Below, piece after piece: positions 1 through 64,000 of a stretch of 64,000 bases of DNA. The DNA comes from Diphasiastrum complanatum (lineage: Eukaryota > Streptophyta > Lycopodiopsida > Lycopodiales > Lycopodiaceae). The notes below the pieces were generated by a model, which worked only from the letters and a program-made list of their open reading frames with translations, did not search any database and had not been told where the DNA came from. Numbering within the stretch: position 1 is the stretch's first letter; each line of letters starts with the position of its first letter. The stretch lies in contig CM055103.1 of NCBI GenBank assembly GCA_029204225.1, forward strand, positions 46,946,703 through 47,010,702, read 5' to 3'. The position numbers and the translations under genes were made by a program.

Positions 1-719
1 TCGAAATATAAAATAGCTAAAGTATTGCACACTCGGACATTTTTTTCTTGCCGTAAAGTCAGTTTTAAAAATTTTACAAAGGAAATGGTGATGCCTCACA
101 GAACGTAATTTGTGGGGCAATTGTCTTTGATGGATGATTACTTTTTGTGTACAAGAGCTCTTGCCTAGATCCAAATCTTGATAGCTCTTCAAAATCTAAG
201 TTGATCAAGATAGATATGGTAAAGTGCAAACTCTCATGCATGTACGTCGTGGTAGATCTATTCAAGGTCCTCAAAACTTCCATTTTTGACAATTTAAGGC
301 ATGGCGGTGAAGTCGTGACATTTGGAAACATGGTTTTACGGACACTAATCCTATGAAACAGACTATTCAAAGGACCTTTCCGTAACATATTTTGAACTAC
401 AACTAGCAGCAAACTAACAAAGAATAAGTGAACTCTGCTTTCTATTCTTTGTAATCATATTCATGACTATCCGAAATCGCAATCCTCAATTGTAAGATTC
501 GAACACTGCCACCTTCGTTTGAGCAAATAAAACCTTTAGCATAACAATGCCAACTTAAAGACTTGCTGGTGATTGATCTTTCTATCGTATCGACGGAAGT
601 ATGTCAAGAATTTGTGGCTAGCATAGTATCTGTTGATGATTTGACTATCAAGGTGAACTTGCGCAATGCAAGTATTCTAATTAATGAGATTTATTTTGTA
701 GCATTGTACCTGCGTCTAA
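1..719. other. No recognised gene
   Basis: AT-rich sequence with no recognised domain. A plus-strand frame at 563-823 contains a stretch (LYLRLKFDKFEKDYLVINY) loosely like the middle of a Copia gag, but it is too short and too weak to call. I see no LTR end, PBS or RNA gene here. Confidence 0.5.
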
Positions 720-726
720 AGTTTGA

Positions 727-895
727 CAAGTTTGAGAAGGATTATTTGGTCATAAATTATCCTCTTCAAACTTGTGCGCATGTCAGTTTGTTTGAGGATG
801 ATAATTTGTCTGGCCAAAATTGATCATAAATTATCCTCCTCAAAATTGATCGTAAATGTTGTGTCGAATTTTGACAAGTTTGAGGAGGATAATTT
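727..895. repeat. Cluster of five alternating inverted copies of a 21-bp motif
   Basis: The motif CAAGTTTGAGGAGGATAATTT or its complement occurs at about 727-747 (+), 754-774 (-), 787-807 (+), 828-848 (-) and 875-895 (+). Neighbouring copies therefore face each other and can fold into stems of about 20 bp with loops of 6 to 26 bases. The first copy lies in a short open frame and the rest could derive from it. No known element family is recognised. Confidence 0.7.
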
Positions 896-1175
896 GTTGA
901 TCAAAATTAATATGCTATATCTCGAATTGTGAATATTGTGTATACAATGGGAGGAGAATTATGTGACTTTCTATCAAAACATGGCATAGAATATACGAGA
1001 ACAAATAAATGACAAGCTGCACAAGAAATTTTAAGCCTAGATCGTGCGATTTTGAGCAACTTTTGTTGCCAAAGTACTCTTATGTACAGGATTTGTATTA
1101 GAAGACAAATTTTTGGACTTAATTGTAGACTTTTTGAAGGATGTTATTCCTCGATGACCCAGTGTAGATCATGTA

Positions 1176-1476
1176 GGTACTTCTGAACTTGTCAGTAATC
1201 TGTCGTGCACAATAGAGGACTAAAAGAATATGTGTGTTATGATAAATGTCTAGTTCTTTCAGGCATATGTGATTCCAAAAATAAAGAATTAAGCAATGCT
1301 CATTGTCTGACAGCTTTAAACTTATTCGAGTTATTGAAAGTGAACTTTCATTCAGTCAAATATTATTCTATAATGAAATATCAGATGGATTCACCTGGGA
1401 TAACAAAATTCCCAAGTTAATCTATTTTGTATATTGATTGAGTTCCGAGTCTTTTTATCAGAGATAGAGAATCTAG
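1176..1476. repeat. Flanking segment duplicated in inverted orientation at 29409-29722
   Basis: This segment ends with gagaatctag just before the TG that opens the 5' LTR of Copia A. The reverse complement of 29409-29722 reads almost the same, with scattered substitutions and short indels, and also stops at the LTR edge of Copia B. The match fades upstream of about 1176. Two insertions of one family at the same base of the same sequence imply that insertion came before duplication. Confidence 0.8.
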
Positions 1477-2419
1477 TGAAGAAACAAAACGTTTCTATTA
1501 CCGAAGCTTTGCTAGCGTTCAACTCTCAATTTGACGAAAAGACACGAAACAAAAATGTTCGCGAACAACACGACACAACACGAAACGAAAATGTTCATGA
1601 CGCAAAACACTTCGTGCTCCAAAGGACCAGGAAGATCAACCAAGTACTATGAAGTACAAATCTCTGATCTGATATGGTGACATCAGCAGAAGAGCGTTAG
1701 GACGTGCCTAATCCACCGCTCTTGTAATCCATGATTAGTTATAGATGTTTAATCTATCTGATCAAGAATGTTACTCGAAGTGACACGAAAAAGTTTGCAA
1801 AATATACACATTTGCTAGATGCATAAAACATATACAGATAGACAAAAAATACTAAATAGAAGTCTACCTGTGAGTGAGACAATTTTGTAAGCAAGATCCA
1901 CAGAGATCCAAGAAGTCCGCTAGTAAGTGAGACACTATTCATGGGAGAACGCCGCTTCTCTCACACCAATGTGTTGTGTGGGTCTGTTCACACAGTCCTT
2001 GATCTCAAGAGGATTAATAGATGATATTGTAGTTATTATGCACATATTATTCTAAATTTTTTGTCTGATCTCGAATGAATTGTTGTCTGCTATTATTTGT
2101 GTATCTCATTTACTTGTTAAATCGATTCTGCACACTGGTTCAATCTTGTTGAATGTTGTAACAATCTATAACGTAGGTCAACAATGTCTGTCTACATTCT
2201 GGAGGATTGTAGGAATGATATAGCAGGCAATGACCAACAATCATATCTGAACTCCATCCGAATTAATTTTGTTTGAGACTGTTTTCGCTTCACAATTACT
2301 TCGCTTCAGCAATATCAATATCAAAGCTCGTTCAAGTTTCGCTTCGTTTTGCTCGTTTCATTTCGTTTTGTTACAAAGCCTGATAGATTTGCACAATTAT
2401 TTTTCTATTTTTTCCATCA
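1477..2419 (+). repeat. 5' LTR of Copia element A
   Basis: The LTR opens with TGAAGAAACAAAACG and closes with CCATCA just before the primer-binding site. It matches the 3' LTR remnant at 11862-12481 and, reverse-complemented, both LTRs of element B (25083-26055 and 28573-29408). It carries several copies of motifs like CACGAAAC and GCGAAACG. The left flank TCTAG corresponds to the CTAGA target duplication of element B. Confidence 0.85.
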
Positions 2420-2420
2420 G

Positions 2421-2432
2421 TGGTATCAAAGC
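2421..2432 (+). other. Primer-binding site of Copia A
   Basis: TGGTATCAAAGC lies one base after the LTR end. It matches the usual plant PBS complementary to the 3' end of initiator-Met tRNA (TGGTATCAGAGC) except for one base. It fixes both the LTR boundary and the plus orientation of the element. Confidence 0.8.
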
Positions 2433-2528
2433 CTGTCATAGTCTAACATAGCCACAAAGCTATCAGATTGAAGAGCCTAAGCATTCAAGACAAAGAACCA
2501 TTAACAAGTGAGAACACAATTCATAGCA

Positions 2529-3350
2529 ATGGCTTCAATAAGCAGTATACAATCAAAGATCTGTACAATCCTCGACTCATCAGGATCTAACTTCCTAGCA
2601 TGGAAGGTCAAGACCTCTCTTATATTAAAGGGAGAAGGATTACTTCCCTAGGTAGATGGCACCGAGGAGATGCCTATAACTACAGGCAAGGAGCTACATG
2701 AATGGAGAGAGAAGAATGACAATGCAGTAGTCGTGTTATCATCATCCATCGGGATAGCCCGACTCTTGACTGGGCTACACTCTCTAAAGCAAAAGAGATG
2801 TGGGATACTTAACTCACAAGATTTCAGACAAAATCACGTAGTCAGATCATGCTACTCAAAAATCACCTCACTTCGTTTATCAGGAAGATGAAGAATCTGT
2901 TCCTTTCATTATACAATCATGGAGTAGAAAATGCAGTATCAGCAGAGAAGTAGCTTACCTATCTGTTAACAGCTTTACCAAGATCCTTCTAAACAACCAG
3001 AACGCTGCTAGCAAAGGATCCTACTATGACACTTGAAAAGATAGTTGTCGAGATCGAGAAGAAGTCGAAGCTCGAGAGCACCTTGATCACAAGGATGCTT
3101 CTGACCAAGATCTCTATAACAACAAGGAGAAGATTAAGAAGCAATTCAAGCCTAAGATGGATTCAGCAGGATCAAGACCAGCAAGCAGAAAGAGCTAGCA
3201 AAGGCAAATGGAAGAATAAAGAAAAGTCAAAACAATAGAGTGGAGACAAGAAGATTTGTGTGAGATGCAAACATGAAGGACATACTATCGATTCGTGTTA
3301 GCTAAATCCTAAAATTGAGTGCATCCACTGTCATAGGAAGGTCATTCAGC
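2529..3350 (+). pseudogene. gag: Copia A gag (nucleocapsid), broken
   Basis: The ATG at 2529 begins MASISSIQSKICTILDSSGS, the typical N-terminus of a plant Copia gag, followed by a FLAWKVK-like stretch. The frame stops after about 40 codons at LLP* and continues in pieces. A CCHC zinc knuckle (CX2CX4HX4C: Cys at 3257, 3266 and 3296, His at 3281) lies near the end and would bind RNA in the virus-like particle. It runs into protease and integrase on the same strand. Several stops and frame changes make this a pseudogene. In sister element B this part is deleted. Confidence 0.8.
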
Positions 3351-3351
3351 C

Positions 3352-4060
3352 ATGGACTACCGCCCGAATGCAAGAAACAAACAAGCTCAGGGTAGACAGG
3401 AGAACAACAATAGTTCGTCCTATGTTGAAGAGCCAGAGAGCTCGAAGATGGGCGAAGAAAGATTGAATCACGAAAATTTGACCACCTACATCTGTGCAGG
3501 CATGTGTGTAGTATCAACACCTGACACACAGGAGGTAATCCTTGACTCAGGAGCTACCTTGCACTTCGTTACATCAAGATGGATCATGGTTGATTTCTGA
3601 AGTGCAGATCCATCAAGATTTATCATTCTTGGAGACGGATCAAAGCATCAAGTGAATGGTATTGGTTCACTATGGCTCAACACAAACGACAAAGACAGAT
3701 GACTCGAAGATGTTCTGTTCATGCCTACACTACAGAAGGACTTGTTATCAGTGGCAAGAACAGCTGATGTTGGGATGCGTGTAACATTCTCAGACGAAGC
3801 ATGCAATGTTGTTGATGCAAGCACCAGTACACTGATCACTCAAGGAAGAAGAAAAGGCAACCTATATCACTTGAAGGTATGCCTACTTGCAGATCAAGTG
3901 CATCAAACCCATGATGATTCATTTGAATATTTATGGCACATGAGACTATGCCATATGAATTCAATGATACTATATCAAGCAAGCCATCATAAAGTAATCA
4001 CATGGGTGACCATCTCGAATGCAACCAGTTCGATGACCTGTGATAATAAAGGGTAAGATG
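3352..4060 (+). pseudogene. pol: Copia A protease and GAG-pre-integrase region, broken
   Basis: The retropepsin active site is visible as ILDSGATLHFV (near 3537-3570), with Asp-Ser-Gly intact. Further on lies the LWHMRLCHMN segment (near 3930), the His-His half of the integrase zinc-binding domain, where the usual LGH is LCH. The Cys-Cys half is damaged: CD is followed by NKGK and a frame change at about 4040, whereas element B keeps CDAC. In a live element, protease cuts the polyprotein and the zinc domain helps integrase multimerise. In-frame stops occur near 3598 and 3702. Confidence 0.8.
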
Positions 4061-5013
4061 TCACGTACTCCTTTTGTCAAGGACTCCTCCAGAACGACAA
4101 AGATTCTGGAGCTAGTACATTCAGACATTTGTGGAACTTTCAACGTGATCTCAGTAGGAGGCTCGAAATATTATATCACCTTTATTGATGATTATAGTAA
4201 ATTTGCCAGAGTCTACTTCATTCACAGTAAATCAGAAGCATTTGACAAATTCACAGAGTATGTGAATTGGGTAGAAAGATGCACAAGAAATAAGGTGAAG
4301 TATATCAGAACAGATCGCGGTGGAGAATACATCTCAAACTGATTCACTGATTTTTGCAATGATCGCAAAATCATTCACAAAAGAACTGCATCTTATACAC
4401 CGCAGCCCAACGGTGTTGTAGAAAGAAAGAACATGACTCTTATGGAAGTTGCCAGGAGCATGATGGCCTATTCGAAGACTTCAAGAGTGTTGTGGGTTGA
4501 AGCAGTAGCTACAACAACTTATATTCAGAACAGGACAGGAAAATCTAGTGTTCCTCACACAACACCACACGAATTATGGTGGGTTAGAAAACCCAATCTG
4601 GCTCATATTTGAATCTTTGGTTGTGCAGCATATGCACATTTTCCTGACAAGATTCGAAAGAAGCTTGATGAGAAAGCAGAACAAGGATATCTTGTAGGAT
4701 ATGACAATCATTCATCATACTATAGAGTTTATATGCCAGAGACAAACACAATGAAGACAATCAAAGATGTCAAATTCGATGAGAGCAGAACAATGGCCAA
4801 CAGTGATCCTGTCAGTTATGAAGTCCTTGGAAGACAATACTATGATCTACCAACTGTGACAGAGAGAGCAGAGGACAAACACTCAGACGAAGATGTTTGA
4901 GTCGCACCTCATTCGAGCAACAAATGAGACAAAGAAAGATTCGCAAGCCAGCCTACTGCTACAACACCTGTAAACCGAAATGGTTCCAGACCTAGCAGAT
5001 TTGTGAACCTGAG
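4040..5013 (+). pseudogene. pol: Copia A integrase, broken and cut by Gypsy I
   Basis: This is the rve-type integrase core. The first catalytic Asp is in LVHSDICG, the second in RTDRGGEY (near 4310) and the Glu in NGVVERKN (near 4410), so all three DDE residues survive. Stops interrupt the frame after ISN (4341) and in LAHI*IFGC. The C-terminal part includes AYAHFPDKIRKK and LVGYDNHSSYYRVY, as in most plant Copia elements. Copia sequence stops around 5013, where nested Gypsy I starts, and resumes near 10255. Confidence 0.85.
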
Positions 5014-5458
5014 GTGAGGGTCTACTAATTCTAAAGTCCTGACTTAAAAAGAACAAATCAACATAACATTGTTGAATAGAACTTGAAAAAGAACTCAAAA
5101 ACTTAGAACTTTAACATTCAACCACAAAATCTTTCATTCAAGAGACTTGCTAAGGGGTCAAGATGGGGAACACTCCCCCTCGAAGGATTTTTCTTTTGAA
5201 ATTATGCAAGATCAATTGGCCCAAGGCCAATTACATATACAGTGGTTTTGGGAATATGATTTCTTAGATCTTTACATCAAAACAGAAGTTACAAATTTTG
5301 GATCTTAAAGAATCTTATACCAAGAAAAGTGGTTCCTTATGACATGCAAGGACTTACTGATCAAGAAAAGAGCATGCATAGGCATTTGACATCAGTAGGC
5401 ATGGCATGCATGAATCCAATTTGACATGCAAGCTTCAATTTCATACATGCAAGTTCCC

Positions 5459-5575
5459 AAATCAGACATGCAACTCCTAAATCAGACATGCAACTTCTAA
5501 ATCAGACATGCAACTTCTAATCAGACATGCGACTTCTAAATCAGGCATGCAACTTCTAAATCAGACATGCATGAC
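5459..5575. repeat. 19-20-bp tandem repeat, about six copies
   Basis: The unit AAATCAGACATGCAACTTCT recurs about six times in a row with small changes (actcct, a lost a, gcgact, aggcat). Looser ACATGCAA motifs extend on both sides (5340-5460 and 5570-5670). It lies in the non-coding 3' part of Gypsy I and may belong to its LTR or 3' untranslated region. Confidence 0.85.
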
Positions 5576-6093
5576 CATAAAGTTATGGATGATGTGACAT
5601 CCAAAGTCATCAAGTCATAGATGGTGTGACATGCAAAGCCATCAAGTCATGAATGGTGTGACATGCATGGCCATCAGTCTTGTGGATGGTGTGAAAGTTT
5701 TAGAGAAGAGAGAGAAAGAGAGAGAGAGATGAAAGAGGTAGCAGAAAGTGAGTGTGTGTGAAAGTGGTTCCAATCCAATTTGACATATCATCCTCAAGCC
5801 ATAGCTCCGAGCTTTCTTCCAAGCACCTACACACACAAAAGAAAGAGCAAGAGGCAAAGCAATAATGAATGGGCGATGAATAATGAGGGAGAGGAACGAG
5901 TTAGTCCTTTTATAGGGAATGTGTAGTCTTTAGGAAGTGGCTGAGGTGTCCAAGATCAGTGTGAGAGGTGCTAAAGAGACTCTAGGATAAGTAAAGTGAG
6001 AGGGTGAGGTGTATAGGTATGAGAGAGTGTTTATCCATTAGTTAGAGCAAAGGGGAAGAGTAGGAGGGCGCATTTTCCTAAGTGTCCTATGGC

Positions 6094-7098
6094 TTACAAG
6101 CCATGTGGAAAAGTAGGTGAGTTGCATATTGATAAGGATAAAAGGTAGGTAGCATCCGTAGTAGGATAGTTCTTAAATTTGAGGAGGTATAATGTAGAAG
6201 TTATCTCTTTTCTTCTAGTTTTTGTCTTGTGCATCAAGATCTGCTCAGGTTGAAGGATTTCTTCGGTTCCTTGAACTTCTGGTGGTTCAAAATCTGTAAA
6301 TCCTTCTGGTTCCGGACCATCGAATTTCTTTAGCAAGCTTACATGGAATTTGTTATGGATTTTCCAAGTAATAGACAAGTCAAACTCACATGTAACCTCA
6401 TTGATTACTTTATTGGCTTTAAAAGGTCCATAATACTTTTGGGCTAGTTTTGGGTAAAGTTTCATGTAGCCCTTCTTTTTCATGAGTCTTTTCATTTCAA
6501 ATTTTAGGAGAACTAGTTTTCCTTCTTCGTACTTGATTCCCCTCCGACGCATATTTGCACTTTTTTGTTGTTTCTGTTGTGCATTTGCAATGGATTGCTG
6601 AACATTTGAAAAGGTGTCTTGATAATCCTGCACAAATTCATCTGAGGCAAATATCTTTTCTTTAGTCCTTAATATAGGAGGCACAATTGGTTTTCCATAC
6701 ATTACTTCAAAAGATGTTTTACCAGTAGAAGAATCAACGGTGTTATTGTAAGAAAATTCTAGAATAGGAAGATAGTGTTCCCATTGAGTCTTCTGATCAC
6801 TTGCATAATTTCTCAACAAATCTATGATGGTTTGATTAGTAATTTCACTTTGACCATCAGTCTGGGGGTGAAAGGAAGAAGATAATTTAAGGGTTGTCCC
6901 CAGATTATCAAAAAGGGCTCTCCAAAAGTTGCTAGTAAATCTTGTATCCCGATCTGACACTATACTTTTGGGTAGTCCATGCAATCTAAAGATGTGATGA
7001 ATAAACAAATGAGCAGCTTCGGGTCCTTTAAGCTTTTTCTTACAGGGAATAAAATGCGTCTGTTTGCTAAATCTATCAATGATGGTCCATAATATCAT
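6094..7098 (-). pseudogene. pol: Gypsy I integrase core and C-terminal domain
   Basis: A 334-codon open frame. It starts inside the integrase core (ILWTIIDRFSKQTHFIPCKK, first catalytic Asp in IIDRF). It continues through IVSDRDTRFTSNFW (second Asp) and HPQTDGQSEITNQ (catalytic Glu), so DDE is intact. The C-terminal part has the YYGPFKANKVINEVTCEFDL module and a tail with LLKFKNYPTTDATYL, like the end of a chromodomain. Family knowledge: such tails direct integration to chromatin marks. The codons just upstream (7099-7205) hold the rest of the domain after a frame break. Confidence 0.9.
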
Positions 7099-7205
7099 CT
7101 CATTTCCATTTTGGTTTTAGGGAACCTCGAGATAAAGTCCATGGTAGTATGTTCCCAGGGTGTTTCAGAAATAGGCAAGGGATGAAGTAATCCTGGAGTT
7201 TTTAA

Positions 7206-7430
7206 TCATCGCTCGTCTTTATTGTGTTGACAAACTAGACATGCATTTATGTAATGCCTTGTGTCTCGATGCATGGTAGGCCAATAAAAGAATCTTTTCA
7301 GAGCTTCCAGAGTTGAAGGGATTCCTCTATGTCGTGGATAGGGAGGACTATGGGTTTTTTGAAGAATCTTGGTTCTAAATGCTATAGGAATACATAGCTT
7401 ATCTTCTTTGAATAAATATCCTTCTTTCAA
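7206..7430 (-). pseudogene. pol: Gypsy I integrase zinc-binding domain
   Basis: This frame contains SPPYPRHRGIPSTLEALKRF followed by FYWPTMHRDTRHYINACLVC, the H2C2 integrase zinc domain (two His early, the paired CLVC at the end). It directly precedes the integrase core on the minus strand. A start at KEGYLFKEDKLCIP is a domain join, not a true start codon, because these domains were one polyprotein. A frame break separates it from the core. Confidence 0.85.
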
Positions 7431-7537
7431 AACATAGTCTTTATGACTTTGATTTCTTTCAAGTATTTCAAAGATATGCTAGAAGTCAGAATCACTAGCA
7501 TACATACTTTTCATAGGAAGGAAATCTTCATAATATG

Positions 7538-7777
7538 CTAGGGAAATATGGTTGACCTTGGGGATTCTTGATAATGCATCGACAACCTTATTGTCCTTTC
7601 GTGGGTGATAAAGTAGCTGAAAATGAAAGTGCTAAGATAGTTAGCCCATTTTAGATGTTTTTCTCGAATTAGTTGCTGGGTGAGAAAGTACCTAAGGCTT
7701 TGATGATCTGTTTTCACTAGGAAATCATTTCCTAGAAGATAGTGCTTCCATAACTTAAGGGCATGAATAATGGCCAA
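7538..7777 (-). pseudogene. pol: Gypsy I RNase H domain
   Basis: The frame reads AIIHALKLWKHYLLGNDFLV then KTDHQSLRYFLTQ, the conserved middle of the Gypsy RNase H, including the Asp of TDHQSL. The preceding bases (7780-7860) contain RNase H N-terminal sequence in another frame. It would degrade RNA in the RNA-DNA hybrid during reverse transcription. It is broken from RT by a frame change near 7861 and from integrase by stops near 7600. Confidence 0.85.
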
Positions 7778-7860
7778 ACGTTTTTTTTCATAAATGTCAT
7801 ACTGTACTTCTGCCCCTTGAAGTCGTCTGCTTTCAAAGGCTACAACATGACCTTCTTGGT

Positions 7861-8724
7861 TTAAGACTGCCCAATACAGTCTAAACTTGCATCCACTTCC
7901 ACAAAGAAAGGTTTACGAAGGTCGGGAATGATAAGAACAGGTCCAATGGTAAGTGCATGCTTCATAGTATCAAAGGCATTTCGCTCTTTCTTATACCAAT
8001 GAAATTTTACTCTCTTCTTAGTGAGTTCATGTAGCGGTGAGGCTATATGAGGAAAATGGTGAATAAACTTTCTATAATAGGAACATAAGCCTAGGGAAGA
8101 CCAAACTTCATGAATATTTCCTGGTTTAGGCCAGTCTTGTATGGCTTTAATCTTTGAAGGGTCCATTTGGATTCCTTCCTTTGAAATCATATTTCCTAGA
8201 AAGTGTATCTTTTCTAGAAAGAATTCATTTTTCTTGCCTTTTATGAGAAGTGAGTTTTCTTGTAGGGTTCTAAAGATGATATCTAGATGTCTTTTATGCT
8301 CTTCTTCATTTGCACTGAAGACTAAGATACCATCAAAGAATGTTCCTACAAAACGTCTATGAGGTTGAAAGATTCGTTCCATCATTCTATTGAATGTTGC
8401 GGGAGCATTAGTAAGACCAAATGGTACCACTAAAAATTCATAAAGGCCAGAGTTAGTCCTGAAAGCAGTTTTATGGACATCTTCGGGTGCTACTCTGATT
8501 TGGTGGTATCCACTTGTCAAATCAATTCTACTAAAGATACAAGATCCATTTATCCTATCCATAATGTCATCTATTCTTGGAATAGGAAAACGGTTCTTAA
8601 CTGTAATCTTGTTTAAAGCACGATAGTCCACACACATCCTAAAACTCCCATCTTTCTTTTGTACCAAAAGTACATGAGAGCAATAGGAGGAGTTACTGGG
8701 TTTTATAAGGCATTTTTCTAACAA
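7861..8724 (-). pseudogene. pol: Gypsy I reverse transcriptase with altered active site
   Basis: A 287-codon open frame with RT blocks in order: VLLVQKKDGSFRMCVDYRAL, PIPRIDDIMD, FSRIDLTSGYHQIRV, FRTNSGLYEFLVVPFGLTNA, the active-site block, then FLGNMISKEGIQMDP and SYYRKFIHHF. The catalytic motif, YXDD or FXDD in working enzymes, reads FFDG. The last codon, at 8329-8331 (+ coordinates), is Gly (GGT on the coding strand) where Asp is expected, so the enzyme should be inactive. The long open frame suggests fairly recent death. Confidence 0.92.
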
Positions 8725-8765
8725 ATCATTAATTTGCTTAGAAATTTATTCTTGTTGAGAATGGC

Positions 8766-9122
8766 TTACCTATAGGGAGGTCTATTGGGTATGGAACTTT
8801 CAGGAATAATGTCTATTGTATGATCTTCAGGTCTTTCAGGGGGTAAGGATTTTGGTAGCCCATGAGAAAAACAAGAAGAATACTTTAATAAAAAGTCTTT
8901 TCTATTATTGTCCAAAAAATGCGTATTTCCATCAACATCATCATCCATACTTTGAACAAACAACATATAAAAAAATACCGCTTTTTTTAGTACCTTTGAT
9001 ACCTGAATATGGCTTACCAAGGGAATTGTTTCACCACTCTGTCCTGGATGCACACTAACATCTTGACCCTTGTGCTTCCATGAAATCAAATGCTTATTAT
9101 AGTCCACCAAAGGGTTGTGCAT
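8766..9122 (-). pseudogene. pol: Gypsy I protease-RT connecting region
   Basis: An open frame bridging protease and RT. It begins near HNPLVDYNKHLISW, a segment that usually follows the retropepsin in plant Gypsy elements. It ends with LPPERPEDHTIDIIPESSIPNRPPYR, the proline-rich lead-in to RT. A stop or frame change at 8725-8765 separates it from RT. It has no catalytic role of its own. Confidence 0.8.
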
Positions 9123-9128
9123 TTTGTG

Positions 9129-9671
9129 TCAAGGCATGCCTAAGAGTACATCTACTCCCTGTAAAAGACCTACCATGAATTCTATAGGTTCATAGTAGTC
9201 GGAGATTTGAAGCTTAAGTTTTCCAATTACAGGGTAAATGTTTGCATCACCATCAACAAAAGCACCTTTAGCCTTAAGCATAGATTCCGAGAAGGAACCA
9301 ACTCCTATCTCTTGTGCAAGCTTAAAAGAGATGAAATTATGAGAGGAGCATGCATCAAAGAGAATCAAACAAAGTTTGTTATGGACTTGTCCCCATGTCT
9401 TGAGGAGATCATGGTTTTGAGTGTCTTCAATGATTTGTACGGCCACCTGCCTCCCTTTGTCTTCACTTGAAACTTTGGTATCTTTGAGTGGACATTTGAA
9501 GGGGTCCCTTTTCCCCACACTTGAAGCATCTTCCTTTCTTGCGATAGGCCTGCGCTTGTTCTTTGGAAAGGCGTTGAGTCTTCTCTTTTGGAGTTTGAGT
9601 GGTGGGATGTTCCTTCCTTTTGTTCCCGCTTCCATTTTGATGATTATCCTACAGCTCAATTCTGGTAGCAT
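9129..9671 (-). pseudogene. pro: Gypsy I gag end and retropepsin
   Basis: The frame holds a basic, lysine-rich gag end and then a retropepsin-like fold. The active-site loop reads ILFDACSSHNFISF, where working proteases have DSG or DTG followed by A/S. Asp is kept but the Gly position is Cys. It closes with GVDVLLGMP, the usual ILGMDWL-type end of the protease domain. Upstream, minus-strand sequence 9672-9990 resembles a gag core. Confidence 0.8.
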
Positions 9672-9990
9672 AATATATGACTTGTTCCAAAGTATCAGCT
9701 TGTACTAGATCTAAGCCATATTGTATATTCTATGCAAAACCGAACAAAACTTTCTTTTCTGTTCTTTCTTGGAAATGGAATTCAAAGTCTGAACTTTCAA
9801 AAGCAACTCCCAAAATCTCTTTACATACTCAACTACCTTCTCATTTTGTTTTTGCCTGAAGATGTCCTATGCAGCTAAAGTATCTCTCTTATATTGTTTT
9901 GGCAAAAAGTGGTCTTTAATTTGCTTTTTAAAGCTATGCCAAGTGGAAGCAACTTCGTGATTAGATTTCATAGTTGCCCACCATAGAGAT
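9672..9990 (-). pseudogene. gag: Gypsy I gag core fragment
   Basis: On the minus strand the frame from about 9980 reads SNHEVASTWHSFKKQIKDHF, then LPKQYKRDTLAA, a stop, and NEKVVEYVKRFWELL. This is the Retrotrans_gag pattern (WxxFKxxxxxxFxP...VxEYxxxF). The N-terminal part is missing beyond about 9990. Several stops interrupt it. Confidence 0.7.
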
Positions 9991-10254
9991 GCATACTTAT
10001 GATGTAATGTTGCAAATTGGATCTTGGAATGATTTGAGTATCTACTTTTCTCAAAGAAAGTATCAACTGCGTATCAAACTATTAGCAGTGCTCTATAGTT
10101 TCATTTATTGTCTTTGGGTAATGATACCTACACTCATAATTCACCAGTTAGAGTAATAAGCTCTAATATTCAAAATACGTTTCATATAAAAAGAATGGAA
10201 GACTGGATAGCCTTTATTTCTTGGTCAATTTGGTCTATACAATTTTACAAGATT

Positions 10255-11819
10255 AGATAAAGACAAGAGAATTGCAGTACCAGAAGGATCTCTTAGAAGA
10301 TCGACAAGAGGACAAAGAGCGCCAACAAAATTTGTGCCAAGTAGCTCAGCTTCTACGTCAGAAGAGTTTCATGAATTCAATGGATATCCACAGACATTCA
10401 AGGAAGCAATTGAATGTCGAGAGAAGGACAAATGGATCCAAGCCATGAATGAGGAGATGGAATCCATGAGGAAGAATGAGGTATGGACGTTGTAGCCATT
10501 ACAGATAAGTGAAAGACTATACAATGCAAGTGGGTATACAAGTTGAAGTATGGACCGAATGAAAATATTTCAAAGTATAAAGCCAGACTTGTAGCGAAGG
10601 AGTTTTCTCAGAGATATGGTATTGACTATGTTGAGACCTTCTCTCTTGTTGTGAAACATTCATCCCTACGCTTACTGTTTGCATATCGAGCAATTTATGA
10701 TCTCATGATTCACATCAAGGACGAAAAGACAACGTTCTTGCATGGTGAGCTAGACGAAGAAGTCTACATGGATCAACCTCTAGGCTACATTTCGAACTCA
10801 CTTCCTACTTATGCATGTAGAATGCACAGGAGTATTTACAGTCTAATGCAATCAGCGCGACAATGGTATAAGGAGGAAGATCAAGCCCTGAAATCTTTAG
10901 GATTCAAGCCACTAATAGTTGATTCCAATGTTTATGTAAGAATTATAGATGGGAAAATCATCATTGTAGCTATATATGTGTGAAGTATGACATCTCAAAA
11001 CATTTTGAGATTGCAGACCTAGCATTAGCTAGATGATAGAGACTATGAGGAAGGGAAATTGTACCTTCATCAGTCCAGATATACCCAAAAGATCTTAGAA
11101 GATTTCTGGAAGATGAATACTCCAATGCTTGCAGGAACAATCTTGACAAATGAAGATTGCTCGAAGATTGAAGCAGAAAGAGAATTGATACAACATATAC
11201 CATATAGGAAGCTAATTGGATCACCAACATATCTTGCAGATAACACACGTCCTGACATTGCTTATGCCATGTTCAGGATGAGCCAATTCAGTACGAATCC
11301 AGGTTCGGGTCATTATAAAATTGCGAAACGAATCTTGCAATACCTTCAATTAACGAAGAATTTTGGATTGTGTTATTCTCATGATGTAGGGTTACAGATG
11401 CTTTCATACAGTGATGCTAGCTGGGCATCTCTCAAGGACGACTACAAAGTGTCTCAAGAGGATGCACCATCGCGTCAGGAGCATCAATTCTCTGGGTCAG
11501 CAAAAACCAGACCATTGTGGCTTAGTCTTTAGCGAAGCAGAATACGTAGCAGCAGTAAAGATGGCCACAACAGTTCCTTGATGAATTAGGTGAAACGAGA
11601 AATGAATCTTTGATTTTGCAGATGGACAATACATCCACAATACATCTAACAAAGGATCATGTGTTTCAATCAAGGACGAAACACATCGCAATCAAGTACC
11701 ACTTGATAAGGGATCTGATCAGGAAGAAGAAGCTACAAACTACTTTCTTTGGAACGAAGGATATGGTTGCTGACATTTTCACAAAGGCCTTAGACAAAGG
11801 TCTGTTCGAGAAATAGAGG
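10255..11819 (+). pseudogene. pol: Copia A reverse transcriptase and RNase H, broken
   Basis: Copia sequence resumes with VPEGSLRRSTRGQRAPTKFV, then WIQAMNEEMESM, KWVYKLKYGPNENISKYKAR, VETFSLVVKHSSLRLLFA and LDEEVYMDQPLGY. Instead of YVDD the frame goes from AIYV straight to a stop (about 10981). Compared with element B, about 46 bp holding both catalytic Asp codons is missing. Downstream blocks GSPTYLADNTRPDIAYAMF, the RNase H SYSDASWASL and the end MVADIFTKALDKGLFEK are present in shifted frames. It lies just upstream of the polypurine tract and 3' LTR. Confidence 0.88.
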
Positions 11820-11861
11820 AGAAATCTTGGACTTATCAGCTATCACGCTATGAGAGGGAAC

Positions 11862-12481
11862 TAAAGAAACAAAATGTTTCTATTACTAAAGCTCTGCTAG
11901 CTTTCAACTCTCAATTTGACGAAAAGACACGAAACAAAAATGTTCTTGAACAGTAAGACACAACACGAAAAGAAAATGTTCGCAAAGAAAAACTCTTTGT
12001 GCTCCAAAGGACCAGGAAGATCAACTAAGTACTATGAGGTACAAATCCCTGATCTGATATAGTGACATCAGCAAAAGAGCGTTAGGACGTGCCTAATCCA
12101 CCGCTCTTGTAATCCATGATTAGTTATAGATGTTTAATCTATTTGATCAAGAATGTTACTCGAAGCGACATGAAAAAGTTCGCAAAATATACACATTTGC
12201 TATATGCATCAAACATATACAGATAGATGAAAAATATAGAATAGAAGTCCGCTTGTGAGTGAGACAATTTTGTAAGCAGGATCCACAGAGATCCAAGAAG
12301 TCCGCTAGTAAGCGAGACACTATTCTTGGGAGAACGCCACTTCTCTCACGCCAATGCGCTGTGTGGGTCTGTCACACAGTGCTCAATCTCAAGAGGATTA
12401 ATAGATGATATTGTAGCTATTATGCACATATTATTCTGAATTTTGTTTGATCTTGAATGAATTGCTGTTTGCTATTATTTG
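11862..12481 (+). repeat. 3' LTR of Copia A, truncated
   Basis: It begins TAAAGAAACAAAATG just after the purine run GAGAGGGAAC at 11852-11861 (the polypurine tract). The first dinucleotide is TA instead of TG. It follows the 5' LTR (1477-2098) closely and stops at TATTATTTG where the LTR of Gypsy C begins. The remaining ~320 bp of the LTR is not found on the far side of C, so this end was lost rather than just interrupted. Confidence 0.85.
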
Positions 12482-12971
12482 TGTAAGGATCACCATATGA
12501 AGATCTGACTAGATCCTGTAGCAAAACAACCAAAAGGACACCTGTGGAGCAAAACCACCCATCCAAACCTAGATCCCTCCTAGAGTTTCCTCCTGGACCT
12601 AGCCCCCAAGGCATAGTGAAGAACCTAAGAGAGAGGAGGAGAAACAGGCTCAAGAAACTAAATTTTCAATAGGAAGATGGGCGAGTTTTCACTAGCCCTT
12701 ATTCTTCTCAAGAGAGAGAGAATATTCCCTTTAGGATCCCCATGCAACCCATATTGAGCTATTAACCTCCTATTCTTGCATGGAAGCAGTCATTCACTAT
12801 GCATGTGCTCCTATGTCCAATTATAGGTCTGGGCTCTCATATGATTATTAATTACTTTACAAGCCAAGCCTGGAATGACGAGGGATAACTAATAACCATA
12901 TACACCTGGAGTGACCAGCTATCCACGCCAGAAATTATTTCGATTCCCTTGTACAGGACATGGACGTAACA
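12482..12971 (-). repeat. 3' LTR of Gypsy C
   Basis: On the plus strand it runs from TGTAAGGATCACC to GACGTAACA, TG...CA ends as expected. It matches the right-hand LTR of C (13596-13889, deleted inside) and the 488-bp LTR of D at 57533-58020. A polypurine tract on its inner side shows that it is the 3' LTR of a minus-strand element. Confidence 0.85.
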
Positions 12972-12984
12972 TTCTTCCCCCCTT
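12972..12984 (-). other. Polypurine tract of Gypsy C
   Basis: On the minus strand this reads AAGGGGGGAAGAA, directly beside the LTR. Such tracts prime plus-strand DNA synthesis. Confidence 0.8.
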
Positions 12985-13106
12985 AAACTAGTTCGATCCT
13001 CAGAACAAGTAACCAATTTGTATGCTTTTAATTCTTCCCATGAATCATTATCCTCAATTTGACCAACCAATTTAAACAAGCACACAAGGATAAAACAATT
13101 TTTCAA
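12985..13106 (-). pseudogene. pol: Gypsy C chromodomain tail fragment
   Basis: The minus-strand frame reads CFILVCLFKLVGQIEDNDSW then EELKAYKLVTCSEDRTSLRG, matching the end of a Gypsy polyprotein: a chromodomain (WxxxxxxxxSWEEL) and a short tail before the PPT. Everything upstream (gag to integrase) is missing. The element jumps to its 5' leader near 13110. Confidence 0.65.
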
Positions 13107-13581
13107 TTGTTTGTCTCTAATCCTGAGTACTCATTCAGGGTCCAAAGGTACATTGAGCCATAAATCTTCCGAATGGGCAATATCTTCAATACATCAAACT
13201 GTCATCATCATATAAACTAAATTTACATGATACACCGGATGAGCAGTCGACCATGCAATCATTAGATCCAATCAATAATGACTATAAAACAGCAAATACA
13301 ATCTGGAAAACGTACTACACCAGTACCTATGATCAATTTCAAGCAAAAAACTTCAATTCTAGGTGGAAAATCCACTAAAATCATCAAAAATCCATAGATT
13401 TCCACCAAAAACTATGGAGAAACCCCATAAATATGATCTTTAGGCTGAAAGTACACCAAATTTAGAGAAGCCACCTACTTGGAGATCAATTCCACCACCT
13501 CGAAGTAACATGCAAGGAGAAATCCACAAAACCTTAGAAAATACAAGAAGTAGCTCCACCTTTTGATTGATGCAAATCCAT
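13107..13581 (-). other. Gypsy C 5' leader
   Basis: Non-coding. 13370-13510 matches the leader of Gypsy D at 57300-57440 (shared ATGATCTTTAGGCTGAAAG and CCACCTACTTGGA). C is thus 5' LTR, leader, large internal deletion, chromodomain tail and 3' LTR. Confidence 0.7.
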
Positions 13582-13594
13582 GGCTCTGATACCA
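13582..13594 (-). other. Primer-binding site of Gypsy C
   Basis: The plus strand reads GGCTCTGATACCA, the complement of TGGTATCAGAGCC, a perfect 13-nt match to the plant initiator-Met tRNA primer site. It ends one base from the LTR at 13596. Confidence 0.9.
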
Positions 13595-13595
13595 C

Positions 13596-13889
13596 TGTAA
13601 GGATCACCATATGAAGATATGACTAGATCCTATTGCAAAACAACCAAAAGGACACCTGTGGAGCAAAACCACCTATCCAAACCTAGATCCCTCCTGGAGT
13701 TTCCTCCTGGACCTAGCCCCCAAGCCATAGCGAAGAACCTAAGAGAGAGGAGGAGAAATAGGCTCAAGAAACTGAATTTCCAATAGGAAGATGGGCGAGT
13801 TTCCACTAGACTTATTCTCCTCAAGAGAGAGAGAATATTGACATTATAGGTCTGGGCCCTCATATGATTATTAATTACTTTACAGGCCA
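13596..13889 (-). repeat. 5' LTR of Gypsy C, internally deleted and truncated
   Basis: It starts TGTAAGGATCACC like the partner LTR. It lacks a block of about 120 bp after GAGAGAGAATATT and ends at TTTACAGGCCA, where a tandem-repeat segment takes over. The unmatched end means no target-site duplication can be tested. Confidence 0.8.
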
Positions 13890-13894
13890 TGTAA

Positions 13895-14130
13895 AAAGAG
13901 TCGCACATTCACAATGAACAGCAAACGTGAACGCCATCTTTATCATGATGCGCGCTTGAACCCAACGTGGGAATGCTCCAATACATCAAGCATCAAGTGC
14001 CCTCCATCTGCCGTCTTATAATTTATAATGAACAGCAAACGTGATTGTCGTCTTTATTATATTGAGGCGTGCTTGAATCCAACGTGGGAATGTTCCAATA
14101 CAAGGCAATACACTAAGCATCAGGTGCCAT
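13895..14130. repeat. 116-bp tandem repeat, two copies, with an inverted copy at 29858-30015
   Basis: The unit begins AATGAACAGCAAACGTGA at 13913 and again at about 14029. Both contain CCAACGTGGGAATG and end in CATCAGGTGCC or a close form. The reverse complement of 29858-30015 contains the same block with the flanking GTAAAAAGAGTCGC, so the sequence is part of a dispersed or duplicated segment. No coding sense is seen. Confidence 0.75.
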
Positions 14131-15039
14131 CAACAAACATTCATGTATTTGAAGTGCTTTTGTCCACGTATAAGTTTGTTGATAATTTAGGTTGGCTGCA
14201 TGCGGCTCATAATTTAAGTTTGCATGCATGTTTTTATGAACTCTATGACACATTAAGTGTGTTTGGAGTCAAACTGTAAAAATATAATTTTGTATCCTCT
14301 GGTTTTTCCGCAACGATATTTTACGAATAAGTGGTTGGAGCATAGTTGCCCATAAGATCGAAATGATAGTTTTGACCTTTTCCTTTTTTGAAATGCTCCT
14401 CTTGATGATGGATGCATCAAAACCCAAGAGTCTTCTGAATATTTTCTTAGCACCCATTATCCATTATCATCTGTCTCGTTGAATAGAAGCACAGAGTCGA
14501 TTAAGGAGCATGGCTTCCTTGATGGCGCCATTCGTAATTTCCATGCAAAAATCTGAAATAATGAACTATGAAATTTTGAAAATTTGCGTAGACAAAAAGC
14601 CATGAATCTGAAAAAAAAGTATTGGCAAAAATTTGAAACACTGATCTATTTGGTGCCACAAATTAACTCTGGTTAACCCTGTTAACCATGGTTTGACAAT
14701 GCATATACATTAATGGTACATCGATTTTCTCATCTCAACCATCTGTCATATTCATTTTCAATATTTTTGGGTCTCTTTGGGTAGTGATGAGTTGGAAGGG
14801 CAGGCCTCATCAACCAATAGCATTTCCACATGCTGCCTGATGAAACAACAATATATTTAAAAAGTTTTTATTTTATTTATATTTGGAAAATTCTACGTTA
14901 CATAGAACCCCAAAGATAAGGTTTCAACTGGTCCACATGGCAACAAAAATAATAAAAATAAATAAAATAACATCTTTTTCAAAGGCCCTCGTCGGGCTCT
15001 AAGTTTCTCTAATGTCAGCTGCAGCAGCAAATGATAATA
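14131..15039. other. No recognised gene
   Basis: AT-rich sequence with only short chance frames. No LTR ends, PBS, RNA gene or conserved domain was seen. The Copia H remnant begins at about 15040. Confidence 0.5.
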
Positions 15040-15267
15040 AAAGTCGAATAGAAGAATGTTTGATTACTGGACTGAAAGTCTCAGTGTAATCGACATTGTA
15101 TATCTAAGAAAATCCTCTGGTGACAAGTCGAGCTTTTCTTCTGTTGATGCTTCCATCTACTTTGTACTTGACTTTGAAAATCCATTTGCAATCAACTACG
15201 TTTCTACTAGCATGTAATTTGACAATCATCCATATTCGGTTCTTGATAAGAGATGAATACTCTTTAT
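15040..15267 (-). pseudogene. pol: Copia H reverse transcriptase N-terminal fragment
   Basis: On the minus strand, translation across 15230-15060 gives VVDCKWIFKVKYKVDGSINR, then RKARLVTRGF and TETFSPVI-like sequence, the opening blocks of Copia RT. It then stops: the YVDD block, RNase H and 3' LTR are missing. It continues from the integrase frame ending at 15268. Confidence 0.75.
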
Positions 15268-16300
15268 TTATAGCTTCTTTCTAGAGATTGAAATCGGTCT
15301 GACTGAGTGCCTCTTCACAATCGTAGGCTCCTGAACAAGGTAGGCTACAGACTCATCAATATATCTTATAGGCATTCTGCTAGCTCTTGATGATCTTCTG
15401 GGTAATAGAGGAAGTTGATCATTTTCATCATAATGTAGTTGCTGAACTGCAACATCATCATCTTCGGATTTGTCGTTGATATGTTGTTGGTCAAAAGTAG
15501 ATGAGTTTGGGCCTTCAATGGGAATAGTCAACTAAGGAATCTCAAAGTTCGATATGTCAGACGAGTCAGACAAGTCGGCTACATGGGCTTTTCTTTTTCC
15601 CTTGAGGTTGATAAACTGATCTTCGATGAAGATGACATCTTGGCTAACGAATATCTTTGACTCGATAGGATCAAACAACTTGTATGCTTGATCTAAAATA
15701 GTGTAGCTGATGAAAATACATTTGATATTCTGGAAGTCAAGCTTCTTCCTAAGATCATGAGGAATCTGTGCATAAGCAGTACATCCCAAAACTTTTTAAT
15801 TCAATAAAGAAGGTTTGGTACCTGTCCAAACTTTGAATGGTGTTTTGTCTAGAGACCTTTAGTAGGACATTTGTTCTGAATATAGGTTGTTGTTGAAATA
15901 GCTTCAGCCCAGAAGGACTTCAAAAGTGTTGCATGTGATACCATGCACTTTGCCAATTCAACTAAGGTTCTGTTCTTTCTCCTAGCAAGACCATTTGACT
16001 GGGGCAAATAGAAGGTAATGTATTGTTGTTCAATGTCGTTGTTAAGACAATACTCCTTGAATTCGGTGGAGATATATTCTCCCCTATTGTCGGACCTCAG
16101 TGCTTTGAATATTCTACCAATTTGATTTTCTGCATGCTCTTTGAATTGTCTGAACTTGATGAAAGCCTCTGATTTCTGCTTAATGAAGTAAACACTCTTC
16201 TTCTAGAAAATTCCCCAATAAAGATAATGAAATACCTTGCATCTAGCAATGATGGATTTTGCATAGGTCCAGATGTATCTAAATGAACAATATCTAACAA
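15268..16300 (-). pseudogene. pol: Copia H integrase, catalytic Glu replaced
   Basis: Minus-strand pieces spell an integrase: VHLDTSGPMQNPSLLDARYF (first Asp), FIIFIGEFSRR, RSDNRGEYISTEFKEYC (second Asp), then NGLARRKNRTLVELAKCM. In active Copia integrases the last block reads NGVAERKN, with Glu the third catalytic residue. Here the codon at 15981-15983 encodes Arg. The C-terminal domain includes GCTAYAQIPHDLRKKLDF and HDV-like SQDVIFIEDQF. The region after 15531 has the linker with RRSSRASRMPIRY. Stops and frame breaks separate the pieces. Confidence 0.85.
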
Positions 16301-16935
16301 ACCTTTTGCTGCATTGCATGCCTATGTCTTGATCTAAAAAGAATCCTAGTCTGCTTTGCAAGGATGCAGCTATGGCAGACATGGATATTGACTTTGCCAT
16401 AAGGATAGTCGAGATCAAGTGCTAGGGATTGTTGTCTGGACATGTTCGATACAGATGCATAATTCAGGTGTCCTAAGCGATGATGCCATAGTAATGCTTT
16501 ATTGACAAGAACAGAGATTTTCAAGGCTTGACTAGAATCAGAATAACAATGTGCCAATCTGTATAAGTATCCATGTCTCTTGCCGAGTGCAAGGATCTTA
16601 TTACTCATATCAATAATTCTGCATTGATCACACTCAAACTCTACCTTATGAATTAAATCTGTAATTCTACTTACTGATAACAGATTTGTAGAGAGTTTAG
16701 GAACATATAAGACTTTTGGCAGTAGTTTGAATTGATTATGCTGGAACCTCAATCTTACAGTACCCTCACCTTCGATATCATCACCAAGATGAACATACTT
16801 AGTTGTGCTGTAAGGCATATAGGAATGAAAAATCTCACGATGATTGGTCATATGTTGAGTAGCTCTAGAATTCAGAAACCACAAATCATCCAAATTCATG
16901 TATTTGTCTTTGACTATAAAAGCGTCTTCGTCCAT
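16294..16935 (-). pseudogene. pol: Copia H protease and GAG-pre-integrase region
   Basis: A 213-codon open frame. The protease loop reads FLNSRATQHMTNH where LDSGATxHM is expected, so both catalytic Asp and the Gly are changed (Asn and Arg) and the protease is dead. The later LLWHHRLGHLNYASVSNM and CHSCILAKQ show the intact HHCC zinc-binding half of integrase. It overlaps the gag frame at 16914 and lies between gag and integrase as usual. Confidence 0.88.
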
Positions 16936-17774
16936 TTCGACTTCAGGAGATGTTGTAACTGTATTTGCTTGTTGATCAGGTTGCTTGGCTGCATTCTTTG
17001 CTTTGAGAAATCCTGGATCTCATGGTTATTGCGTTTGCAATACTTGCAAAGCATCCTCTTCTTTGACGAATGTGAATTCAATGATTGTTCTTGACTTTGA
17101 GTCTGTATTTGATTCGATGCAATCTGCTCGGAGCTTTTCTGCTTGTGCTGTTTCAAGCCCTTGTTGACATATAGAGCATGAGACGAAGAGTTAGATGGAG
17201 TGTCTTGACTTCTTCGATTATCTTCTTGCAACAACATAGTGATAACTCTGGTAAGAGTTAAATTTGAGTGTGTCATGATGATCATCACCCAATTCTCATA
17301 TGTAGAGGACAGGCTTGAAAGCAATGTCATAATTGCGTCTTCATCATCTATGACTGATCCGACAATGACCATCTGTTGCAAGAGATTCTTAAATTGGTTA
17401 ATATGATTTTGAAGAGAATCATTATTCGACATCTTAAGTGTTAAGAATTTTCTTCGAAGACGTAACTTGGTAGTTACGTCTCTCACATCATATAGTGAGC
17501 TCATGATGTCCCAAATTTCTTTCAAAGTTCTAGCTTCTGCTACATGGCCAATCTGATCATCTGCTATATTGAGGATAATAAGCGCAACAGCTTCACCATC
17601 CTTCAACTTCCATTTCAAGTCTTTTGTGTCGTCTCCAAGCTTCACTTCGATACATGTAACAACATACCACAACTCGTTGGCGATTAGCAAGAACTTCATC
17701 TTAAATTTTCATAAATGATAATTGGATCCACTTACTTTGTCTACAATAAGATCGGCTTTACTTTGAGAATCCAT
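16914..17774 (-). pseudogene. gag: Copia H gag
   Basis: The likely start is the complement of the ATG at 17772-17774 (MDSQSKADLIVDKVSGSNYH), followed by one in-frame TGA where a Trp is usual. From 17699 the frame is open for 261 codons. It contains a UBN2/DUF4219-type Copia gag: AVALIILNIADDQIGHV, LKEIWDIMSSLYDV, DSLQNHINQFKNLLQQM and LLSSLSSTYENW. The zinc knuckle is CKYCKRNNHEIQDF, with the last Cys changed to Phe. The PBS and 5' LTR lie about 160 bp upstream. Confidence 0.88.
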
Positions 17775-17934
17775 TTGGAACTTTAGTTTGTCGACGTTAA
17801 GAGAGATATTGTGCTGTGGAAATCAATTCTCTGATACTGAAACAAATTGATTCGAACTGAAGAGTTTGATATCGCGAAAGATGTCAAGTATTGGAGCTTG
17901 CGCTCTGATATAGTATTAGGCCTTGAAGAATCAA

Positions 17935-17947
17935 CGCTTTGATACCA
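17935..17947 (-). other. Primer-binding site of Copia H
   Basis: The plus strand reads CGCTTTGATACCA, the complement of TGGTATCAAAGCG, close to the initiator-Met tRNA site. It directly abuts the LTR that begins TGTTGG at 17948. Confidence 0.8.
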
Positions 17948-18319
17948 TGTTGGAAAGAGGTGTGTAAAAGATAGGTAGAATAGAATCAAATAAAAATAAT
18001 TTGAATGACAAGAATTAAAAGTTATCGTGCAGTAGAATAAACTATCTTTCTCTTTCTGTATGCATGACTACGCCTATCAATTTCGAACAGACAATAGTGA
18101 TAACTAACTTTGAAATCATTAGTACTACAGTGAATACCTAGCCAAACATTAAGCATTGAATAATCGATCTTAGGACTTCTTAGAAATTACTTGATGATGA
18201 ATTAATGCAAGTCAGTGGCTTTGGTCGTAAACAGTCTATCTGCAGATTTGAACATAACTGTCAGTCTACATAAATGAACGTAAACTGTCATGTGAAAAAT
18301 GCGATAGTCTTCACCAACA
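17948..18319 (-). repeat. 5' LTR of Copia H
   Basis: It is bounded by TGTTGGAAAGAGG next to the PBS and CACCAACA at 18312-18319, giving perfect 6-bp inverted ends (TGTTGG/CCAACA). Related TGTTGGAA ends occur in LTR scraps at 20130 and 53236. The outer boundary is inferred from the ends only, since no second LTR remains for comparison. Confidence 0.55.
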
Positions 18320-19289
18320 TCAGTTCCTTAACATTTGAGGCATCTGGCATTCTACGAAAAAGCCAAAGTAAGAGAAAATCCCAAAAGACGAAAATCCTGA
18401 AAATGCCGACATTGTAAGCCGTTTCTGAGTAGTTATGCAGACTGTTAAAAACATGAAGAAATCATGCAGTCTGGATAAAAATTGGACAAAGATTAAAATG
18501 TCGATTAGTTGATTAGTAGGAGAATAATCCAATAAGTGCCTCATAGAAGCATCCTTACTTATAACATAAGCAATCGCATGTAGTGATAGTATTCATACAT
18601 ATGTACACATCCAATCCATTACCATTATCATATACACAACAATTACCATTATCAAAGACCATCAACGAGGAAGATAGAACTATTGTAGGGCGGCCAACAA
18701 CAGTATTTATGCGTAAAATAAGTATACTTATTATGAAACGTACTCATGCAAGCCATAAGTGCTTGATTTTTTTCGGAAATCAAAAGATAGAAATGAAACC
18801 ATCGCATTTCAGGATGGCGGCCAAATTAAATGGTATGAAAGGTGCAATCATTGATCATTATACCATTGAGTAATCATGAAGGCATTCTACCAAATCACGA
18901 TGATCTGGCCATAAGCAGGTTGTTGGCCATCATCCCACATGCCATGCAAACAATACATTTTTTGGAAGATAATCTACTGCGATGGAACAATATAAGACTA
19001 TTTGTAGTCAGAGATGATTGGCTTGTCGCAGTAGGAGAGGCACAACAAGAGAGAGAGAGAAGGCAAGAAGAGTAGGATTTAGGTCTATGTACTTGTCATG
19101 CCCAGGACTGGTCTCGGGTAGCGTGTGATCGGTAGACCAACAACCCGTAAGTTAGTTATAAGGGAATTGGGTCCCTTATGTGTATAAGGTCAAAGTTAAT
19201 GGTTGTAGGCCTAAACTCATGATGGTGGATCTGTATGGGTCTATCAGTGAGTCATTGGAGAACTAGATGATGTGGCCCAGATAGTTTGC
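18320..19289. other. No recognised gene
   Basis: The 96-codon plus frame at 18583-18873 (MIVFIHMYTSNPLPLSYTQQ...) has no recognisable domain. No LTR ends or RNA gene were seen. Confidence 0.45.
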
Positions 19290-19975
19290 AAAGATGTCCA
19301 AACTGACTAAGTCCATAAACAGAAAATGCCAAATCATGTCTTGTACAAAATATGAGGTACACTAGACTCCCTATTAAATTCTGATATGGTATCTTCTGCA
19401 TCGTCTATTTGTCCGCATCTGTGTTCAAACAATCATATTTCAACAATCTGGCTTCGAAAATCATTGGGGTTGATTTATCTTTGCAAACGATCATGCTTCT
19501 ACAAATGCTACGAACCTTCTGAAATCATCAAATACTTCAGACTTCAATTTTAGATTTTATATACTAGTCATTCTACTGAAATCATTAATGAATGTTAGAA
19601 AGTATCTTGACCCTGACAGAGAATTGACCTTCATAGATCCATAGACATCCCAATGTACTAGCTCAAAAACATCTTTCGCTCTCCTCCCTTCATGATCGAA
19701 TGGATCTCGATGTTGTTTACATTTCAAACAAGCTTCCCAGAAATCTGAATTGGCACTTGTAACTCTAAGACCATTTACAAGGTCATTTTTGCTCATGTCA
19801 TACAAATTCTTCATATTTAGATGATACATTCACTTGTGCCACAAAGAATTTTCACCTTCAGATGCATTCAATGCACTGTCGTAGTTGTTGACAATTCTTG
19901 CTTGCAGATACAAGTTACATTATCTTATTCCGACAACAGGTAATTTGTTCGATTTGTGATCCACCATTCTGCATG
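19290..19975 (-). pseudogene. pol: Copia J: RT C-terminal and integrase remnants
   Basis: On the minus strand, 19557-19829 reads MYHLNMKNLYDMSKNDLVNG, then SDFWEACLKCKQHRDPF (integrase zinc domain, CX2C) and VHWDVYGSMKVNSLSGSRYF (first integrase Asp). The preceding LWHK-type His block is cut by a TGA. To its left, around 19300-19400, are RT C-terminal blocks (YQNLIGSLVYLIFCTRHDLA). The order on the minus strand thus jumps from integrase start to RT end: an internal deletion. 53660-54301 is a near-identical direct copy with the same deletion. Confidence 0.8.
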
Positions 19976-20096
19976 CCAAGATCTACCATCTTCGATACAG
20001 AGAGTAGGTCACTTTTTAAATTAGGTACATAGAGCCGATAGTTTCTTCAAATGTTCAATGGACGTTGTATTTGAAGCATTATCGAACGTGTCATAG

Positions 20097-20170
20097 CTTG
20101 AGTGTTCTATCAAACTATAAATAGTTTGAGACTGTTGGAAGAGGGTTGTTAAGTTCACCATCTCCGAAGC
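20097..20170 (-). repeat. Copia LTR scrap
   Basis: TTCTATCAAACTAT, GAGACTGTTGGAAGAGGG and AAGTTCACCATCTCC match 53131-53236, the LTR end of Copia K. It lies just beyond Copia J, as it does beside K-family elements. Confidence 0.6.
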
Positions 20171-20745
20171 TTTGTAAGTCTTCCTCATCTGAATCATCTA
20201 AATGGAGAATAGTGTATTCTGAACTCCTGGAGCCATCGATGGAGAGCAGTCTTGAGGTCCTTTACCAAGCATTTTCTTTGTCAAAAGGTGCATAACATAT
20301 TTGTTTCTCTTAGAACGGATCATGGCGGCGACTTTAGGCCTCATAGTTAATATTTCTAATTTTTCTAATTTTCGATAGCTTTGAGCTAGTGAACAATACC
20401 TGATGCAACAAAAGAGAGAGAGAGAGAGCGCAAAACTTGGAAAGAAGCTGATAAAAACGTTTATGATTTTTCCATCCAGAGACGGAAGACTGCTGAAAGT
20501 TAAGTATTGACAGGAGAACCCATTCCTTCATAGTTGCTTACTTACGATTTCTAACTCGAGCTTGCGAGTTGTAGCTTCCTGTCGAGAATAGTTACGATCG
20601 TCCTACCTAAAATCGATGGCTGCAATAACAACCTCATTGTGTGAAACACACATAGATCAATGTTCTTACCAAACCTCAAGCACAAGCGCAAATCAAAACT
20701 AAGTGATTCAAATAGGAGAGAACAAAGCGATTACGACATAGAGGT
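20171..20745. other. No recognised gene
   Basis: The minus strand carries a short frame at 20342-20190 (RPKVAAMIRSKRNKYVMHLL...) that I cannot assign. A CT/GA run lies at about 20411-20430. Nothing else is visible. Confidence 0.4.
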
Positions 20746-20746
20746 A

Positions 20747-20840
20747 GGGCCGGCTCCTCGGCCCTTCCGCCCGTGGAAGGCGCTACGCCCTCGGGCGCAG
20801 CACCTTCCGGGACCGAAGGGCCTCAAAACATGCCCTTCCC
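20747..20840. repeat. GC-rich patch, possible end of a hAT-type transposon
   Basis: TAGGGCCGGCTCC opens a patch of unusually high GC, ending near GACCGAAGGGCCTCAAAAC. Many plant hAT elements start with a TAGGG/CAGGG-CCGGC-type terminus followed by a GC-rich, self-complementary stretch and CCTCAAAA. A matching opposite end (GAGCCGGCCCTA) was not found, nor any transposase. Confidence 0.3.
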
Positions 20841-21179
20841 CCCCACCCGCCCTCCCTCCCAAAATGCCACCTTAGTGAATTAAGCCTTCTTTGCCCCCGC
20901 ACATAAAATCACTTTTGACATTTTAATGAAGAAAATGGTGGAACCACACATAACTAAATTTGTGGGGCACTCACTTATGCCAAATTGTGGGGCACCCACT
21001 TATGCCAAAGTGCTAAATTTTCTTTCTCTTCTCAACGCACCTTGGGAAATCAAATTCATGTGAATTTAGAACCAAGATTTTTTTTGAGACGTGTTGTCAT
21101 AATTCTCAAGTGGACAAACCAATAAAAAGGTTAACACAAATCACATGAAAATTTTGATGGAATGTGCATGTGGATAGCC

Positions 21180-21835
21180 AATGACGGACTGCCACTTGCA
21201 CATGCACATTTGTTGTTCACATGCACATTTCGTTCACGTAAAGGATACTTTGTGCCTATTCTGCCCACTTTTTGAACAAATTAAAAAGCAAAATAGGCAT
21301 ATGTTTTTTTCAAAAGAAAAATTGCTGCTCGTTCTAGCCTACATGTCAAGAGTCAGGCGTCAGGCGCTAGACTGCCATGTGGCAGCATTAGAGTGGTTGG
21401 AAAAAGTCAGACTCCTCATTATGCTTCATAATGAGCATGTAAAAATTTTCAAAGTATCCATTATGCAATGGAAAGCGCTAGGCACAAGCCATTATGCCTG
21501 GTTTGGCTTTCCAAAAAAGTTTAGGCTTGACCCCTTCGGGCTTAGCCTAAAAAAATTATGGAAATCCTTACCAGGCAGAATGGCATGTGCCCGGCCCATT
21601 CCATAGTACGTAATGCATACTTGGTGACTATTCTGCCCATTTTTTGAATAGATTAAAAAACAAAAATGTCATCTATTTTCTTCAAAAAATAATTGGTGCA
21701 CTTTCCAACCTGCGCGTCAAGCGTCAGACTACCACGTGGCAGTTTTTAACTGGTCAAAAAAAGTCAAAGTGCTAATTACTTTTCATAAAAGAAGATTGTT
21801 TATGTGGGAGAAAAATTGACACTCACTCAGTTCAC
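21180..21835. repeat. Foldback repeat family, two tandem units of about 372 bp
   Basis: Unit 1 (from about 21241) and unit 2 (from about 21616) share TATTCTGCCCA followed by TTTTTGAA, and ACTGCCATGTGGCAG or ACTACCACGTGGCAG. Unit 1 contains a palindrome at 21465-21603 with arms around GGCTTTCC/GGAAATCC and an inner TTTAGGC...GCCTAAA stem, and a perfect small stem CTCATTATG/CATAATGAG at 21416-21436. A third member is at 51850-52147. It looks like a non-autonomous foldback or MITE-like family. Confidence 0.65.
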
Positions 21836-22206
21836 ATGGCTACATACTTTGTTGGTGAAATACAAGGACTATTTCTCATGGGCTTACAAGGATCTGAAGG
21901 GTATGCCACCAACCGTAGTCCCCAACACACCATACCCTTGGTGGATGGAGCAGTCCCCAAGGTGAGCCAATATTATCGCTGCAATCCCAACTACACGGAA
22001 CTAATCAAACGAGAATTGCAGAAGCTGCTCGACCCTGATTTCATCTATGAAATTGAGCATACATAATGGGTATCGCCAATAGTCATAGTACCCAAAAAGA
22101 ACGTCAAAATACGAATCTGTGTAAATCTGAAAGCTTTAAATGCGGTTACAAAGAAAGATCATTTTTTCTTACCTTTCATGGAAAGTGTTCTGGATCGAGT
22201 AGTTTA
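21836..22206 (+). pseudogene. pol: Gypsy reverse transcriptase N-terminal fragment
   Basis: The frame includes QHTIPLVDGAVPKVSQYYRC, NPNYTELIKRELQKLLDPDF and IYEIEHT, then a stop, then WVSPIVIVPKKN, KIRICVNLKALNAVTKKDHF and LPFMESVLDRV. These are the first RT blocks of a plant Gypsy. Upstream, YFSWAYKDLKGMPPTVV lies in another frame, so a frameshift is present. It ends abruptly and no catalytic block remains. Confidence 0.8.
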
Positions 22207-23591
22207 AACAAAGTGATATCAAATTTCCTATTATAAAATACAAACGTATGAAGATCATGGTTATATTTCAAAATCAAACTATAAATCCATTGCACAAAAT
22301 AATTTGATAAATTTTTAAATTCTATCTTAATAGTACATCAATTTAATCTCTAAAAAAAGTTCAACTTATTGTTCTCGTGTTATGTCATGAACGCCTTCCC
22401 ATAGGCTAAAATTGTTGGCTTGACATGAAGTAAAAATACAACAATATGATATAGCAAGGCCTTTGTGTTAGAATACTGTATGGTTCTTGTTTTAATAATT
22501 CATATTATCCTTTACTATTGATTTCTTCACCAACTCCCATGAGCAACTTTAACACATAGTATATTGCATTTGCAAGACAAGGGCAACATAAAAAAACATT
22601 TAACAAATATGCATATTGAAAGAGATCATAAATCATCAACCATTCAAACTCTTTGAAATACATCAACTCATAAAAAAATGTATTTTTTCAAGCACAAGCG
22701 TATTACTTGGAAGGGTACGTAGTAGCCAATACTTGTTAGAATGTAAACTGCTCTCTCTGTCCTTTTGAAGCCAGGAAAGATCCAGAAATGTTGGCTACTG
22801 CAGCACAATCTCTACAATTGCAGTATATACTATGGATATTTGCATATCAGAACCAAGACTTTCTGCACAACCAGCTGGGTAGCCTGAAAATTCGTTATCA
22901 ACTAACGCGATTATCAACACGAGGAAATCCTGCAGAATCAGCTGAGGAAAACAAACATACATGTCTATGCATAAATTCTCTCTTGTGTTTCCTCGTTTAT
23001 GCGGCAGATTGGAGTAAACTCCTGGCCTCAGGGAGAGGAGATTACGTAATCACTAATGCCACTTATTGGAGCGCCGTTTATACTTGAATTTGTACTGTTC
23101 TTTCAACTGCAAAAACCGAAACTAGCTAACTGCCTATACTCTCGACCAGCAGACAAATGAAAGCTTTAATTGTTCACTTATCATGAACCCTTCAGTTGAA
23201 GAAGCCACAAAATGAGCCAAATGAAAAATGAGTAACAGTAGATTGTCTAACTTCCAATCTAATCAGATAGACAGAAAAGGATGAGAGAGAAAGAGTGAGA
23301 AGGGATGGCGATTATGACAGATTGCGGTAGAAAACAACACAATCGCTGCACTCACAGTCTAGGTATTTGCACATCCGGCAGCCAAGACAAACACATCACC
23401 AATCGCAATTGCGCTCTCTTGGACAACCCCTTATCTGCTGTCGCACCCTTCTTTCTGCCAACTCCTCGCATGAAGCCAACCTACTGCAATAGCATCACCA
23501 TTAAACGTAAGTTAACTTGCCGTATCTATACTGAAAGCGCAGCTCACTTCATACTCTAACCTGCAAGCAAACAGCTTATATTAAACCACCT
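22207..23591. other. No recognised gene
   Basis: AT-rich. Frames at 22788-23087 and 23305-23559 show no domain and no coding-like neighbours. No repeat of note. Confidence 0.45.
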
Positions 23592-23951
23592 TGTTTGATT
23601 ATTAGGCCCCGGTAGCTAGAGCCTAATTAGTGGTAGTTGATATGAAATACGTCTTCTGCAGTCGAATCGGTGAGTTTGTTCTTTTTTTGTCTTTTCAGAT
23701 CGTTTTTTCTATGAATTATAATGGTAGTATTCACACTGAGGTAAATAATAACTAAATATTATGTGACCGTCAGTTACATTCAAGACGACGTTTGAGAGGG
23801 ACGCCTATTCCACCTGTTCGCACCTATGTAGAGGCTTCAGCCTACAATATGTAGTTAGAGTTTCTCTGGCTCTCTCTCTTGGTGTGTGATGCTCTCTCTC
23901 TTTCCTCTCTCGCTGATCTTGTGATAGCTGCTTGCTGCCCATTCTGTATCA
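23592..23951 (+). repeat. Orphan 5' LTR
   Basis: The right edge is firm: CA at 23950-23951 directly abuts a perfect PBS. The left edge is tentative, set at TGTTTGATTATTAGG (23592). CT-rich runs lie near the right end, as in many U5 regions. No gag or pol of this element was found downstream, so most of it has been deleted. Confidence 0.5.
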
Positions 23952-23963
23952 TGGTATCAGAGC
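23952..23963 (+). other. Primer-binding site of the orphan LTR element
   Basis: TGGTATCAGAGC is a perfect 12-nt complement to the plant initiator-Met tRNA 3' end, next to an LTR CA end. Confidence 0.85.
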
Positions 23964-25077
23964 GAGGTTTGTCCACACCTTCCATTCACGGCCGACATCT
24001 CCCTGTCTGAACACTAGATTTGAACTGTGCTTTTCAAGTCTTGAAAATGTAGAGCTTTTGTCTGTATCGTGAAAGTCTGGGTGGGACTTGCTGTAAATAA
24101 TTCTTACGATCAAGATGAGGGTACTACAGGCCTGTGTGAAGTTGTTTCTATGGAGCGCTGCTTCCTATGAGTTAGGCTCAACGATTCTGCTTAACGTATC
24201 ACCATGCAGCGATATGCATCTGCATGTGTGAACAGAGAGAGACCTGCTATCGTACTGAACAGCACCAACAACGGGATGGTCCTGCATTTGCCTTGCAGCA
24301 CCATCGTTACCTAGGTCTTAATTATTGGGATCTCATTTTTTTCACAAATTTGATTGTTGTAATTTTCTCATGGACGAAATCTTGATACTACGTAACTCTA
24401 ATGAATAGAATCTTGAAACTACATAGGCCTCCTGGATGGAGTTAAAAAAACACCTTGCACGGACTACCTGAGATGCTTATGATTAGCATGAATGCTATAA
24501 GCATGACTTATGAACATGGGTTTTACTTGTAAATATAGCTGGTTACACAAGTACAGAATTTTGCATAGCTTTACTCTTCAAGAACTGTCGTAGCATGTTC
24601 ACTTTAGATCATAAGATATTAGTGTAGTATATAGGATTATCGTTCCCACAAAGATGGATAGTTCACAATAATTGGAAAAAATAAGGCTTTTTATGTTTTA
24701 GAATATGAAAACCTGGTTATCCTCACATATTAGAGAGATCAGGCTGCCAATACTACCTTAATGTAATGCAATAGTACCACACTAGTTAAGTTGATTTTCC
24801 AAAGTTTCAAATAATTCTGATGAAATACTCAGAGTTCTTAGTGATTTCAAAAGTTCGACAAGATTAAATCTATCGACAATTGATTTACTCCTTATCAAGA
24901 AGTTTTGATAGATTCTGTTCTACTAGATCTGAGGTAATTATTTCCCACAGTCAAATCTTAGAAATTGTTAGCCATGGTTTGGAACTGTCGAACAATATTA
25001 TTCGACAATGAACTACACTCGAACACTTCTAAAATGGAGTTCAACATTCATTAATGAATCTCACTTCCGAATAGGTA
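23964..25077. other. No recognised gene; right part is the flank of Copia B
   Basis: No gag start or domain follows the PBS. The sequence just left of 25078 is the original host-side flank of Copia B. Its counterpart beside Copia A has been lost. Confidence 0.45.
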
Positions 25078-25082
25078 CTAGA

Positions 25083-26055
25083 TGATGGAAAAAATATAAA
25101 AATAATTGTGCAAATCTATCAAGCTCTGTAACGTAATGAAACGAAACGAAACGAAAGTAGACAAAACGAAGCGAAGCGAAACTTGAACGAGCTCTGATAT
25201 TGATATTGCTGAAGCGTAGTAATCGCGAAGCGAAACGAAACGTGAAGCAAAAATAGTCGCAAACGAAATCAATTTGGATGGAGTTCGAATATGATTGCTG
25301 GTCATTGCCTGCTATATCATTCTTACAATCCTCTAGAATGTAGACAGACACTGCTGACCTACGTTATAGATTAATATAGCATTCAACAAGATTGAACCAG
25401 TGTGCGGAATTGATTAAACAAGTAAATGAGATACACAAATAATAGAAGACAACAATTCATTTGAGATTAGCCAAAATTCTGAATAATATGTGCATATTAA
25501 CTACAATATCATCTATTAATCCTCTTGAGATCGAGCACTGCGTGACAGACCCACATAGCGCATTGGCGTGAGAGAAGCGGCGTTCTCCCAAGAATAGTGT
25601 CTCGCTTACTAGCGGACTTGTTGGATCTTTGTGGATCCTGCTTACAAAATTGTCTCACTCACAGGCGGACTTCTATTCTATATTTTTCATCTATCTGTAT
25701 ATGTTTCATGCATATAGCAAACGTGTATATTTTGCAAACTTTTTTGTGTCGCTTCGAGTAACATTCTTGATCAGACAGATTAAACATCTATAACTAATCA
25801 TGGATTACAAGAGCGGTGGATTAGGCATGTCCTAATGCTCTTTTGTTGTTGTCACCATATCAGATCAGGGATTTGCACTTTATAGTACTTGGTTGATCTT
25901 CCTGGTCCTTTGGAGCACGAAGTGTTTTGCATTGCGAACATTTTCGTTTCGTGTTGTGTCGTGTTGTTCGAGAACATTTTCGTTTTGTGTCTTTTCGTCA
26001 AATTGAGAGTTGAAAGCTAGCGAAGCTTTGGTAATTGAAACGTTTTGTTTCTTCA
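25083..26055 (-). repeat. 3' LTR of Copia B
   Basis: The plus strand runs from TGATGGAAAAAAT to GTTTTGTTTCTTCA, 973 bp. It has many GAAACGAAGCGAAAC-like short repeats between 25135 and 25240. The inner edge meets the polypurine tract at 26056-26065 (minus-strand GAGAGGGAGC). Confidence 0.9.
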
Positions 26056-26065
26056 GCTCCCTCTC

Positions 26066-27178
26066 AAAGCATGATAGCTTGATGACTCCAAGATTGCTCC
26101 TCTATTTCTCGAACAGACCTTTGTCTAAGGCCTTTCCAAAAATGTCAGCAACCATCTCCTTCGTTCCAATGAAAGTAGTCTTTCTTCCTGATCAGATCCC
26201 TTATCAAGTGGTACTTGATTGCGATGTGTTTCGTCCTTGAGTAAAACACAAGATCCTTTGTCAAATGTATTGTGGATGTATTGTCCATAATCAGAGGTTC
26301 ATTCCTCATTTCACCTAATTCATCAAGGAACTATTGGAGCCAAATGATTTCATTGGCCATCTTTGTTGTTGCTACGTATTCTACTTTGTAGGATGACTAA
26401 GCCACAATGGTCTGTTTTTTGTTGACCCAGAGAATTGCTGCTCTTGATGCGATGGTGCATCCTCCTGAGACACTTTTGTAGTCGTCATTGAGAGATGCCC
26501 AGCTAGCATCACTGTATGAAAGCATCTGGAACCCTGCATCATGAGAATAACACAATCCAAAATCCTTCGTTAATTGAAGGTATTGCAAGATTCGTTTCGC
26601 AATCTTCCAATGAGTCGAGCCTGGATTCGTACTGAATTGGATCATCCTGAACATGGCATAAGCAATGTCAGGACGTGTGTTATCTGCAAGATACATTTGT
26701 GATCCAATTAGCTTCTTGTATGGTATATGCTGCATCAATTATCTTTCCTCTCAGTCTTCGAGCAATCTTCATTTGTCAAGATTGTTCCTACAAGCATTGG
26801 AGTATTTGCTACTTTGCAATTCATCTTCCCAAAATCTTCTAAGTTCTTATGGGTATATCTGGACTGGTGAAGGTACAATTTCCCTTCCTCATAGTCTCTG
26901 TCAATCCGTAAGCCAAGATAACATCTGGCTTCTACTAGGTCTACAATCTCAAAATGTTTCGAGATGTCATACTTCACCTCAACAATAAGTTCCTCACTTT
27001 TGCAGAGTATCAGAGTGTCGTCCACATATACAGCTACAATGATGATCTTTCCATTTATAAATCCTACATAAACATTGGAATCAGCTATTAGTGGCTTGAA
27101 TCCTAAGGATTTCAGGGCTTGATCTTCCTTCTTATACCATTGTCGCGCTGATTGCTTTAGATTCATAACTGATAGGAT
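26066..27178 (-). pseudogene. pol: Copia B reverse transcriptase C-terminal half and RNase H
   Basis: On the minus strand from about 27178: QSARQWYKKEDQALKSLGFK, then IIVAVYVDDTLILCKSEEL with both catalytic Asp, CYLGLRIDRDYEEGKLYLHQ, the IPYKKLIGSQMYLADNTRPD block, then RNase H SYSDASWASLNDDYKS and the end blocks around 26100-26250. Frame breaks occur near 26738 and 26397. The first half of RT is deleted, so no working enzyme is possible. Confidence 0.9.
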
Positions 27179-28247
27179 CATTGTTGGCCATTGTTCTGCT
27201 CTCACCAAATTTGACGTCTCTGACTGTCTTCATTGTGTTTGTCTCTGGCATATAAACTCTATAGTATGATGAATGATTGTCATATCCTACAAGATATCCT
27301 TGTTTTGCTTTCTCATCAATCTTCTTTCGAAGCTTGTCAGGAAAATGTGCATATGCTACACTGCCCAAGATTCGAATATGAGCCAGATTGGGTATTGTAC
27401 CCCACCATAATTCGTGTGGTGTTGTGTGAGGAACACCGGATTTTCCTGTCCTGTTCTAAATATAAGCAGCTGTAGCTACTGCTTCAGCCCGCAACACTCT
27501 TGGAGCCTTCGAATAGGCCATCATAGACCTGGCAGCTTCCATAAGAGTCATGTTCTTTCTTTCTGCAACACCGTTGTGGTGTGGTGTATAAGATGTAGTT
27601 CTTCTGTGAGTGATTCCTCGATCATTGCAAAACTCAGTGAATCGGTTTGAGATGTATTCTCCACCCCGATATGTTCTGATATGCTTCACCTTATTCCTTG
27701 TGCATCTTTCTACCCAATTCACATACTCTGTGAATTTGTCAAATGCTTCTGATTTATTGTTAATGAGGTAGACTCTGGCAAACTTACTTTAATCATCAAT
27801 AAAGGTGATATAATATTGCGAGTCTCCTACTGAGATCACGTTGAAAGGTCCACAGATGTTTGAATGTACTAGCTCCAGAATCTTTGTCGTTTTGTAGGAG
27901 TCCTTGACAGAAGGAGTACGTGACATCTTACCCTTTATACATGCATCACAAGTCATCGAACTGGTTGCATTCGAGATGCTTGCCCCTGTGATTGCTCCAT
28001 GATGGTTTGCTTGATATAGTACCATTGAATTCATATGGCATAGTCTCTTGTGCCATAGAATATTTGACGAATCATCATGGGTTTGATGAACTTGATCTGC
28101 AGGTAGGCGTACCTTCAAGTGATATAGATTGTCTTTTCTTCTACCTTGAGTGATCAGTGTACTGGTGCTTGCATTGCCAACATTGCATGCTTCATCTGAG
28201 AACGTTACACGCATCCCAGCATCAGCTATTCTTGCCATTGATAACAA
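27132..28247 (-). pseudogene. pol: Copia B integrase
   Basis: On the minus strand: LWHKRLCHMNSMVLYQANHH and CDACIKGK give a full HHCC zinc domain. LVHSNICGPFNVIS has Asn where the first catalytic Asp is expected. NGVAERKNMTLMEAARSMMA retains the Glu, but the second block reads IRTYRGGEY, with Tyr for Asp. The C-terminal part is VAYAHFPDKLRKKIDEKAKQ, GYLVGYDNHSSYYRVYMPET. Two of the three DDE residues are therefore lost. The frame breaks at about 27789 and 27456. Confidence 0.9.
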
Positions 28248-28572
28248 GTCCTACTGTAGTGTAGGCACAAACAGAACGTCTTCGAGTCGTCTGTCTCTGC
28301 CGTTTGTGTTGAGCCATAGTGAACCAATACCATTCACTTGATGCTTTGATCCGTCTCCAAGAATGATGAATCTTGATGGATCTGCACTTCGTAAATCATA
28401 CATGATCCATCTTGATGTATTGAAGTGTGAGGTAGCTCTTGAATCAAGGATTACCTCCTATGTGTCAGGTGTTGATACTGCACACATGTCTGCACAGATG
28501 TAGGCGGTCAAATTTCCGTGATTCAGTCTTTCTTTGCCCATCTTCGAGCTCTCTGGTTCTTCGACATAGGAC
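28248..28572 (-). pseudogene. pol: Copia B protease fragment
   Basis: Minus-strand sequence matches 3418-3720 of Copia A: the ELEPESS-like piece, the ICADMCAVSTPDT-type lead-in, and a protease loop at 28430-28460 (LIQELPHT-type, displaced frame; D of DSGA in the A counterpart). It runs directly into the truncated 5' LTR at 28573 because of the gag deletion. Confidence 0.7.
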
Positions 28573-29408
28573 GATATTGATATTGCTGAAGCGAAGTAAT
28601 CGCGAAGCAAAAACAGTCATGAACAAAATTAATTCGGATGGAGTTCGGATATGATTGTTGGTCACTGCCTACTATATCATTCCTACAATCCTCCAGAATA
28701 TAGACAGACACTGCTGACCTACGTTATAGATTAATACAACATTCAACAAGATTGAACCAGTGTGCATAATTGATTTTACAAGTAAATGAGATACACGAAT
28801 AATAGCAGACAACAATTCATTCGAGATCAGACAAAAATTAGAATAATATGTGCATAATAACTACAATATCATCTATTAATCCTCTTGAGATCAAGCACTG
28901 TGTGACAGACCCACACAACGCATTGGTGTGAGAAAAGTGGCGTTCACCCACGAATAGTGTCTCGCTTACTAGCGGACTTCTTGGATCTCTGTGGATCTTG
29001 CTTACAAAATTGTCTCGCTCACAAGCGGACTTTTATTTAGTATTTTTTGTCTATTTGTATATGTTTGATGCATCTAGCAAATGTGTATATTTTGCAAACT
29101 TTTTCATGTCACTTCGAGTAACATTTTTGATCAGATAGATTAAACATCTATAACTAATCTTGGATTACAAGAGCGGTGGATTAGGCACGTCCTAATGCTC
29201 TTCTGCTGATGTCACCATATCACATCAGAGCTTCATAGTACTTGGTTGATCTTCCTGGTTCTTTGGAGCATGAAGTGTTTTGCATTGCGAACATTTTCGT
29301 TTCGTGTTGTGTCGTGCTATTCGCGAACATTTTCGTTTCGTGTCTTTTTGTCAAATTGAGAGTTAAAAGCTAGCAAAGCTTTGGTAATACAAACGTTTTG
29401 TTTCTTCA
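28573..29408 (-). repeat. 5' LTR of Copia B, inner end deleted
   Basis: The plus strand starts GATATTGATATTGCTGAAG, matching the left LTR from about 25197 onwards, and ends GTTTTGTTTCTTCA at 29408. About 110 bp of the LTR next to the PBS is missing. Confidence 0.88.
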
Positions 29409-29722
29409 CTAGATTCTCTATCTCTGATAAAAAGACTCAGAACTCAATCAATATACGAAATAGATTAACTTCAGAATTTTGTTATCCCAGGTGAATCCAT
29501 ATGATATTTCACTATAGAATAATATTCGACTGAATGAAAGTTCACTTTCAATAACTCGAATAAGTTTAAAGCTGCCAGACAGTGAGCATTGCTTAATTAT
29601 TTATTTTAGGAATCACATATGCCTGAAAGAACTAAACAAGTATCATAGCACACAGATTCTTTTAGTCCTCTATTGTGCACGACAGATTACTGACAAGTTC
29701 AGAATTACATACACTCTCAACG
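29409..29722. repeat. Flank duplicated (inverted) from 1176-1476
   Basis: Begins CTAGATTCTCTATCTCTGAT beside the LTR of B. It matches the reverse complement of the DNA left of Copia A until about CTGACAAGTTCAG. See the entry at 1176. Confidence 0.8.
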
Positions 29723-29857
29723 AAAGACTAAAGTTGAAGACGTGAAGCCCTAAATCCTTACATTAGACTACTAACAAAGTACATATAGAGAAATTACATA
29801 AACAGACATCCTTCAAATCATGAAGTGTGTCATTTTCTTCGTTAGGCGATAGTATAA

Positions 29858-30015
29858 TAAAGACGGCAATCACGTTTGCTGTTCATTGTAAATTATAAGA
29901 CGGCAGATGGAGGGCACCTGATGCTTGATGTATTGGAGCATTCCCACGTTGGGTTCAAGCGCACATCATGATAAAGACGGCGTTCACGTTTGCTGCTCAT
30001 TGTGAATCAGCGACT
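29858..30015. repeat. Inverted copy of the 116-bp tandem unit
   Basis: Contains AAGACGGCAATCACGTTTGC and AAGACGGCGTTCACGTTTGC, the reverse complement of the two copies at 13895-14060, with CATTCCCACGTTGG between them. It lies just outside the duplicated flank of Copia B. Confidence 0.75.
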
Positions 30016-30708
30016 CTTTTTACATTTTGTGCAGTCAATAAATTCATCGCGATGAGATCTTTCAGTCTTTCTCTTTCTGATTGGGTTGTCCTCTGGATTG
30101 TACACTCTCAGAGCTTCAACTTGATAAAATGGCACCTCTCTATTATTCTCAAAGATCCATATTTGCTTATCCCACTTCCCAGCAGAGTCGCAGCCGCCAT
30201 GTTGTGCAAATTCAGAGGGGTTCTCGAAGACTCCTATATATCAGTTCAAGTTGGAAAGTTATCAACATAACCCATTTATCTAGTTCATGGGTTGGGCAAA
30301 TGATTAGTGTTCACTTTACCCTTATCACAAGACTAGCAACTACGGAGAGAATTTGTAAAGGTATTTCTACTATTCTTGGGCTTGAGAATCTTTGCATCAC
30401 TGCAGAGCTTTATGAGTGATATTTTCGTGCAATTTCTATTCGGACAGCATTCAGTTGAAGTTGTTGTTGTGAGAGTAGACTTCCCATAAAAGGTTGATTC
30501 ATCAGCAAAGCCAAGAGAAATATGCTTATCTTTACAAAATCGAGTATTCACATCGCACACGATTGTTGATATGAAGTGAAGGCAGCTTAAAAAGAACACG
30601 GTACTGTAGTGGAGACTTTTAATAGAATATTAGAACACGTACCGTTGAACGTTTCCAATCAAGTAGAGCAACTGCAGAAGATCTTCATGATCCCAGAGTC
30701 ATATGCCT
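30016..30708. other. No recognised gene
   Basis: Frames at 30081-30419 and 30333-30599 show no known domain. No element ends were seen. Confidence 0.4.
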
Positions 30709-31023
30709 TCAAAACACCAATTGTATCTCCAAATGCGCTTGAAACGCACATCTGAATTCCTTGTGAGGAACTTCAGCTGTTTCGTTCTGGTTGCGTTGGG
30801 ACTTTTCTTCAGATCTTCGATGAGGCCTGTTACTTGGGCCCTCCCCATCGGAGCCTTCTTTGGAAACTTTCTCAGTCAATGCCTTTTCATAATTCAAATC
30901 CCGGGTTACTATTTCTGATAACTGTATAAGAACATCCGCAGCGTTACTCAGCTTGACATCTTGCTGGTTGAGTTGAGGGCTGTCTGGCTGCTGTGTTTTA
31001 GTGGTGTTTCTGTGTTTCGCCAT
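30709..31023 (-). CDS. Hypothetical 104-residue protein
   Basis: An open minus-strand frame starting MAKHRNTTKTQQPDSPQLNQ. The start context on the coding strand is AGGAAATGGCG, good for plant translation. The protein is hydrophilic with acidic and basic runs (TEKVSKEGSDGEGPSNRPHR) and no membrane segment or known domain. It ends LEIQLVF. A GT donor-like site (ACGGTACGT) lies about 60 bp downstream, but the intervening frames contain stops. It could be a first exon, a fragment of an unknown element or chance. This is the best candidate for a non-retroelement gene here, but it is weak. Confidence 0.25.
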   Translation of the reverse strand: MAKHRNTTKTQQPDSPQLNQQDVKLSNAADVLIQLSEIVTRDLNYEKALTEKVSKEGSDGEGPSNRPHRRSEEKSQRNQNETAEVPHKEFRCAFQAHLEIQLVF

Positions 31024-32014
31024 TTCCTCTTTTGAGCTTTTGAATCTCTTTCAAGCTTGTACGGTTGTTCCTGCTTCAAAGAAAAAGTTCGACCAAATAA
31101 CAACAAAGAAATCAACAAATGCTCAATCTTTGGATTTCTGCTACCTTTATATGTGGCCAGAAGTCATTAATAATTGATGCCATACTGTCTTTGCATGAAT
31201 CTACATGGATGCCAAAAAGCAGTTTCAGTCCCCAAAATTATTCTTTAGTTGTAAAACAAGCACACTATCCACATCAAACAATGCTTTCTGGCACCTAATA
31301 TTTGCCATAGTAGATAATTTTTCTATGCTCAAATGCATAGTTACACAATAACGTCTTTCTAGATATACATAACATTGTTCTATGCAAGTCCTAAACTGAA
31401 CAGTTATTTGGTAAGCTATTGTGACAATTCTCAAAGATGATGTGTGTCTAGTAGATGAAGTTGAGTTGAAAATTGTGGTATAGTTCAAATCTCTTCGAAT
31501 TGCCAAGGTTGTTAGATGTTTTTATTTTTTAAAGAATTTGCCAACATGCATGGAAAAGATGCTCAATCTTTTGAATTACCTTAATATATGACTGTAACAC
31601 TACATGTAGGGATCAAGATGCCCTCTTCTTCTAGGAGGGATTTTCATTTTAAATAACCAATAATCAATCAAAATGAGTCATGTTTTGCTACACAGTATAC
31701 TTTTCCAAATTCCACTATCAATTTGCTTGCCCAATGATAGATCTGAGTCCTGAGTGACAAGCAAACTACGTCTCTACTGAGTCTGTCCTTCAGAATCGCT
31801 ACATCTGCCCCCACGTGCATGACACCTCCTTAGTGTCTGATGATGCTACTATCCTTGCCTTTACCTAATTGCAAAGTAGCTCACTCACAAATGAGTTGTC
31901 TCCAGACAGTTAATCTAGCAGATTTGCAGTAAAAGGTGAAAAAAGTGACTTTGTCAAGTTGAGCTAAAATCACCGTTTCTCCACGGAAATTCATGATTGA
32001 ACACTCTACAGACT
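31024..32014. other. No recognised gene; possible LTR remnant before Copia F
   Basis: No domain seen. The last part may be the 5' LTR of Copia F, because TGGTATCAG follows at 32015, but no matching second LTR was found beyond 36911. Confidence 0.4.
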
Positions 32015-32023
32015 TGGTATCAG
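32015..32023 (+). other. Possible primer-binding site of Copia F
   Basis: TGGTATCAG followed by TAGGGCG matches the first nine bases of the usual plant PBS. It lies 770 bp before the gag ATG, a rather long leader. Confidence 0.35.
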
Positions 32024-32783
32024 TAGGGCGACCCTGCTCCAGGCCTCAGATCATGCTCAAATCGATCCAAAAATGAAATTGATCAAGCAAAAACCAGTTT
32101 GGGGAGGCGTGGCCGTAGACAGAGAGGAGCGTGGAGCTCACGCGCGACGAACGAGGCAGTAGCTTGGGGTTTTGAAGTGTCCAGCGGCTTCAGAAGTGTA
32201 GTTCGACGCACCGATCCAAGGAAGTCCACAAGATCATCTCCACAATGATCGACGGACAGGATTAATTGCATCTAGACCACAGAATTGAAACCTATCGTTG
32301 GATTTAACTGAAGTGGGCCCTGAAGAATTAAAGTGTATTTTGGCCTTCAATTTCATTAGAAAATTTCATACTGAAAGTGGAGTTGGGTCCCTTCACAAGT
32401 GAAGAGTGAAGTTTCTTCAAGGTGAAGAAACAGTTCAGTAACAAAGAAAATCCCTATTTTTGGGTCCTTTGCCCATTTTGACCCAAACGAAGGGCACCCA
32501 GACTGTACCTACAAGTACGGTACAACAGAGAAGAGTGATTGCAGCGGAGAAATTGTTCGGAGTGCGCCAAAAGTGATTTCACCATTCCACTGGGCACGTA
32601 GTTGGGAGTTGACAACTGAGTGCATTTCGGAAGGCGACGCCGATTTGGCTTTCAAATTGGTGGGAAAGTGGCAAGTAGCCTGGTAAGGGAAAAAGTGCAG
32701 GTCATTATTTTCAATTTCTGACATCACAGTTGGCCTCGGCATACTGCTTTTAGCCTACAACAGAAGTTTCAAGTAGGTTTGTG

Positions 32784-33560
32784 ATGGCAAACATGGGAGA
32801 GTCCATTTTGAGTGAAAGTAGCAAATCGGACGGGATTTCCAACTATGCAGTGTGGAAATTCAAAATGAAAAACATACTGATGGAGAAAGACTTGTGGGAA
32901 GTCATCACAAGTGATGAGAGAAGGCCGCAAGATGAAGCGGATATCAAAGTGTTTGACAAAAAGATGAGGAAAGCTTTGACCTTCATTAACTTATCAGTGA
33001 AGGATCACATCATTACACACATTTGTGATGCTGTTACACCCAGACAGGCATGGGATGTGCTAAAGGAGCAGTTCGAGACATCAAATCCGTCAAGAATCAT
33101 GTTTCTAAAGTCAAAGCTGAATAGTGCCCGTATGGAACAAGGAGAGCACATTCAGACGTACATGACCAAAATCAAGACAATGAGGGATGAACTGCATTCT
33201 ATTGGTGAGCGCATACGTGATGTGGAGTTAGTGCACAATGCATTGTGTGGCATTGCAGAACCCTATCAGATGTTTGTGAGCGGAATAACATCAAGAGAAA
33301 GATTGCCAACCTTTGATGAGCTCACAGGAATCTTGATGCAGGAAGAGCAATGACGAGAAATGGTGAAAGCTAGACGTCAAAATACTGACGATCAAGCACT
33401 TGCGACATGCCAAAAACAAGGCAAGAGCAAGGGCGAGAAAAAGTCTAAACAACAATATGCCAAGACTCGGGAGGATAGAGATCTTCCAGTAAAACCAAGA
33501 AGAAAGACAAGTGCTTCCATTGTGATAAAAAGGGCCATTGGAAGAGTGAATGTCGCAAAT
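32784..33560 (+). pseudogene. gag: Copia F gag
   Basis: The ATG at 32784 (MANMGESILSESSKSDGISN) starts a Copia gag of the UBN2 type. NYAVWKFKMKNILMEKDLWE is the DUF4219-like start, then AWDVLKEQFETSNPSRIMFL, MEQGEHIQTYMTKIKTMRDE and LPTFDELTGILMQEEQ. A TGA ends the frame at 33353, and the frame then shifts. The zinc knuckle CFHCDKKGHWKSEC (Cys 33512, 33521, 33551; His 33536) is intact but in the frame of the next ORF. The stop fits a CGA to TGA change. Confidence 0.92.
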
Positions 33561-33565
33561 TCCTA

Positions 33566-34135
33566 GTGGAACAAGGCAAAGGGAAACCAAAACAAGCAGG
33601 TAACCTTGTCAATGAGGGTGAGATTGAAGACTCTAGCATCTTCATATCTATGTTGTCATCTAATCAAGATGATCAAGCATGGTATATTGACTCGGGAGCC
33701 ACAAGACACATGACAGGTAACAAGAATTGGTTCAGTAGCTTGAAAGTGTTGGATAATGGAACGTCTGTTTCACAAGCAAATGGTGAGGTGAGCAAGATCA
33801 AGGGGATAGGCACTGTTTCAATCCAACTACCTGATGGCAAAAGCATGATGATCAGGGAGGTACTTTACGTACCAGGTTTGAAGAAAAATCTACTTTCTGT
33901 TGGAGTCATTGCTGATCAAAAGTTGAAAGTAGAATTAGCCCATGATCGTTGCTTTGTGAAAGATGTGAAACAAAAGTTCAAAGTTATTGCGGATGGAGTA
34001 AGGGAGCCCAAAACAAAATTGTATAGGTTGAATGCTACAATCAAGGGAAACATGGACTTGTATCATCCATTCCATCGCAAACTGAGTTGTGGCATAAGAG
34101 GCTTGGTCAGTTGAACTTGGGAAGCCTCAGTTTGA
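33566..34135 (+). pseudogene. pol: Copia F protease and GAG-pre-integrase region
   Basis: AWYIDSGATRHMTGNKNWF carries an intact retropepsin active site. It continues with KGIGTVSIQLPDGKSMMIRE, LYVPGLKKNLLSVGVIADQK and, after a frameshift near 34085, ELWHKRLGQLNLGSLSLMRK, the integrase zinc-binding start. It follows the CCHC knuckle in the same frame. Confidence 0.9.
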
Positions 34136-35148
34136 TGAGAAAATTGGAGATGGTAACATGATTGCCTACCATAGAAGATCACTTGAAATCGATGTGCGAA
34201 TCTTTTGTATATGGGAAGCAGCATCGAGAGAAGTTCAATAAAGGGGGTGTTGCAAGAGCAAAGAACATCCTAGATTTAATCCACACAGATTTATGCGGGC
34301 CTATGAGGACCATGTCCTTAAGTAAAGCCTTCTATTTCATGACCTTTATTGATGATATGTCACGTAAGACGTGGATCTACTTCTTGAAGAAGAAATCAGA
34401 TGCATTTGACAACTTCAAGAGCTTCAAAGCATTGGTCAAAAATCAGACAGGTAGGAAGATCAAAGTCCTAAGATCAGATAGTGGAGGTGAGTACAAGTCT
34501 AATGACTTCAATGATCTTTGTGATCAATGTGAGATTAAAAGACAATTTACGCAAGCTCATACTCCTGCTCTCAATGGTGTAGCTGAGCGCAAGAATTGTA
34601 CGATTGTGGAAAGTGCCGGATCTATGCTAGCTGAGATGAAACTACCAAAAGATTTTTGGTCAGAAGCATGCAGTATGGTAGTCTATCTTCAAAATAGAAG
34701 TCCTACCATTGCCATACCAAAGATTACACCTGAGGAAGCATTCACGAAGAAGAAGCCAAAGGCGAACCACTTGCAAATCTTTGGATGTAAGGCCTTTGTA
34801 CACATTCCTAAGGAAGAGAGACGTAAACTTGATGTAAAAGCTATCAAGTGTATATTCCTAGGATATGATGATCGTGTGAAAGACTATAGATGTTTTGATC
34901 CAGTGGAAAACAAAATCCATGTAAGTCGTGATGTTATCTTTGATGAATCCAAGATGTATGAAGACGAGGATGTTGAGAAGATAGATACATCCAGTGGGAA
35001 AGATGGTATAGTGAGGATACCACCTGATGATGATCTATTCATTGACCTTCCAAGTGATGAAAATCTCAAGATACTACTACTCAATCTCAAGAGACAAGTT
35101 GGAGAGGTAGGGACAAACCTTTTGGTGCAAGAAGGATTGAAGTTGTAG
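34136..35148 (+). pseudogene. pol: Copia F integrase
   Basis: A 328-codon open frame from 34162: CESFVYGKQHREKF (zinc domain end), LDLIHTDLCGPMRTMSLSKA (first Asp), FMTFIDDMSRKTWIYFLKKK, LRSDSGGEYKSNDFNDLCDQ (second Asp) and NGVAERKNCTIVESAGSMLA (Glu), so DDE is intact. The C-terminal domain follows (FGCKAFVHIPKEERRKLDVK, IFLGYDDRVKDYRCFDPV). This is one of the best preserved domains in the window. It is set off from protease by a stop (VT*LPT). Confidence 0.94.
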
Positions 35149-36560
35149 GTGACAAACGCAAGAAGAAGGATATACTGTGGGATACATTTTCACTAGGAAG
35201 CCGATCACCTGACAAGAAGCTCCCTAAGTGGTTTGAGAGATTGTTGGAGAGCCGCGATATGGATGACTTTCCAGGACCATCTAGCCAGGGAGAGCTACAA
35301 AGATCAACAAGAGAGAAGACACAACCTGAAAGGTATGAAGCAAATTATGCTCTCTTATCTAGCATTATTCAAAGCAAAGAACCTTCGACTTATGGTGAAG
35401 CGAAGGATGATGACATTTGGGTCAAGGCCATGGGAGAGGAGATGGAGTCAATTGCTAAGCATAGCACATGGGATTTAGTAGACCCACCAATTGGCAAGAA
35501 ACCCATTGGTTGCAAATGGGTATACAGGACTAAGTATCATGCAGATAGAAGTATAGCAAAGCACAAGGCAAGATTGGTGATCAAAGGGTATGCATAAAGT
35601 AAAGGCATTGACTATGAGTAGACCTTTGCGCTAGTATGCAAGTGGAATACTCTACGTCTACTTGTTTCTTTAGCTTCACATTTTGGTTGGCCTTTGCATT
35701 AGATAGATGTGAAATCTGCTTTTCTAAATGGTGAGTTAGAAGAAGAGTGTTCATGGATCAACCTGAAGGCTTTGTAACGAAGGGACAGGAAAATAAAGTA
35801 TGTCGCTTGAAGAAAGCGCTTTATGGTCTTAAACAAGCACCACCTGCGTGGTATAGCCGGATTGATACCTACTTTCGTTCAAAGGGGATGGTGAGAACAC
35901 ACTCTGATCCAAATCTATATTTCTTATGTTGTGATGATATGGTTGCTTTGATTGCTCTTTATGTTGATGACTTGATTATTATGGGAAATAATCAAGAGAT
36001 GATAGATATGATCAAGAAAAACCTCATGGAACAATTCGAGATGACAGATCTCAACCTGATGCATTATTGCCTTGGAGTAGAGGTGTGGCAAAAAGGACAT
36101 GAAGTGGGTTTAACACAGGTGAAGTATGTCAAAGGGTTGCTGCACAAGTTTAGGTTGCAGGATTGCAAACTAGTAAACACTCCTATTGTACCAGGTAAAA
36201 AGCTTACTAAGCTTGATGAGTCACAGTCATTGGATGCTACACTGTATAGGCAGTTAGTAGGGAGCTTGATTTACCTTACCACGACTAGACCAAATATATG
36301 CTATGTTGTTGGCATTGTAAGTCACTTTATGGTAGCACCTACGGAAACGCATTGGAAGGCAGCTAAACACATTTTGCGTTATGTGAAAGGCACTTCAGAT
36401 TATGGCTTGATTTACAGGAAGCATGATGGTATACCTGAGTTGTGTGGCTACGTGGATGTGGATTGGGGAAGTGACTATGTTGATCGTAGATCCACCACAG
36501 GGTATGTATTTCAGTTTTGTGGTAGTTGTTTTTTTCTGGTCTAGTAAGAAGCAAAGTACA
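35149..36560 (+). pseudogene. pol: Copia F reverse transcriptase
   Basis: The blocks run ESIAKHSTWDLVDPPIGKKP, IGCKWVYRTKYHADRSIAKH and KARLVIKGYA, then stops at 35595, 35619 and 35702, each where CAA or CAG is usual. A frameshift near 35745 leads into FMDQPEGFVTKGQENKVCRL, KKALYGLKQAPPAWYSRID, then LIALYVDDLIIMG with YVDD at 35960-35971 intact. The connection block is LVGSLIYLTTTRPNICYVVG. Most stops look like C-to-T changes. Confidence 0.93.
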
Positions 36561-36911
36561 ATTGCTCTTTCCACCACATAAGCAGATTATAAGGAAATGT
36601 GTAGTGCAGCACATGAAGCTATATGGTTGAGACAAATCTTGGAAGAAGTTCGCATGAAGTAGAAAAATCCCACGACATTACATAGCGACAGTCAGAGTGG
36701 CATTCAGCTAGCAAAGATTCAAGTGTTCCATGCGAGAACCAAACACATTGAGATTCAGTATCACTTTATACGTGAGAGGCTGTTGAGTCATGAAATTCAT
36801 GTTGTTCATTGTAGCAGAGAAGAACAACTAGTTGATATTTTCACTAAGCCACTTGTTGGAGAAAAGTTTGATAAGTTTAGATCAAAGCCTTCTATATTTA
36901 AAGTTTGTTGA
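36400..36911 (+). pseudogene. pol: Copia F RNase H
   Basis: ELCGYVDVDWGSDYVDRRST then TGYVFQF is the RNase H start. After a frame change near 36540 there are AADYKEMC-like and VETNLGRS-like remains, then HARTKHIEIQYHFIRERLLS and EEQLVDIFTKPLVGEKF, the standard Copia end. Stops occur near 36543, 36580 and 36660. I see no clear polypurine tract or 3' LTR after 36911. Confidence 0.88.
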
Positions 36912-37159
36912 CTTTCAAGCTATGTCCTATGAGTTGATAAGGATCAGTTGGCCTCGCCACGAGGCAAGTCGACGGGACATGCATCCCGCCAACGGCAACC
37001 TGGGTCATGCATGAGTTGCCTAAGTGAACAACTATATGTACAGTGTCATTTTATTTTGAGAAAGACAGTTGCTATATGGGCTTGTTGTGGAGAGTGTTTT
37101 TTTGTCTGTGTTACTATGTAGCATGATCTGTGTTCCTGTGCAAAGCAAATTCTAAGTAA

Positions 37160-37800
37160 ATGGACCCATGCCTATGATTGTCGAAGGACCAGTGTCTTCA
37201 AACAAAGAAGAAAAAGAAACAAATGAGAGAATATCTTTATCAGTCGATTCTAGGATCTCTCATGTATGTAATGGTCTGCACCAGACCTGATTTCACTTTT
37301 GTAATAAGATCACTAAGCCAATTCATGGTACCCTGGCATGATCCATTGGAAGGCTCTCATCAGAGTCATGAGGAATATTCGAACGACAAAAGACTTATGC
37401 ATCATTATGGATAAGTCAACAGTGACAAGCTCCACATACTCAATGGATACACAGATGCAAGCGGGGGCGAAGATGTAAATACTTGTAACTTCCACATCTA
37501 GATTTATATTCTTCCTCAACGGTGGTCCTATCATCTAGAATAGTCATAAGCAAACTTCTTTTGTTCTTCTTCTACAAAATTAGAGTCTATCGTTGCTTCT
37601 CAAGCCACTAAAGAAGCAGTATGGTTGAGAAATCTGTTATTATCAGACATTTGTCTGAAGCAATATGCTTTGACAATTCTATTATGTGATTATCAAAGTG
37701 CCATTGCCTCATCAGCCAACCCTAGATTTTATTCTACGATAAGCACATTGAGATTAATTATCACTATTGCATGAGTAACAAGGAGGTAAGCTTAGAGTAC
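37160..37800 (+). pseudogene. pol: Copia G: RT end and RNase H fragment
   Basis: MREYLYQSILGSLMYVMVCT then RPDFTFVIRSLSQFM is the end of a Copia RT of a different family from F. RNase H remains follow: LESIVASQATKEAVWLRNLL, LLCDYQSAIASSANP and the HIEIxYHxI-like end (37740-37775). Frames change several times and nothing upstream of RT remains. Confidence 0.8.
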
Positions 37801-38182
37801 TGTCATTTATTCTATCTCTCCCTAAATCCCATTGTTAATCTAGATGTATACATGTTGCTGCATATTTACTCATACTGTGGCACAGTTTGATTGAAGGCAA
37901 GTATCTACACGTTAGTAAAACTATCAAAGGCAGCCAAACTATTGATGAAGTCTGACTCAAATCGACAAATTGTCGACTGACTTGTTGACGTATCACTCTA
38001 AATATAGCTAGTCACCTATAATAGCTATCTACTGCACTATGCAATTGTTTTGACAATGATAGTAGCCATGATCACCACTTGTCCAAGTAGCAAGAACCAT
38101 GACTGTCGTCCACCTTAAATAGTGATAGCCATGATCCGGCACCAAGATCCATAGATGACATAAGCTCAACGTCTTCATACAT
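37801..38182. other. No recognised gene
   Basis: Short unassigned stretch. No LTR end that could close Copia F or G was recognised. Confidence 0.4.
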
Positions 38183-38660
38183 TTGTGTGTATATATATAT
38201 AAATATATAAATATATATATATATACTAGTATAGAGTGCCCATCGTTGACGGGGCAATGGACGGTCGATGACGTGGGCAGCCGACATGCGACCGCGATGA
38301 TATGGGTGACGGCCAGTTTAGGAGGAGAGCCGATGATCGTTGATGGGTGGCCGATGTGTGTGTGTGTGTGTATGTATGTGAGTGCATGTGTTTATGTATG
38401 TGTGTATTCGTGAAAGTGCGTATATCTCTACATGCGTGTGGGTAGTCTAGCATAGTGTGCCCGTCGATGGTAGGCGGCCGGCCGATGATGTGTGTGTGTG
38501 TGTGTGTGTGTGAATTTGTGTGTATGAGTGTGTGTGTGTGTATCTGGGTGTGTGGATTTGTGTGTATGATTTGTGCTTGATGGTGTGTGTGATTTATGTG
38601 GTAGATGGTGTGTGTGTGTGTGTGGATTTGTGTGTATGAAATGTGTGTGTGTGTTATTTA
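38183..38660. repeat. Microsatellite cluster: (TA)n then interrupted (TG)n
   Basis: An AT run at 38189-38226 is followed by a GC-rich piece with the repeated phrase CTAGTATAGAGTGCCCATCG / CTAGCATAGTGTGCCCGTCG (about 38226 and 38448). Then come several TG runs (38357-38372, 38491-38512, 38529-38541, 38607-38625). Each phrase copy precedes a CCGATG-TGTGTG join, so the region looks like an expanded repeat unit. Confidence 0.75.
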
Positions 38661-39131
38661 TGTGGCCAATGAAACAAATTGATCAAGCAAACTTGTGTAG
38701 CAAGAGAATAAAAAACTACAGAGCTAGGAAAAAAGAAAAAGAAAAAACCCTAGAGGTAAGAACAAAGGAAAACTTCTTGTCAAATTTTCATTTCAATTTA
38801 AATAAATAAAAAAATGTCTACTTCTAGATATTCAACTTCTACTATTTCCCACAGTCATTGCAAGGATGAGATTAGCAGATATGCTCCTTCATAGAGCATG
38901 GATGCTAGACGGAAAAAACTTTGGTAAAACTTTTTGTTCATGATTTATGGGTAGAACTTTGGTAATTCAAAATAAATAAGAAAGTCATGTATGTTTATTT
39001 TTAATGGAATGGAGGCACTCCCTTGTTTTATATATTTATACACACACACACACATTTTAAGCTTCTTAATTTTTTTTTAGGGGCATGGAGGCACCTCCCT
39101 CCCTCTATGGGTGGTTGGTCAGCCTGTGTAT

Positions 39132-39156
39132 GGAGAGAGAGAGAGAGAGAGAGAGA
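39132..39156. repeat. (GA)n microsatellite
   Basis: A pure GA run of about 12 units. A small (CA)n run lies nearby at 39040-39054. Confidence 0.9.
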
Positions 39157-39248
39157 AGTGGGGCCCGTGGGAGGGAGGGAAGGAGAAAAAGCACTCTAGA
39201 CTCTATACTTCATACAATATACCTCATCCACAAAAAGTTTTTTTATAT

Positions 39249-39250
<2 letters not shown>

Positions 39251-39325
<75 letters not shown>
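39251..39325. repeat. (GT)n-GCGC-(AC)n palindromic microsatellite
   Basis: A (GT)n run at 39251-39289 meets a (CA)n run at 39292-39325 around GCGC at 39289-39292. This makes a perfect palindrome with arms of about 35 bp. Such alternating purine-pyrimidine tracts can form Z-DNA and, with dyad symmetry, a cruciform. Confidence 0.92.
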
Positions 39326-39326
<1 letters not shown>

Positions 39327-39329
39327 TCG

Positions 39330-40247
39330 ATGTATCGAGGAAAGCTCTCACACACATACAATGAACACGCACACACACACACACATAGGCGCACACACAC
39401 GCACGTGTGTTCCAAATCTCCCCCCCTCCTCCCCCTATTTTTCTCTTTTTATTGTCTATTTTGCTTTCCTCACCCCATCATCCTCCTTTTTTTTCAACTC
39501 TGCATTTTTTGAGCATGGATAAAAGCTTGTGGGTAATGATTTAGGAGTTAAAGCTAGTGAGTTTGGGCTTGTAGTTAAGCATTTCTGAAAATGGCGGGCC
39601 AAGATAGGGATTTGAAGGATTGAAAAAAAAGAAAAAACCAGTTTAAGGTAGTCAAGAAAATATCTATGTTTATGATTTATGGCTAAAACTTTGGTAATTC
39701 AAAATAAATAAGACAGCCATGTAATGAAGATTATTGGCTAAAGTTTAAAGCTTAACTTCAAACTTCAAGCTTCTAACATTTGAATTCAGAGAAAAGTATT
39801 TGAATTTAGTGAGTGGGAGGGAGGGGTTGGGGAATCTTTTTGGGGCCACCCCTCAATGCACAAAATGTGCAAATGTATGGGGATATGCACTTTCCTCATA
39901 CATGCATCCCTCTTATCATTTTTAGTTAAAAAAAAGCTCATGCATGGGTGAGGGGAGGAGGATGCATGCACCCATACACATGCGCAAAAGTGTACATAAG
40001 TTTTTATATATATATATATATATATTTACAATCATCTCATAGTTGATGATGTTGTATCAAGCAAACCAGCATTCGGAATCAGATGGTCATTGTAATTAAT
40101 CGGCAAACATTTTAGGTGTTATCACATCAATTAGGTTTAAATGGAGAACCCACGAATGATCCTACTGCTAGACTTCTAGCTAACCTTGGTGATGTCGAGA
40201 ACATCCATGAAATTTAACATCTTATGTAAAAACTCAGTTTCTCCACT
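39330..40247. other. No recognised gene
   Basis: Unassigned apart from (CA)n at 39368-39405, a C-rich run at 39420-39435 and (TA)n at about 40008-40026. The phrase AAAACTTTGGTAATTCAAAAT with AAATAAGA occurs at 38950 and 39690, a short dispersed repeat. Confidence 0.5.
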
Positions 40248-41062
40248 TTGCAAGACAAATACTTCCAAAATACGAGCAAAAGATCAGGGTCCTTCAATTT
40301 AAATAACCAAGCTCAGTCATGTCAGGAAGCGACAACGAGAATAAGACATATTTTTCTAATAGAGGCAAGGCAACAACAGAATTTTCTGCATTTACGCTAC
40401 TACAATAGATGTTTTGAGAAATGCTTCAAAGATTTTGTCTCTATGAATTTTGGGCATGTGGTTTCTATGAATACCAACATTGTTAATAACAAGTCTTTAA
40501 TAAACGATTTGAGCAAAGGACTTAATCATATCCCAATTTAAAAATCAAACATAGATGAAGTTGCCACTGAAATCAGGAATGATTAAAATTAGCTAGATTG
40601 TTACCCGTATATCAGACCATTGACAATGAGGCAATTATTAGACATGTCGTACTGTGCAAATCTAATGTTACAAATTTTCTAAAGAAAACCAAATGGCTAC
40701 ATAGACGATGTCTAACTGGTAACAAGTTAAAAGATGCCACATATGAACGTAGTTGGAATACTACAAACTTGTATGTTAATAGAGTTGAAAAAGCTCAACA
40801 TAATCTTGGCTTCATGTGTATTCATTTTGTTAGGAAATTGGCTTTAGAAAGACTTTCTAGTCCAGATTTTGCCCCCTTTCTAGATGAGAAAGATAATACT
40901 ACCAGTAATGCAATGGATGTCATAAAACAAACCTTTACAAGGAACATACTAGAGAATCTACTTGGAAAAGAGGAGTTACCTTTCCTTCTATGTACGTTTA
41001 AAACACATAAGATCTCTTTCAGAACAACATCGTTATGGCTTATGAAAAGAATGACTTCATGA
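40248..41062 (+). pseudogene. Possible Penelope-like or other non-LTR reverse transcriptase, broken
   Basis: Two plus-strand frames (40248-40541 and 40598-41062) separated by stops. The first ends NKSLINDLSKGLNHIPI, like the LxKGLxFxP lead-in of Penelope-like elements, followed by IDEVATEIRND. The second has LGFMCIHFVRKLALERLSSP and ends ELPFLLCTFKTHKISFR, resembling the first RT block (P...K.HK...R) of that group. No catalytic YXDD block is seen: the sequence breaks up after 41062 and runs into a TC microsatellite. No LTR or PBS is near. Other reverse transcriptases or an unrelated protein remain possible. Confidence 0.35.
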
Positions 41063-41235
41063 AAGGGTCAAAGTTATGTGAGATTACTAATAATATCCTC
41101 AATCACAATGTGCCTGGAGTGATGTATGAACTACCAGACAATGCTGATTTTCTCTTGGTAGGCAGTTAGCATTCCCTCTCAGGGGTGCTAACTGCCCCCT
41201 GAGAAACCTTGCTAACTGTGGGTACAGTTGGTGGG

Positions 41236-41238
<3 letters not shown>

Positions 41239-41317
<79 letters not shown>

Positions 41318-41330
41318 AACACACACACAT
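41239..41330. repeat. (TC)n microsatellite followed by (AC)n
   Basis: A pure TC run of about 38 units (41239-41314), then CACAAACACACACACA. The frames it creates are simple-sequence artefacts. Confidence 0.95.
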
Positions 41331-41918
41331 GGGCTCTATTATATAATAGCTACACGACATATACGCTTTAAAACAACATGGAAATGATCCTCCTTTATGA
41401 TACCAAATTGAATAATTTGCTTTACTTTACCAAACTTGGTAATGAGACCCCTTATGAAGTTTTTTTTAGAAAGTCTTGTTGGAGGGAAATTTGCCTTCCT
41501 TTGAACGGCTAGGATCTATTCACATTATGGGGAAACAATTAGAGGGTGGGCATCTTCAAACACTTAGTGCATTCAAAGGTACCGACTTCTTTATATAAAG
41601 GAAGATCACACAAACCTAAATCACCTTCTTCTTTGCCTCTCTCTTTCATGCCTTTCCTTTGCTCTGGCTATGCTTCTCCCACTGCGACCTACTACAGCCT
41701 TGAGGATCAAAGCTTGTGAAGGACATTAGCTGGAAGCATACTACAATGTAAGGTAAGAGTATGAACAGGCTTGAAGCTAAATGATCTTTCAAATACCAAA
41801 GGTTTTTCTGCACTGTATAAGCACTTGATGTTGGAGCTTACTTAGCGTATGATAATGCATGATTACATAGCTTTCTGAATTCAGAAGATACATGGGAATT
41901 TATCACAGTTGGGCGCTG
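41331..41918. other. No recognised gene
   Basis: Unassigned. No domain, LTR end or PBS seen. Confidence 0.4.
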
Positions 41919-42400
41919 CTCCTGTAGCGAGTTGGATACTTAATCGCAAGTATACTACATCAACTCAATGATTGTAGCTCAGCATCGATGTATGTACTTT
42001 CATTGATGATTTTTACCACACTTTTAAGCATTGAATGGCATGACATGTTGAATAATAGCCAACAAACCGCTGATGGCCAGACCATCGCGATTAGACACAT
42101 GGATTGTTTACATATGATAGCACCACTTTTTGAGTAGCTACTGGCCGCGGATTTGAAATGCGACTGAGCAATTCATTTACTTCTGATTTTTGAGAAAGTA
42201 CTTGTGCTTTGGAGATATATGCTTGGATAGCATATTGATCACTCGTTCTATACATGATAGAATGCAGTTGGCTGCCCTACTGCAATGCCCATCGCCGCAT
42301 TGGTAGGCTTGGAGGTTGACGATTACTCAATGTATGACAATGATAATGTGTTGTGTATGAGGATACTAGTACTATCCACGGATGATAAGCATATTGCTAC
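41919..42400. repeat. Decayed hairpin array, possibly related to those at 47 and 49 kb
   Basis: Contains several small hairpins with similar loop words. One is at about 42068-42093: GATGG / CCATC around CCAGA, with CCATCGCG at its right side. One is at about 42271-42306, with GCCCATCGCC between arms CAATGC and GCATTG and outer arms GCC..TAC / GTAGGC. A weaker one is at 41929-41949 (CGCT/AGCG). Spacing is irregular, so this is a proposed relative only. Confidence 0.4.
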
Positions 42401-43009
42401 TACTTGTATGGCTTCTATGAAGCACTATTGATTACTACAAGCATGATGTTTGTGCAACTAATACCTTTGATTGCTTGCTGGAAATTTGAATAGGAGGTTG
42501 ATACTCTTATTACAATGTGATAACTCTTTAAACCATAAGTATGAGCTACACTTGTCTAAGACAGTTAAGTCTCTAATAATGTGATGAAGTATTATTAGAA
42601 TGCTATTTGCCATAACCAGTTCCTTTCGGTATGATTATACTAGTACGTAAGAAGGATACCACCTTGGCTGAGGAAGATGAGTAGCTCACAAGAAACGTTG
42701 TCAACACATATCCAGGTACGAAGTTTTGTATTCTTTTAACAATGTGAGATAATGGAATCTGTACAAATACACATACGACACAGGGTAGACGTCTAAACAT
42801 GGTTAAAATGAGTGACTATATGCATAGGATCATTAAAAGCTTGTGTTTCTTTTGCAGTTTTTCATGGTTGTGAACCATATCGCATACTGGCTGCAAAAGT
42901 TACCTTCACGATGGCCTTCGGTCAGCTACTTCGTGAACTGAGGTGCGGGAGGTGCGGTTGTGATTCCTTCGGTCTTCGCTAGCAGACTGTAATCATTGAT
43001 GTTGCTGCT
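42401..43009. other. No recognised gene
   Basis: Unassigned sequence with no domain and no repeat boundary. Confidence 0.4.
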
Positions 43010-43290
43010 TCCTTTGGTTTGGTTCGTAATGAATTGTATGCTGAAACCTTTTGGTTCCCCAGAGGTTTCCCTTGGCTTCAATTCACAATGAGTCATAGGT
43101 GAGGTCTTGTGGCTCTTCCCTTGCGGTTTTGCCTTCACTTCGTAATGAACCATAAGTGAGGCCTTGCAGTTCTTCTTTGGCAGTTTTGCTTCACTTCGTA
43201 ATGAAGCATAAGTGAGGCCTAGCGGTTTCTCCCTAGATGTTTGTCTTCGCTTCGTTGGCCTTCACTTGTGGCCATTTGTGTTGACCTTCG
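43010..43290. repeat. Degenerate minisatellite, unit of about 56-58 bp
   Basis: At least three copies start at about 43076, 43135 and 43191, each with CTTCACTTCGTAATGAA or CTTCAATTCACAATGAG, then CATAAGTGAGGCCT and a Gly/Phe-like GCGGTTTTG end. Further partial copies lie on both sides (GGTTCGTAATGAATTG at 43019; GGCCTTCACTTGTGGCC at 43257). A CCTTCGGT-type word recurs from 42913 to 43355. Confidence 0.7.
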
Positions 43291-43699
43291 GTTTGCTTGA
43301 AGGTGGGTTGTTTACCTTGGCTTTGCAATGGACCATTTGTGATGCTCCTTCGGTAGCCTGTGATGCGGTTGCTCATTGGTAACCGCAACTTTGACTTTGC
43401 AGTTGCCTTTGGTGGCTTCGTTGAAGCTGTTTGGCAGGGCCTTGTGGTTGCTCATTGGTTTACGTTGGTGCACAATGCGGTTTGTGGCTGTCTGCCTATG
43501 GCATTTGCCCGTGTATTTCTACATGTTTGTGATCACAAGCTAAAAGAGCTTTTGGGTAGAAACTTGATGTTTCTTCATCCACTTCAAGGCAAATATGTAT
43601 CTCAAGTAAATTGTCCTTTTCTTTGCACTTATCACTTGCCATTTCTATTTTTCCTTTATCAAAGGCTTTATTCCTCTTTCATCTAGTCTCATCAATGGG
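43291..43699. other. No recognised gene
   Basis: A 108-codon plus frame at 43360-43686 (MMRLLIGNRNFDFAVAFGGF...) has no known domain and is partly made of the neighbouring repeat words. It is not called as a gene. Confidence 0.4.
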
Positions 43700-44095
43700 A
43701 GGTGTGCTACACCTTATGTCTTCATCATGTGGTCCATCTTGAGGTTGTGCCATTGTTTCATTTTCAATGAACATGTTGGATAGATCATCACTATCTCTCT
43801 CATCGTGTCCAAAATGTGAACCTCATTAAACATTACATCATGACTATAACAACGATATCCTTTTGTTTGTTCATCATACCCAATAAAAATACATAATGGC
43901 TTCCTCTTTCATTTTACTCCTCTCGCTCTTAGGGATGTGAACATACACTCTATATCCAAACACTTGTAGGCCATCCACTCTCAATTTCTTACCATTGAAT
44001 GTCTCATGAAGGCCAGTCTGCCCTCTGAGTGCCTTCATATGAAGTTTTGAAATTAAAGAACAAAATCCAATGGTCCCTTCAAATTCGACAGTCAC
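43700..44095 (-). pseudogene. pol: Copia integrase C-terminal fragment
   Basis: Minus-strand MKALRGQTGLHETFNGKKLR, VDGLQVFGYRVYVHIPKSER and SKMKEEAIMYFYWV is the Copia integrase C-terminal module (GKKPxVxxLxxFGCxxYxHIPxxxR). After the ORF end it continues YDEQTKGYRCY-SHDVMFNE in sequence near 43800-43870. Nothing else of the element is present. Confidence 0.8.
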
Positions 44096-44876
44096 GCTTG
44101 AACCAAATGTGGTCGTTGATCTCTGGGCCTAGAAATATAATTGTTAGGACTAATCCATAGGCTGAACCATATTCTTTAAGCAGCTATGCACTATAAGCTG
44201 CTACTTCACCACCATTGTTGAACATGCGAATGCTAGAGAGAGAGAGTTACCAAATTTCACCTAGTTCCTCTTGACAAAGCAAGACTGAAATCTTTTGAAG
44301 CCTTTATTCATATTCCAACAAGGTTAAATATAGCTGAAAAGTAAAATATAGTACTGAAAGAGCACCATAAAGCATAATCACGTTCAAGACGTCCAGCTAA
44401 TACCTGCCACCATCCCACAACACAAAACTATATGAGTCAGTACAGTGGGAAAAGACAGGTGTCATAGCTGAGCGTCAGTTGTTATCCATGTCAAGAAGAA
44501 GCCTTACCACTTAGCAACATAGATAGCATTTTAAGATCATAGTCATGTCTTCCCAAATAAAAGAAAGTTTTTTTAGCCATAGGCCAAGCCCTAATATTAC
44601 CGTATCAGGGCTTCTGCCAAGCTGATTAGTTTATGGGTAGTTGGTCGATATCAAGTAATATTATTTTTAAGTAGAGTACGAATAGTTTTAACAGTCTATA
44701 TTCTATTTAGCTAAAAGACCTGGCGTGGACACGTGTGCTAGTGTTAGGAAAAAGCCATGTTGTTCTAACCCAAGTGAGCCTTGTAAAACAAGGTAGGTCA
44801 CACACTACTGTCCATACTTTTGAGCATATCCATGCTTTCCAGTCGTATCTCACCAGAAGTCTAATGTGACACTTAT

Positions 44877-46036
44877 TGTTGCAAGGTTCTTCCCAGTCTA
44901 AGAAGCTCTGCCAAGCAGCCTAACCTCTGAGCTTGAGAAGAACATAAACTAGCCTTTCCTACAATTCTGTTCTGCACATAGGATCACGATGGCTTGTTTT
45001 GCAGTTTTCATTTTAGTATATTCACCCTGCCTGTCAGAGGATGACTTAAAGGCTTTGAACACTTTGTTGTTTATGAATGAGCACTTGCCAATGGAACAAT
45101 TAACTCCGTTATAGGGCAAGCCATGGTGAACAAATTTAGATTTGCGATGCAGCACAGTTGCTCGATTTTCAAGATCCTAAGGGCTATAGCCAAATTTAAG
45201 GAAGCTAATGTACTTGCAAAACCAGAAAACTTAGACTAGCATGCCACATTCCTCATAAAAAAACAAGAAAACTAATTTCTACAAGCATTCAAGAACCGAG
45301 ATGCTCCATCTTCTTGATTCTTGAAGTTTCCAAGAAACTCAAGAAACCAAAACGTAAATGAATTTGCAAGATCTATACCACATTATTGGCTACAAATCTC
45401 TTGGATGCTTGCAACCTACACTAATCCACCAAAACAGAAAGGAAATCTAATCCACAACTAGTAAAGCAAGAAAACTAATCCCACTCTAAAGTCCACAGCC
45501 ACACACAATATGAATGGAAGGGCATGATCATAGGGGCATCACTCAAGAAAACCATCATGATCAAGGAGCTTAGTGTAGCATCAAACTCATGGAAAATCTT
45601 CTTATTAAGCATGGAGTAAATACAATGCAAAAAGATCCTCTTCACAAAGAGGGAGTCTCTTAAATAAACAAGAGAGCTCCTTAGGTGGCATCCTAGTGGC
45701 ATTTCCACATTACACAAATTACAAGTGGAATAATACTCTCCACTAGAGGTCACCATCAAAAGGTGGCTCACTCTACTTTCTGTAAGAGGGGTCTACTTAC
45801 ATTTATTACTTTGCCTAGAAATACTAGTTCCTACATGGTCATTCCATCTTCTGGGATTCACCATGAGGCTTACACAGTTCTTGCTTGTCATTCCTAACTA
45901 GCATTTCTCGGCTCTCATACTCAGCTCTCAGTCTTCATTCGTCTCATCCTCTCAGAGACCTCCTCGGTCTAAGGTATGAGGTGCTCTTGGGTAGCTCTAT
46001 CTGAGTATCTTGGGGATTCGTTAGAATTAGCCAACA
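44877..46036. repeat. Solo LTR with 5-bp target duplication
   Basis: The 1160-bp insert begins TGTTGCAAGG and ends TTAGCCAACA (TGTTG/CAACA inverted ends). It is flanked by CTTAT at 44872-44876 and 46037-46041. The sister repeat unit has the empty site, a single CTTAT at 48476-48480 with matching sequence on both sides. There is no PBS, PPT or coding inside. Solo LTRs arise by recombination between the two LTRs of one element. Confidence 0.93.
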
Positions 46037-46212
46037 CTTATTCGGGTGGGGTTAAGTATTGTCGTGGTTGACTGCTATGAATACGTAGGCATTAGGGCAC
46101 ATTCATACCATACTAATCCATACAACCTATGTACTGTATATGCAGTGACTGGTTCCGTATGGTTATGTTTGGTTCTAAGCAAATTCATGCTATACAAAAC
46201 ACTTGTTCCAAC

Positions 46213-46224
46213 CATGGTATCAGA
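46213..46224 (+). other. Primer-binding-like site in the repeat unit
   Basis: ATGGTATCAGAA follows ACC, close to the plant PBS TGGTATCAGAGC. In the sister copy at 48572 it reads TGGTATACGGAC. It could be a decayed primer site or chance. Confidence 0.45.
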
Positions 46225-47040
46225 ACTTCACTATGGATAGGTATGGTTTATTGTCAATGAGGGATTTCCAATGTTTTTACCAGGTATTAGAGAAAATTCG
46301 TGCCATTCGTACCCTTATGTAAAAACTTCATATCTTACGCATATTCATGCTATCTAAGAATGTTATATTGGAAACCCTACAATTTGGTTTGGGTATGAAT
46401 TATTCAGAAATGGTGTGAAAGAGTTGTTAGATTGGTTTGTAAATATGATTCAAAGGCATATCTTTATACTCATATATACGTCGTTATATATGAAGCAAAA
46501 TGTTGTGACTAGAGGTAGATATTTGAGTAAAACGGAAACAACCATCTCATGAGTGTTACGAGCATGTAATGAAACCATGTTCATGATGTGTGTGGTTTGT
46601 ATATAACCTAGAAATCGTCAAAAGATGTCATACCTGGATGATCGTAGACGTGGTTTCTTGAGAGGAAGCCATGTTATTTCCATGAATAGTTTGTTTGAAC
46701 ACAACAAAAAAGAATAGTCTTTATCTCATAACTTCGTTTAAGAATCAAATAAATGCCTAAACAACTTCAAAAGAGTGTTCAAACCCACTTGTTATAATAT
46801 GTTTCAACAAGTGACGTACCTTTATGGAGACTTAGTAATGCACGGTTTGAATTCGAATTTAAACGAAAGTGGTAGTAGGCCATGGTAACAAAAAATGCTA
46901 CATTACCACAAGGCATAGATGATAATTTAGGATAAAACTCTCTATGAGAAAAGCAAAGCATTTGAAAAGACATGTTGAGATACCATTTGAGTACTAAATT
47001 AAGTAGTAGATCATTGTCCACATAGCATTAGATCCATAAG

Positions 47041-47492
47041 CCTTGTTCTAAACAAACTTGCAAGCTTCCTACTGTTTCGGAAGTAAGTAAACTGGAATTT
47101 CTTCAACCTACTGTCCATCGCTAGGATAGGAGGTATGTCAACCAAAAAAATTTCAAGAAGAAAAATTATTTTTGAGCCTACTGTCCCATCGTTGGACAAT
47201 GGCAACCCCTATTTGGTTTCAACTCCATATTATCTAGCATGTATGTAAGCTACAAATGAGCACCAATCCTTTGGTTTGCATCGCTGCCTGGTAGGCAACA
47301 ACCAATTCATCAAAGTTTGTTGGTAAAGACATTTTGTGGTCCAACTCGCTACCTATGAAGTAGAAATCACCACTTCATAAAGTGAAGGAGATGAGGAATG
47401 GTCCATCGCTGCCTATGAGGCAAATGGATCCATTTTTTTGAAGCAAAAATGTGATGAACTATCCATCGCGGACAACGAGCCATCATAGCAAT
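47041..47492. repeat. Hairpin array, unit copy 1
   Basis: About six hairpins at roughly 60-95 bp spacing. Core words at 47112 (CCATCGCTAGG), 47184 (CCATCGTTGG), 47279 (CATCGCTGCCTGG), 47345 (CTCGCTACC), 47402 (CCATCGCTGCC) and 47462 (CCATCGCGGAC) sit between different complementary arms. Arm pairs include CCTACTGTCC/GGATAGGAGG, CTACTGTCC/GGACAATGG, TTGGTT+TGC/GCA+AACCAA, AATGG+TCCAT/ATGGATCCATT and TGATG/CATCA. A second small stem (TGCCT/AGGCA) follows three cores. No open frame is associated. Confidence 0.75.
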
Positions 47493-49367
47493 AATTCAAC
47501 ATACATTTTGCTTAATGTGAGAAGCTATGAGCAAACATGTCATAAAGCATTAATCTGAGTGTGTAAAGCAACACAAGATGCTTGTATTGAAATGAAATAG
47601 AGAAGACCTCTTACCATGTGGTAGCTTCCAGAGGATGTAAGTATCGTAGGGCACAATCTCAAGAGGAACAAAATGGAGAACCCTTCTTCACAAATTGTAG
47701 TGAAAAACGATAGTCGCAAATCCGTGATATATAGTGGTTTAACACGAGACTTCCTAGAAGGTACTATCTTGCCTTGAGAGTGAAGCAACAAATCCTATTC
47801 CTTCAAGAGAGGGAAAAGGTTTTTTTGAAAAGATATATCATAAAAGAGGGAGAAATTTTGAAAAGATATATTGTAGGTTAAGGGTGATGTTTAGTTTGGA
47901 CCTTATAAACTTGAAGTGTCAAAAGCTAGTTGTTGTTTAGTGGTATGGTAGCATAGCAAGGTGTGAATAAACAAAGAAGCATCCATGAGAGAGAGATACA
48001 AGACTGCACTTAGTTCCTCTTGACGAAGCAAGACTGAAGCTTTTTAAAGCCTTTATTCATAATCCAACAAGGTAAAGTCTAGTTGAAAAGTAAAATATAG
48101 TACTAAAAAGCACCATAAAGCATAACCACTTTCAAGTCGTTTAGCTGAGCCGATAGTGTCTTCCCAATCTGATAGTGTTTTTGGCGATAGGCCAAGTCGT
48201 TATATCACCGTATCAAGGTGAGTGCCATGCTGATCATTACGGTCAGTTGGTCCATATAAGTTCGTTTTTAGTAATAACAGAGTATGAAAAGTTTGAACCA
48301 TTTTTTATTTTCTTAGCCAAAAGTCTTGGTGTGGACGCGTGTGCTGGTATTAGGGCAAATCCATGCCATGCTAACCCGAGTGACCCATACAGAGCAAGGT
48401 ATGTCACGCACCGTTGTCCATACTCCTGAATATATCCATGATTTTCAGTTGTATCCCACCAAATGTCTAATAGCACTTATTAGGGTGAGTTTAAGATTTA
48501 CTATGCTTGATTGTATGATTGTCTCTACGCAAAGTCATGCAGTATAGAAATCATAAATCAACCATGGTATACGGACACCACTTTGGATAGACATAATTAA
48601 TAATGAGTGATATTTTTCCAACGTTTCTACAAGGTATTAGGGCAGATCCGTGCCGTTCTAACCCTTTCATAGAAACTACGTATCTTACGCATATCTGTGC
48701 CATCTAAGACCATTATATTGGAGTCCCCACTGTAAGGGTTATTCTTGACAGAGGTTTTTTAAAGAATCAATTAGTTGCTCGACTTTTTGGATGTAGTATC
48801 TTTTACTTTAGTCATTCAAAAATACAAATTGTTGAAGGTATGACAGAATGCTTCTCCCTTTCTTGTGTGCTTCCTAAAAAAACCTGATAACAAAAGGTCA
48901 TACCTGAATGTTTGTAGATGAGGTATATTGGGGGGCTTCTATTGTTGTTTTTCGTAGAGATTTACTTCTTTATATCATAACGACAAGAGAAAAGTGTTTT
49001 CAGTCCATAGCTATGTTTAAACAATATGTAAAAATGTTTATACAAAGTGTACAGAGTATGCTAAGCTACTTGCTTGTGAAATCTCGGTAGACAGAATACC
49101 TTTGTTTGGAGTACGAAGTCATTTGCTTCTAAAATGAACCAAACTGTGAATGATAACAGGCCATAGTTACGGAACAGTGCTACGTTATCACATAAACTGA
49201 TAAGCATTTAGTATCGTATACTAAGTGTAGGTATGTTAGAGAGAATGCAATGATAGATAGTCCAAAGAGTGTATACATTTACTTAAGAGTTGAGCCAAAA
49301 AGCCATCTTCTATGGATGATATAAAATATGTATACATGAAGCTTCAGAGAATAAAAAGTTTTTTTAG

Positions 49368-49800
49368 CTTGTTGTCCATCGCTGGACAACAAGCAAGTTT
49401 ACTTATAAGTGCATAAAAAGTGATTGCTCCTATCATCCATCGCTGGATAGTAGGAGTGTTGTAAGCAAAGAGCGAGTAGGTACAAATTGTTTGTTGTCCA
49501 TCGCTGGCCAGGTTACACCTCAACCTTAGAATCCATCATTAGCCAAAGGAAGTGTATGCAATCTGTCCATTGCTGGACATGTACAAATTTTCAAGAAGGC
49601 AAAGATAAAGCCTTTCTATTGTTACCCATACTAAGAAGCAAGTAAAGCATTTAGATGAAAATGCGGATAGTTGATTCATTGCTGCCACACAAGTATTTCC
49701 ACAATGGGATGTGAGAAAACAATATGCTACGATCACGGCCAGTGAGGCACGTTTAAAATTTTCTACTAGAAAGCATGATCTATCCATTGCTGGCAGGTTA
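49368..49800. repeat. Hairpin array, unit copy 2
   Basis: Cores at 49376, 49437, 49498, 49531 (CCATCATTAG), 49567 (CCATTGCTGG), 49676, 49734 and 49783 give a period of about 60 bp. At 49368-49393 arms CTTGTTGTCCA and TGGACAACAAG pair perfectly over 11 bp around TCGC. At 49427-49456 arms CTCCTATCATCCA and TGGATAGTAGGAG pair at 11 of 13. At 49564-49579 TGTCCA and TGGACA enclose TTGC. The spacers between cores are AT-rich and unlike each other. Confidence 0.8.
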
Positions 49801-50004
49801 ACATTTTACCATAAAAAGTTCAAACAAAGACCTCCTTTGTTGAGTATACTTAACCATATTTGAGAGCAAACCTACAAAAGCATCATACTGAATGCTACAA
49901 GTATTATAAGAGCGAGCCATTGTAGTAAAATGGTAAATGAAAAAGCACTTACCATAAGAATTCATTTGCCAAATGATGAACTGATAGGGTGCAATTGCAG
50001 TAGC

Positions 50005-50160
<156 letters not shown>

Positions 50161-50471
50161 GAAATCTTAACAGTGTAGTGTAGAATACTCGTCGAAAACT
50201 GCATGCTTCATATTGTCATACAGTGTAGTTTCTAGGAAGGTTTGAGTGGGAGAGGGAAAACAAATTTTCCTCCAAATAGGATCTTAAAATTAAAAAAGTC
50301 TTGTAGTGCCTTTTTGAAACTTTTGGTGGGAAATTCCTCTAGTCAAGTAAAAGCCAATTTGTATGAAAGTTTAGAAGGCTACTTGGACCTTGTATTTTTT
50401 AAGAGGTAATGTGTCAGTTGTTGCCCATTGTTCGATAGCGAAGCAGGGTAAAGGTAAACGAAGGAGCATCC

Positions 50472-50473
<2 letters not shown>

Positions 50474-50549
<76 letters not shown>
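50474..50549. repeat. (GA)n microsatellite ending the repeat unit
   Basis: About 38 GA units directly after GCATCC-AT. The same position in the other copy holds a short GA run (47986-47996), and another short one is at 44232-44241. A polypurine tract at this place may have expanded by slippage. Confidence 0.85.
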
Positions 50550-50551
<2 letters not shown>

Positions 50552-50919
50552 CACTAAATGATAATTATGTTCACTAAGCATATGCGCGGGTAACCATGCA
50601 AGCTAGCTACTAGGTTACATGTGGTCTGTGTGCTAGGTGTATTTATTGCTTGTAGATTGAGTCTTGTAGGCATAGTTCTTGTTAGTTTCTAAGAGTAGTT
50701 AATGGTCTATGTAGGGTTAATGTTATAGGTGTACCATCATGTAGATCCACACTTGGTAGCAATATATTGAAATTCCATGGAAGATAAGGTAATAGAAGTT
50801 TGTTTTCTACTATTCCATAAAATAGGACCTTTATTGAGCAAAAGCAGAAGACTAGTTGTAGACTTCTTTGTATCCACATCCCTTGCATACTTCTATAAGA
50901 CTAATACTATCATATGCAG
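50550..50919. other. No recognised gene
   Basis: Unassigned. The short frame at 50777-50986 runs into the Copia fragment below. Confidence 0.4.
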
Positions 50920-51300
50920 CAATAGTAGATCCGAAAATCCATCAAATGAATGTCCAAAAAACATTCTTGAATGGAGTAACAGATGAAGATATATAGATGT
51001 ACCAACCTAAAGGCTATGAGCTCAGGGGTGAGGAGCACATGGTGTGTAATCTCCATAAATTTTTGTATGGACTCAAGCAATCACTGAGTGCATGGCTTGA
51101 TAGGATCAACAGGCTTTACTCCTAGCTTGGCTTTCTCCAATGTTTAGTACAAAGGATCCGGAGTTGGTAATTCTTTCGTTGTTACTATTGTGTATGTTGA
51201 TGACTCTTTACTCTTCAGTAATAACATCAAGCTAATGAAAGATGCCAAGAGAATGCTATCAAATGATTTTGAGACTCTTCAAGAGACACACTTCTACTAG
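50920..51300 (+). pseudogene. pol: Copia reverse transcriptase fragment
   Basis: Plus-strand pieces: KTFLNGVTDEDI then a stop and MYQPKGYELRGEEHMVCNLH, KFLYGLKQSLSAW (usual LYGLKQAPRAW), then VTIVYVDDSLLFSNNIKLMK with intact YVDD near 51190. It then fades near 51300. Frames change between blocks and nothing else of this element is adjacent. Confidence 0.8.
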
Positions 51301-51385
51301 CAGAACAAATCCTTTGAGATAGGGGAAGCCAATGGGCAAGATAGTGAGCTTGCATTGGACGAGTTGTGTGTGGGACACATAGAGG

Positions 51386-51805
51386 ATGAAGAACGGGTCA
51401 ATAATCACACTTTGGAGACTCTTGGAGAGTGGTGAGCGTCATGATTTTGCGGTTTTGCAGTTAGTAAGTCAATTTGATCAAGCCATTCTAGTTGTGGAGC
51501 AATGTATCAGGTTTGTCATCGAAGAGATACACTTCAACTCCCTATTCTGGGTAAGTCAAGTCAATTTGCCATATCATGATTGCATCAGAGATGCATATTC
51601 CAGTGATAGTAGGGTGCATATCATTTGGTTTAGACCATGGAAGATCTCACAAATTCACTTGGAGGGATATTGGCATGCACAGTTATGTGAGGGACTTGAT
51701 GGTGGCTTTGGAGTTCACATCTCAGTGTATTCTCAGGGAGTGGTTTGGAACCATTCACAGGAGCAGCTTGGAACTATCTTGAGGGAATACAGGTGGGCAC
51801 TATAG
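51386..51805 (+). CDS. Open frame of unknown nature, 139 codons
   Basis: A plus frame, MKNGSIITLWRLLESGERHD to QLGTILREYRWAL, with no recognised domain, no zinc or catalytic motif, and Copia fragments on both sides. The next element begins within 50 bp. It may be a chance frame or an unrecognised part of the flanking Copia debris. Confidence 0.15.
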   Translation: MKNGSIITLWRLLESGERHDFAVLQLVSQFDQAILVVEQCIRFVIEEIHFNSLFWVSQVNLPYHDCIRDAYSSDSRVHIIWFRPWKISQIHLEGYWHAQLCEGLDGGFGVHISVYSQGVVWNHSQEQLGTILREYRWAL

Positions 51806-51849
51806 GGTAGATGCTCATAAAAGCATAAAATGTCACTGATTTTTTTAAA

Positions 51850-52147
51850 AAAATTTCAAAAGTATGAAGCACATTTTATACATGTGTCAGACTACACGTC
51901 AATCCTCGTCAGACTGTGCGTGTCAGACTGCCATGTGGCAATTTTTCATTGGTTCAAAAAACCCACACTGCTGATTATGCTTTGTAAATGGCATGTGGAA
52001 AAGTCAAAGACTCCATTACGCAATGGAAGGAGCCAGGCACAGGCCATTCTGCCCGGTTCGGCTTTCCAAAATAATTTGGGCTCAGCCCGAGCCTAAATTT
52101 TTTTGGAAAGCCGAACCGGGCAGAATGGCCTATGCCCGGCTCCTTCC
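51850..52147. repeat. Foldback repeat family, third member, with 123-bp palindrome
   Basis: 52025-52147 is a near-perfect palindrome. The arms of about 46 bp, GGAAGGAGCC...GGCTTTCCAAA and TTTGGAAAGCC...GGCTCCTTCC, differ at only two places. The inner AATTTGGGCTC / GAGCCTAAATT arms also pair. Upstream, CAGACTGCCATGTGGCA and ATTATGCTTTG-type words match the units at 21180-21835. Confidence 0.9.
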
Positions 52148-52199
52148 ATAATATAAAAAAGCCATCATGCTATGCAGAGGAGGCCAAAAGTGAAAAATT

Positions 52200-53122
52200 T
52201 TGGCAAATACTGATTCAAGACAATATGGATTCTATCAAATGCTATGATATTTGAGAGATGGTGGATCTTCTTGAAAGCAAAAATCCATTGGAAATAAATG
52301 TGGAAATAGATTGGTATACAAATGAAATACAATGCTAATGAAACTCTTGTGAAACACAAAGCAAGGCTTGTAGTGAAGAGGTATGCATAGACAATGGCAC
52401 AAACTACGAGGAGACATTTTCTCGTGTGGCTAAATGAAATTGTTATGCTAGATCATCACATTGGAAGCTAGGTTTGGATGGAATCTACAACAAATGGATG
52501 TAAATTCTACATTCTTGAATGGAAAATTTGAGAAAGAAGTGTATATGCAATAACTAACCAAATGGCTTTATTATACAAGACAATGAGAAAAATGTGTGCA
52601 AACTAGAAAAAAAATCTTATATGGTTTGAAACAAGCACCACGCACTTGGTATAGTCACTTTGATGAGTGTCTCTAACCTAGAGGTTTGATATGCAGTTCC
52701 TCTGATTTTGATCTTTACTATTTTTCACGTGACTCTAGTATCACCCTGATAGTGTTATATGTGGATAGATCTCATAATCACTAGCAATGACGAGAATCTC
52801 ATCAATAAAGAAAAAATTGCCGTCTAGCTTTGATATGATAGATCTAGAGTTGAAGCATTATTGTCTTGGAGTAGAAGTGGATGGTATCACACTTACACAA
52901 ATGAAGTATGTGAACAAGATTCTCAAATGCTTCAAAATTTGTGGGGGGGGGCAGATAGTATCTACACTAGCTAAAGTTGGTAGGAAGCTATGTAATGAGG
53001 ATAAGAGTGAGCTGATTGATTCTACTTTGATTCATCAAGTAGTTGGATGCTTAATTGACCTTACTACTACTCGTCCTTACATAAGTTATTTTGTAAGCTT
53101 GGTAAGCCAATTTACGTTGTAA
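52200..53122 (+). pseudogene. pol: Copia reverse transcriptase fragment
   Basis: Plus-strand remains in several frames: NETLVKHKARLVVKRYA, then a stop, ETFSRVAK, a decayed LYGLKQAPR block near 52625, then 52787-53122 with FDMIDLELKHYCLGVEVDGI, TLTQMKYVNKILKCF and QVVGCLIDLTTTRPYISYFV. The YVDD region near 52760 reads LYVDRS. A G-run (GGGGGGG, 52942) marks a frame change. Confidence 0.8.
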
Positions 53123-53130
53123 GCCTAGTA

Positions 53131-53236
53131 AGCTGTTCTATCAAACTATCAATAGTCTGAGAAATCTCGATAAGTCAAGAATTCTCGATAGTTCGAGACT
53201 GTTGAAAAAGGGTCATTGAGTTCACCATTTCCAACA
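53131..53236 (-). repeat. Copia K 3' LTR fragment
   Basis: The minus strand starts TGTTGGAAATGGTGAACTC at 53236, next to a polypurine tract (AAGAGGGAG, 53237-53245). It breaks off near 53131, where the plus-strand RT fragment lies. It shares words with 20097-20170. Confidence 0.65.
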
Positions 53237-54301
53237 CTCCCTCTTGAGCGATACACCTTTTTCATCCGATTCGCATCGATTTTCTATGTCTTTCAAATAG
53301 TACTTTTCCAATGGCTTTGTCAGAATATCTACAATCATATCTTCTGATCTAATGAATTCATCATTAACCATATCACCTAGTTCACCACTTTTGAGATTGC
53401 CACATATTTTGCTTCTCATGAAGACTAATCATATGTCTACCTCTTGCAAGTCCAGCTCACTGCAGCTCCACACAGTAGTGGACATCCACCAGTTAACTAT
53501 TGGCTACTGTCATTGCAACTTGCCTAGTTTGCATCGTTGTAGTTTCATAGAGTGAACTCGTGCTTGCTTTCATAGATTAGCCCCAATGTATAAATACATT
53601 TGAGATACTATAAGATCCTTTTCAACATCTTCCAGTGTTGCATTCCAAGATTAGATGAAAACTGACTAAGTCCATAAACAGAAAATGCCAAATCATGTCT
53701 TGTACAAAATATGAGGTACATTAGACTCCCTATTAAATTCTGATATGGTATCTTCTGCATCGTCTATTTGTCTGCATCTGTGTTCGAACAATCATATTTC
53801 GACAATCTGGCTTCGAAAATCATTGGGGTCGATTTATCTTTGCAATCGATCATGCTTCTACAAATGATACGAACCTTCTGAAATCATCAAATACTTCAGA
53901 CTTCAACTTTAGATTTTATATACTAGTCATTCTACTGAAATCATCAATGAATGCTAGAAAGTATCTTGACCCTGAGAGAGAATTGACCTTCATAGATCCA
54001 CAGACATCCCAATGTACTAGCCCTAAAACATCTTTCGCGCTCCTCCCTTCATGATCGAATGGATCTCGATGTTGTTTACATTTCAAACAAGCTTCCCAGA
54101 AATCTGAATTGGCACTTGTAACTCTAAGACCATTTACAAGGTCATTTTTGCTCATGTCATACAAATTCTTCATATTTAGATGATACATTCACTTGTGCCA
54201 CAAAGAATTTTCACCTTCAGATACATTCAATGCACTGTCGTAGTTGTTGACAATTCTTGCTTGCAGTTACAAGTTATATTATCTTATTCCGACAATAGGT
54301 A
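53237..54301 (-). pseudogene. pol: Copia K: RNase H end, RT end and integrase start
   Basis: On the minus strand 53419-53250 reads DMIVDILTKPLEKYYLKDIE, the Copia RNase H end, immediately before the PPT. 53660-54301 repeats Copia J (19290-19960) almost base for base: the YQNLIGSLVYLIFC RT end, then MYHLNMKNLYDMSKNDLVNG, FWEACLKCKQHRDPF and VHWDVCGSMKVNSLSGSRYF of the integrase, with the same deletion between. It diverges from J at about 54301. Confidence 0.82.
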
Positions 54302-54529
54302 ATAATTCAGACAGTATCTTATTCTTCTCAATTTGCTCCTGATCTAAGTCTACAGAGTTAAGAATCTTTGACAATTCACAACTACTTAGATGTATTTCAG
54401 ATAAATTGAAAAATTGGCCTACCAAATAAAGAATAAGCTTCATACTGCGATTCCAAAATTTCCACTACACTAGCAAATGAACTCATCCCAGACGGATGTA
54501 CATATTTGTCTCCAAACAGTATAACTATT

Positions 54530-55013
54530 TCTTTACCCTACTAAAAAGATAGAACATGCTTCTCAAAATCTATCTCATGATGTTTATTAAATGACTACTC
54601 ACATCCTAGAATTATGTTTGTACATGCTAAATCTAAAACATGGAAATCGATTAACTCTCTATAATCTTGGATCCAAACTGGGAGTCTTGAAACTTTAACA
54701 TCCCACATCTCCAACTCGGCACCTGAAGCTAGATATACTTGATATCTATGGTTATTGGCTTCAATTTCTAGGCCGAGTTTCTACACAAGGCCATAGTCAA
54801 TGAAATTATGAGTAGATCCATTGTCCACTAAAATACTAGCTTCATGTCCTTTAACAATGCCTTTCAAACGAAATAAATCATTTGGCAAGAATGAAGTAGT
54901 ACTAAAAGAACAATTGCACTCACAATTAACTTTATTAATTTCCAGCTTAAGATTTTATTTACCTGGCATCTCAATCACTTGAGCTGCGTCTTTCTTTTGT
55001 TCTGGACAGAATT
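54530..55013 (-). pseudogene. pro: Gypsy D protease region
   Basis: The minus strand carries CECNCSFSTTSFLPNDLFRL, then ILVDNGSTHNFIDYGLV, a retropepsin loop with DNG instead of DSG, and NIILGCE near 54600, the usual end block. Several stops are present. It is the protease of the same family as the plus-strand copy at 58776-59400 (same FLPN.LFRL words). Confidence 0.75.
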
Positions 55014-55901
55014 TCATAACGTGTCCAGACTGACTACAATGGAAACACACATTGGTCCTTCTTGCCTTTTTCTGAGACAAATGCTCCTTTTGTCTAAACT
55101 CAGATGCAGCTTGATCCAGTTCATCAAAATACTTAGATTTTTTATTCCCATGAACTCTTTTCGTTCCTTTCTTCTGGCTGGGTCTGGATGATCCAGATGA
55201 TTAGCCTGTAATTGCTTCTTAGATGCCACCACTATGGAATCATACGCTTTCGCGACTCGTACGACATCATCGAAAGTTTGAAGCACATTACGCTTACACT
55301 CATTCTGATAATCTGTAGGCAGACCTAAGATAAACTACCACATTGCCAATTTTGCATCGAATGAGGGAACTTTATTCCATAAATCCATAAAATCTTGCAG
55401 GTATGAGTCAAAACTCCAAGTATGCATTTTGCAATTAACAAATCTTTGGTAGAAATATGAGTCATCCACAAGCACAAATGACTTTCTGAACACTTCCATA
55501 AACTCATCTCATGTGGTAGGTTTAGGTTGCAAATCACGCCACCATGACGAAGCTTTCTCATGGAAGAACAAAATAACACTCAATCTTTTTTTCTGCATGA
55601 ATTCCGTGTAGAATAACATGAATTCCGTGTAGAATAAAATAACCGGTCCACTTGGTTAACCAGTCATCTACAACTTTGGCTTTTTTCTCTTTCTTCTCCC
55701 CCAAAAATGGTTCAGGCTGAAAGCCCAAATTCGGTGCAGATAAAGTTTTCACTTGATTCAACAGTACTTCCATTTGTTGATCCTTTAAAGTGTTCCTGTT
55801 CTTTATTTCATTAAGCGTTGGCTTAACGATTGGAAAATTTGCAGATAGATAGGCATTGGCACCTGACCATCCAGAGCTGCATTTGCATTGTCATCTGCCA
55901 T
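54986..55901 (-). pseudogene. gag: Gypsy D gag
   Basis: The likely start is the complement of the ATG at 55899-55901 (MADDNANAALDGQVPMPIYL). The core contains ASSWWRDLQPKPTT, WxEFxxxFxxxFxP-like EFMEVFRKSF, then RFVNCKMHTWSFDSYLQDFM and the zinc knuckle CFHCSQSGHVMKFC near 55000-55045. A 21-bp duplication (ATGAATTCCGTGTAGAATAA, twice at 55598-55640) repeats seven codons. Frame breaks lie at about 55773, 55558 and 55325. Confidence 0.82.
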
Positions 55902-57519
55902 ATTGATTTCCTGACATGCAAAATTAGCTTAATTAGTCGAGATCCAATCATCAACTAATAAGTGAAAAGTTCAAAATCTTCGTAACTAGCCAATATTACT
56001 CAGCAAGGTCTTTCACTCATTTAAGCAATATTTTACAAAATCAATATCAGACTGATTCAAACAACTACTTTTAGGACCAAACCCAAAAATTTACGAAAAT
56101 TCGAGATTTTCGAAAACCGTGGACCAACTGTGAAAATCGATTAAGAAGATTGATTTAACCAATTCATAGGCACTGTCACATATCAAAAACATTTCGAGAC
56201 AACTTGCTTGCATCTAGCTTGATATGCATTGAATTTTTCGAAAAAACAAAAAAATGTCTGTAATAAATAGCCTAATTACTAGGAAATTTGCTATTCCAAA
56301 AATAGCTTCATGCAAGAAATTTACTAATCAAACTACTGATTACGCATGCAACTTGCTTCCAAGCATGCATACAAGTCTATTCATAAATTTCCATCAACAG
56401 ACAAGCACGACACTGAGTTACAAGCATGCATGCATTAGAACAATTCCAAAATTTTGCAAATTTTAGTTTAAAAATTGTTAAATTTCAGACGACCATAACT
56501 TTCTCTAAAGCACACCAAATTGGTCACTATAAAGCATAGTACAGAGGGAGAGTGGGTCTACAAGGCACTTGCCACATCACCCTTCCACCTAGGCTTCACA
56601 CATGCGAGCAGTAAATGGCCAAAAATCAGGTCGTAGGGAGCACTTTAGGAAGGTGGTATCATCAAAAATTGTACTTCAGCCCAATAAGCATCCAATTAGA
56701 GCTTACAAGCACTCTACTAAGGTTCATTAGGGAGACATAGAAGCTTCTAACAGGTCCAACAAGCCATCATATGCTCGGATCATGCAAAAAATGCATTTTT
56801 GGCCTCCTTCAACAAGCAAAACTTCAAGATGATGGTGTCTAATGCTCACCTATTTGGATGCATGATGGCTCAAATCAGAGGAAATCCATCATATCTTTAA
56901 GCTTGTAATGATAACCAATAGGTTCATACGCCCATTGGAAAGGCATTCTATACACTATTGTTTGATGTTTAGAGCCCCATAATGGTGTCCAATCCTAAAC
57001 AAACTTCATGAAAGCTCTAGGAAAGATTCATTACACCTGTGAAAATGTGCTTACCAACTATTGTCTAAGAATTGTGAGATCTACCACAAAATTAGTCCAA
57101 AAATCATCAAAAACCCATGTTTTTTGACCAATTTTGACCAAAATTTGTGGGATAAATCCACAAATAAGTGAAATCTGAATCTGATATCTGTAAATCCATT
57201 TCATGCAAGCACTAAAAGTTTTAATTTTAGTCGAATATAGATTATATAGCCCATCTATGGTCCAAAACCCCAATTTTTGGTCCAAAATCACTATCTAGTG
57301 AAAAATTCACTAAAACCATCAATAATCCTATGATTTTCATCAAAATTAATGGATCAAATCCAAAATTATGATCTTTAGGCTGAAAGTACACCAAGGATCT
57401 GAGAAGCCACCTACTTGGATATGAATTCCACCACCTGGAAGAATCAGCAATGAGATACACCAAATAAACTGCAAAAATCCAAGATCCTCAAGCCCCACCT
57501 CCTGGTAGATGTGATCCAA
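55902..57519 (-). other. Gypsy D leader, non-coding
   Basis: 1.6 kb between gag and the PBS. The part near 57300-57440 matches Gypsy C at 13370-13510. Plus- and minus-strand frames here (57058-57291, 57242-57463) have no domain. A long leader is usual for this kind of Gypsy. Confidence 0.65.
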
Positions 57520-57531
57520 GCTTTGATACCA
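57520..57531 (-). other. Primer-binding site of Gypsy D
   Basis: The plus strand reads GCTTTGATACCA, the complement of TGGTATCAAAGC, next to the LTR start TATAACGATCA at 57533. Confidence 0.8.
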
Positions 57532-57532
57532 C

Positions 57533-58020
57533 TATAACGATCATCAAATGAAGATCTTCAAGAATTTTGTCACATGCAAACCAAAAGAACACCTGTGGAG
57601 CATGAACCACCCAACCAATATGGAGAGGATAGTCAATACCCTAACCAATCCACCCCCAAGCCAAAATGGATGAACACAAGAGAGGAGAGGAAACCTGGCT
57701 CAAGAATCTGAAATTCCAATAGGGAGATGGGTGAGTTTCCATGATATATGTTCTCTTCAAGAGGAGAGAATATTCCCCTTAGGATCCCCATGCGGCCTAT
57801 ATTGAGCTACTGACCTCCTATTCTTGCATTAAAGCAGTCATTCACCATGCATGTGCTCCTACGTCCAATTATAGATCTGGGCCCTCATATGATTATTAAT
57901 TACTTGAAACGACCACGTCCGAAATGATGTAGTATAACTAATAACCACATACAACTGGAGTGACCAACTATCCATGTCAGGAATTATTCTAATTTCCTTA
58001 TATAAGACATGGACATAACA
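57533..58020 (-). repeat. 5' LTR of Gypsy D
   Basis: 488 bp, ending GACATAACA. It matches the LTR of C (12482-12971) along its length, with the start changed from TGTAAGG to TATAACG. The left LTR of D was not found, so its 3' end is missing. Confidence 0.85.
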
Positions 58021-58180
58021 GGAGGAGAGATCTATTTGGCACATATTGATAGTACAACATCATGTATTACCAATCTACTCACCAAACCTTTGAGTAAAAG
58101 TTCCTTCATCAAGCATAGGTCCAATTTTGGATTAATTCCATGATCAATGTTTAAGTCAAATAATAACTTTTTAGGAGGAG
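58021..58180 (+). pseudogene. pol: Copia L RNase H end and polypurine tract
   Basis: The plus strand reads HIDSTTSCITNLLTKPLSKS then SFIKHRSNFGLI, the Copia RNase H C-terminus. GGAGGAG at 58174-58180 is the polypurine tract before the LTR. The element is cut at the left by Gypsy D. Confidence 0.78.
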
Positions 58181-58700
58181 TGTTGAAAATAAAAAATCCA
58201 TCTATCTTGACTTTTGGGGTTGATGAAGTTTTCCATCATGCATGTAGGTGTAGAACATGAAAAGGCCAATTTTGGCTTGGCAAGAACTCGAGCCACTTCA
58301 CATGCATTAAGTCAAGTTTGTCAAAAGTGACATGCAATTCAAACTAAGACTTGTATTGGCACATGCATGAACATTTGTACATATGTATTATAGAAAGTCA
58401 CATAAGTATGAAAAATGTAGGTTGAGCTTGCATTTCTCAACATGCAAAGTGGTAGGTGTCATTTTTTTGGTAGAAACTACTCTTATAAGTGGAACAATAA
58501 GATTTGAGGGCTAATCTACCTCGAGGTTATCCCATCTATTATATATGTATGTGAGTTTTCTCACAATTTTGATGATGAATCAAGCATTGAAGCTATTCTC
58601 TTGTCATTTGGATTTTTATCTAGTAAACTTGAATTGTCCAGTCTCTCTCTACTCAAGGATAAGGCTTTCCTCATACATTAATTTTCTTTCTGCTTTTCTC
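58181..58700 (+). repeat. Copia L 3' LTR, right end uncertain
   Basis: TGTTGAAAATAAAAAATCC starts directly after the polypurine tract. Words such as GAGGGCTAATCTACCTCGAG and a TATA-like stretch near 58540 suggest U3-R. The right end and target duplication were not found. Confidence 0.5.
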
Positions 58701-58775
58701 ACACATGTGAAAGTAATTAATTTTTTATTACTAGAATGCTAGATTGTGATTTAGCCATAGAACCTAGAGATAGAT

Positions 58776-59400
58776 ATTGTTTTGTGTGAACTTCTAGAAA
58801 TCTCACAGGAACTCCAACAACCGAAGAATAAAAAGTTGAAGAAATCTATGTCCTGGATGAAGGCTAAGAAAGCAAATCTTTGTTTCATTTGCAATAAGGA
58901 TGGACATATGATGAAGTTTTGTCCAGAGAAAAAAAAAAAACCTGCGGCACATATGATTGATATTCCAAGAGGTAAAGATAAAACTTTGGAAATTAATTTG
59001 TCTGATTGTGAGTGTGAATGTTCTTTTGTTATTGCTTCTTTCTTGCCTAATAAACTATTTCGTTTAACAGGCACAATTAAATATCAAGAAGTAAGTATTT
59101 TATTAGACAGTGGTTCTACTCATAGTTTCATTAATTCTCGTCTTGTGTAGAAACTCAGCTTGAAAATTGAACCCATAATCATAGATACAGAGTTTATCTA
59201 GCTTTAGGAGCAGAGTTGGAGACTTGGAATGTAAAAGTGTCAAATCTCCCAGTTTTGATACAAAGACATAGAGAATTAGATAGTCACTCATGTTTTAGAC
59301 CTAGCCCGCATTGATTTAATTTTGGGATATGAATGGTTACTTGGTAAATTGTCTTCTCTGGCTATAGATTTTGAGAAAACATGTTCTCACTGTATATATC
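58776..59400 (+). pseudogene. gag-pro: Gypsy gag end and protease, same family as D
   Basis: The frame from 58782 has a zinc knuckle CFICNKDGHMMKFC, then FVIASFLPNKLFRLTG and ILLDSGSTHSFINSRLV, a retropepsin loop with intact DSG. After a stop at 59148 the domain continues with ARIDLILGYEWLLGKLSSLA. It resembles Gypsy D (54530-55050) closely but lies on the plus strand. Gag upstream and RT downstream are absent. Confidence 0.88.
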
Positions 59401-61386
59401 GCACCGTGGATCGGCTACAAATACATTCAGCCTCGTGCCCTACCCAAGTTCAAACAGCCGCTCCCTACCCTGGATTAGCGAGGAAGAAAGAGCCAGCCAC
59501 CAGAATCTCTTGTGGCAAAAAAGGCTTCTAAATCACGAGAGAGAGATAGATACCAACTAAGTGAGGGTCTAGATCGCTCCTCATCTACCTAACAACAATT
59601 CATTCACCATTGATGCCTTGTAGGTAACCTACAACAGAAGTTCCAACAAGTTTTATCCAAACAGGACTATACACATGGAGTTTAGCAGGGTAAAAGTGCG
59701 CTTTCAAATCCAAAATCAACCACACTCTAACGTCCCACCTGTCGGTTGAGCCAGCACAATTCATAGCACTTGCCACAGTCCGTGGAGTAACCCATGTTGT
59801 CAGAAAAGTAGCAAGAGAGGGTTAGCATCATAAGGAAAGCGGATCACAGAGGGATCTATCAGGCTGACAGCCCTCCACTTGCTTTCACCACTCTCATTGA
59901 GCTACAAAAAAAAAAATAGCTACTGAACAACAAACCGTCCACTAGACTTCACAGCTTAATCATGTTCTGAAAACGTGATTGCAGGTCAGGAACTAGCTAT
60001 CTAACGACTGCTTCAAAGCAATCTAGGGGTTCAAATCAACCTCTCCATGCAAATTTTAGTCAGCAACCTTCTTAACCAGAAGGTACTACAGGTTACTAAG
60101 ACCAAAACCCATTGCATGCCTTCACCTAAGCATCACAGATACTGATCCATTAGCAAACAGGGTAAGGATGGATTTCACTAACCATACATGCATTGCTCAC
60201 TTTGTTTTACCAACGTAAAAAATTAGATCGTTGCACTTTCCATCATGTTCCAACAAGCAGATTCCGTACAGGATTCAGGGAAAAACTTTCCATCCTCAAC
60301 ATGCAAGTCGCTAAACATTGTAATTTCACTACAAACAGTCCATATTAACCATATAAATCGATTTATAGCCAATTTATCTATGAACTATACTCAAAATTAA
60401 ATGTTTAAGATTTCTCATCGTAGTTTATCTCTCATGAATCTTCACGTAGTTGCTATGCATCTGACATCTGGCGTGTTATAGTGTAGATGATGGCAGGAAT
60501 GGTGCAAGGCTTGATCGCATCGTGGCTTGCTTTTGATTGCACTACGGCTTTTGAAAGCTTTTGATCGCTTTAACCTCATGGATAGCTTTTGATCGCACCG
60601 TGGCTTGCTATGGAGGTATCGACTACAAATACATGTAACTCCAGTTCAGACCTTGCTTCTAAAAGTTTTGAAGACACATCCTGCCCCATAATCAAATTTG
60701 AGGTGATGAATCTGATTGGGCCTCCGTCACGCTGAATTTTCCAGTAGAAAGGTACATATTTTTTTCTTAGTTGGATGTCTGTAATGTGAGCAATGGAGCG
60801 ACCATTTGGGGAGCTGACATAAAATGAGCTGAGAGATCAGAATGATGATGATTCCTAATTGTTGTGGTGTGCATAAAAGTTCTGTAGAGGCACTTTATTT
60901 TGTGAATTCATTGTCTGTTGGGAAGGATAGAAGTGCAGAAACCTTTACGGTGTATGCTTAAATGTTCAGTACATGCCAGAAAAAGGGATTAAAAATTATG
61001 ATAGCTCAGCGATTGTTTGATTCAAGATGGATTTAGGGACGCTCTTCTAATTAAACAACAAATGTTTTTCCATTTCACAATTGCATCCATTCTGGATATT
61101 TAGCCAGGCGATCTATTAATTAGAATACAAATTTTTTTTTTCATCTATATGGATCTACTCAGCACACCATTTGTGGAAAGGCCATAGTTACAATTAGGAG
61201 GAAAGTGGGTCGCTGCACCACAAGTAGTAGCACCTTTTTTGTTGTGTGCTGATCTGACCCATGGAGCTCGGGCGCTATTGGCATTCTTGATTAGCTATGA
61301 AGATTGAAAGGCGTGAGGCAGATTAATAATCATCAGTGCTGACTCCAAAACCCAAGAATAATGCCATCATACATCTATCCTACACA

Positions 61387-61391
<5 letters not shown>
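59401..61391. other. No recognised gene
   Basis: About 2 kb of unassigned sequence. A degenerate repeat at 60505-60615 has GCTTTTGATCGC and CGTGGCTTGC two to four times. No LTR end, PBS or coding domain was seen. Confidence 0.5.
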
Positions 61392-61455
<64 letters not shown>

Positions 61456-61457
61456 TC
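61392..61457. repeat. (CT)n microsatellite
   Basis: About 30 CT units, then short related words (CCCTCTCAAGAACTAC and CCCTCTCTCACGAACTAC). The frames here are artefacts. Confidence 0.95.
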
Positions 61458-61561
61458 AAGAACTACCCTCCCCCTCTCTCACGAACTACCCTCTTTATCA
61501 CGAACTGTTTTTCTTTTGTATTTCTCTAAGTTCCACTGATTTTTTACCTGCACATGCCAAT

Positions 61562-61639
61562 GATGATGGAGTCAGCATTGGCAGAGCGATGATGGAGTTA
61601 GTATCGGCAGAGCGATGATGGAGTAAGTGTCGGCATAGG
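61562..61639. repeat. 26-bp minisatellite, three copies
   Basis: Units at 61562, 61588 and 61614 start GATGATGGAGT and end GGCAGAGC or GGCATAGG. They differ by a few bases. Confidence 0.9.
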
Positions 61640-64000
61640 GTGATGAAGGTAAAGCTAATCCAAGATGAGCTGCATGTTGACGCATTATTTTCCTGCCAAA
61701 GTGATTTCTTCTGTGGGATGATCCTTATCCTATTTTCCAATGCTAGTCAATCAGTCAGCCGCCCCTATCCTTGTGTGTTGTTAGCGACCTTCTACTGAAG
61801 TTTCATGATGACAGTAGCAAGTGAGACAATGTAGCTCCTAACTAATGTACATCCATGGAGAAAATAGCACCCCTACCTCGAAATGCCAGCTACCTCGAAA
61901 GGCCTCAAGGGGCTTCCATTTTTGCTAACACAGATACCCATCACCAACAGTCCATTGTTGCTAATTTTTTTTTGCAGCAATTGCAAGCATCTTGGATTGC
62001 TATGGTGTTGGTGGTGCCGACATATGCGTGAACTGCTTCTGCAGTTATGTCTTTTGACTGATCTGAATCGGTCTGGTGAAGCCTCAACTGCAGCGGCAGA
62101 TATGGTGAGGTGAGCCTCTTTAAATTTTCATTTGATCTTTGGATTTTGTTTTGCGCTCTTACTTCAAACTTTGTTCCTGATGCAAAATAATCATCATTTT
62201 TGTGTAGATAGTTAGCACGTGATTAACTACAATTCTAGCTTTGAGTTTTCTCAAGAAGCTGCTACAGATTCTAAAGGGGTGCCATCTGATGCTTTTAAGA
62301 GGAATGATTACCAACAAGTTCATCGGAAAGCTTTCTCACATTGTGTCAGTGATATTAACTCAAAATCTCCAAAGATGGAGGTATCCCGCTTGAGTATCCA
62401 TTGAATGAGATAGACCACACCACACATTTTTTTAGTTTAAAACAGTTTGAGTAAAGTGAAATGCCTATGCGGTTGTGATTACTGACGAACTCAACTGTCT
62501 GCTCAAAAGGCCTCTGCCCATATTGACATACACAATTGTCAGACCCTTTGTGTAAGGCGGCTGACTCTTTGAGATGATCTGTGCCCCGGGTGTGGGGTGG
62601 AGGCAGTGTTCTAGAAACTTTTTTGAGGTTTTTTTGAAGAAAATTCTTATTTTAAGAAGTGTTTTGGATCCTAATGATGAAGTTACTCATAGTTGGCAGT
62701 TTTTGTGAAAATTGTCAACGTTTTCTAGCTAGTTTGAGGCCTAAATTGTCAATTTTTGTACATAGTTTTGGATCTAACCTTTCACATGTGTGAAAGAGGC
62801 CTAGATACTTTTATTTTAGTATATATTTCATATTGAAGAAGTATCAAACTTTAGAGCCTTCTAAATGAGACCAGAATCATGTAGACCAAAATTGGCTATT
62901 TTAGGCTGCTGGTGCCCTGAAATTGGGTCCTAAGTTCTAGAGGGAGGAGAGAGAGTCATCTCTTTCACCTATATCAGGCTGAAATTCGTGGAGAACAGGT
63001 TGGAGAAACTTATTTAATTGTTGAGAGAGATCAATAGATCATTGTCACAGTTTCTTCCTCCATTGAGAGCATTGCTTTGTGTATTGTCTTCAAGCTTTTG
63101 TGTATGATCTTAAGAGGTTTCCAAAAGTGGTAGATTGCTGTTGGAAGCCCTGTTTACTGCTATTTTGGCTACCATCAATACCTTTTATTAGTTTCTTTTG
63201 TCTCTTGAATACTTTGTCAAGTTCATGTGTATCAAAGGTAGCATTAGGATGCTTTGCCATTTCTAGCTTTTGTAGCTTGTTGTGCAAAGATCTTAGCTAG
63301 AACATTTGTGATCTTAGATCCATTCAAGATCCACTTTTTCCATACTTTTTCTCTACAAAACTTGAGATTAAGGCATAAAAAATATAACAAAACAAATTTC
63401 AGGTTAATTTTTTTGAGAAAGCTATCGATTTCATTCTTGGATTATTCAGACTTTCTCGAACACCGGTTGGAGGTAGTCGGGGGGAAAAAAAAATGCCTCA
63501 GAACCTCTCACCGCGGCTGGAGGTTCTTTGGATATCTACATATATATATATGTTATGACTCAGTCCTTTTTAGCGCATCAAGACTGTTTGGAATCACCTT
63601 TCAAATACAGATTCATCTGAAGACTCAAGTTCTGGGTTTGAGGAGTCTGATGAAGGAGAATGGATATAAATGTAGAGACATTATAGTTTGTATTGGTGGT
63701 TATGCCTAAACCATAAAGACATGTAAGTACTTAATACCTCAAGCGGTAGGGGTTGTCACCTCTAATTTTGATAATATAACAAAAGAATACGGTTTGAAAA
63801 AAGATTTGTTATTAATGTGTCATTTCTTGATGAATGTTGTATACATTTTAATTGATTTGAAAAGGATTTTTGACATATGATATGTATATGAAAAGTTTTA
63901 TAATATTATGTGTATGCTTGAGTTTAGCACACAATTGTGTCATACCCAATTGAAACATGGTTCACATACTATTAAACTATCGAATTTTTGTAATTAAACA
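61640..64000. other. No recognised gene
   Basis: Open frames at 61883-62113, 62219-62404, 63079-63300 and 63254-63709 show no domain. A plausible donor (ATGGTGAGG, near 62105) and acceptor (TTGTGTAG, near 62208) could join the first two frames, but there is no support for a protein. A (TA)n run lies at 63539-63551. Confidence 0.4.

Follow-up and report, generated by a model that had tools for sequence, protein, structure and literature searches.

Hairpin arrays with matched arms in the terminal repeat of an abundant Diphasiastrum complanatum retroelement

The locus and its hairpin arrays

The window, a 64,000-nt stretch of the Diphasiastrum complanatum genome (contig CM055103.1), is plant-like nuclear DNA in which gypsy- and copia-like frames were recognized by reading. 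Two sister units carrying arrays of short hairpins lie on its minus strand, and remnants of a copy in the opposite orientation lie on its plus strand. The features are listed by window position, with H1 to H6 denoting hairpins and cores of unit 2.

40089-41011, plus: coding-region remnant of the element (frames upstream of the reverse transcriptase, RT), from the copy in opposite orientation
41161-41196, plus: hairpin GGCAGTTAGCATTCC/GGGGTGCTAACTGCC between the coding remnant and (CT)n
41240-41499, plus: (CT)n and start of the opposite copy's terminal repeat (41225-41499 matches 50560-50255 inverted)
44238-47996, minus: unit 1, a diverged tandem sister collinear with unit 2 by sequence comparison
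47106-47133, minus: unit 1 counterpart of H3, imperfect stem
47178-47204, minus: unit 1 hairpin carrying a single additional base next to the loop
47270-47490, minus: unit 1 cores near 47280, 47342, 47403 and 47463 (47403 by script, the rest by eye)
near 47403, minus: nested hairpin, TGCCTATGAGGCA inside GGTCCAT/ATGGATCC
47987-50549, minus: unit 2, one copy of the ~2.5-kb non-coding terminal repeat, delimited by genome-copy ends
48052-48057, minus: AATAAA near the 3' end of unit 2, by sequence reading
49302-49322, minus: remnant of hairpin H5, with the loop and part of the stem missing in the window
49367-49394, minus: hairpin H4, 12-bp perfect stem GCTTGTTGTCCA/TGGACAACAAGC, loop GCGA on the minus strand
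49427-49456, minus: hairpin H3, whose majority form in copies is the 13-bp stem CTCCTACTGTCCA/TGGACAGTAGGAG
49496-49509, minus: core H6, weak arms; a longer outer stem is predicted in some relatives (L034, L045)
49564-49579, minus: hairpin H2, 6-bp core stem TGTCCA/TGGACA, loop GCAA on the minus strand
49783-49794, minus: core H1, partly decayed
50474-50549, minus: (CT)38 in the RT sense, the 5' boundary of unit 2, a tract of the type that follows the RT frame in genome copies

In the RT sense, (CT)n marks the 5' side of unit 2, and AATAAA lies close to the 3' side. The same hexamer occupies the equivalent place in unit 1 (44303-44308) and is probably a poly(A) signal. The sister relationship proposed in the preliminary description is borne out by a collinear alignment of 46589-47679 with 48864-50023, which has a score of 181, whereas the best of 50 shuffles reached 62. 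Similarity extends over ~1.1 kb and then further left in blocks, with extra sequence in unit 1 between 44877 and 46164. Neither the array nor the sister units emerged from a tandem repeat search or a blastn self-comparison (E 1e-6); looser self-comparison settings recovered the units. Tandem Repeats Finder did not report the array, which indicates that it is strongly diverged.

On the RT strand (window minus) the core is TGTCCA-GCGA-TGGACA, a GNRA-loop hairpin. All five hairpins named in the preliminary description were found in the sequence. The arms described as perfect at 49368-49393 belong to a 12-bp stem spanning 49367-49394 (loop TCGC on the plus strand), those at 49427-49456 pair at 12 of 13 positions with one G-T counted, and 49564-49579 is a perfect 6-bp stem. 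The two unit 1 examples, 47107-47132 and 47179-47202, are present in imperfect form, with an extra base near the loop and mismatches. H5 reads ACCTTCTA[TTA]TCCA/TGGATAGAAGGT in most aligned copies. Matching arms do not accompany every core: At 49498 and 49784 little pairs beyond the core itself.

The reported recurrence of the core also held, with right-hand spacings of 61, 61, and 69 bp (cores at 49376, 49437, 49498, and 49567); the clearest run in the left unit, at ~47342, 47403, and 47463, has spacings of 61 and 60. Four cores with at most one change from TCCAGCGATGGA occur in 49255-49850 (mean 0.0 in 200 dinucleotide shuffles), so their recurrence is nonrandom. Unit 1 (46990-47500) has none at that stringency and three with two changes, where the shuffle maximum was 0. 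Taken by itself, the 12-bp hairpin is less remarkable, since stems with a score of at least 11 arose in 4 of 15 whole-window shuffles. Folding exceeds that of shuffled sequence modestly, with z -2.25 for 47041-47500 and z -2.09 for 49350-49820, and the energy of each array was equaled or beaten by 2 of 100 shuffles.

Anatomy and class of the element

The hairpin arrays are part of a ~2.5-kb non-coding direct repeat of an abundant multi-copy retroelement. In the 1.745-Gb assembly, at least 43 matches to 49350-49820 (40 of 94 candidates scored) and at least 41 to 46950-47520 (40 of 103) were found, window included in both counts; identities ran from 100% down to ~69%, on small contigs and inside large ones. 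The RT family is likewise large, with at least 141 genome matches (134 of 4904 first-look candidates scored). Locus comparison places the (GA)n/(CT)n bounds of the unit with (GA)n at 50549 and the opposite end near 47987, positions at which ends recur in genome copies (~47986-47997 and 50549).

The unit follows the RT frame at seven loci and precedes the most upstream frame at three, which makes it a terminal direct repeat. The order RT, (CT)n, unit on one strand was observed at L010, L013, L014, L018, L020, L026, and L045, the RT match at L013 being restricted to the first 46 residues of the query. At L013, L024, and L026 a gap of 197-210 nt separates the end of the unit from the most upstream frame seen. 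Among 15 RT-seeded loci (two of which repeat L018 and L026, and two of which are near-duplicates), 14 have a same-strand (CT)n 48-98 nt past the RT match, 11 of them at 67-70 nt; L047 is the sole locus without the tract. The preliminary description had suggested a non-autonomous element, and the element is not merely that, since the unit is the terminal repeat of one that encodes RT. Its transcripts probably run along the window minus strand: Two observations favor the RT strand as the RNA strand, namely that the unit sits next to RT in matching orientation and that AATAAA lies near the unit end. In the oppositely oriented copy, no RT match was found within the coding remnant at 40089-41011; sequence like the adjacent hairpin (41161-41196) lies beside (GA)n in L007, L008/L015, L020, and L026.

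Five of ten RT-bearing frames scanned matched Pfam RVT_1, four of them below E 0.001; the best match (E 8.3e-7, 29.4 bits) falls just under the cut-off of 29.6. The motifs DISKCYENIP, GIPMGFSCSPTWCN, and YIDD resemble what we take to be the Penelope/telomerase type, and a PDB search with the RT gave no credible match. Direct pseudo-LTRs in tandem or partial-tandem copies, a Penelope-like trait, are present at L026, where one unit precedes the coding region and a partial unit follows it, with another unit in tandem. We tentatively class the element as Penelope-like without a detected endonuclease.

A GIY-YIG endonuclease gave no match in 19 element frames from the loci at E up to 1 or 10, an absence that is not final because the frames are decayed and the element was scanned in part. 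The same partial scan of 19 frames matched no gag, protease, or integrase family, the proteins that with their own type of RT mark LTR retrotransposons; beyond RVT_1 it returned unrelated weak matches only (best E 0.0074). No hammerhead ribozyme was detected at E up to 5 in 43500-50700, and no Rfam family, hammerhead included, reached its gathering score in the window or eight loci. The best weak Rfam match, snoR104 (25 bits vs. 40, E 0.71), was taken as chance, and a snoRNA identity was rejected.

Several other features were noted in the units. A second internal (GA)n tract lies at 50005-50159 and recurs in L009-L013, L020, and L022; it was not found in L014, L016, L018, L026, or L028. A second short motif, GGTATTAGGGCARATCCRTGCC..CTAACCC, occurs in both units (46088, 46283, 48346, and 48633). 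At three of these positions it folds, with energies of -8 to -10 kcal/mol; two of the three show an inner stem enclosed by an outer TTAG/CTAA-like one. Splice-donor-like sites are present on the minus strand at 49954, 48906, 47616, and 46636, with no introns demonstrable. At L005/L012, which are one place, the stretch between H4 and the donor-like CAGGTATG site (48905-49367) is missing with a sharp deletion edge.

Genome copies and arm pairing

For 8 of the 141 RT matches, DNA was retrieved from downstream at the expected distance, in seven cases blind to hairpins. Four of the seven contained cores (eight in L060, seven in L061, five each in L062 and L064), with spacings of 65-72 bp in 15 of 21 intervals, whereas shuffled sequences averaged at most 0.045 cores; L058, L063, and L065 had no core. 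The eighth stretch, L059, has three cores and extends L045, a locus with a previously recorded hairpin match. Because L060, L061, and L062 belong to a single subfamily (79-96% identity in parts), the blind matches represent two lineages; the RT next to L064 shares 62% identity with the query RT. Between lineages, arrays can still be aligned, at ~59-70% identity over stretches of 80-490 bases. Conservation is therefore less deep than RT distance alone suggests, and the notion that spacers of distant lineages no longer align was discarded as wrong. Spacing differs between lineages (61 vs. 69).

GCGA is the commonest loop on the RT strand, with 35 of 90 loops in 26 aligned copies and 17 of 25 among RT-seeded cores; GNRA loops as a class make up 59 of 90 and 20 of the 25 counted. 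A strict GNRA constraint is ruled out for copies at large, where ACGA, ACAA, and ATGA account for 27 of the 90. Loop variants from TCGC to TTGC (plus strand) would fit decay at methylatable CpG/CHG sites. Each core is predicted to fold as a GNRA-loop hairpin whose outer arms are private but matched.

Arm matching was quantified by exchanging arms between hairpins. Across 64 cores sampled at ten sites, namely the two window units plus eight genome loci (three of the loci were hand-picked, and a few instances overlap), mean energy was -13.11 with the own partner vs. -10.44 with swapped arms (z -8.3). The advantage persisted with one locus per subfamily plus unit 1 (30 hairpins, z -6.5) and among 19 non-redundant RT-seeded hairpins (z -4.8). 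Hiding the five inner bases of the 30 hairpins left z -3.1 (P = 0.002), and hiding eight left a marginal signal (P = 0.049). Swaps limited to order-matched hairpins between lineages gave P = 0.00015 (25 hairpins) and P = 0.001 (15 hairpins). That order is borne out by aligning L059 and L062 with the window array, with the proviso that for L059 a second register aligns almost as well. The proposal that arms vary between hairpins while complementarity persists thus stands for the set, also across lineages; in many single hairpins, the own arm is no better than a swapped one. The test is equally strong on the opposite strand and is therefore silent on which strand folds.

Comparison of the same hairpins among copies gave a different picture. 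The alignment comprises 26 copies (7 of 33 were dropped as near-duplicates) and covers five hairpins with majority stems of 7, 6, 13, 12, and 8+4 bp. The preliminary description had named absent covariation among many copies as grounds for abandoning its view, and covariation here is near null: Pairing holds in 92.3% of cells vs. 92.1% in shuffles (121 of 500 as high), the covariation score was reached by 86 of 500 shuffles, and further pair types by 154 of 500. Both-sided changes are mildly elevated (7 pairs vs. 4.3, 16 of 500 shuffles; 12 cells vs. 7.2, 9 of 500). Wobble pairs give no strand signature over the five hairpins (41 G-U and 41 A-C cells). The claim that pairing is kept while sequence changes accordingly holds in the swap test across lineages, whereas aligned copies of the same hairpins show no excess of pairing over shuffles. 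Stem departures are mostly one-sided C>T/G>A changes, as we would expect of methylated dead transposons. Column identity in the 26 copies was highest in core half-sites (0.916), followed by outer arms (0.834), spacers (0.791), and loops (0.694); a block permutation of the stems gave P = 0.0002.

Readings of the array

We favor, at slightly less than an even chance, a reading of the array as a putative cis-acting RNA module of the element, carried on the minus-strand transcript as GNRA hairpins with matched arms. Recurrence beside other RTs, arm matching, half-site conservation, the predominance of GCGA loops, and the RT-unit anatomy argue for it. Near-null pairing in aligned copies, the lack of a strand signature, and modest folding weigh against it, as do the marginal arm signal with eight bases hidden, the many single hairpins in which the own arm has no advantage, the three blind stretches without cores, the reduction of the blind matches to two lineages whose arrays still align, and the spacing difference between lineages.

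The strongest competitor, which we consider somewhat unlikely, attributes the arms to mutation and not function: The palindromic core would stall replication, and template switching would copy one arm onto the other. Such a mechanism is described in PMC8794818, where matched stems arise and persist without stepwise compensation. It would explain matched arms as well as an RNA module does, their equal performance on both strands fits it, and so does the lack of a pairing excess in aligned copies. By eye, H4 and H6 share a common 3' flank and have different 5' flanks, as do H1 and H2; this one-sided sharing is what rewriting of one arm predicts. Template switching leaves unexplained why core half-sites are more conserved than spacers. 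Against it also stand the recurrence of the core in arrays of other RT subfamilies and the many imperfect stems, whereas the mechanism can yield perfect ones in a single step. Compared with hairpins of that origin, those here have a shared core, a common loop, and fairly regular spacing across subfamilies.

A DNA-level site is quite improbable. Here the TGTCCA/TGGACA palindrome with its free 4-bp spacer would be a putative target of a dimeric transcription factor in a promoter-like terminal repeat. Its symmetry on both strands, the conserved half-sites flanking four freely varying bases (0.916 vs. 0.694), and the position of the unit, which in L013, L024, and L026 lies ahead of the most upstream frame, agree with such a site. 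Left unaccounted for are the matched outer arms of 6-8 bp, which vary from site to site, and the fact that other subfamilies have GCGA, with its mutable CpG, as their most frequent loop.

An ordinary diverged minisatellite in a transposon end, with hairpins by chance, is very improbable: Regular spacing near 61-72 bp and the two-register alignment of L059 are as tandem origin predicts, and the silence of Tandem Repeats Finder would reflect strong divergence, but own-arm pairing beats swapped pairing at z -4.6 to -8.3 (RT strand, multi-locus sets, no hidden bases), which makes chance hairpins unlikely. The cores themselves probably arose in tandem, which any of the other readings can accommodate.

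Under the cis-acting RNA module, the element may use the hairpins as folded RNA signals, and a repeated module for RNA binding or RT positioning would be the most economical reading. As a repeated module of the element transcript, the array would probably bind the element's own proteins and position RT on the template. Selection would hold stems paired in active copies, and dead copies would decay afterwards, mainly by C>T/G>A. The packaging or dimerization signal raised in the preliminary description is a possible, putative role.

Beyond this, the array could represent an undescribed RNA architecture, which we regard as unlikely: a tandem GNRA-hairpin array with a fixed core, fairly regular spacing, and private, co-evolving arms, in both end repeats. 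The element's own RT or a partner protein would then bind the array in many copies and use it in particle assembly and in starting or switching templates, which would explain solo repeats that begin at (CT)n. Our literature search returned no description of such a hairpin array. Xist A-repeats and roX boxes are repeated lncRNA hairpins with a constant core and variable spacer in several copies. Their layout is alike, with no homology claimed, and the array here lies in a retroelement.

Penelope-like elements offer the closest comparison. Their pseudo-LTRs (pLTRs) are direct non-coding repeats that flank the coding part and occur in tandem and solo form, as outlined in PMC11167929 and PMC3846280; the element here likewise has its coding part between direct non-coding repeats with tandem and solo copies. 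It differs in its ~2.5-kb repeat with a hairpin array and (CT)n, and in that no GIY-YIG or hammerhead was found (scanned frames, window, and eight loci). Lack of a detected endonuclease is shared with the endonuclease-deficient Athena, Coprina, and Selaginella elements, but matches here also lie inside large contigs and not just on small ones. Rotifer Penelopes reportedly have palindromes of 18 and 38 bp at the ends of their pLTRs (PMC3846280). According to PMC11167929, the way in which Penelope-like elements transpose is poorly understood, and the RT of a lizard representative (Anolis Poseidon PAc) starts copying internally in an AC-rich stem-loop of the element RNA. One stem-loop is involved there; here an array of predicted hairpins is present. 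If the element is Penelope-like, a recurring array of simple hairpins next to RT would be a testable binding site in many copies. The arrays also form a natural data set on whether selection or template switching keeps stems.

Elsewhere in the window, a copia-like polyprotein with several long frames, named by reading, spans 32754-36544 on the plus strand. Near-palindromes at 52023-52149 (91% self-inverted) and 21452-21622 (72%) are similar to each other, and 53659-54303 and 19300-19944 are direct copies, 97% identical and 34 kb apart. The top-scoring hairpin of the window is a long one at 726-775, with near-perfect arms of 22 bases.
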